Positions 1 to 64,000 of a stretch of DNA of 64,000 nucleotides are shown here, piece by piece. Source of the DNA: Agelas oroides (Eukaryota > Porifera > Demospongiae > Agelasida > Agelasidae); the NCBI GenBank assembly GCA_949130485.1, contig OX422183.1:4828136-4892135 (forward strand), given 5' to 3'. Positions within the stretch are counted from its first letter, which is position 1; each line of letters opens with the position of its first letter. Below the pieces are notes generated by a model, which saw nothing but the letters and a program-made list of their open reading frames with translations, searched no databases and was not told the DNA's origin. Both the position numbers and the translations under genes were made by a program.

Positions 1-119
1 GGTAATTCTGTGTGACCATATCTCCCGAACCCTACAAACTGTGGACATGGAATTTGTATTGTTGGACACAGCAAGGACATGCAAAAACTTAGCATGAACC
101 CTAGGGAGGTGTACATTAT

Positions 120-600
120 GCCGGCATCATAATTAGTAGCCTTGAGCAAACGAGCATAATTCTTAAAACCTGGAGCATAATACGTAAAATTTAGAGCATA
201 ATAAAGTGATTTTACGAAGAGGCTACACGTGCTCTTACAAAGTCATTAGTCACTAGTTGCTGACTTGACTACAACGAGAGTTCCACCTCAGCCAACGGCA
301 AATCCAGTGATCAACAGCTTGCATCTATGTCCACTGAGTCTGAGTTTTGCAGGAGTTTGTCACTTAGTCACGCAAGCCACACCCTCTGCAAAAGGTGTGG
401 CTTGCGTGACTATTTGTTGCTGTCGCCAGCGAGATTCAGATGTCTGCATTTTGCACAATTCTATTGTATATTGAAGAAAGACCAATATTACGTCAGCATA
501 ATTTCAGCATAATCAGTACTCTTTTAGGCATAATAAGCTAGAAATTTAGGAATTGTGGAATAGCATAATTAGACAATTTTGAACATAGTGTACATGTTGC
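120..600. repeat. AT-rich block with scattered AGCATAAT motifs
   Basis: No gene is visible. The short motif GAGCATAAT or GCATAAT recurs many times at irregular spacing (about 150-205 and 495-565). The same motif clusters again at about 14880-15300, so the two blocks probably derive from one dispersed repeat family. A perfect hairpin (366-411) lies inside. Confidence 0.4.
366..411. repeat. Perfect 18-bp hairpin
   Basis: Stem 366-383 is the exact reverse complement of 394-411, with a 10-base loop. The stem begins AGTCACGCAAGCC. It is most simply a tiny fold-back element; no target duplication was identified. Confidence 0.7.
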
Positions 601-890
601 TTAATAAGCCCAAACAGTTAGGATTGTACTGAACATTTAAACTGAATTGCATTTTGTTTACTGGAACACTTTAAACGAGATAGATACATGCTCAAGGCTA
701 GTGATACACTGACTTAGGCTGACCCATCCGTCACCTGACATACATTTACATCAGCATACAAGCCTGTAATATATATCAAACATCACAGTACTTTAGCATG
801 AACATCAGTCTCTCATTGTGTATTACTACACTATTGAAATGCAATAGCTATCAATTTTGCTCTGACTGGAACTGAACAATGTTTGGTGAT

Positions 891-1132
891 TATTATGCGT
901 TCTTGGTTTCTACGATTGGACGCAGCAAGGACTAAGCACAATAAAGGAATTTAAGATGTTATGAGGCAATAATAGAGGAAAGTGAAAGGGCCAGGAGTTG
1001 AACCGTCTGGCTGTCATGGCTCAGTGGCAGAGCACTGGCAGCCCAAGCCAGAGGTGTCCTGGGTTCGGCTAAATTCCTTTATTGTGCTTAGTCCTTGCTG
1101 CGTCCAATCATAGAAACCAAGAACGCATAATA
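891..1132. mobile_element. MITE-like element with ~62-bp TIRs and a tRNA-like core
   Basis: Bases 891-952 are nearly the reverse complement of 1071-1132, giving a 242-bp fold-back element. The internal part (about 1004-1070) looks like the 5' two thirds of a tRNA, described separately. No coding capacity is seen. Confidence 0.65.
1004..1070 (+). pseudogene. tRNA-like fragment inside the TIR element
   Basis: TGGCTCAGTGG matches the Pol III A-box pattern. GCTC/GAGC form a D stem, and CTGGC/GCCAG form a 5-bp anticodon stem around a 7-base loop AGCCCAA. A GGGTTCG stretch resembles the start of the B box, but the T arm then runs directly into the right TIR. Position 33 of the anticodon loop is G instead of the near-universal U, so this is not a functional tRNA. 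It could be a SINE head or a captured tRNA pseudogene. Confidence 0.4.
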
Positions 1133-1227
1133 AAATGCGCTCTTGTAGAAACATATTAGCTTATTAGAGTGTTCCTGAAAACAAATGCAATTCAATGCAT
1201 GGATGTTCAGAGGCACACTACAAATAC

Positions 1228-1740
1228 AAATTGCTTGCTGTGTCCTACGGTACAAGTTCCATGTCCATAAGTAGTAGGGTTCAGGAGATATGGTCACACA
1301 AAATTACCAATGCGTACAGAACCATGAAACATGGTTTACTTCAAGGACTCACAGCTCCAATTGTGATGGGGATGTCACATGCTTGAACATGTTTTTATAA
1401 ACCTCAACCTTTGCTGTATCCAATGGTACAAGTTTCGTGTCTGTAGAGGGAAGGGTTCAAAAGATACAGTCACACAAATTTACCCGTGTGTATCAAAATC
1501 ATGAAAAATGGTTTATTTCACGGGCTCACAGCTCCATATCTGATGGGGATGTCACAATACTTTTACATACCCTTATAAACTTCAATCTTTGCTGCATCCA
1601 ACGGTTCAAGTCTCATGTCCATAGGTGGTAGGGTTCAGGAGATACGATTGGACAAAGTTACCCATGCACACCAAAACCACAAAACATGGTTAACTCAACG
1701 GGCTTATAGCTCCAAATCTAATGGGGATGTCACCCCATCA
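1228..1740. repeat. Diverged ~180-bp tandem repeat, about three units
   Basis: Units beginning near 1255, 1430 and 1608 share the order: CATGTCCATA-like start, AGGGTTCAGGAGATA, GTCACACAAA, ACCATGAAAC/ATGGTT, CTCACAGCTCCA, GATGGGGATGTCAC. Bases 1-80 are an inverted copy of part of one unit (about 1228-1306). The short ORFs across it reflect the repeat, not a protein. Confidence 0.65.
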
Positions 1741-2122
1741 TGTGAGGATTTTCAGAAAGCACAGAAAAAGATCTTTAATCTGGTGCAAGTCCGGTCTTGA
1801 TAGCACCCTGCGTTCATGCGCTATTGGCGCTTGAATCTCACCAATTTCAGAGGCTTGAAGCTGGACCCGGCTTTTACAGCGTTCTCACATACCGACGGGA
1901 GCAGTAACAGTGGTCTTGACAGCTGTGTGGACCCTTGACCACCTGAAATACACATATCTTGAAGGATAGGTCGTTCGCATGAACACAGCTTGGAACAGAT
2001 GGTGCCGAAATCTGCCGTCTGGCACAGCTCTTTCGTTGTACGACAACCGCATAACTCCGATTATCATAACGGATATCACCGGAAGACGTAACGTACATAT
2101 ACAAAATCCGTATACCTGCACT

Positions 2123-2196
2123 ACCTCCTCTGGCCCAGACCCAACCCTCCTCGCGTGAACTGGGTGGGGTCTGGGCGCGAGACTAAGGTTCGCAAG
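2123..2196. mobile_element. Short fold-back element of the AGTCTCG / CCAGACCC type
   Basis: An inverted repeat contains CCCAGACCCAACCCTCC on one arm and GGGTGGGGTCTGGGC...GAGACTA on the other. It belongs to the same family as 14801-14861 and 17124-17517. Bases 2273-2880 beyond it hold nothing recognised. Confidence 0.5.
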
Positions 2197-2859
2197 TCTC
2201 ATGGATGGCTGGCTGGGCACAAGACTAGGTTCGCAAGCAGCGACAAGCTTCAGGTGGCGGATGGATGTCATATGATCCTATTCTTTGGAGGATCATGACT
2301 CAGATCAGCCTACTTACTAGCTTTTAAGTAGTGGGTGGGTACGGCGAAATGAATGTGCTAGATACTCTTCATGGTCGTTTGCTCCGTATTACGTATATAT
2401 ACTCACATTGACTTCATAATGGTTTGGTCCACACAAGGTATAGTAGCAATAACAAACCTTATATGTAAGCAGTTCATAATATTGTCCACTGCAGCTGGGG
2501 AGTCATATGTCTGCAGTACACACTGAAGCAAATTTGGGAATTGCCACTTCTGCTTCCACATACTAGGGTTTTTTATGGACTACCCAGTGGACAGTTCAGT
2601 ATAACCATCCTTAATTGATAAATATGTGAAATTTGACACTTCAACTGGTTGACTAATGACGTCTAATGTTCTTAGGTATGCAAGTTGGAATAGCATCTTC
2701 TTTGATAGGCAGTAGAGCAGGTATCTGTGGCTGGTAGAGAGAGAACATACAGTCAGTACTTCAGTTTTGAGGAATTTCAGCTCCATCTACACCCATCGAC
2801 ACACAGTTACATTAAGTCAGTGAAACATTCTCTTTCATACACATACGCACACATACTTG

Positions 2860-3395
2860 TCAGGAAATTTTCTGCTTGTCAGGAAAATGCTAGACCCCCC
2901 CCCCCCCTCCACCCCCCCCCCCCCCACACACACACACACACACACATACACAATTGTACACATATACACACACGCCATGCACATGCACACACATTGTCAG
3001 GAAAGTTGCTACTTGTCAGGAAAATGCTAGACCCCCCCCCCCCCCCCCCCCCCCCCCTCCCCCCCACACACACACACATACACATACACATATACACACG
3101 TCATGCACACACACATTGTCAGGAAAGTTGCTGCTTGTCAGGAAAATGCTAGACCCCCCCTCCCACACATATACACACATGCCATACACACACACACATA
3201 TAGCTACATGCACAACACACATTGTCAGGAAATTTTCTGTTTGTCAGAGAAATGCTGGACCCCCCCCCCCCCCCCCCCCACTCCCAAACACCACACACGC
3301 ACACATGCATGTACATGTAGCATGACCCACCCTCACACATATATACATGCACGACATGTCAGGAATTTCATTTTCAGCCTTTCAGGAAAATTCCA
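2860..3395. repeat. Poly-C / CA minisatellite, about five ~115-bp units
   Basis: Each unit has TTGTCAGGAAA-TTGC-CTTGTCAGGAAAATGCTAGA, then a run of C (up to about 26), then (CA)n with interspersed TA/CATGCA. Five copies start near 2858, 2994, 3116, 3224 and 3356 (the last partial). Proline/histidine-rich ORFs here are artefacts of the repeat. Bases 3400-3696 hold nothing recognised. Confidence 0.85.
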
Positions 3396-3696
3396 GCTAT
3401 GATACTAAAAGAAAGAACATCTTGTGATTCAGAGAGTGCTGTCTACACAAGGTCACTCAGTGTAATCAACTGTTCCATATTGAAAAGCAAGCTATGTGCT
3501 ATTAACACTATTTTGTCAAAAATTCCATCAGATCAGTACTGACAGCAACATACCGCTGGTCACTGGTGATCGCAAATCACGTATTCTATCACTACGTGCG
3601 CGCGTTGCTATGCCCCATGGTACAAGTCAGTTATACAACTCGGTAACGGTCTCTACGGTATACACAACCTCGTGCCTGCGGCACTCGGTAGTGTAT

Positions 3697-6001
3697 CATG
3701 GCGTACGGTAGTACGCCATATGTAGGGATGACCCCGAAAAAAAATGGCCGCCACATTAAAAGTGCACAAATAACACGCTCGAAATGTCTTCGTTAGATTA
3801 GTCAAAGGCCTGTATGAGCCATATCAGGCATTATCGAGTGTTTTCATGAGCAAAGAGACTGTTAAGTTTGCTGGAAAGTATCGCTAAGCACCAGACCGGC
3901 AAGTCGCCAAAACGGACAAATCGTCTATCTTCTGACTTTCTTTCTTCTTCTTCTTCTTCTTCTGCCTCTCACCGCGATAGCACGATAACGGCTGGAGCTT
4001 TTACAACGATTCAAACGCAAAACAACAGGATAAATCACTAGGTATTGTACCTGCCACTTATCGATCTAAAAGAAAGAACTCAAACTTGTCGGCGATTCTC
4101 AGGTAATCTCACACTTACGCTAGCTGCTACACGCCATTTTGCTCGAATAAAAATATTACTCATAATTACATCACCAGGGTTCAACTGAGCACGTAGTTCA
4201 GTACTTCGTAGAGAAGGTGAGAATTGAGCGTTGCAGTTTGCAAATCTGATTTCGTGGATCAGTTGACGTGGTTGTGCTGCACTTTACATCGAACGCAATA
4301 TGCGTAATGTCCGCAAGAAACTAGCGCAGGACAAGCAGAACTACCTGCGAAACAAAGGGGGAAAAAAGGCAAGCGTCCCGCCGTAATAATTACTGAAAGG
4401 ACCCGGAGAAACACAGGGCATCTTCCCGGGCGTCCTCCCATGCCTGTTATTGGAAGGACCCTGAGACGAAAAGGGTGTCCCTCCCATGCCTGTTATTGGA
4501 AGGACCCTGAGACGAAAAGGGCGTCCTCCCATACCCGTTAATATTGGGAGGACCCTGAGACCAAAAGGGCATCTTCCAGGGCATCCTCCCATACCCGTTA
4601 TTGGGAGGACCCTGAGAAAGGAAGGGCAGCTTCCCGCGTATCCTCTCATAGTAGTTATTGCATGGAGGAACCCTGACAAAAAAAGGGCAGCAGCTCGTAT
4701 GACTAATTTGAAGGCTGCAAAAGCCAAGCTCAAGTGGTATAGACGGTACTATGCCAGCTAGTGTTTTAACCATCAAGTACTTCATATGACTTAGAACACT
4801 AGTCACTGATATTCAATTTCAAGTTTTATTGTCAACTTTCACATTTCAAATTTGCTTGTTATAGTCATTTACATGCATATAGTACACATACAATGTTTAC
4901 TGCAAGTTGATGGTAGCACTTTGGCTGGTGTCTTCTTAACATCCTCCTTTTGTGTTGTGCCTGAGTCTTCATATTCCTCCAACGAAGCAAGTGGCAGCCT
5001 ATTGATAGCTTGGTATACTCAAACTCTAGTAGCACCGAGTCAACAGTGCATGGCTTCATTCCAAACTTCTGCACTGGAGGTGGCCACAGAACTGGCGGTT
5101 GTTCAGCTCCACAGACCCCTATGCGTTCGTTTCAAACCCATTTAGACTATAGCTACTCACCATCAAACAGTTCTGTAATGGGGTCTTACGACTCAATACT
5201 CTGGTGACAGTCTATGGAGAGTTTTTCGGTGAACCCATTAGTAGTCCACATGAAGTGAGCACAGGATTTATAAGCTTGCATGCAAAGCCTTATTAAAGCC
5301 ATCTGCTTTTCACTTGGTTTTTATGAGGCTTTGCTTGGACTGTACTTCTAAACCCCCCGAAGTTTGATGTTTGGATTGACGATTTCACTTCAAAGCGTTT
5401 GAATTTATGACAATTCTTAGCTCTTTCTACTATCATACTGTACACACCATGCATCTTCCCCTCGGCCTACCCTCCCATGTCACTTCTCTCTTACCATTCC
5501 TAAACCAAAAAAAAAAACAAAGCAAACAAGTCACAAAAAAGTTTTCTCAATGAAAACAAGCACATGTAGGGATGGAACCCTCAAAAACCAACCAAACAAG
5601 ATAGGAACAACACCACAATACTTTTACACCATCCCTACATCTTGTGCCATTTTGCCAACCACGTACACCACAAAACCCTTCAAATTTAAGTTTTAGGGTT
5701 TGTGCTTTTAGTTTAGTTATAGTTAGTTTTTATTTAAAAAATACTTTTGGTTTAGTTTAGTTCTAGTTTCCCGGTTTTACAAAATTTTTAGTTAGTTATA
5801 GTTTCAACCACTGAAACTCTAAAACCCCTTACTAAAAGGTATTTAGTTACACTTATTGTTGAAAACAGGCTGTATTCTGTTTTAGTACAGTTACGGTTTC
5901 TTCTTGTACGTCCTTGGACGTTTTAGTTACAGCCCCCAAGTTAGCAAGAAATTTAAGTTGCACTTTTGGTTAACTAAATTTTAAAAAGGCCATACTAAAA
6001 T
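3697..6001 (+). repeat. Left arm of a 5.2-kb near-palindrome
   Basis: The ~2.3-kb arm is repeated in inverted orientation at about 6580-8940, with a ~580-bp spacer (6002-6580). The outer end carries a mini-palindrome GGCGTACGGTAGTACGCC, then ATATGTAGGGATGACC. Shared landmarks include the TTC run at 3946-3963 (AAG run at 8663-8697), the DPEK repeat ORF, and a TTTAGTTAGTTATAG-rich segment at about 5690-6000. The arms are close to identical but differ in repeat-unit number. It is probably two inverted copies of one non-autonomous transposon. Confidence 0.85.
4300..4761 (+). pseudogene. DPEK-type repeat protein gene (frameshifted copy)
   Basis: Short units of about 48-60 bp encode, in the best frame, a repeating YWEDPE(K/T)xRA(A/S)SR pattern, ending in a non-repeated tail (AARMTNLKAAKAKLKW, then RRYYAS and a stop at 4759-4761). 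The apparent ATG at 4300 starts MRNVRKK but runs out of frame before the repeats. At least one other shift lies near 4535, where an extra ATA changes a unit. I recall similar lysine-rich YxxDPEKKRAASR repeat proteins being common in cnidarian and sponge transposon-associated genes, but I cannot name a function. The inverted copy at 7825-8327 is better preserved. Confidence 0.45.
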
Positions 6002-6580
6002 ATAAAGTCACAAAAAAGTTTTCTCAATGAAAACAAGCACATGTAGGGATGGAACCCTCAAAAACCAACCAAACAAGATAGGAACAACACCACAATACTT
6101 TTACACCATCCCTACATCTTGTGCCATTTTGCCGACTATGCATTGTGTTTGTTACTTGTGTGCACAGAAGGGTTGTCTTGGGCATGGAAGCCTGTGGAAC
6201 GAGCAGTACTGGGTGTGTAGTGCACGTTGTGTTGTGGGTGGCTGTAACTTTGTTACAGTTGAGTGTGGCAGGCATGGTTAGCTAGTTTAATATGTACAAG
6301 TTGTGGGGTGCAAGATCAGTGCTGAGTCTGTGTGGCATGTTGGAGTGGGTTGCGTATGTTGTGGGCTTTTGTAGCTGCTGGGCATGGCAGGTAAGGGTTG
6401 TCTTGTAAGTGAAGGCTGTGGTGTGAGCAGTACTGGGTCAGTCCATAGTTAACGACATGGTGGTGTGTTTGAAGGGTTTGTGGGGGTAGGTAGCTAGTTG
6501 TAGGGAGAAAGGTTGTTTGTTGGTTTGTGGGTGTAGCTGGTGTGCAGTGTTGTTTTAGTTAACTATAACTTTAACTAAAT
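6002..6580. repeat. Spacer segment C, also repeated inverted at 8940-9535
   Basis: This segment separates the two palindrome arms and starts ATAAAGTCACAAAAAAG. Its reverse complement occurs at about 8940-9535, ending CTTTTTTGTGACTTTAT. It therefore forms ~580-bp TIRs around the right arm, as if 6002-9535 were one complete element. Its first ~130 bases are also duplicated at about 5530-5660 and, inverted, at 6925-7060. Confidence 0.75.
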
Positions 6581-8940
6581 ATATTTTAGTATGGCCTTTT
6601 TAAAATTTAGTTAACCAAAAGTGCAACTTAAATTTCTTGCTAACTTGGGGGCTGTAACTAAAACGTCCAAGGACGTACAAGAAGAAACCGTAACTGTACT
6701 AAAACAGAATACAGCCTGTTTTCAACAATAAGTGCAACTAAATACCTTTTAGTAAGGGGTTTTAGAGTTTCAGTGGTTGAAACTATAACTAACTAAAAAT
6801 TTTGTAAAACCGGGAAACTAGAACTAAACTAAACCAAAAGTATTTTCTAAATAAAAACTAACTATAACTAAACTAAAAGCACAAACCCTAAAACCTTAAA
6901 TTTGAAGGGTTTTGTGGTGTACGTGGTTGGCAAAATGGCACAAGATGTAGGGATGGTGTAAAAGTATTGTGGTGTTGTTCCTATCTTGTTTGGTTGGTTT
7001 TTGAGGGTTCCATCCCTACATGTGCTTGTTTTCATTGAGAAAACTTTTTTGTGACTTGTTTGCTTTGTTTTTTTTTTGGTTTAGGAATGGTAAGAGAGAA
7101 GTGACATGGGAGGGTAGGCCGAGGGGAAGATGCATGGTGTGTACAGTATGATAGTAGAAAGAGCTAAGAATTGTCATAAATTCAAACGCTTTGAAGTGAA
7201 ATCGTCAATCCAAATATCAAACTTCGGGGGGTTTAGAAGTACAGTCCAAGCAAAGCCTCATAAAAACCAAGTGAAAAGCAGATGAGTTTAATAAGGCTTT
7301 GCATGCAAGCTTATAAATCCTGTGCTCATTTCACGTGGACTACTAATGGGTTCACCGAAAAACTCTCCATAGACTGTCACCAGAGTATTGAGTCGTAAGA
7401 CCCCATTACAGAACTGTTTGATGGTGAGTAGCTATAGTCTAAATGGGTTTGAAACGAATGCATAGGGGTCTGTGGAGCTGAACAACCGCCAGTTCTGTGG
7501 CCACCTCTAGTGCAGAAGTTTGGAATGAAGCCATGCACTGTTGACTCGGTGCTACTAGAGTTTGAGTATACCAAGCTACCAATAGGCTGCCACTTGCTTC
7601 GTTGGAGGAATATGAAGACTCAGGCACAACACAAAAGGAGGATGTTAAGAAGACACCAGCCAAAGTGCTACCATCAACTCACAGTAAACATTGTATGTGT
7701 ACTATATGCATGTAAATGACTATAACAAGCAAATTTGAAATGTGAAAGTTGACAATAAAACTTGAAATTGAATATCAGTAGCTAGTATTCTAAGTCATAT
7801 GAAGTACTTGATGGTTAAAACACTAGCTGGCATAGTACCGTCTATACCACTTGAGCTTGGCTTTTGCAGCCTTCAATTAGTCATACGAGCTGCTGCCCCT
7901 TTTTTGTCAGGTTTCCTCCAATAACTACTATGGGAGGATACGCGGGAAGCTGCCCTTCCTTTCTCAGGGTCCTCCCAATAGCGGGTATGGGAGGATACGC
8001 GGGAAGCTGCCCTTCCTTTCTCAGGGTCCTCCCAATAACGGGTATGGGAGGATTCCCTGGAAGATGCCCTTTTGGTCTCAGGGTCCTCCCAATAACGGGT
8101 ATGGGAGGACGCCCTTTTCGTCTCAGGGTCCTTCCAATAACAGGCATGGGAGGACACCCTTTTCGTCTCAGGGTCCTTCCAATAACAGGCATGGGAGGAC
8201 GCCCGGGAAGATGCCCTGTGTTTCTCCGGGTCCTTCCAGTAATTATTACGGGACGCTTGCCTTTTTCCCCTTTGTTTCGCAGGTAGTTCTGCTTGTACTT
8301 CGCTCGTTTCTTGCGGACATTACGCATATTGCGTTCGATGTAAAGTGCAGCACAACTACGTCAACTGATCCACGAAATCAGATTTGCAAACTGCAACGCT
8401 CAATTCTCACCTTCCCTACGAAGTACTGAACCACGTGCTCAGTTGAACCCTGGTGACGTAATTATGAGTAATATTTAATTCGAGCAAAATGGCGTGTAGC
8501 AGCTAGCGTAAGTGTGAGATTACCTGAGAATCGCCGACAAGTTTGAGTTCTTTCTTTTAGACCGATAAGTGGCAGGTGCAATACCTAGTGATTTATCCTG
8601 TTGTTTTGCGTTTGAATCGTTGTAAAAGCTCCAGCCGTTATTGTGCTATCGCGGTGAGAGGCAGAAGAAGAAGAAGAAGAAGAAGAAGAAGAAGAAAGTC
8701 AGAAGATAGACGATTTGTCCGTTTTGGCGACTTGCCGGTCTGGTGCTTAGCGATACTTTCCAGCAAACTTAACAGTCTCTTTGCTCATGAAAACACTCGA
8801 TAATGCCTGATATGGCTCATACAGGCCTTTGACTAATCTAACGAGGACATTTCGAGCGTGTTATTTGTGCACTTTTAATGTGGCGGCCATTTTTTTTCGG
8901 GGTCATCCCTACATATGGCGTACTACCGTACGCCATGATT
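6580..8940 (-). repeat. Right arm of the 5.2-kb near-palindrome
   Basis: This is the reverse complement of 3697-6001 with small differences. It has one extra ~60-bp DPEK unit (7981-8040 duplicates 7922-7980), a longer AAG run, and scattered substitutions. With segments C (6002-6580) and C' (8940-9535) as ends it looks like a 3.5-kb TIR element. Confidence 0.85.
7825..8327 (-). CDS. DPEK-type repeat protein, better preserved copy
   Basis: On the minus strand, 8157-7873 reads continuously as four to five units of about 19-20 residues with the core YWEDPEKGRAASRVSSHTR, followed by the AARMTN tail. A second open frame, 8327-7881, reads the same DNA as PVIGRTLRRKG-type units. Both frames stay open because the repeat unit length is mostly a multiple of three. 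The charged DPEK frame resembles known repeat proteins, so it is the likelier coding frame. No catalytic domain is visible. It is probably a cargo or accessory protein of the surrounding TIR element. Confidence 0.35.
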
Positions 8941-9535
8941 TAGTTAAAGTTATAGTTAACTAAAACAACACTGCACACCAGCTACACCCACAAACCAACA
9001 AACAACCTTTCTCCCTACAACTAGCTACCTACCCCACAAACCCTTCAAACACACCACCATGTCGTTAACTACGGACCGACCCAGTACTGCTCACACCACA
9101 GCCTTGACTTACAAGACAACCCTTACCTGCCATGCCCAGCAGCTACAAAAGCCCACAACATACGCAACCCACTCCAACATGCCACACAGACTCAGCACTG
9201 ATCTTGCACCCCACAGCTTGTACATATTAAACTAGCTAACCATGCCTGCCACACTCAACCGTAACAAAGTTACAGCCACCCACAACACAACGCACTCTCC
9301 ATACACAACAACGTGCACTACACACCCAGTACTGCTCGTTCCACAGGCTTCCATGCCCAAGACAACCCTTCTGTGCACACAAGTAACAAACACAATGCAT
9401 AGTCGGCAAAATGGCACAAGATGTAGGGATGGTGTAAAAGTATTGTGGTGTTGTTCCTATCTTGTTTGGTTGGTTTTTGAGGGTTCCATCCCTACATGTG
9501 CTTGTTTTCATTGAGAAAACTTTTTTGTGACTTTA
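8940..9535. repeat. Inverted copy C' of segment 6002-6580
   Basis: The segment begins after the GGCGTACTACCGTACGCC hairpin at the end of the right arm and ends GTGACTTTAT. It matches the reverse complement of 6002-6580, with one insertion of about 20 bp (ACAACGCACTCTCCATACAC region near 9285). It completes the TIR pair of the putative 3.5-kb element. Confidence 0.75.
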
Positions 9536-9746
9536 TCCCATAGAGACCTCCACCTCGTTGTATAACCTATACATAATATAACGAGATTCGTAGCTACGAC
9601 GTGACGTCATGCCCTCCCTCCCCTGGCGGCCTGGGCGTATTTTTTTTTGGATGCACTTTCGACTTAGGGGAATGCATATGCGCATGCGTAGTGCCACACC
9701 CTCTGTGTACTTAGACCTTTGAGACCTCGGGCAAACGACTGTCAAG

Positions 9747-12700
9747 AACACTGTTAAAAATGAGGTGTTACATTAACACTTAAAAGAGGTGTTACTTGAG
9801 TGTCCACTCAGTGACTCTACCTTTGGGTGCTCGGATAGCACCTCTAAAATGGTGCTAATGCTACACTCTAGTGGTGTAGAACTACACCAGCTTCCTGGGC
9901 ATGTTTAGCACCAGAGGATTTAGAATAGCACCGTATTGTGGAGTTCTTCAAAGGCCAAATATTGGTGACACCAGCTGAGAGTGCTCAATTGGCACCTCTA
10001 AATGGTGTAATTGTGTAGGGGTACACCAGTTTTTGGGTAAATTTAGCACTGGAGGATTCAAAGTTCAAAGTTCAAACACATGTTGAATGTATACTTCAAA
10101 AACGAACAAGTACAATAAAATGGATGAATAACAGTCCATAAACAAGTCGCACAAATGCAATAACCTAACATGCGATAAAATAAGCAGCTTCAGTTTGTCC
10201 ATGCACACAACAAACTTTAACATTATGGAATTCAAAGTTTGACTTGCTTTCTCTGAGAGCAGAATCCGGATCATCCTCGTCCTACATCGAGAGAAAGATT
10301 GTGTAGACACAGTCATAGTGATTTCCTTTATGTATTTCAAGCAAGCTAGTGTAAGTGCATGCATTTATAATATTTACATGTATTTGTATTTGTCTTTTAA
10401 ACATGCAGGTCCATGAAGGACCGAGTGGATGCATGTCATTTCACAATAAAAGTGAGAACGCAACTGCCTTCTCTGCATCACTGCTAACTATGTCCATGGA
10501 TTTCCCTTAATTGACCATTCACTCATGTTTTCACTGGGCCTAGTAAGTAAATCAACCAAAATGCCCTCTCCCCTTTTTCTATACCGTAGTCTCGCGAAAA
10601 AGGGCCCACTTACAAAAGAGCGCCCACCCCCTACTTTTCGCCCAGTTAGTATACTGTACAGGGTCAAAGTTTACTAGAATGAGCGTCCACCCTGGAGCGA
10701 GCTTCACGTGGAGTTTGAGAAGCACAGTATGCGTATCTGAGGTAAGAAACTTCGTGTAATACTTCACCGAAGTTGCTACAAGGCATCTTTGCGTAGACGG
10801 ACGTAGCTAATGCGGTGTGCAGTCCGAGCGACACCATGCTCACGGTGACGTGGTGCCGTTCAGAGTGTTGTGTGCCATTAGGACTCGACTTCGAAGCTGC
10901 TGGTGGTTCTGTTGTACGTTACTGTTTGTCCAATTATTTGCTTCGAGGGCATTGAGTCGCTGTAAACAAGACATGGGCGCTCTTTCGTGGTTAAATGCGG
11001 AAACACCCGAAAGAGCGCCCACCCCCCTCTTTGGCAGACTTGTAAGGTGCTCCGCCCATGGGCCGTTTTTCGCGAGACTACGGCACTACATTTTAGTCTA
11101 AAGTGAGGAGGAGGCATTTACTCAAATGTAAACCTCACCTCCAACAACTGAAGCCGACTCCAGTTTTATACCACATCAACAACAGGAGCAGAGCTACTGC
11201 ACTCTCATTCTCTACATGGAGAAGATTGACACAACACGCTGTTAGAGACAATTTATATATCTTGGTGTTAACATATTTTGTAGACCTAGACAGCAACGAA
11301 AATTAAACTGCCGAAAAATTTTCAATAGCTAAGTATTAAAACAATGCTACATGAAAATATAGCTCAAGCTAGTGACATGCCTGTGGGGTAAGTGCTGCTA
11401 GCGACGAACTTGAGCGCTAGGCACAGAAGTCTTGGGTAAGATCAACTGACTCAGATTGAGGCTATAGTTCCAATGCAGTGCGTTGGTTTCACAATTTCAC
11501 CTTCGAAGAGTCTGCCCAAGGAGTCGTGTTTTATTCATCTGCCTTCACAAGCGATTGTAGCCAAGGTACATAATGGTAGGCACATATACAGCTATGTCTT
11601 GGGCCAGTGGTAGCTCATCAGCAGCTGAATCCCTCAAGTCCACCCTTGCCTTGCCAAAAAAATTTTTAACGTTTTCCTGTTGAATGTTGTCTTACCATGT
11701 TATCCGCCACCTGTAGTAGAGAAGTCGTCATTGGCTTAGTCCACACAGCTTTGCCACTCCAAACATTTCCCCTCATTTTCTCTCAGTTGATACTCCCTGT
11801 TAGCACATCCTCAGCCTTGAGCTTCTTGAGCAGCTACAAATATAGATATGTATAATGGCATTCCGTACAGTGAAATCAACTGCATGTTGGTATATATAAA
11901 AAATAAGCCTATAGATAGAGTTATACAGGTTGTGTACTGCATGCATGCTCTGGCAATCTCCTAGTCTTGTTCACACTAGAGTTTATTGCTTGCAACTCAC
12001 TATGATAGCTGATTCCACTGTCTTGTTGCTGTCTCTTGCGGTAGAAGGACTCCAAAAATACAGAATTGTTTGGTCTCCTGTTGGAATCTGGGGGAGCGAA
12101 GTCCAACCCAGTGCGTGCTTACTATAGCATTCATCTTCCAGCTGTCCTTGATGCGAGAGTCACCGATTCGACTATCAGTGATACGCCGACTCGGATGCGC
12201 GGGATGCGCACACATTTTAAACGTCGACAGCGACTACTTTAAAACAGTAGGAGGTTGCTAGAATCACAAAAGTTAGAAGTTACAAACCAGGGAAAGGCCA
12301 CAGAAGGTTCAAATCGCACACAAGAGAAATCGGCAGCTGCTGCGCTGCCCGCGCGCCGAAAATCACGCGATTGTACAAAGTGCAAAGTACGAAGTTCAGT
12401 ATGCGCATGCGTAGCACGGAAATACTTACCCAGTGAGACACAGCAGGCTAGAAACTGCATCTCTGCACGGATTCCCACCGCAGCAAGCGTCTGGACTTTT
12501 ACCACTATATGTTTAACTCCAAATTTAGCAAGTCCATGATATATAGCGCCTTCAAATTGATGTCAGCAGTTGTTTCAAGGTGGTTAACATCAATGTATTG
12601 TAGCAAATTAACCGAGGAAGTGTGTAATAAAGTAGCTATCTGTATGTTTTATGAAAAAATACTCAGGAAATTCTTGTTTGAGGTGCACTAGAGTATGAAC

Positions 12701-13043
12701 CTTATAAACCCTACTGTTGGTGCTGTTTCTACACTAGAGTTTTAAATTAAACTATGTTGGGGCTAAAGTAAAACATATAGTGTTACACTGCACCTACTGG
12801 GTTAACTTTAGCACTACATAAATAGCACTCCTGGTGTTGGTATAACACCTCCCTTTCTTGCGTGTATCATGTGAACCTCACATTGGTGTCAATCCTACTC
12901 CATGGTGGTTTACACTAAGCCATGCTGGTGCTGAACTAAACAACCAAGTGTTATACTACACCTCATGGGTTGATACTTGCACTGCAGATATATGCTTACT
13001 TTAACACTACCGGTGTTAATTTCACACCTCTATTTTAACAGTG
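9747..13043. mobile_element. 3.3-kb element with ~300-bp diverged TIRs rich in GTGTTA / AGCACC motifs
   Basis: The left terminus reads CACTGTTAAAAATGAGGTGT and the right terminus is its near reverse complement (ACACCTCTATTTTAACAGTG). Both terminal regions (9747-10060, 12700-13043) contain many spaced GGTGTTA, TAGCACC and TACACC submotifs. The interior (10060-12700) has no recognisable protein; 10586-11081 is a nested MITE. Confidence 0.6.
10584..11083. mobile_element. ~500-bp nested MITE with CCGTAGTCTCGCGAAAAA ends
   Basis: The left TIR (CCGTAGTCTCGCGAAAAAGG, then GCCCAC-TTACAA) is mirrored at 11025-11083 (TTGTAAGG...GGCCGTTTTTCGCGAGACTACGG). GAGCGCCCACCCCC also recurs inverted or direct at both sides. 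No clear target duplication was found. No coding sequence. Confidence 0.7.
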
Positions 13044-14690
13044 AAGACTGCAGTTAGAAAGAGAGCTACTCCTCAGGTGATTTTTGGCAACAAAGAACTT
13101 CAGCCTATAACTGCAATGTACTTCTAGTGAACTGTGAGCAAGACTGGAAAGCATCTGACCACTGTTCCATCTCTGTTGGAAGATTAGCCAAGGACAATCA
13201 TGATAATGCGTCATATAGTCCATTCTAGCCTTTAAGACATTCCAACAACCTGGAAACTCTCAGAGAATGTTGTCCCAGGAATGGGCAGCAATTGGAACTA
13301 TCTTGCGTTTACCTGATCAGGAACAGAAAGGACCCAGAGATTGACACTGAGCCGACTATTGAACTGCTATATATTGTGGTGGCTGGAAATGGTGTGAGAG
13401 TGTGTCATCATGTTGATTGAACATGATCGAGCCAAACGATACTATGAAGATGACAACTGGAAAGGAAGCTATCCTTCAGAGGACCTTTAACATCAAAAAT
13501 TTCAGTCTATAGCTACAATGCACTATCAGTGAACTGTGAACATGACTGGAAAGTATCTGCCACTGTAGACTAACAGCTCTCCAAAAGAGTCGTCTACAGT
13601 TGACGATCTTGGCCTTTTGTTTGATCTTCAGGCCTATTTAAAATTATTGTCTACAGAGTGCATATGAATCTGCAAGCTGACTTTGTCAGAGTGGTGTCAT
13701 CTTTTGTGTGGATAATGAATTGTTTGAGTATATAGCATTAGCCAATATTTGGGTCGGCCAGGTCTGACCAACATAAAACTACACTGGTATGACCTTAATC
13801 ATCAGCTACACCTACAAATAAACACATTAGTCAATCATCACTGACGTCCTTGGAAGATTTTTTTTAGTTGGCATCCTATATCAACTGAAAATCAAGACTC
13901 TTTGCATTAGCCTGTTTACATTTAACACTTAGACTGGTTTCAAATCGGTTAAAAGTTTACACAGCTGCCCTAAACAAATTTGAAACTGATTTGAAACTAG
14001 TTGAAAGTGCTAGACTAAGTGTAAATGGGGCTATTGTTCGGGCATTGTGCATGACCAATGGACAAGGTTTGACAGACTTTCACCAGACAAGTTTATGATT
14101 GCAATGCATTATTCTCTTCATCAAAATGCTGACGGAGATTGCAAATTGGCAGTTGAAACATTGCAAGATTCAAATTTGTCTAGTAAAAGTGTGTCAAAAT
14201 TTGTCTATAACAAGGTCGCAGTGTTTTCACTTTCCAAATTCCAATATATCAGTGATTCCCTACACTCATGTACCAACAGGCAAAACATTCAGTCTCACTG
14301 CTTCAATAGTCTTGTTCCCAGACCCTCTAGAAACTACTGCTTCAAAACCCCACAGAATGAAATCTCAATCAGTGCGAATCTCTGGGTCCTTTCTGTTCCT
14401 CATCAGGTAAACGCAAGATAGTTCTAATTGCTGCCCATTCATGATACAACATTCCCTGAGAGTTTCCAGGTTGTTGGAATGTCTTAATGGCTAGGATAGA
14501 CTATATGACGCACTATCATGACTCAGTCCTTGGCTAATTTTCTAGAGGAGACAACAGAAATGGAACAGTGGCCAGATGCTTTCCAGTCTTGCTCACAGTT
14601 CACTAGAAGTACATTTTAGTTATAGGCTGTAGTTCTTTGTTGCTAAAAATCACCTGAGGAGTAGCTCTCTTTCTAACTGCAGTCTTCTTG
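13043..14690. mobile_element. 1.65-kb element with ~320-bp inverted repeats
   Basis: Bases 13043-13350 are nearly the reverse complement of 14368-14690 (shared: GAAGACTGCAGTTAGAAAGA, CTACTCCTCAGGTGATTTTT, GTTTACCTGATCAGGAACAG on the left arm). The ~1-kb interior has short ORFs only; the longest (14047-14421) matches nothing I know. Confidence 0.75.
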
Positions 14691-14800
14691 GCAGTCGATC
14701 ATGTTCAACACGCCCTTCAGTACACAGAGGGTGTGGCACTGCGCATGCGCATATGCATTGCTGTCCAGAGACTAAGTCGTCCAAAACGCCCGGCCTGGCC

Positions 14801-14861
14801 TAGTCTCGTCCCCAGACCCCACCCTCTCACGAGGAGCGCGCGCGGGCGGGGCACGAGACTA
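14801..14861. mobile_element. 61-bp fold-back element with 9-bp target duplication
   Basis: TAGTCTCGTCCCCAGACCCC...GGGGCACGAGACTA forms a hairpin. It is flanked by GGCCTGGCC (14792-14800) and GGCCTGGCT (14862-14870), an 8/9 match. It is one of the smallest copies of the TAGTCTCG family. Confidence 0.7.
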
Positions 14862-14869
14862 GGCCTGGC

Positions 14870-15310
14870 TAGGGATGCGGCTAATATGCTGGCATAGTTT
14901 CCGGAATAATCGGTAGCTCTGCGGAGCGAGCATAATCGGGAATAATCGGAAGGTAACATTGAGCGCGTAAGGTGCTTCCGCTGCGCGCGCATGGGTATGA
15001 ACTGTTAGAGGTGTGCCTTTCTATTCATAAGGGATGTTTCATGTCTGACTCCTCCTTTGTGGTGAAGCTTGTTTTGACAAAGATCATGATAAAAGCAGCT
15101 AAGTAGCACTACGCTCTAAAGGGTGGATCAACAGCGCTAATTTTGTTAGTGTGAGCGTCTTGGGGGCGCAGTTTTAACTAAATTCTATTAATTGATTAAC
15201 TTGCTGCATGAGCATAATAGGGACACACCAAGAGCATAATCGGACATAGTTTGAAGCATTCTAGCATAGCATAAAGGGTGAATTTTTGAGCATAATAGCC
15301 TCATCCCTAG
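14870..15310. repeat. Second block of scattered GAGCATAAT motifs
   Basis: GAGCATAATCGG, GCATAATAGGGACAC, GAGCATAATCGGACAT and TGAGCATAATAGCC recur here, as in 120-600. No gene is visible. Fragments of the CCAGACCC family follow at 15320-15370 and 15605-15655. Confidence 0.4.
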
Positions 15311-15683
15311 GCCTGGCCTGGTAGCTTATAGTCTCTGCCCAGACCCCACCCGCGAGGAGAGGGTCTGGTGACATCCGGCTGATTCCTCGGGCTTCATTAA
15401 AAATTCATAGCTTATTGTATGCATAGTTGCGAACCGATAACTAATTTACGCGCCAAAAAAGTGCTGTGTCATCGTGTTGAAGTAGTCAAGAATTTCCGGT
15501 GTTGCAACCACAGATTGTATTTTCTGCAACGTGATTGGCACGAGCAAAATTCCTCGTCGAAAAGCAATCAACTTAATGAAGCCGAGGAATCGGCTGAAGG
15601 TCACCAGACCCTTTTTTTCCTCGTGAGAGGGCGGGGTCTGGGCACGAGACTAGGTAGCTTATCGATATAGCCTCATACCTAGC

Positions 15684-16234
15684 TAGTCTGGCGAAGCCAG
15701 ACCCGAGCGCGCAGCGCGAGGGTCTGGTCTAATGCCTATACCTGACCTGTCCCCACTGCAAATATATTGCAACTCCAATCATATCGCAGAACGTCACGGG
15801 AATGTAATAAGAACATCCGGTTGATAACGTCATAGCTTTGAATCAAAGCGCAAAGGCTGCTTACTAGCGACTTTAGGCTACTATAGCTTGAAAGAACAGC
15901 TAAAGTTAGCAAACTACCTTCCTGCAAGAGCGTGATGGCATCGCTGTTCTTCCGAAGGGCTAAGGGAAGTGTCTCCGCTTGGCTCCTTCCCCATCCGTTT
16001 GATAAGGTCAACCCTGGGAGTTCACCGCCAGTATTGACTACTGACACGGCCAAGATATCGTACTGCTTGTCAATAGCGTTTCAGACGCAGGCAGAAGGGC
16101 TGTACATCGATTCCCGCATTATAATGACATTCATAAGCTGATAATAACCACTTATTACACATTCCATGATGCACAGGTCAGGTATGGGCATTAGACCAGA
16201 CCCTTACGCTGCGCGCTTGGGTCGGGATTCACTT
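15684..16234. mobile_element. ~550-bp inverted-repeat element with CCAGACCC ends
   Basis: Left arm 15690-15752 (AGCCAGACCCGAGCGCGCAG, GGTCTGGTCTAATGCC, ACCTGACCTGT) is mirrored at 16169-16225 (ACAGGTCAGGTATGGGCATT, AGACCAGACCC, GCTGCGCGCTTGGGTC). The left arm is itself a small hairpin. The interior has no recognised gene. Confidence 0.65.
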
Positions 16235-16319
16235 TGTTCACCGATTCTGAGGTCAGGCACGTGCACTGTGATTACGTAATGCATTACTCGAGAGTGAAAG
16301 GATTTCCATTAATAGCAGA

Positions 16320-16424
16320 ACGTTAGCATCCGTAAGCTATACAGTGATTTATATGGTTAGGGTGGGGTTAGGGTTGGGTTAGGGCTGGTATAAATACCGT
16401 ATAGCATACGGATGCTAACGTTTT
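16320..16424. repeat. 105-bp hairpin with telomere-like TTAGGG/TTGGG loop
   Basis: AACGTTAGCATCCGTA...GCTATAC (from 16320) pairs with GTATAGCATACGGATGCTAACGTT (ending about 16424). The loop holds GGTTAGGGTGGGGTTAGGGT and further TTGGGTTAGGG. Too short and internal for a telomere. Bases 16425-17123 hold nothing recognised. Confidence 0.6.
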
Positions 16425-17123
16425 GTCGTTAACGGCTTGTGAGAGAAAGTTGGCGTGTCCGAAACACAGAAAAGCAAGGTGAGGGCGAAATTTATGTAAA
16501 GCTAGTCTGATAGTCTGATAGTTGAGGTAGAAATATGGGATCTATGCCTGCCAGTGGCACATATGTATATACAATGAAGTTACATGTGTGCCACTGACAG
16601 GCTACATACTCTTGATGACATCCCAGCTTGAAGTGCTCAAGCATCTTAGCCATGCAAACTTGGTTGACAACAGATCAGCAGAATTGAAGTGATTTTTCCT
16701 GTTTGGGATGATGTTTGGATGTAGTATGGCCTTAGTTTAGATCAGAAGAAGCAACATGGAAGCTACCAAATTGTTTATCAACAATGCAGAGTTTGTTGGG
16801 ATTGCTATTTTCTCCCCAAGGAGCTGGAATAACTCCATGGTGGGTGTCATTAACTTTATGCCTTGGCTGATGATCACGTAAGCCAGCCACAGCACAGATT
16901 GTGTTCAGTGTCATGCATAGGAAAGGATCAGGTGGCTTCTCAAGGGGTTTGTGTGTTTGTGGAATGCACTCAGAGGAGAAGCTGATTGCTAGCTTTTGAA
17001 AGAGAGCTCAAGTTTAAAATTGGTACCTGCTTACTCTTTAGTTAAACCCCACCCTTTCACCAAAAAGTGTCTGCTGACACAAGCCATACGTAATTGGGCT
17101 TACTCCAAATTTTTAATATAATG

Positions 17124-17517
17124 TAGTCTCACAGGCCCGACTCACTTCCGCAAAAGAAGGGAAGGGTCTGGTGAACTGCATATACAAGCCATGCCCCACT
17201 GGAATGCAATTAGCTAGATGACGTAACCAGATATCAAATAATGCACTCTTGAATTTACCTGTTGTGGAGTAAGCACGCTCCTTGAGAAGTATAGTTAAAG
17301 TGTTTTTACAGCTTCTGCAGTAGCGGAAAAGATGCCCTAGCTCTCTTCCACCATTTTCAAGACTGCTATTGCTACTCAAACAGTCATGTAATGCGTCATG
17401 TGACAAAATACTGCAGTGTGATTGTACTGTACTGTACAGTGCGGCGGGACACGGCTTGTATACGCAGTTTACCAGACCCTTCCCTTTTTGCGGAAGTGGG
17501 TATGGCTTGTGAGACTA
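17124..17517. mobile_element. 394-bp MITE with exact 9-bp target duplication
   Basis: TIRs of about 65 bp start TAGTCTCACAGGCC and end TGGCTTGTGAGACTA. The flanks AATATAATG at 17115-17123 and AATATAATG at 17518-17526 are identical. This is the best-defined member of the TAGTCTC family here. Non-autonomous: no transposase frame. Confidence 0.85.
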
Positions 17518-17526
17518 AATATAATG

Positions 17527-20500
17527 CAGGAGCAAGTAAAAGTACTTCAATTGTGCTGCTAAAAACTTGCGATTCTTCAACACAAAGCATTTGTTTATCC
17601 TTCATCTAAAATTACAAAGCTTCAGCACAAGGATTCTGGCTTTTGTCACAAGACCCTTTCTCTGTTGGTTGGGTTTGGGCACGAGACTGGTAGCCTGACA
17701 ACAAAATTAAGTAGCTGAGTGATTTACAGCCATCTGTCTAATTGGCCGCACTCAACACACAAAAGCACAAAAGCTCATCAAGTCACCAGACCCGTATCTG
17801 TGAACAGGAGGGAGACATGACGTCACATCATAGTGGCAATTATAGGGCAAGAATTGTGAATTAGTGCTACAAACAAGGTGGTTCTATGAATGAAGTCATG
17901 ATGAGTGCATTCAGTTTTCAACTGTGCTGAAGCCATCTGACAGGCTAGACCTGTACATTGCTAGTTTAATGGTCGGTTGTTCATGAGAAGCAATTTTGAC
18001 TAGCCAGGCGGCTTCAGTTTTGTTGAAAAATCCATGCGCCCACATTGACTTCGTCCATACAGCACTAGTTGTAGCTTGTATTCATAGTTGTTGCTCTTGG
18101 AATATCGTACAGCACATTGTCAATGTCACATGATCACCATGGGCCGGTGTGGCGGTGCGTATTATGTCATTGCTGAATGCTAGGAATTTCATTCTCATTA
18201 ATACATTAACTTAGTGTGATGTTTACTATTCCCATTGTTCTCTTTAGATGCAAAACACAAAGATCCAAGTTTCCGAGACTGTCACAGATCTCTACCATGC
18301 AAATTTCCAGACACAGCAGCACCTTGCTTGTGTCACTGTTCTCATCTTCAGCTAGATATGCATCTAATTTTGCATGATTTCATTTCAGTGAATCTTGTGT
18401 GTTTGTTACTTTATTAGTGATTCCGGAAGTTCAGTATTCATACGTAATTTCCGCTGGCAAAATTTAAACTGCGGAAATGGTATCGCGTGCATGTTTACAT
18501 TTTCACCTCGGCGCTTCTCACGGTAGCTACATACCCCGACAAAATATATATTTCTCGAATCCTCTTTGATCGGAGAATCGATTGGTTGGTCTTTCGTTCA
18601 CTTTACTGTAACTTTGAAGTGCTTCTTTGTGAAAACCGGAGAAAACTTCCGTGTACCAGCTGATCGGTGAGATGCCCGACTTCGAAAGTGACATAATCGC
18701 ATTCCTTGCACCAAGAACCCCCTTCTACCACTGCTGCTGAAACTAAATATTTCACAGTACAGGAGCGGTAATACAGTGTATATGAACTGTAATGCTTGCA
18801 ATTCCAATCATAGAGTAATTAGTGAGAATAATGTTCTGTTCTTACACAATCAAGCTTTCGGAAAATTAAGGCATGCAATGTGAACACATCCAGTCAAAAG
18901 CAGCAACTTTACATAGGTGTAGGATGACCATCACCTGTGAGGAAGGATAAACACACAACGTAATGTGAATAGCTACCCATTTTCATTCCTATACAAATAT
19001 CAATGGCTTCTAACGCAGATTTCAAGTGCCTTCTTCAGCCTCAATGAAGAGGAGGTGAAAAGTGTTGTGGACAACATCATTTGTTATTGCTAAGCAGGAA
19101 TAGCCCTGTGGTGTGCTTTGTAAAAACCGGGATTGTGCCCCTTTGTGGCTACCTCAATTGCAAAAGGCAACTTGCACAGGGTTCGACTCTTCTGAGTTAG
19201 AGTATTCCTGTCTTCTATATACATATAGGTTTGAATTGCTGAACAAAGCAGTAAATAGCAGAACACAATAATCTCTACTATGACTTGCAGAAATGACAGA
19301 CACTAGGCCAGAGGCTGCATGAAATCCCATCATAATCAATCCCTCTCAAACATGCACACATGCCTAATTCCCAGGCTGTCCTGGTATACACTCAGCAGTC
19401 AAATTTATAGTGGTTGGCAAGCGCTGTATTGTGCTTGCGTGTTTAGCCTCATGCATACTCAGGTTTTATCGCCACACCATTTGCCGTACCACAAAGGTTA
19501 GTAGGTGCTACAGATGGAAAACACTAGGGTGAGAAAGCCTGGTTACGAGGCTAATAACTTTCGAGTGTCTAACAATTTCCTCAAAAAATTATAAGAAAAT
19601 TAAGACTTGCCATCATCAAAGGGACATTAGTTCTGACTTCTAAACCATCCAGAGTACCTCACACTAATATGCAAGTACAAAAGAGACCTCGCACATGCAC
19701 AAAATAAATGTGCACCTGAGGCCTCTTCTCTCCAGCTACAAAACTCTGGGAATGAGGCTCATTTACCGTATCCTGTCATACAGTTGCAGGTTAGTGTAGG
19801 TACTTTGGATTCATTGAACTATGCCATCCAAACAGACCCGGGGGGAGACAGGCAACTATACTTCATTGTTGCCTACCCTACCCGGGGTACATTGATGAAA
19901 ACAGTTTGCAATAACATACCCATACTCCGTTGCTGATCACTGCTGTTGCTTCAGACTGATTTATACATTCTCAGGCTTTATTTGGATCTCATATCTTCAG
20001 ATTTCTGCATGCTTTTCCTGAAGGCCATAGAGCTCTGTACACGATGACACTCTCATGAGATAGACCACTCCGTGCGCAACAGTTTGGTGCAAGTTCCATC
20101 TTTGTACGCCTAACCGTTCCCGAGATATGTGCAAGTTTGGATTTTCCGTGCACGCACGTGATGATTACCGAATGTACCACTTTGTCTATTTAAAAGTAAC
20201 CCAAAATTTTGTACCGACCACTTTGCAATAATGATGCACATCTCGGCTTCTACTGCACCGATTCGCGTGAAACAAAAACCGTTGTACTCAAAATTGAATG
20301 CTGAATCCGATAAGTATTACTACAATAGTTTATGTAAAAGTTTGGAAAACCCTCCGGAATCACTAAGTCTTTATCAGAGAGTTTAGTACTTTTCTTCTAC
20401 ATTGGCTGTTATTTCCATTTGTTTTAGCTTGCAAAAAGACTTCATTCTGCAAAGCCAAACCCTACATATTCGGGCAGTGCAGTCACTGCAGTGCCAGCGT

Positions 20501-20681
20501 AAGTTCAGTTCGGCGCGCGAATGCGCGCACCAGCATATTCTGTCACGTGGTAATCATGTGCCTTCTGTCCTCAGAGTCGGTGAACAAAGTGAATCCCGCT
20601 TGGGTCTGGCTTCGCCAGACTAGTACCTAGCCTCGTTCCCAGGCTAATGTTTATAGATCTAAATTTTGTAAGTTGAGAGCC
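17527..20681. other. No recognisable gene
   Basis: Only short ORFs without domains are seen. There are fragments of the fold-back families at about 17650-17690 and at 20597-20648, where half copies of the CCAGAC family and the TAGCCTCGTTCCCAGGC family abut just upstream of the PP1 copy. Confidence 0.5.
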
Positions 20682-21650
20682 ATGGATGATAAATTTAACG
20701 TTGATAGTATCATCCAACGTCTGCTTGAAGTCAGAGGTTCTAGACCTGGCAAGAGTGTACAACTCACAGAACCCGAGATCCGCGGTCTGTGCCTGAAATC
20801 ACGAGAGATCTTCTTGAGCCAGCCAATCCTGCTGGAGCTGGAGGCACCGATCAAAATCTGTGGAGATATTCATGGACAGTACTACGACTTATTGAGGCTG
20901 TTTGAGTATGGAGGCTTCCCCCCAGAATCTAACTACCTCTTCCTTGGTAACTACGTGGACCATACGAAGCAGTCTGTGGAGACAATATGTTTGCTGCTAG
21001 CATACAAGATCAAGTACCCTGAGAACTTCTTCTTGTTGCGAGGGAATCATGAGTGTGCCAGCATTAATCGCATTTTTGGGTTTTACGACGAGTGCAAGCG
21101 TCGTTACAACATTCGTTTGTGGATGACATTCACAGACTGCTTCAACTGCCTCCCTGTGGCTGCCATCATTGATGAGAAACTCTTCTGTTGTCATGGTGGC
21201 CTGTCTCCTGACATGCAGTCAATGGAGCAAATACGTAGGATCATGAGACCCACAGATGTTCCTGATCAAGGTCTTCTTTGTGACCTGCTGTGGGCAGACC
21301 CAGACAAAGAGACAAATGGCTGGGGCGAGAATGACAGAGGGGTATCATTCACATTTGGACCTGAAATTGTATCAAAATTTCTTGCTAAACATGATATGGA
21401 TCTGGTAGTTCGGGGACATCAAATGGTGGAAGATGGCTATGAATTCTTTGCCAAACGTCAACTAGTCACACTATGGTCAGCACCCAACTTTTGTGGAGAA
21501 TATGACAATGCCTGTGCCATGATGAGTGTTGACGAAACACTAATGTGCTCCTTTCAGATCCTTAAACCTTCTGCTGCAGATAAAAGAAGGCTTTTTCCAT
21601 ATGCTAACCAGCGAAAATTGTTTTCAACAGGTGAGTCACAACAACATTAA
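20682..21650 (+). CDS. Intronless PP1-type Ser/Thr phosphatase copy with altered metal site
   Basis: The 322-codon frame from ATG 20682 spans the whole catalytic domain of protein phosphatase 1 (usual length about 320-330). Retained motifs are GDIHG (residues 61-65), GNHE (121-124), [17 protein letters not shown] and [11 protein letters not shown]. The family motif GDYVDRG reads GNYVDHT (89-95). The metal-bridging Asp (D92 in human PP1) is Asn (codon 20949-20951), and the phosphate-binding Arg (R96) is His. The residue after it is also changed, and RAHQ is RGHQ. Animal PP1 genes normally have several introns, so absence of introns suggests a retrocopy, though no poly-A tract or target duplication was found. 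A good splice donor (CAG/GTGAGT, about 21629) sits just before the stop, so the last codons may be intronic read-through. It is either a pseudophosphatase or an early pseudogene; the frame is still open. Confidence 0.85.
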
Positions 21651-22370
21651 CTGTATTATTGTCTATTTCAAGTAAGCCCAAAATGTAAAGAAAGAAAGAA
21701 TTTACGTTCTGTATAATTATTTTAAGTGTTCGCTATAAATATACCACCCCCCCACTGTGCTGCTGATTTAATTCAGGTCAATAGTACATAGCTGTCTAGA
21801 AGAACAGTAACATGCATATTAATGCAAACACAAGAGAGGCAGTGAGATACGTAACTTACCATCATTACAGACAGCAAAATCGCTTAGTAATATCCATTTT
21901 ACTCCCCAAGATCCTGTAGCCTAACAGATAATACCATCAATCTATGGAGCTGGGGGTTAAGAGTTTAGTTTTTTTACTACAGATAAAAGAAAGCTTGTTC
22001 CATATGGTAAGTCTTAAGCTTTATTTTCGAGCATAACCGCACCCCAAGTGGAAAAAAAAACAGTGACTGGGGTGCAGGTGGTAAATGCATCCCAAGTGCA
22101 AAGTATCAGTTGTAGGTGGCAGGCCATTTCATCCTGCCCATAACAGAGCATTAAACAGATCCAATAGAGATTCTTAAACCTTCTGCAAGATTGTTCTATA
22201 GAGGTGAGTCACAACAACATTAACTATATAATTAATTGTAGGTGTCTTTTCAAGTAAGCCCAAGATGTAAAAAAAGAAGGATTGCCTACTGTATATTTTA
22301 AGTCTTGACTGTACACACACCGCTTCCCACTGTGCTGCTGATTTAATTCAGGTCAACAGTACATAGCTGT
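21578..22370 (+). repeat. Partial duplication of the PP1 3' end and downstream DNA
   Basis: GATAAAAGAAAGCTTGTTCC (from about 21981) repeats the PP1 segment at 21578. CTTAAACCTTCTGCAAGATT near 22172 repeats 21560. GTGAGTCACAACAACATTAA at 21630 recurs at 22203, followed by parallel sequence up to ACTGTGCTGCTGATTTAATT and ACATAGCTG in both copies. The duplicate keeps no long frame. Confidence 0.75.
21909..21975 (+). repeat. tRNA-derived SINE-like fragment, copy 1
   Basis: AAGATCCTGTAGCCTAACAG, then ATAATACCATCAATCTATGG and AGCTGGGGGTTAAGAG, matches 29938-30005. TAGCCTAACAG fits the A-box pattern; the B box is degraded in this copy. Confidence 0.4.
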
Positions 22371-22800
22371 AGCCTCGTTCCCAGGCCTCCCCTGTTTTTA
22401 CCTTCCTTTTGCGTTCACAATAATACATGGGAGCGGAAGACCGTCGAAAAACTGAGAAGGCCTGGGAGCATTCATCACGTGAGTGGACGCAAGGTGGACG
22501 TAGGGGGGGAGGGGCCGATATTCGTACTAAACTTAAAAGTGAGTTTCTTACCGGTCAAGACGAGTAGTTTCCATCACTCTAAGGTCTGGAGTCCGAAAAT
22601 GCGGTAGAGCGCTCAAACGGATGGTCCTGTGTATTGTTTTGGCAGTTAGGCCCCTCCCCCCCTGCGTCCACCTGACGTCATTCACGTGATGAATGCTCCC
22701 AGGCCTTCCCCGTTTTATTTTTCGCCGATCTTCCGATTCCGTGTATTATTGTGAATGCAAAGGGAAGATCAAAAACGGGGGAGGCCTGGGACCAAGGCTA
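22370..22800. mobile_element. 431-bp fold-back element in the PP1-duplicate
   Basis: It has long TIRs starting TAGCCTCGTTCCCAGGCCTC and ending GAGGCCTGGGACCAAGGCTA, with arms of ~150 bp and a short centre. The uninterrupted paralogous site at about 21790 (ACATAGCTGTCTAGAAGAAC) shows where it inserted. The flanks are ACATAGCTG on the left and ACATAG-AAGAAC on the right, consistent with a 9-bp duplication followed by loss of a few bases. Bases 22801-23273 hold nothing recognised. Confidence 0.8.
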
Positions 22801-23273
22801 ACATAGAAGAACAGTAACATAATTGGTCATGTCAAGAGTTCATAACAGTAAGAGTGTGCAACTCCCGTATGATTTCTATACCTGCCATCTGGATGGTTAA
22901 CATGAAGCCGTTCTAGGTACTAGTGTACATTAGCTATGTGTTAATGTTGTTCGTATATATAGTAACTACATGCAGACCACTGACCAAATGGAAAGTGGTT
23001 GGGTTTTGGTGGGTGTACAGGGTCCCGATGATCTTAACCTCAAGAGTGGTGAATACATCATGCTTAAGATTAGTCACCAAATTTCATGATAAGATAGCAG
23101 CTTGAACAACACGAACATGACTTTTCAATGATGATAAGCTCCTCTAATTACAATAGGAATAATTACTGGCTTGGAGGTTAATTTTTTAGAGGCCATTATT
23201 GTACCTCTTAAAATGAGATGCCAAAGAAAGGCGAATGTAACAATAGAGCCTTTCCCTCCAAGCTGTACGATAA

Positions 23274-24290
23274 CTACAGCCTATTATTTTGTGCCATTTG
23301 CCTAGAGAGTTTTGCTAAGTGTTCCCGGGGAGTCCAAACATAGAGCTGGTATGCATTGCTCTTCCAGCGGCCGAGCATCTTTATGTGGACATCGGATACC
23401 CCAGCATCTTTTGCTGTGGTAGCCGCTCCAATTCGGAAGCTATGTGTGGTGTACAGCTTGTCATTGACTCCGGCGAGTTTGAGGGTAGAAGGTAGTGGCA
23501 AAGCGTTGGCGAGTTAAATACGAACCGTCCTCGAGTACAAACAACGGACCTAGTCTAGCACCGCTAGGTAGGGCAAAATTGCGCTCACTGGGCAAATGTC
23601 AGTACTGGTCTGGTATAATTGGACACCCTGACGAAAAGGGTCAGTTTTTGATTGCTTTATGTTGACTTGGATGACATTTGCTGTCTACTGCTATGTCCTC
23701 TACAGATAGGTGTGCAGTTGGGTCGTACTCATTCTGTGAAGGGACCGTAAATTCCCCACATCTGAGGAAGCCGAAAAAGGCTAGCATGCTGCCCAGAGTA
23801 GGACATTGTCGTACTTGCTTGGGCGGCGGAGTAAGGTCACTTTTATCTTGACCATGATGTCAATCGTTATTGGCATGCGAGTCGGGAGAGGCGCTGCTTT
23901 TTCTTTTTCTTTTTTGATCCTTTCAACACGAGTTCTAGGCATGGGGTCAATTGTTTAGCAAACTCCTCGTGCAATCCTGATGAAACGTGTAGGTTGCGAA
24001 TTGCCGAGAGATACACTTTTATTGATGCATGGGAGAGTCCTTGCTGAGACGAACATTAACAAAGTATCTTCGGTAGTGGGTAATGGGGACTTTTTAATAC
24101 TGCTACAGAAGGCTAAGTACCGATGCTGACCAGATTGGTAAGACTTCTGTGTGGACGCTGCTAACCCCTGTTGATAATAGTGTTGAACAGCTGATTGAAA
24201 GTTGTGGAGGTCCAATCTGGTTTGAACACCGACACGATCTTTGTGAGCTCTTCTGGGATTGGTGTTGGACAGAGATCCGACTGCGGATTC
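23274..24290 (-). pseudogene. DIRS-like tyrosine recombinase
   Basis: The core-binding part (AASTQKSYQSGQHRYLAFC) is in frame 24530-23955. Out of frame further on (about 23800-23760) is LAFFGFLRCGEFTVP, holding the first catalytic Arg. Frame 23501-23274 has HSFRIGAATTAKDAG (H-x-x-R box), LGRWKSNAYQLYV (W and catalytic Tyr). All catalytic positions can be read, but not in one frame. Known role: integration of the circular cDNA. Confidence 0.8.
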
Positions 24291-24299
24291 AAAAAGAAA

Positions 24300-25803
24300 A
24301 AAGTTCTGAATTTTGTCCCTGGACAACATATCGGCCACCCCATTGCACACACGTGAAATGTGCTCAATAGATATGGACATATCAAAATGCGCCACAAAGA
24401 ACCACATGGAGCGCAGCAGGTGCATTACTACTGGCTCTTTGGCTGAACCCTTGGAGACAGCAGCTACCACCAGTGTTGTCACACTGGAACAGGACTGATT
24501 TCTGCACCAAGAGAGGACCCCAAATAACACAGCTTATAACAATTGGGACAAGTTCTTTTGCCATTATTGCCTCGAGCACCCATTCTTGAGTCCATCGAAG
24601 TTGAAACCATTTACCATGGAAGAAGCCTGCACATCCCCATGCACCTTCACTGCCACTGAGTACATGCGACGGACGAAGGTGCGACCAGGGTGCACCACCT
24701 TCGCTGCATGCTGCAGTACCCCAACCAGGGAGAGTATCTCCCGTTTTGTGGCGCTTCTCTTATTGAGCCATTCAACAATGGTTGTTTGGATCCGTGACAG
24801 CTTGTCGCAGGGTAGTCTGGCTTCCATGCGCTCTGTGTCAAGTACAATTCCTAAAAATTCGAGGGCAGTAGATGGGCCTGCCACCTTATCCAAGGCTAGT
24901 GGGATGCCCAGCATTGCGCACACTTCGACAAGTAGGCTCAAGTTGCGCTGACAAATATGTGAGTTGGGAGGGCCTATTGTCAAATAATCGTAATGGAGCA
25001 AAAAGGTTACACCTTGATTGATCAAGATCCACTCGAGCAGGTCAGCTAGTACGTTAAATAACTTTGGCGCTGAGCGCAGACCAAACAGGAGGCAGGTGTC
25101 GATATATATTGAGCCTCTCCATTCCATCGCGAGCAAATGGCGATTTGCCGGGTGCACCGGAATGAGCCTGAATGCGCTTTGGATGTCGATCTTTGCTAGC
25201 AGTGCGCCGGGACCCAAAGTGATTATTTTCTCTATAGCATCATCAACAGAGATGTATGACATAGAACAGAGGTGCTTTGGTATTGCATCATTGACACTCT
25301 TCCCTGCTGGGTGGGAGAGATCGACAATCAGTCGCCATTTGTTTGGCTGGTGAACTTTTGGGATAACCCCAAAACGGTTCTGTGCCTCTGGTATGGTGAT
25401 TTGATTGAATGGACCCCTCACCCGTCTCGCTTGTTGCTCTTTTGCTAAGTACTCGCCTACTACTTCGGGGTGCCGCAGGGCTGATTGCATATTCCTTTTG
25501 GAGGGCTTAAGACTTCCTGAGGGTGGGTTGTAACCGTTCCGAAACCCTGCAGCAATGCCTTGGAGAAAGAAATGGGCTAAGGCTCTGTTGGGGTGAGCTG
25601 TTGGGGTGAGCTATCAGAAGGTGACGCCATGCAGTGAAGACGAGTGTGGTAGTGATTGCACATGCTTCCTGTGGGACTTTAACAGAAAATGATACCCTGT
25701 CTAGCAACTGGGACCATTGTTGTAGCCACTCTATGTCAGAGCCCCCGCCATGTGGGAGTGACATCTCGGGAGCTTCGGGTATGAGCTCTGGAAGATTTGC
25801 CAC
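24300..25803 (-). pseudogene. DIRS-like reverse transcriptase / RNase H, active site deleted
   Basis: The longest piece (25490-24564) has RT blocks: FGVIPKV, WRLIVDLSHP, AKIDIQSAFRLIPVHP, FGLRSAPKLFN, and LEFLGIVLDT. Where YxDD-LTIGPP is expected it reads HYDYLTIGPP, which fits a 6-bp loss removing one catalytic Asp and its neighbour. RNase H remnants follow across a frameshift, ending EHISRVCNGVADMLSR. Upstream, 25803-25507 may carry the linker between gag and RT. Confidence 0.8.
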
Positions 25804-26164
25804 CTCGGGGAGAGTGAATTGATCTGAGAGGAAATTGCATAATATACCTGTGATCTTATAGTGGGTGCTGTAATTTATAATCAGTGATTATAAGCGCGCC
25901 CAGGACTGTATACTCACTCCTTATAATGGTGATTGCACCCGGGTTATTGTTGCTTGCTTTAATACAGGATTTGCAATTTTTTTTTGGGGTATAGCAATGA
26001 GTGGCCTGCTGGAAGATGAGGATCATGACGATAGGCGGAGAATGTTGGTTAATAATGAACAACGTGCTGATGGATGAAGATAAACAATGGGTGGTTAATG
26101 AGGATAATATTAGCTAGGACTGAGCAGCATGATACTGGGGGTGGGAGAGGGAGGGTGGGAAATG

Positions 26165-27443
26165 TTAGTAGGGCTGGTAACGGTAGTTGGCTGGGCTGGG
26201 GTTATGGGGCGCTGCTGATGCCTGAGATGGTTGAGATATCGATCCTGCAGAGGTGCTACGGCGGCGACGGTTGCAGTGTAGGGCTTTGTGGTCCTTGTTG
26301 GGTGCTTGGGGGTCCTTAGCGCAATAGAGACAGATGTGCTGATACTTGCAGCCGGGATAGGCGCAGTTAGGATCAGGGCTGTGATTCCAAGAGTAACACA
26401 CTTGCCAAGTGCGCGGCCGCTGAGTGCCTCTTGGGCTGGAGGGGTTAGCTGCCTGTTTTGGATGAGCATCCGGATGACGGAGTGGGGGCCCAGTCACATT
26501 CCTCGGCCTGGTGAGTCAGGCTGAAGCAATATTTACAGTGGTGCGCTTTTGCCTGCTCTGTGAAAGCCATGTTCCAAAGCGTCGGGTCTATCTTGGCCCA
26601 CTGAGTACTGGAGGACGCAGCAGCCGTCTGGCGGAATCGGCGATCATAGCCTAGCCACGCTTTGGAGCCATACTCCATGCAAGCTTCGATGATGAGTGCC
26701 TGATAGCCCATAAGGTCTTGGATCTTGTCTGTGTATTTGGATGTTAGGACGGCTACGTAAATGCTGTAGCATTGCACCCATTCTGTGATGTTCGTGACTT
26801 GGCGCCTTTTGGTCTTGAAAGGCTGCTTCTCATCTTTGTCTGATAAGAATGAGGGAGTGGAAGTGATGCCCATGCAGTCTGGTAGGAGCTCCGCCATATC
26901 CACGAATTCACCTGCCTGGATACGAGTGACGAGTTTGCGAGGTACTGGTGGCAAGCCAGCCCCGATGGAGAGGACTGAGGCTGGGTCACTTGTGCCTTGT
27001 TCCTTAGTCTTGTCTCCTGTGATGGTGGAGACATGGTCCAGCAGACTCTTGTCTGGAACAACCCCCAAGACTGCATTAAAGGACACAAACAAGATAGCGC
27101 GCATGGCTGAATGAATAGCCAGAACCAGGAGTGCACTTAATTGGCATGCCATAACGTTACTTGCGCGCTACCTAATTACCTGGGTTGTGCGCGCTATGAC
27201 TTGTGCGCGCTAATAATTTGGGGCGGTTGAGCGCTGATTATCGTGCAAGGTGAACTCACCAGTGCCGCCTGTGTCGCTCACCCCCGTGGTGTCTGTCGAT
27301 GTGTTCTCGTCACTTGACTCTTTCGCTGCTAGGCGTGGTAGCTGGTCCTTCAGCGCCTCCGCCACCGCCCTCACTACTGTCGGAATATCAGCCCTCGTAA
27401 GGAGGGTGGCCCCGTCTGCGCTTCCTTCGCCTTCCACCGACAT
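26165..27443 (-). pseudogene. DIRS-like gag region with two Cys/His motifs
   Basis: Frame 27443-27210 gives an acidic N-terminal piece, and 27152-26445 gives a ~235-residue body ending in a C-x2-C-x4-H-x4-C zinc knuckle (CKYCFSLTHQAEEC). The next frame (26497-26165) adds a second Cys/His cluster (CYSWNHSPDPNC, CKYQHICLYC, HKALHC). The parts lie in different frames, so at least two shifts have occurred. Family role: binding and packaging of element RNA (inferred). Confidence 0.65.
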
Positions 27444-28627
27444 CTCAAGCCCTTTCTTGTCTCGTCTGACTCACAAAGGCGCCACGGGGGGTGTGAAGAA
27501 CTTTGCTCTAAGCAACTTTGCTTTAACGGCTGACACACAGAGGCTACTTCTAGCGCACGAGGTCACAAACTGCTGCTAATGCGCATGCTCATACCCTGCA
27601 CACCCGAGTAAGCGCGCGCCGACGTATACTCCAACATTAACTTGGTTTAATTGGCATAAAACCTACCTCTTAAGCATATTCACTGCTGATTGCCTACGTC
27701 ATCCCACCAGATGGCGGGTGTTGAAACCATATGGGAGTTGCACACTCTTACTGTTATGAACTCTTGGTCATGTACACTGATAAATTGCTCCGTAGGCTAT
27801 AGGCTGTTGGCCTTTAATATTTCCAAAACCATAACTGATGTTTATCTCAAACAAGTTGCAGTCCAACAGAAGTACATTATTCGGAGACAAAACAGCATCT
27901 GTTTAAAAACGCCTCAACACATTTGAACCAGCAACTAGCTGTATCGCTCGAACACTCTTTGCGCCAAATTACCCGGCGACTGTAAAGAGTTCGATCCTGA
28001 AATTTTTTCTTGCACTACTACACAGTATTTGCTAGGTCGGCACGTAAAGATATCTCTTTGTGTATACTTTTAATAATACTTGTATTTGTAGGAATTTAAC
28101 TGCTTTAGGCGTAAGAAATGTGCTTCAGAGCGTAGAATCTTCATTTCAAGTCCAAATTTTGAGATTTCTTTACATGCCACCCTGCTAAATACACTGTGCT
28201 ACCCGTACAACACACCTGAACACAGAAGAAACGCTTTCTTTGCCTTATATTTGACGCAAGGATAAGCAATCTGCCTTCGAAATACGGCAAGGCCTCGAGC
28301 ATCGCCAGTGAGTTTGGGGATGCGCGTTTGTGTAGCTTCCACAATGAATAATTATTGTGTACTACATCAACTATAATTGCTTACGTAAACAGTTGGCCCT
28401 TATATGCATTTCACAGGTTTCCAACTACTTGATCGTAACCTTGTGGTCGGAACTAACAACCGTGCGGATTCAAAAGTATGCGAAAAGCTGTTGTCATAAA
28501 AAAACCTGGGCAATTATTTTGAACACTGCAAGCACTTACTGGAAGCCTTAGGTGCACCTTCATTTACATTGCACCAAGGAGGCTGGATTACTGTACAAAA
28601 GAGGCAGTTCTTTCTCAAAGAGCGGCT
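27444..28627. other. No recognisable gene
   Basis: Short ORFs only, with no motif I recognise. The 5' end of the DIRS-like element probably lies in the first few hundred bases. Confidence 0.4.
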
Positions 28628-29430
28628 TAGCCTCATTCCCAGGCCACTCCCAGATTTTATCTCGCAGCCGTGTAGAAAAATCGGGAGAAGGCCTGGTACC
28701 ATTACTACGTCACGCACCGGAAATGGTGGACTCGGTTAGTACGTAATGTGGACTCGGTTTCGTAATGATGGCAACATGCCCACGCAATTTGCCGCCAGTA
28801 CAGCAAGCGATCGACAGTAAAGTTTGCCTAGATGCTTTGCCAACAACTACGGACTTCGCAAGTACCAAGTTGCTAACAAACAATGTGTAGACATAAGTGG
28901 AAGGTGTTATGCATGTACGTCGACTGAAAGGGATCGGGAAAGCAGCTGGCTGAGGGCAAGCGCATCGCTCCATGTCAAATGACAAGTGTCTGCACTCGGG
29001 CCACTATCATCAAGGAGGCTCAGAGCCAGGTCTAGAACGGCTTAGATAACTTGTACATACCTACAAGTAACCTTCTCCGTCCTGGTAGTGGCCCGAGTGC
29101 AGACACTTGTTTTGACACGGCACGACATGCTTGCCCTCAGCCTGCTGCTTTCCTCAGTCGACGTACCCACATAACGCCTTCCACTTATGTCTACACATCG
29201 TTCATTAGCGACTTGGTACTTGCGAAGTCCGTAGTTGTTGGCAAAGCATCTAGGCAAACTTTATCGTCGATCGCTTGCTGTACTGGCCGCATATTGCGTG
29301 GGCACGTTGCCATTATTACGAAACCGAGTCCACCATTTCCGGTCCGTGACATAGTATTGGTACCAGGCCTTCTCCCGATTTTTTCCCACGGCTGCAAGAT
29401 AAAATCTGGGGTGGCCTGAGAACGACGCTA
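28628..29430. mobile_element. 803-bp fold-back element with ~380-bp arms
   Basis: It starts TAGCCTCATTCCCAGGCC and ends GGCCTGAGAACGACGCTA. The arms are near reverse complements throughout (for example GATCGACAGTAAAGTTTGCC on the left). Flanks AGAGCGGCT and ACAGCAGCT match 7 of 9, a plausible diverged 9-bp duplication. The ~90-100-residue ORFs on both strands are mirror images of each other and not genes. Confidence 0.8.
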
Positions 29431-29937
29431 ACAGCAGCTAAGTGTGGTTTACATAACTAAACTCTGGCCTGTGTTCACCGGAATTGGACTTTAGTTTGCT
29501 TTGCGACATCCTGGGGGAGTGGACCTGACCGTAACGAAACGTTTTTCGTTAAATACACACTGAAAGCCAGGCATTATATGCTGCAAGCCCGTGCAAAATG
29601 TGAAGCATGTGCTTCTGTTTGTCTTACGATGAAAAGCGTTCTGTTATTGAATTCCTCTTGTAATAACAGCTCTGTAGACGATGTTCCAAGTCAGTAAGTT
29701 ACTCCGTTCAAAAGTTTTATCAACAAACAGGTCTGTATTTGGCCGCTCTACTGTTCAGCTTGTGGACAAGGCAGACTCATAAACTTGTACGTGTGTTTAG
29801 TAGTCCATACGGATGTTAAGTTGCAGCAGGCTGTGCATTTATAAGCCTTTTTAATGCTGAGATACAACCCCCTAGCAACCGGCTGTGCGCGCGCCCCCAA
29901 TTAGTTCCGACCAACCTTAACAATCTCTATTTTACTC

Positions 29938-30010
29938 CAAGATCCTGTAGCCTAACAGATAATACCATCGATCTATGGAGCTAGGGGCTATGAGTTCGAT
30001 CCTAATAGGC
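29938..30010 (+). repeat. tRNA-derived SINE-like fragment, copy 2
   Basis: AAGATCCTGTAGCCTAACAG leads into CTATGAGTTCGATCC, which fits the Pol III B-box pattern (GWTCRANNC), with TAGCCTAACAG as A box. It is better preserved than the copy at 21909. No downstream SINE body was delimited. The surrounding 29431-30946 holds no recognised gene. Confidence 0.4.
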
Positions 30011-30946
30011 TTTTTTCCTCAAGTGTTTTTGGGTGTGTGCCCGAAGTGAGGTATGGACCTGGAATTGTGAATTTGAGTCCTCTCAGCGCTGTTTTGTTTT
30101 TGAACTTCTTTCTTCCTGTAACGCTGTCGATTTGCGTTCACAATAATGCATGTAGATATGGAAGAGCAGGGAAAGTGGGGAACACTTATCATGTCCATAG
30201 GCATAGGACCACGGAGCACTGGGGCACATGCCCCTCCCCAACCTTTCAGCTGTTCAATCCCATGTTGCACATACAGTACATGTAGACTAAGTATTGCGCT
30301 AGCTATGTGCACTAGTAGTGAACTCAGGCCTCCACTAGCTTATAGCGAAATTATAGCAAACTAGCCACACAGTTGGACTCGTACAGACAAAAGTAAAATT
30401 CTACTCAGCTATATGCAGCCAGCCTAAGAGGTTGAGTGTTTCCACTGTTTCAGCATTAGTCAAGACGCAGTTACAAGAAAAGTTCGGAAGGCTCTGTTTG
30501 GAGCGTAAACATCTACTGTATGAGGGATAGCAGTTGTGTAGAGGAACCAGGCTACTCACAGAACGCAAAAACTGGCAGAGATTTCTCTGATTCCTTCACC
30601 GTGTTTCAGGACAATTTGTCAAAGTTGGATAGCTGTGTATGTATTTAACATGCGTAGCTGTGTATTTAACATTCGTAGAGACTTCTTCTGAGGTTTGTGA
30701 AAGTAAGGACTAAGCATGACAAACCTGGCTGTCTGTTCACAGGCAGCCTCTGCCTATGTACACTGGTGAAGCATTAGTTTAATAGCCAATCCACGCATTT
30801 CTGCAGACTCTGGCGAGAGTCCGGCTACACGAGACTAGGTGGAGCATAGGTGAGCAGCTGCACTGACCTTCAGAGTGAGGATCGCAGTGGAGAGGTAGCT
30901 ACGAAGTGGAGTTGTATTACAGGACACCACATTTATCATGTATATA

Positions 30947-31283
30947 CCATATTTCTTTGATTTCTTCCCGCCCTTGAATTAATCCCGCACGCGAGCGCTC
31001 GCTTGAGCTGAAGAAAATTAACACCGCCCTCGAATAGTTCCCACATGGTTACGCAGCCACACTCATTGCTGGCAACGAGGACGACTTGGACGACTCAGAT
31101 CGCTTGTCTAGCTGGTCTGTACTGCACTGTACGTACCTAGTATTTGTGTCATACAAAGACGCAGTTGTGTGCATTTCGATGGCCCACATGCAACTGGAGC
31201 GCACACTGGACTAGGCTGAAGTTAATTGAACCCGCCCTGATTTTGTTCCCTCCTTTGTATTGTACCCGTGGGTAAATATGGTC
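30947..31283. mobile_element. Probable short MITE with ACCATATTT ends
   Basis: ACCATATTT (30947) and AAATATGGT (31275-31283) are inverted. TTCCCGCCCTTGAATTAATC near the left end and GTTAATTGAACCCGCCC and TTGTACCCGTGGGTA near the right give the GC-stepped look of MITEs common in sponges and cnidarians. TIR identity is short, so this is tentative. Confidence 0.35.
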
Positions 31284-31526
31284 TGAAATTAATAGTACCT
31301 GCGGGAAGTAATCAAGGAAATGTGGTAGTTGTTGTACTTGCCCCTCATTGTCGGTGTCTTGCCTTGGGAGATTTGCATTGTCGGCTCTCTTTCATGTGTT
31401 CACTTGCTAGTTTAATCTCTTTGTCAATGATGGGCAGGTCCGTTTATCAGGAAGCGTTGCCATCTCTTACTTGACGTAAAGCCATGAGCTCGCAAACTTA
31501 CATAAGTAAAACTGGCAGCATGCTAG

Positions 31527-31643
31527 TAGCCTCGAACCCAGGCTTTCTGTTCCGGATTTTGTCTCGCAGCTTTGGAGAAAAATCGGATTTTTCTCCAAAG
31601 CTGCGAGACAAAATCCGGAACGGAAAGCCTGGGTTCGAGGCTA
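31527..31643. mobile_element. 117-bp near-perfect hairpin element with 9-bp target duplication
   Basis: TAGCCTCGAACCCAGGCTTT begins the left arm; the right arm is its reverse complement with almost no mismatch, meeting around AAAAATCGGATTTTT. GCATGCTAG at 31518-31526 and 31644-31652 is an exact flanking duplication. The lack of divergence suggests recent insertion. Confidence 0.9.
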
Positions 31644-31749
31644 GCATGCTAGTGCTGCACTGAGCTAGCTATTCTTTCAGTGGCTTCTCAGTTGGCTTCT
31701 GCATAAATGGAGAGAAGGTTATCTGGTACCAACCTGAGCTCGGAAAATA

Positions 31750-31796
31750 ACTTGCCGACGTTTCGACTGAATGCTCCAGTCGTCATCAGGGCGAAA
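31750..31796 (-). ncRNA. Candidate minimal hammerhead ribozyme at the Penelope-like 3' end
   Basis: On the minus strand, CTGATGA (31789-31783) is followed by stem II CGACTG / CAGTCG (31782-31777 with 31769-31764), then GAAAC (overlapping stem II's last bases, 31764-31760) and GTC (31759-31757). A short stem I is possible (CGCC upstream with GGC-AAG downstream). Penelope-like elements are known to carry minimal hammerheads with a very short stem III at their ends. The location just past the GIY-YIG frame fits that. Activity is inferred only. Confidence 0.55.
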
Positions 31797-31837
31797 GTGA
31801 AAAGGTGCAAACAAACGTTGTTATTTATAGCCATGCA

Positions 31838-33664
31838 CTACTGAGGATACACGTCATTGGAGGTCAAAAGTTGGTGAGGATTGCTCCTCCCTCCCTGCCT
31901 CCTCATCACAACGGTCCAGCAACCAGAGACTTCCGGTCCTCCATCTCGGTTGAAGCGCTCCTCTGAGGGTGTCATCTGGATGTGCAGGGCCTCCTTCACC
32001 AACAGCTCCTGTCTCTGCCATGGTCCAGCACTGTGGTCTCCTCCCAGTGGATCGGGTGGTGATTCTCCCACGCATGCTCCGCTACAGCTAACTTCTCCAT
32101 CATCTCCCTCTCGCAAGGCATCCCGGTGTTCCTTCAGTCTTGTCTCCAGTCTCCGTCTGGTCTCCCCGATGTAGACCTGGCCGCAGCTGCAGGGGATATG
32201 ATATACCACATTGGATTGCTTACCAAGAGGTAATGTATCCTTGACCTTGGTCAACATTGAGCAGAGAGTCCGGCCGGACTTAAAAACTACTCTGATGTTG
32301 AACTTCCTGCAAACACGCCTAATGTCCTCACTCATCCCAGCCACATAGCTATCGCCACCAGTGGTCCCCTCTCCTACTCCTGTTCCTCATCACGGCTGCT
32401 CGTGTCTGCTGTTTCCTGTGTGGGTGGGGCAGAAGCGTTGTGGATAAAGTTTGCAGGGTAACTGTTCTGCTTGAGGACTCTAGCAAGGTGGTCAACTTCC
32501 TTCTGAAGTTTGTCCTGTGTGCTGATAATCCCTCTGGCCCTGTCGTGGAGACATCTCACCACACCTCTCTTCACGTGGGCCGGATGATGGGACTCGAAGT
32601 GGAGATACCGGTCCGTGTGCGTGGGCTTCCTGTAGACAGAGACGTCCAAGCTGCCATCCTCTCTCATCCTGAGTAGCGTGTCGAGGAACGGGAGTGTTCC
32701 GTCTTCTTCCTGCTCCACAGTGAACTTGATGGTCGGCCTGACCCCGTTGAGATGGTGGAGGAATTCTTTGGTTGAGCCCTTCCTGAGGATGCAGAAAGTG
32801 TCATCAACATATCTCTTCCACAGCCTGGGTCTGGTCGGTGCTGTCTCCAGTGCCAGCTCCTCAAAGAACTCCATGTAGAGGTTGGCCACCACAGCAGAGA
32901 CCAAGGAGCCCATTGCCGCACCTTCCTTCTGCTCATAGAAGTTTCCTCCATAGCTGAAGTAGGTGGACTTCAGGCACATCTCCAGTAGCTCCGCGGGGAG
33001 AGAATGGTCCTGTCTCCAAGTGTCTCATCTTCCCTAAGCCTCTCGCGGATGACGGAGATTGCCTCACCTACAGGAACATTGGTGAAGAGGGAGGAGACAT
33101 CAAAGCTCACTAGAATCTCATCACTTTCCACATGCACACTTTCCATCATCTTTGTAAAGTGCCTGGAGTTCTTGACATGGTAACTAGTATGTCCTGCTAG
33201 GGGGGATATGAGGGATATGATGTGTTTGGATAGTTGGTAAGTTGGAGTGATGTCCAAGTCTGGTAAGTTGGTGATCCTATGCACGAAACAATGGGTCTGA
33301 GTGGAACATCAGGCTTGTGAATCTTGGGCAGGCTGTAAATCCTAGGGGGTCTCAACTTATTGTACAAGGCACTAGTGATCTCCCCATTCTTCTCTAGCCC
33401 CTTAAGTTTACGACTCAGCCTGTTGTCCTGGGTTGCTGTAGGGTCACCCTTCAGCTTCCCATAGGTGCCTGTCCCCAGCATCTCCTCCATCTTCCCGTCA
33501 TAGTCGCATCTCCTCATCATCACAGTCGCGTTCCCCTTGTCCGCTGGTAGAATCACTTCATCCTCCAGTCCCCTGGGCTCCTTCAGTGCTATCCTCTGGT
33601 CCTTTGTCAGGTTGCTCCTCGGCAACTTCGCATGTCTCAGAATCCCACATACCCGTCCCCGCAA
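31838..33664 (-). mobile_element. Decayed Penelope-like retroelement (RT + GIY-YIG)
   Basis: Minus-strand frames 33664-33197, 33284-32970 and 32979-32374 together give a Penelope-type reverse transcriptase: [81 protein letters not shown] (catalytic DD retained), and VYRKPTHTDRYLHFESHHP. Frame 32344-31838 gives the linked GIY-YIG endonuclease: VVYHIPCSCGQVYIGETRRR, LETRLKEH. Three frameshifts and one stop between RT and endonuclease separate the pieces, so no full protein is made. Known mechanism: target-primed insertion using the GIY-YIG nick. The candidate hammerhead lies 3'. Confidence 0.9.
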
Positions 33665-35062
33665 TTCATCAGCATCCTAAATGTACAGCTGGCATAGAGG
33701 GGCAGGGCCAAGAGATACTGCATACATTATGTCACTGTTGCAGGCGAAAATAATGTTGGCAGATTTTTAATTTGGTGGTTTCAATCCCGACTGCCAAATC
33801 ACCAAATTTAATTACCCGTCAAATTTTCCGGCTATACGATAACTTAATTACAATTACTATTGGATGCCAACAGAAAGCTATATGGCATTGAAATTTTCAA
33901 CACCAATTCCCAATTTAAATCCCTCGGGGGAGGAGTTTACAAGCCGTACAGAAGGCTATTTTTTGTGCAAGAGCAAGCAACTCCGTGTGCCCGGCAGCCA
34001 TGGCTAGCTAGTCATGATAATACGGTTGACAAAGTGCGCATTCGGCTTCAGTAGGCGGGAGATTTGTACAGCAGTCAAGTAGGAAGCCAACATATGCGGG
34101 TAACGTACATGCTTTGTGGTGACTGGTGCACTTATGGCTTCGTGGTTTGTAAATTAGCTGTGAAGCCTGGTTCGCCATTTTTCAATTTGTTAACTGCAAT
34201 TCTTCATTTTTTGGGGAAGAATTGCAATCATGCATTCCTGATATATGGTACCTCCCACATGATTACTTCACTAAAGTACAGGCATACTCAAATAGTTGTC
34301 AGAAAAACGTAATGGTTCAGGAGGGTATGTGAGATGGAAATATTACGTATACAAGATAGTACATATAGCACCAATGCACCATACAACTCGCTCACGCTCG
34401 CCCCAAAATGCACTGCATTCTCCTAGCATAGAAAAGGATATACAAAAATAAGGTATGGGTAGAAGAGGTAAATAAAGCAGCCAGTTTCATTAAATGGTTT
34501 GTCTGTGAAAGTACATGGTGGTGTAATAGGTCTTTTTTTACTGGCTGTGTACATATGTTTGTAGCTTTAGCCTTGGACTGGTTGCAGGACCGTGCAATAT
34601 ACATTGAAAGTTTGGCAGACTTTACTCTTGTATCAGCCAACCATTTACTCTTACATTTTCTTAGCCACAATGGAGGTGGCTTTGCATCTGTGACTGGTCA
34701 AGATAACACAAGTATAGGTTTTCCCCTGACCACAGTCCATACCTGAAACATAATTGTGAGAAGTCTAATGTGCAGCATTGCATATGTATGTTCTTGACAG
34801 TCAGTAATGGCTCAACAGGACAATAAAGGAAACTTGCTCATTACTCCACCACCATACTAGGCGTGTTACATTCAATTAGTTTATGAATATATCAGTACAT
34901 GATGGTGATCATGACAGTTTTAGTCAGAATCTCGTGTACCTTTCTGAGGTGCTGTAAGGAATTACATCTCATTAAGTGGAACAATTTCTTCCTACCACAA
35001 ATGTAATTGCATTACCGTTATATACTTTTATGCCATAATTAAACGTTCCTCTTTGTATGCAG
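33665..35062. other. No recognisable gene
   Basis: Only short ORFs with no known motif. It could hold upstream exons or the promoter of the caspase-like gene, but I cannot point to them. Confidence 0.35.
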
Positions 35063-35236
35063 AAGGACCTCCTAGAGGCAGGGGTATATAAAAGGGTTGA
35101 CATAACTGTGGATAACAAACCAGTGCAAAGTGAAGCCGCAAATCATCCTCCAACTGCTGTAGCTGACATTCCAATGGTTCGCATGTTAGTACAAAATCGT
35201 GGTGAACATCAACCCAAACTATAGCTTGAAACAACT
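35063..35236 (+). pseudogene. Broken duplicate of the caspase gene's first visible exon
   Basis: The segment follows TTTGTATGCAG (acceptor), the same acceptor context as at 37544. The translated end (ADIPMV, QNRGEHQPKL) parallels ADIPMV, QDRGEHQPKL of the intact exon. At 35222-35224 the duplicate has TAG where the intact copy has CAA. Its upstream part (KDLLEAGVYKRVDITVDNKP) has no counterpart in the downstream exon. A 1.2-kb TIR element (35918-37149) lies between the two copies. Confidence 0.65.
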
Positions 35237-35917
35237 TGTTGATTTTACTTGGCTGACGGAGAGAGGTGACCAGCAGGGAGTCATAACTGAAGCCCTATTT
35301 CAGGTAATCTTAGAATGAAGCACCTTTTTAGTCATACCGTTTGAATGGCCAGCAATGGCGGACTCGCTGCCCAAAGAGCTACCCACCATGCTGCTTAGCA
35401 ACATAGCCCGCCTTTACCACCGTAGTTATAGGATGTGGGGATACTTACCTCCCACCTAGAGTATCAATCTCTCTCACCTCACGTCCAGGGAGAAAGAAGC
35501 AGTAGAAATTCTCACTATTAAATTGTTACCAAAAGTGCACTATCGGTGTTAAAGGGTTAAAGGGATGCTCAGGTCAGTGGGAGGCTGGTTATTGAAGATC
35601 TGCCGTACAGAGGGTCCCTATACTCCTGGGAATATAATCAGCTATACATGTGGCCCTCATTGCTGTAGATAGGGTCACGAGTCTGTTTATTGAATTGTGG
35701 CTACAAGTGCACTTTGGTTCAGTTTTGAAGACAGGGCTCTGAAAAATGAAAAATATGGTTTGTTGAAGTCTACAAGTAATCTTAGAATTTAGGTGTTAAG
35801 GGATTTGAATATGCATTATTGAATCTTCACTCACAGGTGAGTACTTGCTGACAATTCATAGCTCACAATGTTTTACACACAGAGCCATAGTGCTTATGCA
35901 TGGTATTTTTTTACCGT

Positions 35918-37149
35918 ACTCACTCGAATTACGCCCCCCCCCCCCTTTTTGCTGATTAGATTTAGCTACAAGTATGGGGGGGGGGGGGGGGGCTTATAAT
36001 TGAATAATAGTTATTAGTCTTGTTTATACGCCCCCTTTCCTCGCTGTGGAGCACGCGAGGGAAACAGCAATGGCAGAGTTGTCCGTCACCGTCTCATGCG
36101 CTTGCGATGAAGCTCATAGTGGCTCAGTTCTGCAGGGCAAAGGTCAATGAAGGCACAGAGTGTGTGCGGTCAGAAAACGCGATGCAGTTTTCGCACCACT
36201 GTACCAGTTAGCTACTGGCCTGCCGCCGCGCAGCCAATCGCTTTGTCGGTGTATCGCTGGCCAGTAGGTAGCTAGACTCTATATAGGGTGGTACGGTGAG
36301 TTCTAACCTTCCTCTCGTTCGTCGGAGTTGCAGAGTTCTTATTGTGTATTATTACATTTTCAGTGTGTGTGCACGAGATCAATTTTCATGAGATCAACTC
36401 CCACGTGGTCAACTCTTACAAGATCAACTTTTCATGAAATCAACTGCTATGAGATCAACTTTAATAAAATCAACTCTTACGAAATCAACTTACAAAACTG
36501 AATTACATTGATCCACTAAATTCTAACTAAAATCCAGTAAGGTGCTTGATTGCTCCTAGGTATTCGAATGCCACTCTTCAACATTGTTGTTGGTTCTGGG
36601 CATGTGTTGGTTAAAATAGTTCCAGTGATTTGGTGTGAAGTTTCCATTAATCCAAAAGTGAAGGTTCTTTCCTCCTCGTTTTGGTTTCCATGAACTGAGC
36701 CATTGCAGAAGATGGGGATGAGTGTGCATTGTGCTCAAAATCGCTGGCTGCAGAAAAGCTTACTACTCAAAGCCTGTCAAGCCTACCCTTACGTGACAAC
36801 ACACTAACACACTAATCGAAACCTGTCAACTGACCCATCAATACCTGTCAAGCCTTGGCGTGCACTAACTGCTCAAAGAGTTGATTTCAGGAGTTGAGTT
36901 GATTTTGTAAGAGTTGATTTTATTAAAGTTGATCTCATAGTAGTTGATTCCATAAAAAGTTGATTTTGTAAGAGTTGACCACATGGGAGTTGATCTCATG
37001 AGAATTGATCTCATGTGAGTAAATCAAATTTTCCATGTATGGTCAAGGGAAGGCATAAATTAGAGGTAAATATACCTCCACAACAAATTTTTGCAAATAG
37101 TAAGGGGGGCTTATAATCGAAGGGGGCGTAATGTCGAGTGAGTACGGTA
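35918..37149. mobile_element. 1.23-kb TIR element with CCGTACTCACTCGA ends and inner TCAACT arrays
   Basis: The left end TTACCGTACTCACTCGAATT then ACGCCCCC is mirrored at the right end (GGGGGCGTAATGTCGAGTGA, GTACGGTA). Inside, 36376-36500 carries about eight spaced GATCAACT/AATCAACT motifs, and 36890-37025 carries the inverted form AGTTGATT/AGTTGATC, making a second inner inverted repeat. No coding capacity. Similar CCGTA-ACTCGAAT-CGCCCCC ends are common in invertebrate MITEs. Confidence 0.75.
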
Positions 37150-37543
37150 TGTGAATCACTCTCCAGTCATAATGTAAGTTAATTTGCACTTGATTTAACC
37201 CTTTACTGATTGTACTGCATGATTGCAATGTTATATTGTACTCCACTAATAATATGTGTTATGCCATATCTCTGGTTATGAAACAGCTATGATCTTACAA
37301 TAAAACCTCACACTGCCAAGTTATAGTTACTGAAATTTGTTAAAGATAGCGACTTCTGGTATGGCAACTTTTGGTTTATTTCTGTCTCCTATTGAAATCT
37401 GTGCAGAAGCTAGAGTTTTTAGTTTAGCTCTCTATGTCGTTTTTTATTCTTTCTCCATCACTTGTCTATTTCTCAGTAAATACAGCACATCCTTGTTGAT
37501 TGTGATGTTATGCATTAGCAAATATTTCTTACTTTGTATGCAG

Positions 37544-38433
37544 GACAACAAAGACCCTTAAATCAATCTTCAACTACCGCAGCTGACATTCCAATGGTTC
37601 ACATGTCAGCACAAGATCGTGGTGAACATCAGCCAAAATTGCAACTTGAGACAAGCATCATGAAGATGTTTCCTAACCCTCTCTCACCACCAAAGTCCAC
37701 TGCAGTGTTTTATCCAATGAACTCCCGGAAACATGGTGTAGCACTCATCATCAACAACAAGAAACTTTCTGAAGGTAGCACCTTTGAGATAGCAGATTGT
37801 GATGAGCTAAACCTCACTGAAACTCTGATGTTTCTGGGGTACCATGTTCGGATAAAGCACACATGTAGCCGTAATGTAATGGCAAATCTCTTTGAACAGA
37901 TTGACATGGAGTGTTTAGATCCAGTCATGAAATCGGATGGTATCGATTCCTTTATCTGCTGCATCCTCTCACATTGTGACGAAGGGATGGTGTATGGGTC
38001 AGACAACAAGCCAATTGAATTGAGGAAAATACAGGAAACAGTTAGCAACTGCCAAGTTCTGAAGAATATGCCAAAACTGTTCTTTATCCAAGCATACTTG
38101 GGAAAGCAGCTAGATCCAGCACACAATCTTATTCTGTCCCAATGCAGTGATTTCTATTTCAGCTATGCTATTACTTCAAGTGAACAACCTTTTCGTGATC
38201 CTAAAAGGGGGTCATCCTACGTCACAGAGTTGTGTAAGGCTCTTTGCACCCACAGCACTGACATGGCCTTGAGTGGCATTGTAAAAAATGTAAACACCAT
38301 TTTAAAAGCTAAACGGGACAGTCACAGTCAACTCCTAAAAGAAGATAACCAACTGAAGAAAGAAGTATACTTCTTTCATGGTAGGGCTCATGTTGTAGAA
38401 ATCAGACAGAAGTCCATCACATATTTTGATTGA
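37544..38433 (+). CDS. Caspase-like exon lacking the catalytic Cys (pseudo-caspase)
   Basis: The exon follows acceptor TTTGTATGCAG and is open to 38433. A ~50-residue linker leads into a complete caspase fold: AVFYPMNSRKHGVALIINN (first strand), FLGYHVRI, SFICCILSHCDEGMVYG (His box), MPKLFFIQAYLG (active-site box), and p10 with FYFSYAITSSEQ, DPKRGSSYVTELC, KKEVYFFH. The catalytic His is kept (37972-37974), but the following Gly is Cys. The box normally QACRG is QAYLG, so the nucleophile is Tyr (38095-38097), one G-to-A change away from Cys. The substrate-binding Arg near the N-terminus also appears absent. It should be proteolytically dead, perhaps a decoy or scaffold like c-FLIP. A splice donor (CATG/GTAGGG, 38381) could replace the stop and join the exon at 38810. 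Confidence 0.85.
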
Positions 38434-38809
38434 TTTGAAATGCTTCATCATTAAACGGGTAGAGCTCAAATGAAATGTGTCAATGTGAGTTAATTCCACC
38501 CTTAATTAACTGAAGGTTACAATACAGTGAGCAAAATATGCAAGATCGGTGTTGAACTTTTATCCAGAAATGCTTCATGTGTAAAATCTGTCATTTCTAT
38601 AGATGCAAGACTTTCGTCTAACCATGACGCTTGCTTTGTCACCACATTAGCTAATTTGTAATGTTGTTTTCATCCTGCGTATACATTTTCACTGATTGAG
38701 ACTTTGTGTCATGCAGTGTAAACTACAACTCGTAGGCTAGTTAACAAGTTACTCTAGTAGCAACATTATTGTATGATTTTGGAATACACATATAGTCCTT
38801 ATTCTTCAG

Positions 38810-39037
38810 GTGCTGATGAATCATCCCTCAGTAGTGTAGGACATCACCTCAGTGGCAAGGAGCTTCTTGCGCTCCAAGATATACTGCAGGAGGATGTGAT
38901 TGACAGCTTGCACAAAATTGGGTTGAATCTAAAGGCAATTGGAGATGCACATACAACTATTGAAGAAGTGCAGAGCCTGCTACATTCATTCGAGCAACAT
39001 GAAGTTGCATCCAGTTTGAGGCAACGCCTTGACTCAG
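38810..39037 (+). CDS. Downstream exon of the caspase-like gene
   Basis: 76 codons lie between TTCTTCAG (acceptor) and CAG/GTAAGC (donor), phase 1 at both ends, so it joins in frame to the donor at 38381. The translation is amphipathic and helical (SGKELLALQDILQEDVIDSL, KIGLNLKAIGDAHTTIEEVQ). It might be a Death-fold or helical linker domain; I do not recognise it firmly. Its donor phase also matches the ROC exon at 48255. Confidence 0.6.
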
Positions 39038-39599
39038 GTAAGCGGTGTACCGGAAATAAAATGACCACCACATTAAACATGCACAAAACACAAAATATAT
39101 ATGTTCGATGGGAGTTAAAAACTGGGTAACATGAAGACAGAAAAAATTGGGCAGGATTTCAACTGCTTTTGATCAGTAATTGAAGTTACTGTATGTATTC
39201 AAATAAAACGCATGATCCAATCTAGCCCTCAATTCTGAGAATAGGGGCTTTCCAAAATTACATCATCCAAATTAATTGTCATTTTAATTGGGGCCACTAA
39301 TGCTAGTGCTATGAATAACACACAGAGCAATGCCTTGACAGAAGCCGACAATCCTGGAGCTTCCCTTGGGAATCGCGAGCCTGAGAAGTTCAATTAAGAT
39401 CATGGAGCTGCGATTTTGGCTGCAGTGTTGAGGTGCTGGTGGGCTATCAAAGTTGAAGACGAAGGCTTACTACGTTCGACAGTAAGTTTATTAGCCCCTC
39501 GCCTTGCGACCTAGGTTCGGGTAGAAGTGGTGCAGAACCGTGACAAGATAGATATTCAGGTAGTGTTTTAATAAATAGCTATATGACACTACCAGATAC

Positions 39600-39714
39600 T
39601 AGTCTTGCAAGTCAGACCCTTTCCGTCTCGCAGTGCCGATCGCTTTCAGTATGCAGCACCGATACTGAAAGCGATTGGTGCTGTGGAGCGGAAAGGGTCT
39701 GGCTTGCGAGACTA
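39600..39714. mobile_element. 115-bp fold-back element ending the THAP pseudogene
   Basis: TAGTCTTGCAAGTCAGACCC is mirrored by GGGTCTGGCTTGCGAGACTA. Flanks ACCAGATAC (39591-39599) and ACCAGAAAC (39715-39723) match 8 of 9. Its terminal bases supply the TAG stop of the minus-strand coiled-coil frame. Confidence 0.85.
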
Positions 39715-40434
39715 ACCAGAAACTGAGGCAACTGCATTTGTCATTAGATCTAAGCGCTTGACCAGTTTTCCACTCTCAGCATTCAGCTGTTCCAAGTGCT
39801 GCTGCAGCTTTTCATTCTCAGCTGTCATCAGCTGTAAGTGTCCTTTAAGCTCTTCATTCTCAGCTTTCACCCTTTGCAGCACTACCTTTAGTTGACAGTT
39901 TTCTTCAGTAGCTTCACTTAGTCCTTGCTCCAATACCTCAACTCGTTTCATCAAACAAGCAGACACAGTTTCCAAAGCTTCAAGACCTTCCTCGCTGAAT
40001 GACTGATCACAGCAACAACACCATCAGAGCCCCCAGTGTTGTCATTCTCTAAACTACCACTACCAGATGTGTGATCCTTCACAGGAGAGGACCGATAGCG
40101 CAATTGATGAGTCACCTTTGTTCCTGCCTTGCTCTTTTCGGTGTCAAAGGGAAAGATTGAAGGTACCGCATGTTCTCTGACAGTTCGATAACTACTCCAG
40201 TAGTTGTAAAAATCTGTTGGCCTGAAGAGAAGCGAGCAGGTCTTCGTCCATTTACCAGGCTAAGTATTTACCAACATCACGCCGAATAACATGAATCCAT
40301 TGCCTTCTTTTTGTACGGTTGCCTGAGCTATCTGGTGGAAACGTGTGGAAAGTAACCTTGGCTTCTTTTCCATTGATGGTCACAAAGCGATATCCCTTTT
40401 TGCGGCACCGAGGAACACAACAGTTGTACGGCAT
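39712..40434 (-). pseudogene. THAP zinc-finger / coiled-coil gene, frameshifted
   Basis: From ATG 40434: MPYNCCVPRCRKKGYR, then VTFHTFPPDSSGNRTKRRQW and IRRDVGKYL, the THAP domain N-terminal half with its C-x3-C ligands, HxFP and Trp. The frame stops at 40252 after one extra base near 40260. Shifting the frame recovers PGKWTKTCSLLF, where the family's last zinc ligand His (CSLHF) is Leu. A second shift near 40000 leads to a ~90-residue coiled coil (39975-39712; repeated LQ(R)VKAENEELKG-like heptads). THAP proteins bind DNA and are often transposase-derived. The zinc ligand loss plus two shifts argue that it is dead. Confidence 0.8.
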
Positions 40435-40443
40435 ACTATCGGC

Positions 40444-40542
40444 TAGTCTCGCGGAGCCAGACTCTCACACGAAAAACGGGAGAGTCTGGCTCCGCGAGAC
40501 TAGCTGATAGTATGCCGTACAGAGTCTGGCTCTGCGAGACTA
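40444..40542. mobile_element. 99-bp fold-back element abutting the THAP start codon
   Basis: TAGTCTCGCGGAGCCAGACT...GCGAGACTA is flanked by an exact 9-bp duplication, ACTATCGGC, at 40435-40443 and 40543-40551. A perfect hairpin (40444-40502) makes up most of it. An inverted copy of flanking host sequence (GATAGTATGCCGTAC, about 40506-40520) follows inside, then a further half-TIR. The duplication begins one base upstream of the THAP ATG. Confidence 0.85.
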
Positions 40543-40551
40543 ACTATCGGC

Positions 40552-43157
40552 TCCTACTGGTAATGGCTGGCCCCATTCAAAATCTCGTTGCAGGGATAGT
40601 CCCTTATGGGCGTGATTTTGGAAAGCCCCTATTTATGGATGGATCCAACTTGGCATGCAAGCTGCCACTAATTAATTTTGGCACAATACCAGGAATGAAG
40701 CCTCTCAGTTATCCCAGTCATTTTATTTTGTGACAACAAAAGGAACATTTTCCAGGAGAAAGGGCTATCCCATAAGTGTTCTACTTTGGTGTTAGTTCCC
40801 TCTATCAAGAATCTCACTTCTTGACAAGACTGAGAACTGAAGACTACGAACTCTTTTCACTTCTATTTTCAATTTTCCACATTTGAATCCACTGCAACAC
40901 ATGATCTAATCTAATGCTCAATTCCAAGAATTTATGGGTGATTAATGCATGCTCACTCAAGCCTTTGTATATTACACAACAAGCAAGTTTTTCCCTGCCC
41001 ACTTGCAATATTTACATGTTGTGCATGGTGGCCAACGCCAACCTGCTTCAGAAACAAAGATGTTTCTAGCCAGCATTTTTCCTATGGGTGAAGTGATGAT
41101 CTTCTCGTCGTTGTAAGCCGGTACTCAGTGGGTACTCACAATACCCCAGTTGACAAACAAGTTCAACTTGTGCAATAGTAGTTGAGGCCTAGTTTCCCAA
41201 ACAACTACTTTTGATTCCTCTTAGCACATGTAGCAGTGATAAATCAGCCATGTTCAGAGAGCCATGCTTGCCAAATCGCATACAAGTACAAGTCAACAGA
41301 GCAAGTAACTCACATTTCCAGGTGGGCTTGCTTTCAGTTTTGTCTTTTCCAATCAGCCATTTCACCACAAAGAGCCATAATTACATTCTTCTCACATGAT
41401 TCACGCATAGCTTGGTTGCCTAACCAGGTGGTCACACATAAGCCAGACTCTCATTTGCTTGCATGACTCCTGATTTGTGGTCTTGTGGAAAGAGCTTAGT
41501 CTCACATAACCAAGAGTCTAGCTACTCAAGGACATGCATGAGGACAAGAATATGCTCAGGCCACTGTAGGCTCACAAAACCACATCAAACAATACAACCA
41601 TGTCTACGTTCACTCCCCTTATTGCACCCCAAACAACAACTTTTTATCGTAGCAAATGAATGAATGTAATGTGAGGAAAGTCATACAAGTGCTTGCATAT
41701 GCCTACTACAGCCATTCTCTCCTAGCCTAACAGGGCCTATTCAGGTTTGACCATATAGCTTGAAGCAGTTATCACTGAAGTATATGTATGGTTCAAGCAC
41801 TGAAGCTGAGAACTAATCTATGGCGAGTGCACAAGGTGAAATATTTGCCATTCACAAATTGGACCATGATCAAGCAGGATTTCATGGTGTCCAAGCTAGC
41901 CATCTTAACGTGTAGGTACTTGTAGTTTACAGAGCCTGGCGTATGTAAAACCTGAGTCACGATCGAAAGTTTTTACACTTCAGTGACCACACAAATGTAA
42001 TCCTGACTTACAGCTCTGGAACCAAGTGTAAAGGCTAAGGTAGGTACACTGTTAACAAGCTACATCTGTTAGCTACACATTTCTGGTAGCAAATTATCAA
42101 CCCAGCAGAGTCCCACACCGAGCTAGAAGTCATGGTGAAGTGTGCACTTAGCTACTGGCTTGCTGCACTGCAGCACATTCATAGTGCTTTTGATCGTAAC
42201 ACCACTTGTTTAGAACATCGATTGATGACTCCCAAAGGCTTTGTGTGGTGTTTTGGCTCCAACATAGCTCAGATACAGACAGCAGTAACACATCAATCAT
42301 CTGCCTAGCCAGTCAAGTTTCGCTATAGCCATATATAGAAGTTGGCTGGCTTTGTTTATCATCTCGTATTATCACCAATTAGCATCCACACAGGCATTCT
42401 GAGCAAACATTTAGCATTGGATAATGTGGACGCTCACTGGCCTCTCACGCAAGGTTGTCCACCACCGCTGATCAATTCAACAACTGGACATTAGAAGAGC
42501 ACTGGTGCGCACAGTATTAGCCTCTGGTTTGCCTTTCTTGCCAGCATACAGCAAGGGAAAGCTCTAGAATGCGCTTTTGTAGCACTCAACAGCACAAGTA
42601 CACATTGCCACGCCTATAGTGGAATAAATCGGAACCCTCTGAAATATGGACCTCTCTACACTCAGTGATGGTCCCATTGTTTCCGCATTAGAGGGGTTCC
42701 ACTGTACTCTACATGCAATGGCTATGCTTTTTGGTAAAAGCTGGATTGTGCACCTAGTCCCTGTGTACAGGCAAAAATTTATTCTCGGACTAATATATTC
42801 TCAGACCCCAGACTTCAAAGGTCTAAACGCGGTAACAGCAGTGCCAAATCATCAGAGCAACAAGACATGCAGGCGTTGGGATAGGTTTCGATACCCGAGA
42901 CTCTTGAAGTACACAAATCCCGACAGATCATCTCGGTTGATTGGGACCTCAGCCAGTGCTGACAGATGATCGGGGAGTTCGTCTTGATAACCGGCATGGG
43001 TGAACAGTGCTCTCCCATTTCGATTGTCCACCGATCTCCTGCAAGCACGACACCACTGCTTCTCATATGTAGGAGATACAGACAATGCCATAACAAGCTA
43101 CTCTACTATATTGCATAGTTGGCACGTTTGGCCTCATGCATGTGCGCATGTAACAAG
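40552..43157. other. No secure gene; possible zinc-finger fragment at 42815-43096 (minus)
   Basis: Most of this stretch shows nothing recognised. On the minus strand near 43080-42850 a translation with QWCRACRRS, NGRALFTHAGYQDELPDHLS and GFVYFKSLGYRN looks like a degraded Cys-rich module of zf-AD type whose second Cys pair has become Tyr and Ser. This is a weak resemblance only. Confidence 0.3.
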
Positions 43158-45400
43158 AAAAAAGGCAGACAAAGGATCCATTGTCGTAGTACAAGATAAA
43201 CGGGAATACATTTAATATTATCATCAACAAAGGATCCACTGTCTTAATACAAGATAAACAGAAATACATTGAAACAGGTTTAGAGCATCTTTCAGATAGA
43301 GATACATACGATGAGCTTGAGGAAGACCAGACTAAACAGGTAGCCGAAGAAGTAACCCAACCTGTTAGATCCATGTACCAAGAGGGATACATAGATAAAC
43401 CCACTGCTGAGTACCTCCTACCTCCAGAATCGTGAGGACACAGGAAATGTAAAACCCACCCTCAGCTAGGCCCACAGTTTCTGGTTGTGATGGTCCAACA
43501 GAAAAGATCTCAGCTTACTTGGACCATGCACTGGCTTCAGCCCCTGGCAAAGTCACTCCCCTCCTACATAAAAGATACAAAGGAATTTGTTAAATACATA
43601 GAATTGCATTCTTTGTACCCTGGATGTTTCCTCTTTGTACACCAACATCCCAACAGAAGATGGCATTCACGCTGTGCTTCAAGCCATTGAAGACTTGGAA
43701 AACAAGGACCCTTTGTGTCCTCCAACCAGTTGGCTCAAAAAGCTTTTAGAACTCATTCTCTCCCAAAACGTTTTCAGTTTTAACGATAAATTTTACATCC
43801 AGAAACAGGGCACAGCCATGGGTACAAAGATGGCACCTGCCTATGCTAACGTTTTCATGGGTACACTGGAATCCAGAATTCTTTCTGAAACAAACCCCTC
43901 CCCCATACATTGGAAGAGATACATAGATGAGCTAGTATGGACTGACACGAAAGAGAGCCTAGAACAGTTCATCAGGAGCATCAATGAACTACACCCACGC
44001 ATTAAAATCACCGCAGAGTTTTCAACAGACAAAATCACATTCCTAGACCTATGCTTATATACAAAGGGGAGGGATTTGCCAAGGGAGGCATTCTGGATAT
44101 CAAAACCCATATCAAGCCTACCAATACCCAACAGTATGTACATGCCTCATCTACCCACCCCCTGGAACAGGTCGGGGTAATCATCAAAGGAGAACTACTT
44201 AGATACCTCCGAACAAACTCTAATGAAGCTACGTTCCAAACGCACAAAGAGAAACATGTCCAAAATATGGGAAAAAAAGAAGATACAGACAAGATATCAT
44301 AGACAAGAGGATTAAAGGGATTAATTTCTCCGACAGACAAAAAACGCTAGCAAACAAACCCCATAATGCAGGTGAACACCTAACTTTCACAACTACATAC
44401 CGCATTTACCAACACACCACCTCTGAAGATCGCTTGCTGAACACTGGCACCTCATCGAGAAATTCCCGCTACTTTCCAGACTCTTCCCAAACAGACCCAC
44501 TACAGACTTTAGAACCCACAAGAGCATTAGAAAACACCTTACCCAAGCAAGACTAGAAGACTCAAAGATTGTATATAAAATTGACCGAGACCTCAATCTC
44601 CTTTGTGAACCCCTACCTGCCCCAAATGCACCCCCACTAATCAAAAAATGTAACAATAACTGCCTGACATGTAAAGCCCTCGATACCAAACCATACATTA
44701 GGAGCACCTCCAAATACCACAATCTGAAAATCAAAAACACCATTAGCTGCAAAACAGGGAATGTTATCTATGTAATAACATGCAATAGATGAAAAGCCCA
44801 ATATGACTGCACAGTCATTACACAATAGATTCAGTACCCACATGCGAGAAATGCTCAGTAAAAGACCCCCAACTTGATCAAAACTCGCCTGTATAGGCAC
44901 TTTCAGAAGAAACACCACGTCCCCTCTGATGTCCGAGTTCAGCCAGTGGAATGGATAGAAGATCAAAGAAGTCTGAAGAAAAGAGAAAGTGCCTGAATCA
45001 AGGCATTAAGAACAATAGAACCCTGTGGACTAAACATCCTTCCTAGACCCACCGCCATTGTTCCCTTTTTATTCCCAACTGTACCCCCTTCAAGAATTCA
45101 TTTTCTAGAATGTACATGTACCCCCCTTAGCCTCTGCATTTTATTTTGTAGCTCCTTTAGGCATTTTACATGTTGTACCCTTTAGGCCTTGCATAGTTTA
45201 CAGTAGCGTGCTGTTTCCATGACAAACACACTATCACTAGATACATGCTGTTGCTAGTTACCACACACGCTGTTACTAAACAAACCCGTATACACTGTTC
45301 CATTTCCCTGTAACCACCCTTGAAAAAGCTCACCACCGATGAGCGAAATGTTGGGCCTCAACTGCAAACTGATTAAAGTTTTTCCAAACCCCTCCTACTG
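43158..45400 (+). mobile_element. Second Penelope-like element, 5'-truncated and decayed
   Basis: Plus-strand frames give a Penelope RT: KGSTVLIQDKQKYIETGLEH (about 43232), DVSSLYTNIPTEDGIHAV across a shift near 43630, then 43635-44180 with KQGTAMGTKMAPAYANVFMG and KRYIDELVWTDT. The catalytic YIDD reads YIDE, so it is inactive. Remnants of the GIY-YIG domain (CLTCKALDTKPYIRSTSKYH, NVIYVITCNR) lie at about 44655-44795 with stops. A ~55-bp direct duplication (43162-43205, 43217-43260) lies at the 5' edge. Near the 3' end, ACCGATGAGCGAAATGTTGG (about 45333-45352) resembles a degenerate hammerhead core. Confidence 0.8.
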
Positions 45401-46226
45401 TCCTCATCAAATTATACACCTGTGCCGAGTGCCACAGAGATGATGTCTTCATTTGTAACTGCTACTCAAACCCATGCAGAACCACACCCTGAGATACGTA
45501 TTTCGATCCCAGGAAATTTACAGCGAAGAACCAATCACCTCCCCGGAGTTACTGTCAGACCCTCCCCCGACGCAGGATGACAGTACCAACACCATACAGG
45601 AGACACCAAACAGCCAATTCAGACTGTTCCTCTCGGTAACACCGTGCAGCCATGTACAAGGAATATATAACCATAGCCCTTCCCCCTTCTGTTTAGCTCC
45701 ACACCAACCCCAAGCCCAGCCCATGTCCCTACCCTAACTCCCCCCAGGACCAGCCCCCCCTCTGTAGCACTAGATCCCAGCATGAAGAATCCCTACCCGG
45801 ATCCCCTGAACTATTCAGCCCCACCCCCGCAAGTAGCACAATCCAGAACAAATGGCCATCACCCCCCCTCTCCCTCAACAATCCCCATACATTAGGAGAA
45901 GGCACAGGCTACATAACTGTGCAAGCCTTGCCTTAACAAATGGGAGCTATGATGTGCATAGCAGTGTTGGCGCTCCCCCACCTGACACCTCAACTTCTGC
46001 ATGCATGGTTTCATTCCACAGTCTGATTGGCTCCTCATAATTTTGAGTGGAAATAGTCGACAGAAAATACACGGAAATGCTACCAGTCCTCTTTCCCAAT
46101 TTTTCAGACGGGACTTGGGAACAAGGCTGTACCAAACCTACTCATACACATTCATTTAGCTGCACATACCATTTCAATGCACCATCCTCGGGTATAGTTT
46201 AACTAGATACCATATAGCAGGAAATT
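45401..46226. other. No recognisable gene
   Basis: Proline-rich, C-rich short ORFs only; no domain seen. Confidence 0.4.
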
Positions 46227-46575
46227 TCACAAGGCAGAAAATTTCTTGCCAAGCACATTGTCATCGAACTGCAGATCCCGCAAGTCAACAGAAAATTGGC
46301 CCATTTTGTCATAGAAACATCGAGCAAACTGCGGAAATTTTTGGTAACCTATGATCAACTTGCCCGTCGTCACCACAACTGTGAATGGATCCTCGTAGTT
46401 AGCTCGCTCCCTTAGGCATGGCAGTTCTTGGCCAACAGCAACCCACATGCTTTGATAAGCGTAGTAGCCTCTTACTATCTTTTCTGAATTGAAATACACG
46501 CTGGGTTCCCTAGTAGGGTCACCCTTTCCATGTGTGATTGTAGGGGTGTGGTCAGAGATCGTGACCTGTTGCAAA
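46227..46575 (-). CDS. HIRAN-like domain exon or fragment
   Basis: The minus-strand frame (46604-46227) has a likely acceptor TTTGCAACAG just before VTISDHTPTITHGKG. It continues REPSVYFNSEKIVRGYYAYQ, WVAVGQELPCLRERANYEDP, FTVVV, IIGYQKFPQFARCFYDKMG. The order (V-G-Y strand, L-x-x-E-N-x-x-D-P-F-x-V, I-G-Y) resembles HIRAN modules, found in many sponge and cnidarian proteins of unknown role and in DNA-repair helicases. No flanking exons were found; it may be a stranded pseudo-exon. Confidence 0.4.
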
Positions 46576-47222
46576 ATAAAAATCGCAAAATTTTTTCCTG
46601 GCATGTTTGTTGGTGATTCGTGAAAATTTATGCTTGCAAAAATATCCTACAACATGCACCGCACATACATATTACACTGGTGTGCACACTTATGTACTAA
46701 CACGCACACACCATGCACAAGCATGCATGCATAGCTAACTAGAAAATGTAGAACATTGTGGGGGCGAGCCTGAGCAAGCAGCTAACATGCACATGAATAG
46801 ACTAAGCTTCACGCTGAAATGATGAGCTGAATCGGTAGCGTTTATGAGTGTCGTTTATGCACTACCCTTACCTGAAATGACTGATCTCAACCTGGCGTGT
46901 ATAATTTTGTATGGTCGGCGAGCAGCCTGCCGTTGATGGTCGGTCCGTAGCTGCTGTGACAAACAAGAAGGTGCCGTGCGTGCTTAAACTTGAACCGTCT
47001 CCACTACGGTTGCCAACGCTGCACTCTGGCAGTAGCCCAGCATTGTCATGCCATGACCTTCACCTATAATTTGAGGCTACCTTCTGCACGAGGACGTTCA
47101 ATTTTCAGGAAATATTTAAACGCGCATTTAAAATTTACGGTATATGGCCGCAAGCACGGTCGTATACACACACATCTGAGCAATGCAGTCCCGCTAGTGT
47201 GGGGCTCGCTCAGGCTCGCCCC

Positions 47223-47256
47223 AATTACACAACACACACACACATGCACACGCATA

Positions 47257-47289
<33 letters not shown>
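47223..47289. repeat. CA microsatellite
   Basis: (CA)n interrupted by TGCACACGCATACACC. Nothing else recognised across 46576-48254. Confidence 0.8.
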
Positions 47290-48254
47290 CAGCTGATTAA
47301 CTGGATTTGATCCCCTGTTACACAATTGCCCTATTATAGCTAGGCTTCCACACTATAGAATGGGTTAGCTTAATAAATGGGCAGAGCAAGTTGGTTTGTC
47401 CACTCGCATTCAAGTCACCAATTCCTTTCCACTTGGGGTGCAGTTACTAATAAATAAAAAAAAGACAGCAACAAGTGAACAAAGTTTTCAGAATGACAAG
47501 CAGAGGTCTTCAGAGAAGACTGTTTTGCAAGCTGAAGTGTTTGTTACCTACGTGTACCAATGGAACAGTAACTGTTGTGATATGCTGTGCACATTATGAT
47601 TTTCTATTAGCATGCAAATGCCAAGATGATTTCTCCATGAAGATTTAGTCTAGTCATGTACCCAGCCTGTTACACCCCCTTCTGCCTGTCAGAAGCTTTT
47701 GTGGTGTGCAACTGTATTGCAGAAAATTTACGGGACAAGATTTTTATGAATTTGTTATCATCAGTATTCAAATGACAGAAAGTATACTTTCCAAAGCTCA
47801 TAGTCCCAAGGGTTAACAGAGAAACCACTTATAATACATTTATTGTTGCAAGGATAGAACACATATCAGGAAAGCAGAAACACCTGCAAAACGCAGTACT
47901 TAAGAATGATATATGATAATCCACCATTCAACTTGGTAGTGTAGTGCTCGCTCAAGGTCACCCTAACAACATACATTTCGTTGTCAAACATCGATTTATG
48001 TGTATGTTAGTGGAAGTGCAGCATTTCATCTACAAGGAGAGCGGGAAGAAGGCTTTCCTTCCAAAGCGATTGTTGTGTAGTAGGTAGACAACTGCATAGA
48101 AAATTTGTGCAAACTGCTCGGTTGCACCCCCCAAACTATCACACAGTGCAAAGCATCACATTTGTCAAACTTTTTTTTTTAAGATGAAGCCATGACATTA
48201 GTTGCTTCCTCAGTCTTAATTCTAAATAGATACCTTTTTTTTTACTTACCACAG

Positions 48255-51200
48255 CTCTGGAAAACCAGTCACATTATGAAGCCTATCAACAGGCATTAAT
48301 GGAAGGAGTTGCGATATCATTGAAGTATCTGAAAGTCCTCTTTTTCGGTCCTCCACGAACGGGTAAAACATCCTTGAGACGTCGCCTGGTTGGGGAGATT
48401 CTGAACCTATCAAATGAAGTATTTCAAGCAAGCACTGGCACAGCAGAAGCTTATGATGTCATTGTCAAGCTAGTTGAAGACAAGCTGACCACTTCAACAA
48501 CTGTTGTCACAAAGTCCAAGTGGTCAACTGTAAAAGCCTTGCTTGGCAAAGAAAAAAGCACTCATGAGACAGACTTGGATGAAGAATTGCGGATTCTCTA
48601 TGAGATTATTTATGGAGTTATTCTCACCAGTGAAAAGAGTTCACACATTCCTAATCCAGTCAATAACCTAGAAACCCAGGATGAAGCTACCAAAATGCAA
48701 AGTCTTCCTAATGTGAACACAAATACTCTTTCAAGTGCCAATTCATCCAAAGTAGTTAAAATTAATCCCAACCCTTCTATTTTTCAAGAAGTCTCATCAG
48801 TTGGAGAGTCAGGGTATGGACTAAGTGCCAAAGAAGTGGAAGAAATTGAAAAGGCATTTGTAGCTTTTAGAAAGGTATTTCATACACCTGGACAGAAAGA
48901 ACTTAAATTATTACTGAATGAAACAATGCTTATGAACATGGTTGACACAGGTGGTCAACCAGCATTTATTGAGATGCTTCCAGCTTTGACAATCGGCCCA
49001 GCACTCTATCTCATCTTCTTCAGGCTCAACCAAGAGCTGAAAGAAAGATACCAGATAAAGTATGTCAGTGAAGGGAGTGAAGATGTCCAGTTAGATGATT
49101 CTTCATACACTGTTGAAGAAGTCATTTTTCAAGCCCTATCAAGCATAGCATGTTTCAGCTGCACTGCACCTAAGAAAGCTAACATGCCTAGTGCAGCTCA
49201 TGCTGCTGTGCTTATAGCCACACATAAGGATCAGCTTGGAAGTGATCCAGAAGCTGAAATCAAAGCTAAAGATGATGCACTTCAAGAACACCTGAAAGAG
49301 ATTTTGGAAACCGACCTTTTTGAAAATTTTCTGCGATATTCTTCCGATGATCAGCTCATGTTTACAATTGACAACATGACGGGAGATGAAAAAGAGCTGG
49401 CACAAGTTTGACAACGTCTTGAGGAGGTAATCAAGCAAGAATTTGATGACTTCCCCATTCCAGCTTCTTGGCTTATGCTCAACATCTTCTTTCGTAAGAT
49501 AGGCAAACGTATCTTGAGCCTGTCGCAATGTCGTGAGATTGGAAATAGGCTGGAAGTGAGAGATACAGATGAAGCACTGTGGTTCCTGCACCACTGTGTT
49601 GGAACCCTGATGCACTTTCCTGACATAGAGGAGATCAAAGACATCGTAATCTGTGATCCTCAAGTTGTCTTTGACAGTGTTACAGATCTGATTTTGAATA
49701 GCTTCAAACTTAAGCAAGTAAACAAGGTAGCCTGTGACAAGTTCAAAGAAACTGGCCAGTTCAGCTTTAAGGATATTCAGAAGATTGCAAAGAACTCAAA
49801 AAGTGACAGCCTCCCCCTGCCAAAACTTGTCAAGCTCCTTGAATATCTCAACATTATTGCACCCATCAAACCTGAATGCCCTTCATTTTCTGGTTTCTCA
49901 ACTACTAGTCAGTCACAATCAGATGCCTACCAAGAGGAAAAGTACTTTATGCCTGCTGTACTAAAACAGGCTAAAGAAGAAGAGCTGTACATGATGCAGA
50001 ATCCCACAGCTCCAGCCCCTCTGATGGTTCACTTTAAGTGTGGCTTTGTACCTGTTGGTGTGTTCTGTGCTAAGATAGCCAGCCTTGTTGCTCAAGAGGA
50101 GACTCTTGGGTGGACTCTTCAGAAGCCACACAAACATCATTCTAAGAGATGTGATCAATTTTTGTGTAAGAACAAAGTCACATTTCGAATAAATGGTGCC
50201 TATGATGTAACCCTGATATCGAAGCCTAAATGGTATGAAATTCATGTTACTTGTATCTCAACTGCAGACAGGGCTGCACTGGTAGAGATCTGCATCCATA
50301 TTGTAGAAACTATCTGTGACACTCTTGACCAAGTCATCTCCAAGATGAGATACAAGTACTATCCAACATCTTCCTCTTCTGATCAAACACTCTACGAGCT
50401 GGGTTTCAAGTGCCCAGAACATCCAAATGATGATCACTTGATCATTAACAGACCAAAAAGTGGTATAGAAACTCCATCACAGACCGCAAAGACTCTCTGG
50501 TTGAACTACATTGAAGGCAAGTCGATAATGATTTGTCCTCTTGAAGGAGGGAAGGCCATTGACTTCACAGAGGCAAGCTTGCCTCGCTTGTTTGCTGAAC
50601 AGAGTCTTATCTGGTTTAGAAGTGTAAGTCAGTTTAGTTGGCCAGTTTCATTCAATATTAATAGTTACGCATTTGACTTACTATTTTCTCGTAGGATGTG
50701 AAAATCTCTCCTGTGTTACCTGACTCAATACTTGGTAAGAACACCTAGCTATATGTGGCTTCAGTATTAGTTTAGCCACTTAAGCTTTCATGGCAGCAAA
50801 TCTAACAGTGACCACATGTGACACCACATTGACTGCATGTATTTTATTTGCAGATGATCCTCAGTTGCCAAAGATAACAATATCTCACCTACAACTGATC
50901 AAATATTGTCACCGTACCTGTAGCAAGCAGTCATTCAGGCTACTTCAGTGTCTTGCCCCAAAGTGGAGAGAAGTGGGGGAGATTCTAGGCCTTCATCAAG
51001 CTGTGATTCAAACTATTGGATCAGGAAGGGATCCTGAGGATTGCATTCGTCAAGTGTTAGTGAAGTGGCTTAACGATGCCCCCCAGTTACCCAATTACCG
51101 CCAGTACCCCTTGACTTGGAGGGGGCTTCACAACCTTCTGCTAGATTCAGATAATGGTGAAGCAGCTGTTGAACTAAAGGTTGCTCTTTCAAGTCAGTTC

Positions 51201-52886
51201 AGCACTGTGCGAGGCACTTATGAAGCTACAAGTAAGTGTAAGTGAATGTCTCATGGAGCTTCAATGTGTTTGATAGCAGCCATGCTTTGGTAGAAAGTTG
51301 CCTTTCTGCATATTTGCAAATGTATTAGTAATCTGTAGTGTTTGCTCACAGATACAGCTGCAGGGTGCACTGATCAACTTCACTCTACTGTGGCAGAAGG
51401 CCTTTCTCACTTGAAACTGTCTGATGCATTGCAGGCTACAGAAACAAGCCCACAAAATGGTAATAATGAACTTCTCTGTTGACTCACCCATATGAATGGC
51501 TAACATTTGTCTGTCACTTATTGTCTACATAGCTACTCTGTCACAAGGACAAACCAGTCAACCTCACTCCACTACTACTATTACTGGAGGTGTTACCACT
51601 CCTGAAATGCCACCAATTTTCAGGCAAAAAAGTAAAGTAAAATGCTTATTCTAACATGTGCTGTCTCTAGGGTGTATGTTGTTTGGAGTTCATAAAAGTG
51701 TGCTGTGGTTTGTATGGTTTCTGTGTTAGCTCTACCTGTGATTTTACCATGCATGCATGATTTCTTGCTGATTATACAAGATTAAGTGCTTATTTTAATG
51801 TGAGTGCGGCTAGCACAAAAATCACTGGTAGAGCTAACACATAAACCATATAAACTACAATTCACTTTCCATGGAACTCATGCACATGGGGCTTAATTAT
51901 GGTGCATGAGTTCCATGAGTACCATGGAAAGCAGTTTATACAATTGATGTGTTAGGTCAATACCTGAGATCTTACAATGGTTGATTTCTCACTAATCAAT
52001 CTACAAATATCAATGCTTTCTACCTAGGCACATCTACTGATGTAACTTCCCAGATGACTGTATTACATGAACAAACTGACTGGCCTTGTGCTACCAGCAC
52101 TGCAGAGGTTCAAGAACTCCAACCATCTGAAACACAACCCTCGGAAACACTTCCTGTTGTGGCGAGAAAACAAGGTAAATACTTCAATTATATTGAGGGT
52201 ATATAGCACAGCATATGATAGAACTTTTCTTGATTTTATGCAGTTGGAAATGTTCACCCTGAATTCCGTCAGTCCATGTCATTTGAAGAGTTCACGGACT
52301 TGTTGAAACAAAGAGGAATTATGGAAAAAGACATTTACTTGTTGACAAGTAAGTGATATGCGTATCAATACAGCATACATATGGTAGAAGTTCCAACTGT
52401 AATGTGTCACAGTCCATGGATTATTCCTTCACGCATTTCACTCGCACGTCACCTGTCAAAAATGTAGTATCTCAAAACTTTCAGGAAAGGGAGAGTTCAG
52501 TACATTCAGTGTTGTTTTTATTGTACTTCATAAATGTTAACTGCCAATTTTGCGTGATTTCAACGGACCGAGACAGCATTAATTGTTTGTACTTACTAAA
52601 ATGAATTCAGAATATCAGTTACAGTTAACTACATAACAACTGTGCAACTGTGCATCACTGCTGTTTGAGCAAATACGAATAATCAGGCTTGCAAGTACTT
52701 ACTGTTCCACAGAGAAGAGAGAGTGTAGGTTAGGCCAGATGTTCTGTATCTTGCTGTCTCTTTGTTGCAGGGGAGTCAATCAATGCTAAAGCATTTTGTA
52801 TGTTGGAAGAAGAACAACTTATGGAACTTGGTGTGTCCTTTGGAGGAAGGATGATTCTCAGAAAGTTGATGAAAGAGTTGAAATGA
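48255..52886 (+). CDS. ROC-COR GTPase with Death and SAM domains (ROCO family), one in-frame stop
   Basis: Inferred exons: 48255-50623, 50695-50734, 50854-51231, 51352-51459, 51533-51631, 52028-52174, 52244-52348, 52771-52886; all have GT-AG borders and consistent phases. The first visible exon has a Ras-like ROC domain: P-loop GPPRTGKTS (about 48347-48373), DTGGQ (48944-48958), and THKD (49220-49231). A long acidic insert lies between P-loop and G3. COR follows (FPIPASWLML onward). The third exon has a Death domain (HRTCSKQSFRLLQCLAPKWR, GEILGL, DPEDCIRQVLVKWLND). The last two form a SAM domain (MSFEEFTDLLKQRGIMEKDI, LEEEQLMELGVSFGGRM). TGA at 49409-49411, between ROC and COR, breaks an otherwise open frame; relatives often have Arg nearby, so CGA-to-TGA is likely. 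The start is not secure: the exon opens upstream of ATG 48299, phase 1, needing an earlier exon. Confidence 0.85.
49409..49411 (+). other. In-frame TGA splitting the ROCO gene
   Basis: The frame is open for 384 codons before it (from 48255) and about 400 after it within the same exon. Downstream codons continue the family sequence directly (QRLEEVIKQEFDDFPIPASW). It may be a null allele, an assembly error, or a fixed inactivation. Confidence 0.9.
51700..51960. mobile_element. Fold-back element in a ROCO intron
   Basis: GGTTTCTGTGTTAGCTCTAC (about 51718) is mirrored at about 51833-51855 (GTAGAGCTAACACATAAACC), and CATGGAACTCATGCAC at 51872 is mirrored at 51902-51920. The structure is two nested hairpins inside the intron 51632-52027. 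Confidence 0.6.
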
Positions 52887-53248
52887 TAGTGCAGTTGTGT
52901 TTGTATTTGTACATTATGTGGTTGTGTTTAATGTTGTATTAGGAAGACATTTACCTAACTATAGACTGGTAGTGTAGTGTCAGAGTTATATACTATTTCT
53001 CTCCTTTGTGATCATAGCTTCTGTAGTGTTTGGTTAGCAAGTTAGGGATGTTATTTTTGGAGTTGGTTTCTGTAGCTGCATTCACAAGTACCTTAATTAG
53101 CTGTCATAGCTTTTGTAGTGTTTGGGTTAGCAAGTTAGGGATATCATTTGTTTAGTTAGTTTCTGTAGCTGCATTGACAAGTACTTTAGCCTATTTGTGC
53201 TTCAGTGTATCACTCACTGTTTAGTTGTATGGTATGACTTGTTTTAGC

Positions 53249-53254
53249 AATAAA
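53249..53254 (+). terminator. Polyadenylation signal candidate for the ROCO gene
   Basis: AATAAA in TTTAGCAATAAACTGAGC, about 360 bases after the SAM-domain stop, followed by T/G-rich sequence. The 3' UTR contains a diverged direct repeat (about 53015-53065 and 53100-53180). Confidence 0.5.
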
Positions 53255-53394
53255 CTGAGCAAATTTCTTATGATATGGTGTCACTATCACTCTCAAATAT
53301 GATAGCTCAATCAGATTGCAGAATATGTGTCATGATTTAAGCAATGGTATTTCAATTTGTCTCACATGGCCATTTCTTTTTGGCTGTCCCAAGA

Positions 53395-53614
53395 GACTTT
53401 GCAGCCTTTTTGGGGTATTGTAAACCTTCAGAGCTCCGGGTCTGGCCAGGTCGGGCCTCTTCACAATGCTGCTGAATTTGGTCACCTACAAGTGATGAAC
53501 AATGCTGTAATCCTGACAAGGAACCTGTCCACTAAAAAGATGGTGCTCTTGAAGTGTACAGCTTCACGATTTAAAACATATGGGTCGACGTTTCCACCCA
53601 TTGTTGTAGATTAA
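53395..53614 (+). pseudogene. Ankyrin-repeat fragment
   Basis: GPLHNAAEFGHLQVM (about 53450-53497) matches the TPLHxAAxxGHLxVV ankyrin helix pair. No other repeat is intact around it. It is likely debris of an ankyrin gene like the one at 63569. Confidence 0.4.
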
Positions 53615-53899
53615 CATCTGAGGTGGCATGGAAAACCTGCAAAGAAAGGATGTCAAGGTGATTCAAGTGACTCTATCATCTGAAAACCATGACAAATTCC
53701 ATGCCTGCAGAAAAGAGTAAAAATTCCTGGTGTCAGTGTTGGATGGCTTAGGAGTATTTTCTGTAGGCATCTGGGTCATCACATATCTTGTGGCTGTCAG
53801 CTTGGTACATCCTCTTTCCTCACATTTGTGGAAGATTTGGGAAGAACATCAGTAGTGGGTTTGGCTGGCATGGGAGGGAAATTTGGTTCACAGTTTACA

Positions 53900-54180
53900 C
53901 CATCCAAAAATGCCGGATAACTAGAATATAATCTGTTTTTGGATGATAGTTTCCAAAAAAAGGATGACCAGAATCATTCAAATGTGGATGATATTTTAGT
54001 CATCCAAAAATGGATGACTAGACGCTTCCAAAAGTGGATGATATTTTACGTCATCCAAAAATGGATGCTAGAATCCAATTAAAATTGGATTTTTTTTTTC
54101 TCATTCTATATAGAAACAAATGAACTAAAATCATCCAAATATGGATGATTACAGATGGTCATAATCATCCATTTTTGGAA
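53900..54180. repeat. ~45-bp degenerate repeat with TGGATGA / CATCCAAAAA motifs
   Basis: TCATCCAAAAATGGATGACT and GTGGATGATATTTTA-GTCATCC recur several times in both orientations, giving hairpin-prone DNA. No gene is visible. Confidence 0.6.
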
Positions 54181-54201
54181 CCAGACTATAGCTGCTCTTT
54201 G

Positions 54202-54301
54202 TAGCCTCATTCCCAGGCCTCCCCCATTTTTTGTTCTTCGGTTTGTGTTCATTATAGCAAACTCAAAAGCAGAAAATAAGGGAGGCCTGGGAATAAGGCC
54301 A
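54202..54301. mobile_element. 100-bp fold-back element, TAGCCTCATTCCCAGGCC type
   Basis: The left end TAGCCTCATTCCCAGGCCTC is mirrored by GGAGGCCTGGGAATAAGGCC. It is the same family as 22370-22800 and 28628-29430. A clean target duplication is not evident. Confidence 0.7.
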
Positions 54302-54944
54302 CACTCTGTGAGTTCATATAATATGCACTTGTTACTATAGAAACAAAGCCAAAGTTTGAATCTTGATTTGAAAAGTGGGATCACTGCAGCACAAATGGCC
54401 TGCCATGCCCCCAAGTTTTCAGTCAGTTTTCGCCACTCTATATGTCCTGTACTACAAATTAAAAGCTGTGGCCCCCAATCAAAAGTTTTTCCTACGCCTC
54501 TGTACTGTGAGCATGCATAAAAGATGCTAAAGTTAGAAGGTACTGTGAAGTGATACATTTGAATGATGACTGATAAATACAAACTGAAACTGTGATTGCT
54601 TCAAGATGAAGATGTATGTGTATAATGGAAAAAATAAACAATACATTGTCAATATGCATACACTGACAAAAACTGCTCAAAATGAAGCAACTAGAACAAT
54701 TTTTGAGTATCAAAACAGTTCAGAGGAGAGGAGGGGAGATGAGGTGTGTAAATGCTGGAAGGACAGGTTATGTGTATGGATGATCAGTTGCAGAGGAGAC
54801 TGTCATAGACCAGAAGAGGTGAAGTCAAGTCATGGTGTGTGTGTGTGTGTGTGCCCCCAGGCTGAGTAGTAGCTCAGAGTGGTTGGGTGCGGGCAACGTC
54901 TAGCAATAGACCGTGAAAACTACTCAATAACAGCAGATTTGGGT

Positions 54945-57120
54945 CACAATGAGTGTGAGCTCAGGGTGTCGGCCAATGACACCACTCAACTTATTCCAAG
55001 TCTGCTCCCCTGCGGAGGAAATGCAATCCTGTGTACAACATCTTGCACAAAGAGCGAGAAGAGGGAGAAGGTCAATTACATGGAAGCTAAGTACGTGGAA
55101 TGTGCATTCAATGGTGGACACAGATGGTCCAGTGGAGATAGCCAGTCAGAGGGCAGATAGCCACAGAGGTGAGGACAGAAAGGTCCACTTGATTGTGAAT
55201 GAGCTGAAAAGGTATGATGTGAAGGTGGCAGCATTGCAAGAGACAAAGTGGTTTGGAAGCGAAGTGTATCAGGTGAGCGGAAGTGTGGTTCTGACGGCAG
55301 GAAGAAAAACACCAGGAGAGGGAGAGAATGTGGTGAGAGGATAAGGAGTGGCTCTAATACTTTCAGGGCTAGCCATAGACGCTTGGAAGAGATGAGGCAG
55401 CCAATGGTCAGCATGGAGTTCCAGAGCAATCTCAGCTTGCCTGCAAGTGGGGAAGGGGGCAGCAGGCAGGTTGCATGTGGTGTCATGCTATGCGCCAACA
55501 AGAGCTGCTAGCAGGGAAACAAAGGACACCTTCCACCAGGCCACAATATGCAACACATGGTACATGAAGCGAGACATTCACAAGCAGACCTAGCAACATC
55601 CAAAGTCCAAACAGTGGAGCTGCATTGATTTCGTGATCACTCATCAGAGAGATAGGAGAATGTGCATGGATGTGAGTGTAAGGAGAGGGGCAGAATGCAA
55701 CATTGACCATCGGATGCTCTGTACAACTTTGAGGCTGAAGAGAAAAAATTACCACACACCTGTGCCACCAGCTGACAACAGACGGTATGATGTGTCCAGC
55801 CTAGCACGTGTAGAGGTGGGGAGAACTGAGGGCAATGAGGTGAAGACGGCATTTATTGAGCAGGTGTTGGAGAAGGCAAGGAAAGATTGGCCAGTTGACG
55901 GCAGTGTGCAGGAGAAATGGTCTGTGGTACACAGTGTTCTGACAGAGACACCAGATGATGTTTTGGGAAAGGTGAGGAGTTACCAGCCAGACTGGTTCCA
56001 CAAGTCCATGGAGGAGTTGAAACCCCTCCTACAGCAGAGGAATGATGCTTACAAGAAATGGCTAGCCACTAAAAGGATGGCGGATCCCTCTAGGTTCAAG
56101 GAAGCTAGAAATGTGGCAAGGAAGGCTATTAGGAATGCTAAGAACAGCTGGTTCCAAGGGAAGGCAGAGGAATTAAGCAGAGAGGGAGCGTTTTGGTGGG
56201 AAGAAAGTGTGGAAGTGTATAAGGGACATGCAGCATGGACATAGAGGACTATAAGGCCTTCTAGAGTGGTGAGCATAGAGGATGAGGATGGGGTGCCATG
56301 TGTGATCATGGATGCACAGCACCAACGCTGGAGGAGGCAGTTTAACAATGTGCTAAACATCAGGACCATGTTTGTGGCAGAAGAGATGGAGAGTGTGCGC
56401 CAAAGAGAGGTGAGGGTTGACCTAGCTAATATTCCATCACAGCTAGAGGTCACCGAAAACTGAAGAATGGAAAGGCTGCAGGCACCTCTGGCATACTACC
56501 TGAGATGTTGAAGGTAGGACGCGAGAATGGAGATTTTGTTGGGATGATAACAGAACTGTCAGGACAGCCTGGGAAGAGAAGTGTGTGCCACAGGAGTGGG
56601 TAGATGCAAATACCACCAAGCTCACCAGCACCAGCTGCCCAGGGGGCCCAAGGAGGTGGAATGTACTGTGTGTGGTAGGCAGTTCAGAAGAGAGTGCAAC
56701 AAGGCATGTCATAAATGCTCACAAGAGAGAAGGAGGCCAGTGAGACAGCAGGAGGGAGCAGTAAGGTGTGTGTGGTTCAGGAGCAGAGGGGGTCTTGCAG
56801 CACACAGGTGTGATAGGGAAGAGGGAGCAGGGGAGCAGTATAGCAGTTCTGACATCACCACCATGGCCTCTGCTGGAGCTGGAGTGCAACAGGTGAGAAG
56901 TGGACAGGATGGAAGGCCAGATAGGAACACAGGAGTGCAGTGTGGTGAGTGTGGCAGGAGGTTCTGCAGGCCTGGAGATATGAAAAGACACAAGTGTGTG
57001 GCAGAGAGGTCCAGGCCAGTGGAGGAGCAGCAGCCGGGCACAGTGCAGTGTAGTGTGTGCCAGAAATGGTTCAGAAGTAAAGGGGGCCTTGCTGTCCATA
57101 AATGTAGGAGTACTGGCTAG
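54945..57120 (+). mobile_element. Non-LTR retrotransposon (LINE) with internal RT deletion
   Basis: An AP-type endonuclease is readable across several frames: STWNVHSM, VAALQETKWFG, VVLTAGRKTP, GVALIL, VSCYAPTRA, CIDFVITHQRD, NIDHRMLC. A linker with LLQQRNDAYKKWLATKRMAD (56023-56082) and KNGKAAGTSGILPEMLK (about 56462-56513) starts the RT. Across a shift, EEKCVPQEWVDANTTK follows. Instead of the RT palm, the sequence passes within about 30 bases into zinc-finger sequence, so most of the RT, including its catalytic DD, is missing. The copy is non-autonomous and multiply frameshifted. Confidence 0.8.
56581..57120 (+). pseudogene. C-terminal zinc-finger region of the LINE
   Basis: The 180-codon open frame has Cys/His modules: VECTVCGRQFRRECNKACHKC, CVWFRSRGGLAAHRC (first Cys pair incomplete), VQCGECGRRFCRPGDMKRHKC and VQCSVCQKWFRSKGGLAVHKC. 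The pattern C-x2-C-x12-H-x-C differs from classical C2H2 spacing (H-x3-H). Such C-terminal nucleic-acid-binding fingers occur in several LINE clades. The region is intact despite decay upstream. Confidence 0.7.
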
Positions 57121-57221
57121 CCATGCAGGACAGGAATGGCCAATGTGAAGCACATTCTCCCTCTCCCTCTCGCTCCTCCATGGAGGGACACGTGACCTTT
57201 AAAGGCTGTGTTACGACAGGA

Positions 57222-57373
<152 letters not shown>

Positions 57374-57852
57374 ATCGGTAGCTATATGTACATCTTTATA
57401 CAGGACTGCTGATAGGAATACTATTTTTTCCCTTTATATGAAGGTAGCTATACCTTACTAATTAGGACACAGTTCTTGTCACCAGGTGTCCACATAGGAA
57501 ACAAGCAAGTTTCACTCAGCAGTAACAATATTGTTATTCCAAACTAATAGCTAGCTACGTATCTGCTTGGTGAACTTACACCTTAAATTTAGTGTAAACA
57601 ATAAAACCTATAGGGTTGCTAAATTGCTAATTAAGACATAACTAGCATAGATTTGTCTAGACTCAATTGCCTTTTGAATACTGGGTGGAGCAGGATGTGG
57701 TGTGAAGGTTTTCTTCTTGTTAGCTAGTGTTCACATACAGCAGTAGGCTAGCTGGAAAAGATCTGATTGTATTGCTGAATGTAAGTTTAGCTAATCGCTG
57801 GATCGAAGCACTGACACTAGTAGTGTTCACAACAACTGCCAAGAAGGTGATT

Positions 57853-57978
57853 TGTAGCATACCTATCTACAGTACAATGTAGCATACCTATCTACAATAC
57901 AATGTAGCATACCTATCTACAGTACAATGTAGCATACCTATCTACAATACAATGTAGCATACCTAGCTATAATACATT
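57853..57978. repeat. 25-bp tandem repeat, about five copies
   Basis: The unit TGTAGCATACCTATCTACA plus GTACAA or ATACAA alternates between two variants, suggesting higher-order 50-bp growth. Bases 57979-60850 hold nothing recognised. Confidence 0.9.
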
Positions 57979-60854
57979 GTAGTTTGCAAAAAATCTAAAT
58001 AATAATTGTATCATCATAATTACTATCACCAGGTACCCAATGTATTATGAAGCTAACCATATCACGCATCTACATAGCTACTAGTCTACTTTTAATGATG
58101 TCACAATACAAAATTGCTCTACCGATGAACCTCCTGCTAGTTTTGGGAATGCCAAGCTTCCATTTTAGTCCATGTATCCCCATAACTACAGAGACTTTGG
58201 GCACTCGTCTTTGAAGATACAGGCATCCTTACGGTTGTACAGAACCAAACAAGCACAAACAAGGTATAGTTGATGTAACAGTATGTCAGTCAGTTTGTCA
58301 ATTTGGCACCACCAACTTTCATACACTTTAATCATATTTACTAGGGTATGTACACTACTTGATAGAGGCCAAGATGGTTCAATTCTACACTTTGGAAGCA
58401 TTTTTGTTGCAGAATTCAACTGCATGGCTAGGGTACATGAGCCTGCATGTGTCAATTTTTCATGTGTTCATTTTAGTGAGCTACAGACTCTGCCCAACAT
58501 TCAGTTAACACAATACCAACCAGTAGCTAAAGTGAGCTCTTGTGCCTACAGGTAAAATGAGGCTTGGGTAATTCACTATCAGACTAATCAGACTCAACAT
58601 CACTACAAAAAGTGCAAATAAAAATGAACTTTCATTACAAGCACAGAAAAGTGTGCAGAAAGAGAAAAAGAGAGGTCAAAGAACTCTCTTGAAGAGAAAT
58701 GCCAAGAGTAGACAGCAAAATGCTGAACAGAGCCTTTGGAAAAAGCAGGAGAGAAGACAAATTATAACCCAGAGTTGGAAGAGTTTGAGAAGAAGCCCTC
58801 AGAATGTTACATACATGGGCTTCATCTTCAGGAAATTGCATACTTGCATAAGTAACCACTTCCTTGCACCTCTAACCTCTGAAGAACCATTAGTTCGTAT
58901 CCATCAAAGGTTTCCATGGTGCATGGGAATGCCCATGATAGTTAGCTACTTTGATGCATAATTCACTGCACAGCAGAACAGTTTGATTGAGCTACCAATT
59001 GCAAACTTGTAATCCAAGATGGCCACCCCATATATCTTCTATGGAGAAGTGCTACACTTTGAGGCCTTCTGAGTCCCATAACTCATCAACAGTACCTCTG
59101 ATCTTAGGTGCACCAATCAACTTTTGATCTACCTATAATTGATCATTGCAACAAGTTTTAATTGCAATGATGTCATGGCAATTCCTTTATAGTTTCTGGG
59201 ACCCTGCTTACCAATCTATAGCAGTTGGAAGTAACGTATCCCTAGCTTTTGCTGATATGTCAGTGGCGTAGGAACCACGGGTGTGCCGGGTGCTGGCGCA
59301 CCCCTATAGTTCAGGTACTGATACAGCTACACTGACTCCTAGTATGCCGCCAGGCTAAGCCCTGAATGGATGTCACTACTTTAATACACATCTCTGCTTT
59401 CCTGCCACGTAAGAATTGATTACCACTCAGTGGCTATCATGCAGTTGGGCATATCGACATCGGTGAGCGAGATCGACTGTAAACAGTGCGTCTACACGAC
59501 AATGCGCTTGCACAAGTATTAATACGAACAGTCACGTGGCTACGTTATATATGGTAATTGGCCAAAACCCATCCTGCGCTGTGGGTGACTTTACATAACA
59601 TCTAGGCCTATTTATTTTTAGGGAGATTTGGTTCGTTGATTATTCATGCATTATCTAATATTCATGGCTTGTATGGGTGCACTGTAACGAACCCTTGGTG
59701 CACCCCTACAGAAAAACATCTTCCTACGCCTCTGTATGTGGGTGGATAAATACTATGTCAGCCCAGTAAGTGTCAGCAGTCATACCTCAGTGAAGGGTGG
59801 GCCCTTACTAAGGCAAGAACATGAGCAAAAGGGGGGTACACACTCCATAGTTGGCAGTTGATATATACATGTACCTTTCTAGATGTTTATTCAGGCTGAA
59901 AGAAAGGGCACTAATGGATAGTGTCATAACAAGCTTTCTTTGACAAGCTCCAAAATTTGATATGTATGAGAGTATGCATGTCCTATATACGGTATCTCCT
60001 CCAACCTTCATGTACTTGCTTCATTTGTACGAACACATGCGACAGGCCATACTGAAACATAATAGCTCAAACACAATGGCCTAATAGTTAGCTACATTGA
60101 CAGACTTAGCTTTAGTTTACCTATGTTATTCTGCTTCTTGTGCCTAACTCATGGCGCTCCATCATCAGCTTCCATTGTATATATTTTGCTCAAGCAAGGC
60201 CCATCACTCAGCTAGCTTTTCGATTTTAGCACACTGGCAAAGAGATAGAGTGTACAGAGTAGTTCAATCTGTATTGCAAATCCATTTGATCTGTGTTGTA
60301 AAACCACAATAAAAATTGGATTTTAACAGATTTGACTGAGCAATAGAGTATGTTGTTCTGCACCTCCCAGGAGCACTATAGTGTAGACAAAGCTTGGCTT
60401 ATAAAAAAAAGGAACAAGCATTGTACTGGGTATTTCATTGGATTGCTCTACACTGAGCATTAATAGTATACTATACTATCATGACAACTGAAAATTGCAA
60501 ACCTCATCTGTAGTACGTACTAAAAACTTCAGGTTGTCTAGCACTATAACATATGGGAGGAGAAAGCCATTACACACTGGAACTAACACTGTAGGCCTAG
60601 TGAGCTATTTGCTCCAGGGCAATGTAGCTAAAGAGAAAGCTGTAGGGTTTCCACACAACTCTATGGGCAAGTGAGTCTCATGAGACAGTGTAAAAGTGAT
60701 TTTTAATGTCAGTCTACCAGTCCAGTCCAGTGATTCTAGACAGCTATGTGTAGCTACTAAATACTAGCTATCAAGTATACCTTAACAGATATACAATGAG
60801 AGAAATAACTGACAGAAGCAGTTAATTATCACAAGGCTGAATTTTCTTTTACAG

Positions 60855-63800
60855 CTATACAAGCTGATCATGGGGATTGATCTTGCCACGTGGAGGGCTC
60901 GAATTGGGCTCAACTACTACCACATGTGTCGCCCCCTTCAGACCAGGTGGAGAAGCAGTGGTGGTCGGCTGTACCAGCCTGGGGTGGCCAGCTGGGGGGT
61001 GGGGGAGGTCATGAATGACACACCCCTGGTACTCAAGGACTGTATGACAGTTGTTGCTCTGTCACTGATACTGCAGTGTGTAGTCCATTCCTGGTCCAAG
61101 CTGAAGGGGAGGGGTGGGGGTGGCAAGATACGCTGCCACTGGCATGGCTCCACTTCTCAAGTGAGAGGGAGAGTGGATGGTGGGGGAACCCTGCTGCTCA
61201 GAGCCATTGTGGTGGTGATACCTCTACTACTGGTGATAGCAGGAGACGTGGAAACAAACCCAGGACCTCCCAAGGTGGAAGGTAAGATGGATAGATAAGT
61301 AGTATACATAGCTGAATTTCTTAGCACAAGCACTGTGTAACTGGGCACATAATCTGCAGAGGTCTACACAACAAAAACAAGTTGGTTGTTTTAACCACAG
61401 AATGGTTACCCTGGTTGCAGACAAACTGGAGAAACAGTGGTTATGAGAGCTTTACTTTGGTATTGAAGAGTAATTGCATAAGGCAACACAAGAGGTGGCT
61501 TCCCAGTTCATCTTACAACTACAATACACTGAAAACCCTCATAACATCCTTGATTCCCTCATCTGGTTACATGAAAGTTCCTTACTGCAACTTTGAAGTG
61601 CATTTGTAATGACTCCTTTACAGATGTCCTGAGGGTTGTCAGTGTATTGTGGTTGTAAGATGAACTGGGCAGCTGCCTATTGAGTTGCCTTATGCAAATA
61701 GTCTTCCATACCTAACATAACCACTGTCTCTTCAGCTTGTCTGCAACCATGGTAACCACTCTGAGGTTAAAACCACCAACTTGCTTTTGCAGTGTAGTTT
61801 CATGAAACGTATTGTGAATTTTTACCTTACAGTGCTGACATTGAAAGCCGCAATTAATGCACTGCATTCAGTGTGTTACAAGTGGCATGCTATTGGAGTG
61901 CAATTAGAAGTTCCTGCCTTTCAACTCAAGATCATTGAGAAAAAGTCAAGTGACTTAATGGACCAGCTGCATGATACACTGGACTATTGGATGAACAATG
62001 ACTCTTCTGCCTCCTGGAGACACCTTGTTGATGCACTGAAAGCCCCGAGTGTTGGTGAGAAGCGGTTAGCTGGGGAAATAGAAGAGAAGTATTGTTGTCC
62101 AGAGAAACAAACCAGCTGTACTGAATCAGAAACTACAATTCAATCCAAATGTTACCAAGGTATGTATGCTTTGCCATTTAAACTGAATGACAGTGTAGCT
62201 ATGTGATGAATGTGTGCTGTTCTCTCTGCAGAAGTTGCCAGTGAAGACAAGAAGAAGATACTATCCTTTTCTGCTGCATGTGTGCTCACCTCAGAAAACA
62301 CTACCACCCTTCCAGCAAGGTACAGCAGCAGAACAAGCCCTCCTCTGAGTGATGGACCTCCAAAAACACCATTTGGTTGTGGGTGTGGCAAGTGCACATT
62401 CTTTAGCTTCATAGAAGGGGGCTGTCCAATGTCCATTTCATCAGCAAGCTCCTTCCCCTACCTCAATGTTAGTGGACTTACCCACGAGCAGCAAGATGAA
62501 CTGAGAGGAAGGCTTCGCTCTGAGTCTCAAAAGATAATGATACGATTCCAGAAGTTAGTGTCAGCAACAATTAAGTCACTCAAGAGGCGATGTATACCAC
62601 TGGATGAACTTGTGTCACATGTCATGACTCTTGGAGCATTTGACCCTGTTTTCAAAGAGCCTCAAGTGCCAGTTTTTCACCATTACTTCAAAGAATTGAA
62701 AGCTGTGGACACTATCCCAAAGGTTTTCATGGTTCTTAATGACTACTTTTCATTCTTCAACTACCACATCATTGAGCACATCATTGAAGAACTCGGCACA
62801 GAGGAAGATAAAGCTGGACTACAGAGTTACAAAGAAGAGTTTAATCAATATGCAAAGCGAAGGATCTTTGAATGCCAACCAGAGTTTGGTACAGTAAGCG
62901 ATGCTGACCACGCTGATATTTTTGTGAAACTGGACTCACAGTATGACAACTACACTGTTGTAGAGATTATGGGATTCCGTCAAAAATTGTGTGAAATCTT
63001 ACGTGTTTCATCTCAAGGCATTTTGCGTCTCTGTCGAGTAGATAAAGGTTGTTTGCAGCTGATGTTCCAGGTGCCCTCTTTTGTACACCATGAGATATTT
63101 CCACTGTCTAGAGAACAAGAGACGGCTCTGGCAGGCATAGGTATTATCAGACTCACATGCGGGGAATATCAGTTTCAGGTAAGGTTGTCTGTGGGTGTAA
63201 TAGCCAATGCATGTTTACAGGTTGTGGAATGAGGCATGGAGGCTGTTGCTGTATAATACATAACGGAAATGTGTGTATATTGAGTTATGTACTTTCATCT
63301 CCTTATAGAAAAATGAATCATCACAAGCAGAAGTTGGTACGTGCATTCTAGGTGCCATCTAAATACTCTTACACTTCCTCTCTTTGTCAATCATGGTTTT
63401 CTTTTACAGTGAAGAAGCACCAGCATGATACTGATGGGGATTCTGGTATGGGTCCCAGCATATCTACCGACAGCAAGAGCACTACCTTTTCTGAGGTAAG
63501 CTACTACCTCCCTCAATACATGCATGTAGTGTTGTATGGGTATTTACACAGTCGTGTTTCTGCACTAGGATCGTCTGGACAAAGAGATGAAGGAAATAGA
63601 CTATGAATTAAGAGTACAGGGCCTTATAGAAACAGCATCCTCAGCCAAGTATGGGAGTGGTTTGCTAACAGAGCTCCACTTTGCAGTAGCAACAGGACAG
63701 TTGGAACATGTCAGGTTTCTTGTTGAGAAGAAGCACTGCAACCCAATGCAGAGACATCAACATGGCTTCACTGCTCACATGGCTTCACTGAGATATCAGG

Positions 63801-64000
63801 GTGGATTTGCTCCCTTTCATGCAGCAGCACTCAAAGGAAGTGTGCAAGTGTTGAAGTATTTCATCACAGAGAGTAACTGCAACCCAGCATGTCCAGGCCT
63901 ACTTGGCTTAACACCCCTTCATTTAGCTAGTGAGCAAAGCCATCTTGACGTGGTTAAGTATCTGGTTACTGAACAACAGGTTAATCCACTGTGCGAAGAT
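60855..64000 (+). CDS. 2A-like leader / Death domain / ankyrin gene, 3' end outside the window
   Basis: Inferred exons: 60855-61281 (ATG 60870, after acceptor TTTTACAG), 61833-62159, 62232-63178, 63309-63336, 63410-63495, 63569 to beyond 64000; phases agree throughout. Exon 1 encodes ~137 residues: a basic start (MGIDLATWRARIGLNYYHMC), a first hydrophobic patch (CMTVVALSLILQCVV), a second (LLLRAIVVVIPLLLVIAG), then DVETNPGP (126-133). Exon 2 is a Death domain (CYKWHAIGVQLEVPAFQLKI, DQLHDTLDYWMNND, WRHLVDAL). Exon 3 (~315 residues) is an unnamed domain starting at a GCGKCTFFSFIEGGCP motif; I recall close relatives in predicted sponge proteins but no function. Exon 6 starts ankyrin repeats (ELHFAVATGQLEHVRFLVEK, FAPFHAAALKGSVQVLKYF, LTPLHLASEQSHLDVVKYLV). 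Probable role: Death-fold signalling scaffold or receptor. Upstream 5' exons cannot be excluded. Confidence 0.8.
61242..61268 (+). other. 2A-type ribosome-skipping motif
   Basis: GDVETNPGP at residues 125-133 matches the D-x-E-x-N-P-G-P signature. Skipping would fall between Gly132 (61263-61265) and Pro133 (61266-61268), leaving the Death-domain product with N-terminal Pro-Pro-Lys. It follows a hydrophobic segment without a gap. Only 4-5 codons separate it from the intron. Confidence 0.85.
61378..61783. mobile_element. 406-bp fold-back element in intron 1 of the 2A gene
   Basis: CAAGTTGGTTGTTTTAACCA is mirrored by GGTTAAAACCACCAACTTG; arms of ~165 bp (61382-61550, 61618-61783) are near reverse complements. 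It fills most of the 551-base intron. Confidence 0.8.

Follow-up and report, generated by a model that had tools for sequence, protein, structure and literature searches.

Conserved leaders ending in a probable 2A ribosome-skipping element head a predicted Death-ankyrin gene and many related genes in the sponge Agelas oroides

Background

PMC12846837 presents ribosome skipping at 2A sequences as mostly viral and as very rare in cellular genes. That paper describes six classes of upstream 2A motif. Four of them (1, 3, 4 and the L-rich 6) were assayed and all were active in reticulocyte lysate. In one known class, the residues before the core are L-rich and end in (A/S/C)G (PMC12846837).

The closest described system is in the sea urchin Strongylocentrotus purpuratus, whose NLRs carry N-terminal 2A-like signal sequences, SpNLR2A (Roulston et al. 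2016, PMC4981915). In reporter assays the urchin 2A was both a skipping site and a signal sequence. It was estimated to be about 80% active, and the reporter stays in the cytoplasm. A skipping-dead mutant enters the secretory pathway. The same paper places 2A in the ORFs of non-LTR retrotransposons.

Among the titles found in literature searches, none dealt with sponge 2A leaders. Rao et al. 2025 (Cell Rep, PMC12338488), who surveyed eukaryotic 2A sequences, may report such genes, so the family described here cannot be claimed as unreported. In the available text of a paper on the NLRs of Dysidea avara (PMC12909245) the terms '2A-like' and 'signal peptide' were not found.

Here we consider a gene at the edge of a window of 64,000 nucleotides from Agelas oroides, the window being the whole stretch of DNA that was analysed. 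We argue that this locus would make two proteins from one frame by 2A skipping, namely a membrane-type leader of 132 residues and a leader-free Death-X-ankyrin protein. We give this reading a probability of roughly 0.72.

The gene and its 2A element

The features of the gene are as follows.

60870..61265 (+): coding part of the leader, from the ATG to the Gly of NPG (132-residue product); from sequence and paralogue conservation
60891..60908 (+): WRARIG box at the leader N-terminus; from genome-wide pattern matches
61029..61085 (+): hydrophobic segment H1; from Kyte-Doolittle hydropathy
61188..61244 (+): hydrophobic segment H2 (TLLLRAIVVVIPLLLVIAG), the L-rich upstream part of the 2A element; from hydropathy and the 2A class of PMC12846837
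61245..61268 (+): 2A/StopGo core octapeptide DVETNPG/P; from motif and selection
61282..61832 (+): predicted intron 1, consensus GT..AG, phase 1, carrying a foldback (inverted-repeat) element
61833..62159 (+): Death-domain exon of 327 nt, symmetric phase 1-1; PF00531, E 2.2e-5
62232..63178 (+): domain X exon; no significant Pfam or PDB relative
63569..64000 (+): ankyrin-repeat exon that continues past the window edge; PF00023, E 2e-17

The exon at 60870-61281 encodes MGIDLATWRARIG...TLLLRAIVVVIPLLLVIAG-DVETNPGP-PKVE, and the end of the leader reads LLLVIAG-DVETNPG/P. The first-pass annotation placed GDVETNPGP directly behind a hydrophobic run in an open exon, and this is what we find: H2 (61188-61244) adjoins the octapeptide (61245-61268) with no gap. 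It also had the splice donor of this exon joining in frame to a Death-domain exon. The exon ends at base 61281 with the donor GGAAG/GTAAG, and the next one begins at 61833 after the acceptor TTACAG; both sites are in phase 1. Once joined, the predicted exons 60870-61281, 61833-62159 and 62232-63178 give 562 codons without a stop, so the frame is open on both sides of the 2A. The Death domain scores 25 bits, above the Pfam gathering cut-off of 22.6, and this claim stands as well.

We infer that the 61281/61833 junction joins the leader exon to the Death exon. Two things support this prediction. Phase-1 donors (GT[AG][AG][GT]) are found at the equivalent place in other leader families. They follow NPGP directly in 37/39 sites of leader B and 22/22 of leader D, with one fixed offset in 36 and 22. 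In leader A, the family of the window gene, the first such donor within 45 nt is in phase 1 at 16/30 sites and out of phase at 5, with none at 9. The second support is that leader, 2A and Death-type sequence form one uninterrupted ORF in eight loci (L031, L045, L046, L076, L078, L080, L081 and L109). Pfam found Death in 3/3 of those searched (L031, L045, L046), two of them slightly under cut-off, and the other five were assigned by eye. The start of the leader at ATG 60870 is supported because conservation among the paralogues begins at this methionine (MGIDLATW), while the codons upstream vary.

The foldback in intron 1 (61364-61797) has nested inverted arms of 82 nt (88%) and 93 nt (86%), and has the appearance of an inserted MITE-like element. 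Several other ORFs lie in the window. A caspase domain ORF at 37519-38433 (+) (PF00656, E 3.7e-23) is another cell-death gene. At 48230-50701 (+) there are ORFs with matches to Roc (E 9.8e-4) and COR-A (E 5e-8), both under the Pfam cut-offs, in what appears to be a Roco-like gene. A Ser/Thr phosphatase in a single ORF at 20631-21650 (+) (PF00149 E 1.2e-45, PF16891) looks PP1-like by eye and is perhaps a retrocopy. Reverse-transcriptase ORFs (PF00078) are found at 24567-25610 (-) and 43602-44177 (+), with E 1.2e-10 and 8e-8.

A DNA pattern for D[VIM]ExNPGP has 285 exact matches in the genome (259 Mb, 141 contigs) and its reversed control has 0. We estimate the chance expectation at about 0.5 under equal base frequencies. 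Among the 283/285 sites listed individually, the one reported here is the only one inside the window. An L-rich run, defined as at least four of L/I/V/M/F among the eight residues preceding the residue next to D, comes before the 2A at 169/170 sites read (the exception is L070). The D is preceded by (A/S/C)G at 159/170 sites read and at all 30 leader-A loci. The window gene has both the core D(V/I)ExNPGP and the L-rich (A/S/C)G context, LLLVIAG.

Since the L-rich run belongs to the 2A class itself (169/170 sites), it is weak and non-independent evidence for a signal sequence. A hydrophobic leader abutting the 2A must be rejected as proof of a signal peptide for the same reason. The 'hydrophobic leader' of the first-pass annotation is therefore right as to the hydrophobic run and fails as independent evidence of targeting. 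It adds less than it seems to; the long, selected leader adds more.

One can imagine that the octapeptide is a coincidence and has no skipping activity. Chance occurrence is ruled out by the 285 sites against 0 and by the retention of the motif in full-length leader copies (158/162, given below), and the context is of a class known to be active, so an inert coincidence would be very improbable indeed. Skipping at the window 2A is very likely by analogy with that class. The proposal that this is a genuine conserved 2A element before a Death/ankyrin gene is borne out by the L-rich class, the 158/162 copies and the urchin NLR precedent (PMC4981915).

Leader families and selection

The window leader has 132 residues, two hydrophobic segments and the conserved N-terminal WRARIG box. 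Its exon has 88 tblastn matches in the genome; all counts of repeated sequences given here are lower bounds. The exact motif is found in 65/66 full-length copies of leader A (at least 380 bp; within the match or beside it, with 150 bp allowed), and 2/66 have an internal stop. With 60 bp allowed, it is found in 59/61 copies of leader B of at least 370 bp, 3 of which have an internal stop, and in 34/35 copies of leader D of at least 320 bp. This makes 158/162 for the three families. The leader queries do include the motif, as only 8 of 120-154 residues. Leaders A, B and D together account for 172/283 listed 2A sites.

Some of these copies may have arisen by recent duplication or be duplicated in the assembly. 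L012 and L013 score identically. The window leader (L001) has a twin 113 kb away (L002) that is 98% identical, and the next leader copy after each of them (G000:C1:4901457 and 5008403) is followed by X-domain matches of identical score. This suggests that the region is either a recent segmental duplication or an assembly duplicate.

Profiles of the leaders were compared with the last 14 residues before the 2A removed. Leaders A and F are linked (96%, E 2e-9), D and F are too (79%), and A and D are linked weakly (35%, E 4e-4). B and C had no detectable homology to A/D/F, to each other or to the five PHD-type leader groups described below. The WRARIG box at the extreme N-terminus is common to A, D and F. 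Its DNA pattern has 108 matches in the genome and 1 for the reversed control. Among the 100 of 108 that were listed, 89 have a 2A site within 600 bp downstream, in frame in 84/89, and 11 have none.

For leader A, 30 loci were fetched by similarity to the whole leader. They are the best 30 of the 88 matches and thus the less diverged copies, and 30/30 have the motif. Of these, 29 were aligned; L009, whose start reads MGIDVATW, also has the motif and was left out. Mean Nei-Gojobori dN/dS over the 29 copies is 0.09 for the 2A nonapeptide GDVExNPGP (pS 0.35) and 0.10 for the first 20 residues. Residues 21-50, H1 and H2 have values of 0.38-0.46, and the linker has 0.64. The most constrained parts of leader A are the 2A and the extreme N-terminus. 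Values in leaders B, C and D are similar, those at the 2A being biased because these loci were fetched by the motif. The leader-A loci are free of this bias, and so is the first third of D, which has 0.08. The leader is under purifying selection and is a module in its own right.

This bears on a scenario in which the main use of skipping is to leave the receptor with an N-terminal proline, or to slow down translation at a defined position, as a control of stability or dosage with the leader as a by-product. It makes sense of the 2A core being, with the first 20 residues, the most constrained part of the leader. It leaves the conserved WRARIG box and the upstream hydrophobic segments unexplained, and we consider it a long shot.

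Another line of reasoning starts from mobile elements. In at least 39/170 sites read, an ORF has the L-rich 2A and then a PHD finger at once (for example L039, L042 and L083). This count comes from a regular expression, and further ones were seen by eye (for example L038, L040 and L169). Pfam found PHD in 3/3 of the ORFs searched, and one of these, L039, also has DUF6570 beside the PHD finger. They are mobile-element-like. A GT[AG][AG][GT] donor right after the 2A is absent in 28/39 of them. The window gene itself was rejected as a retrotransposon ORF, since Death, X and ankyrin lie downstream of its 2A and not PHD or reverse transcriptase.

One could still argue that the leader is a passive remnant, the captured N-terminus of such an element that spread with the gene family, with skipping doing nothing more than removing it. 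The PHD-type ORFs carry the same L-rich 2A, one of them with DUF6570, which speaks for capture. However, leaders A/D/F, B and C have no detectable homology to the five PHD-type groups, nor do these three lineages have any among themselves. Capture would need at least three origins or extreme divergence. Moreover, the leader N-terminus is as constrained as the 2A (dN/dS 0.10 in A, and 0.08 in the first third of D). We regard this scenario as improbable.

Genes downstream of 2A sites

On contig C1 a Death-exon match lies within 5 kb downstream, on the same strand, at 70/86 listed 2A sites. There are 0 upstream and 0 on the opposite strand. In 2000 circular shifts the mean was 0.64 and the maximum 11, against 70 observed. 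Over all contigs, 150 of 658 candidate Death-exon matches were scored. In 106/150 a 2A site precedes the match by at most 5 kb, while no match of the 150 has such a site downstream or on the opposite strand. The first-pass annotation had proposed to look for the motif in front of Death domains, and within this one genome the search finds it there. Outside C1 the fraction is 35/70. A canonical 2A is not found nearby for 44/150 Death matches and 14/86 X matches.

Domain X showed no significant relative in Pfam or among PDB sequences. It has at least 86 copies with at least 49% identity (62327-63178 in the window; alignment A1). Single members give faint matches to Dredd_N, TRADD-like_N and PYRIN (E 0.02-0.16), a hint that X may be linked to the death-fold. 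We counted 104 of 129 X-domain matches (86 at this identity and 18 more remote) and left out 25, mostly fragments. A 2A lies within 9 kb upstream of 72/86 of the closer matches; a 2A 3' of the match occurs in 5, within a stretch of tandem genes. For the remote ones (29-36% identity) the count is 3/18.

The downstream stretches of 20 other 2A sites were considered as well, and ORFs were scanned in 8 of them, picked by eye. Death was found in four of these 8 (L174, L175, L176 and L186), in L174 under the cut-off. L186 has NACHT after Death, well above cut-off in the whole-genome search (C2:938204). L174 has a sub-threshold Roc match after Death, and L187 a weak COR-A match downstream of the 2A. 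The ORFs downstream of the 2A in L171 (leader D) and L180 had no Pfam match, and the Death domain behind leader D was assigned by eye only. At L182 (G000:C3:3488875-3491800) there is an ORF with an immunoglobulin domain (PF13927, E 9.3e-12) 0.7-1.2 kb downstream of a 2A site.

Most of the 105 scored NACHT matches have no 2A site nearby upstream. A 2A lies within 8 kb upstream in 11/105 and within 15 kb in 17/105. At these two distances the 3' side has 1 and 2, and the opposite strand has none. Judged by position and frame, the leader-2A design heads many of the Death-fold genes of this genome.

The fate of the leader and the receptor

The H1 of the window leader has a Kyte-Doolittle value of 1.95 over 19 residues and ends 53 residues before the Asp of the 2A. 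In leader A, H1 reaches 1.6 and beats shuffles at p<=0.05 in 30/30 loci examined. Across the host leader families it reaches 1.6 in 85/86 and beats shuffles at that level in 78/86. An upstream hydrophobic segment is also found in eight/eight PHD-type ORFs examined, although it is weaker in some, so it is not specific to Death genes. The hydrophobicity of H1 in leader A is moderate; a rough estimate of its insertion energy in four leaders gives +3 to +5.

A constant spacing between H1 and the 2A was sought across the leader families and not found. The distance is 45-101 residues in representatives of A-D (53 in four A leaders) and 32-93 in F. The exit tunnel of the ribosome holds about 30-40 residues. 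H1 would thus be outside the ribosome when the 2A is decoded in nearly all leaders.

Judged by the flanking charges, the topology of an unskipped chain is ambiguous. In A and D the linker between H1 and H2 has roughly the same positive charge as the N-terminus or a higher one; in B it mostly does not. We therefore dropped the idea of a simple two-TM hairpin that always keeps the Death domain cytosolic, since the charge pattern differs among leader families.

The route we favour for the window gene is the following. The ribosome would translate the 132-residue leader first, with H1 already outside by the time the H2/2A part is decoded. In the exit tunnel LLLVIAG-DVETNPG would block the Gly-Pro bond and the leader would be released. 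Translation would then resume at the proline and give a separate Death-X-ankyrin protein. Both steps are expected from the match to the L-rich class that is active elsewhere (PMC12846837) and from the roughly 80% activity of the urchin 2A (PMC4981915). The products would be a 132-residue leader ending in AGDVETNPG and a second chain starting PPKVEVLTLKAAINAL. Going by hydropathy, the released leader most likely enters or binds a membrane alone, and the receptor-like protein would be made leader-free in the cytosol. Chains that are not skipped would stay tethered to the leader and be directed to the membrane or ER.

It is worth considering whether these last chains are the point of the system. 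As the first-pass annotation proposed, the leader would then direct the chain to the ER, and the share of chains that skip would be tuned so as to send the Death-ankyrin protein to the cytosol or into the secretory pathway. Signal anchors have positive residues on the N side of the hydrophobic segment and acidic residues on the C side. H2 looks like this: an Arg is close by on the N side, and Asp/Glu flank it on the C side. The N-terminal 2A of the urchin NLRs also does both jobs in reporter assays (PMC4981915). However, nothing here points to regulation. A canonical core, as found in 158/162 full-length copies, predicts high skipping, and the L-rich run belongs to the 2A element itself. The leaders are long, with the extra segment H1 and ambiguous charges, and it is hard to see what a Death-ankyrin protein would do in the ER lumen. 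Regulated dual targeting is thus a serious candidate that we nevertheless think unlikely, and we prefer the release of a membrane-type leader from a cytosolic receptor.

What this means for the genome as a whole must be put more tentatively. At least three leader lineages (A/D/F, B and C) that end in a 2A head Death-fold genes with ankyrin, NACHT and possibly Roc. With them, animal innate immunity may have a layer of translational recoding that spans the genome, in which each mRNA would give a membrane micro-protein and a cytosolic receptor in fixed proportion. Since H1 would be out of the tunnel at the time of 2A decoding, the outcome, and with it the location of the receptor, could shift upon engagement of a membrane or when the translation apparatus is disturbed. 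This would be a built-in sensor of the state of translation or of the membrane. We consider this extension speculative and more doubtful than not.

The case deserves attention all the same. A ribosome-skipping signal that is usually seen as a viral trick ends long membrane-like leaders before many Death-domain receptor-like genes. In one animal genome it lies upstream of 106/150 scored Death matches and ends leaders of at least three lineages. In leader A, where selection can be measured without bias, the selection on it is strong. It can now be asked by experiment whether what cells gain from skipping at the start of an immune-type receptor is the leader peptide, a receptor free of its leader, or a choice of the two.

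Comparison with known systems

The element belongs with the L-rich StopGo/2A class (LLLLSG-like; motifs 2/6), with which it shares a D-V-E-x-N-P-G-P core after Leu-rich residues and (A/S/C)G. The sequences described in PMC12846837 are from viral polyproteins, whereas here they are in host multigene families. The 2A of non-LTR retrotransposons (PMC4981915) has the same motif, and this genome has PHD-finger, mobile-element-like ORFs with a 2A in which the L-rich run also precedes it. The window gene differs in having neither PHD nor reverse transcriptase, and its leader is not detectably related to the PHD-type leaders.

SpNLR2A (PMC4981915) is the nearest match. Both have a 2A, preceded by a hydrophobic stretch, at the N-terminal end of proteins from an immune-type multigene family with Death domains. 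The urchin element has 26 residues at the very N-terminus of NLRs, whereas the window 2A ends a leader of 132 residues. This leader has a WRARIG box and a second hydrophobic segment, and it heads Death-X-ankyrin. The window gene has Death, X and ankyrin up to the window edge and no NACHT there. Elsewhere in the genome, unlike in the window gene, there are also NACHT exons, and possibly Roc exons, with a 2A site upstream. Going by the predicted gene structures, we argue that the arrangement is a variant of that of the sea-urchin NLRs with 2A, on a genome-wide scale.
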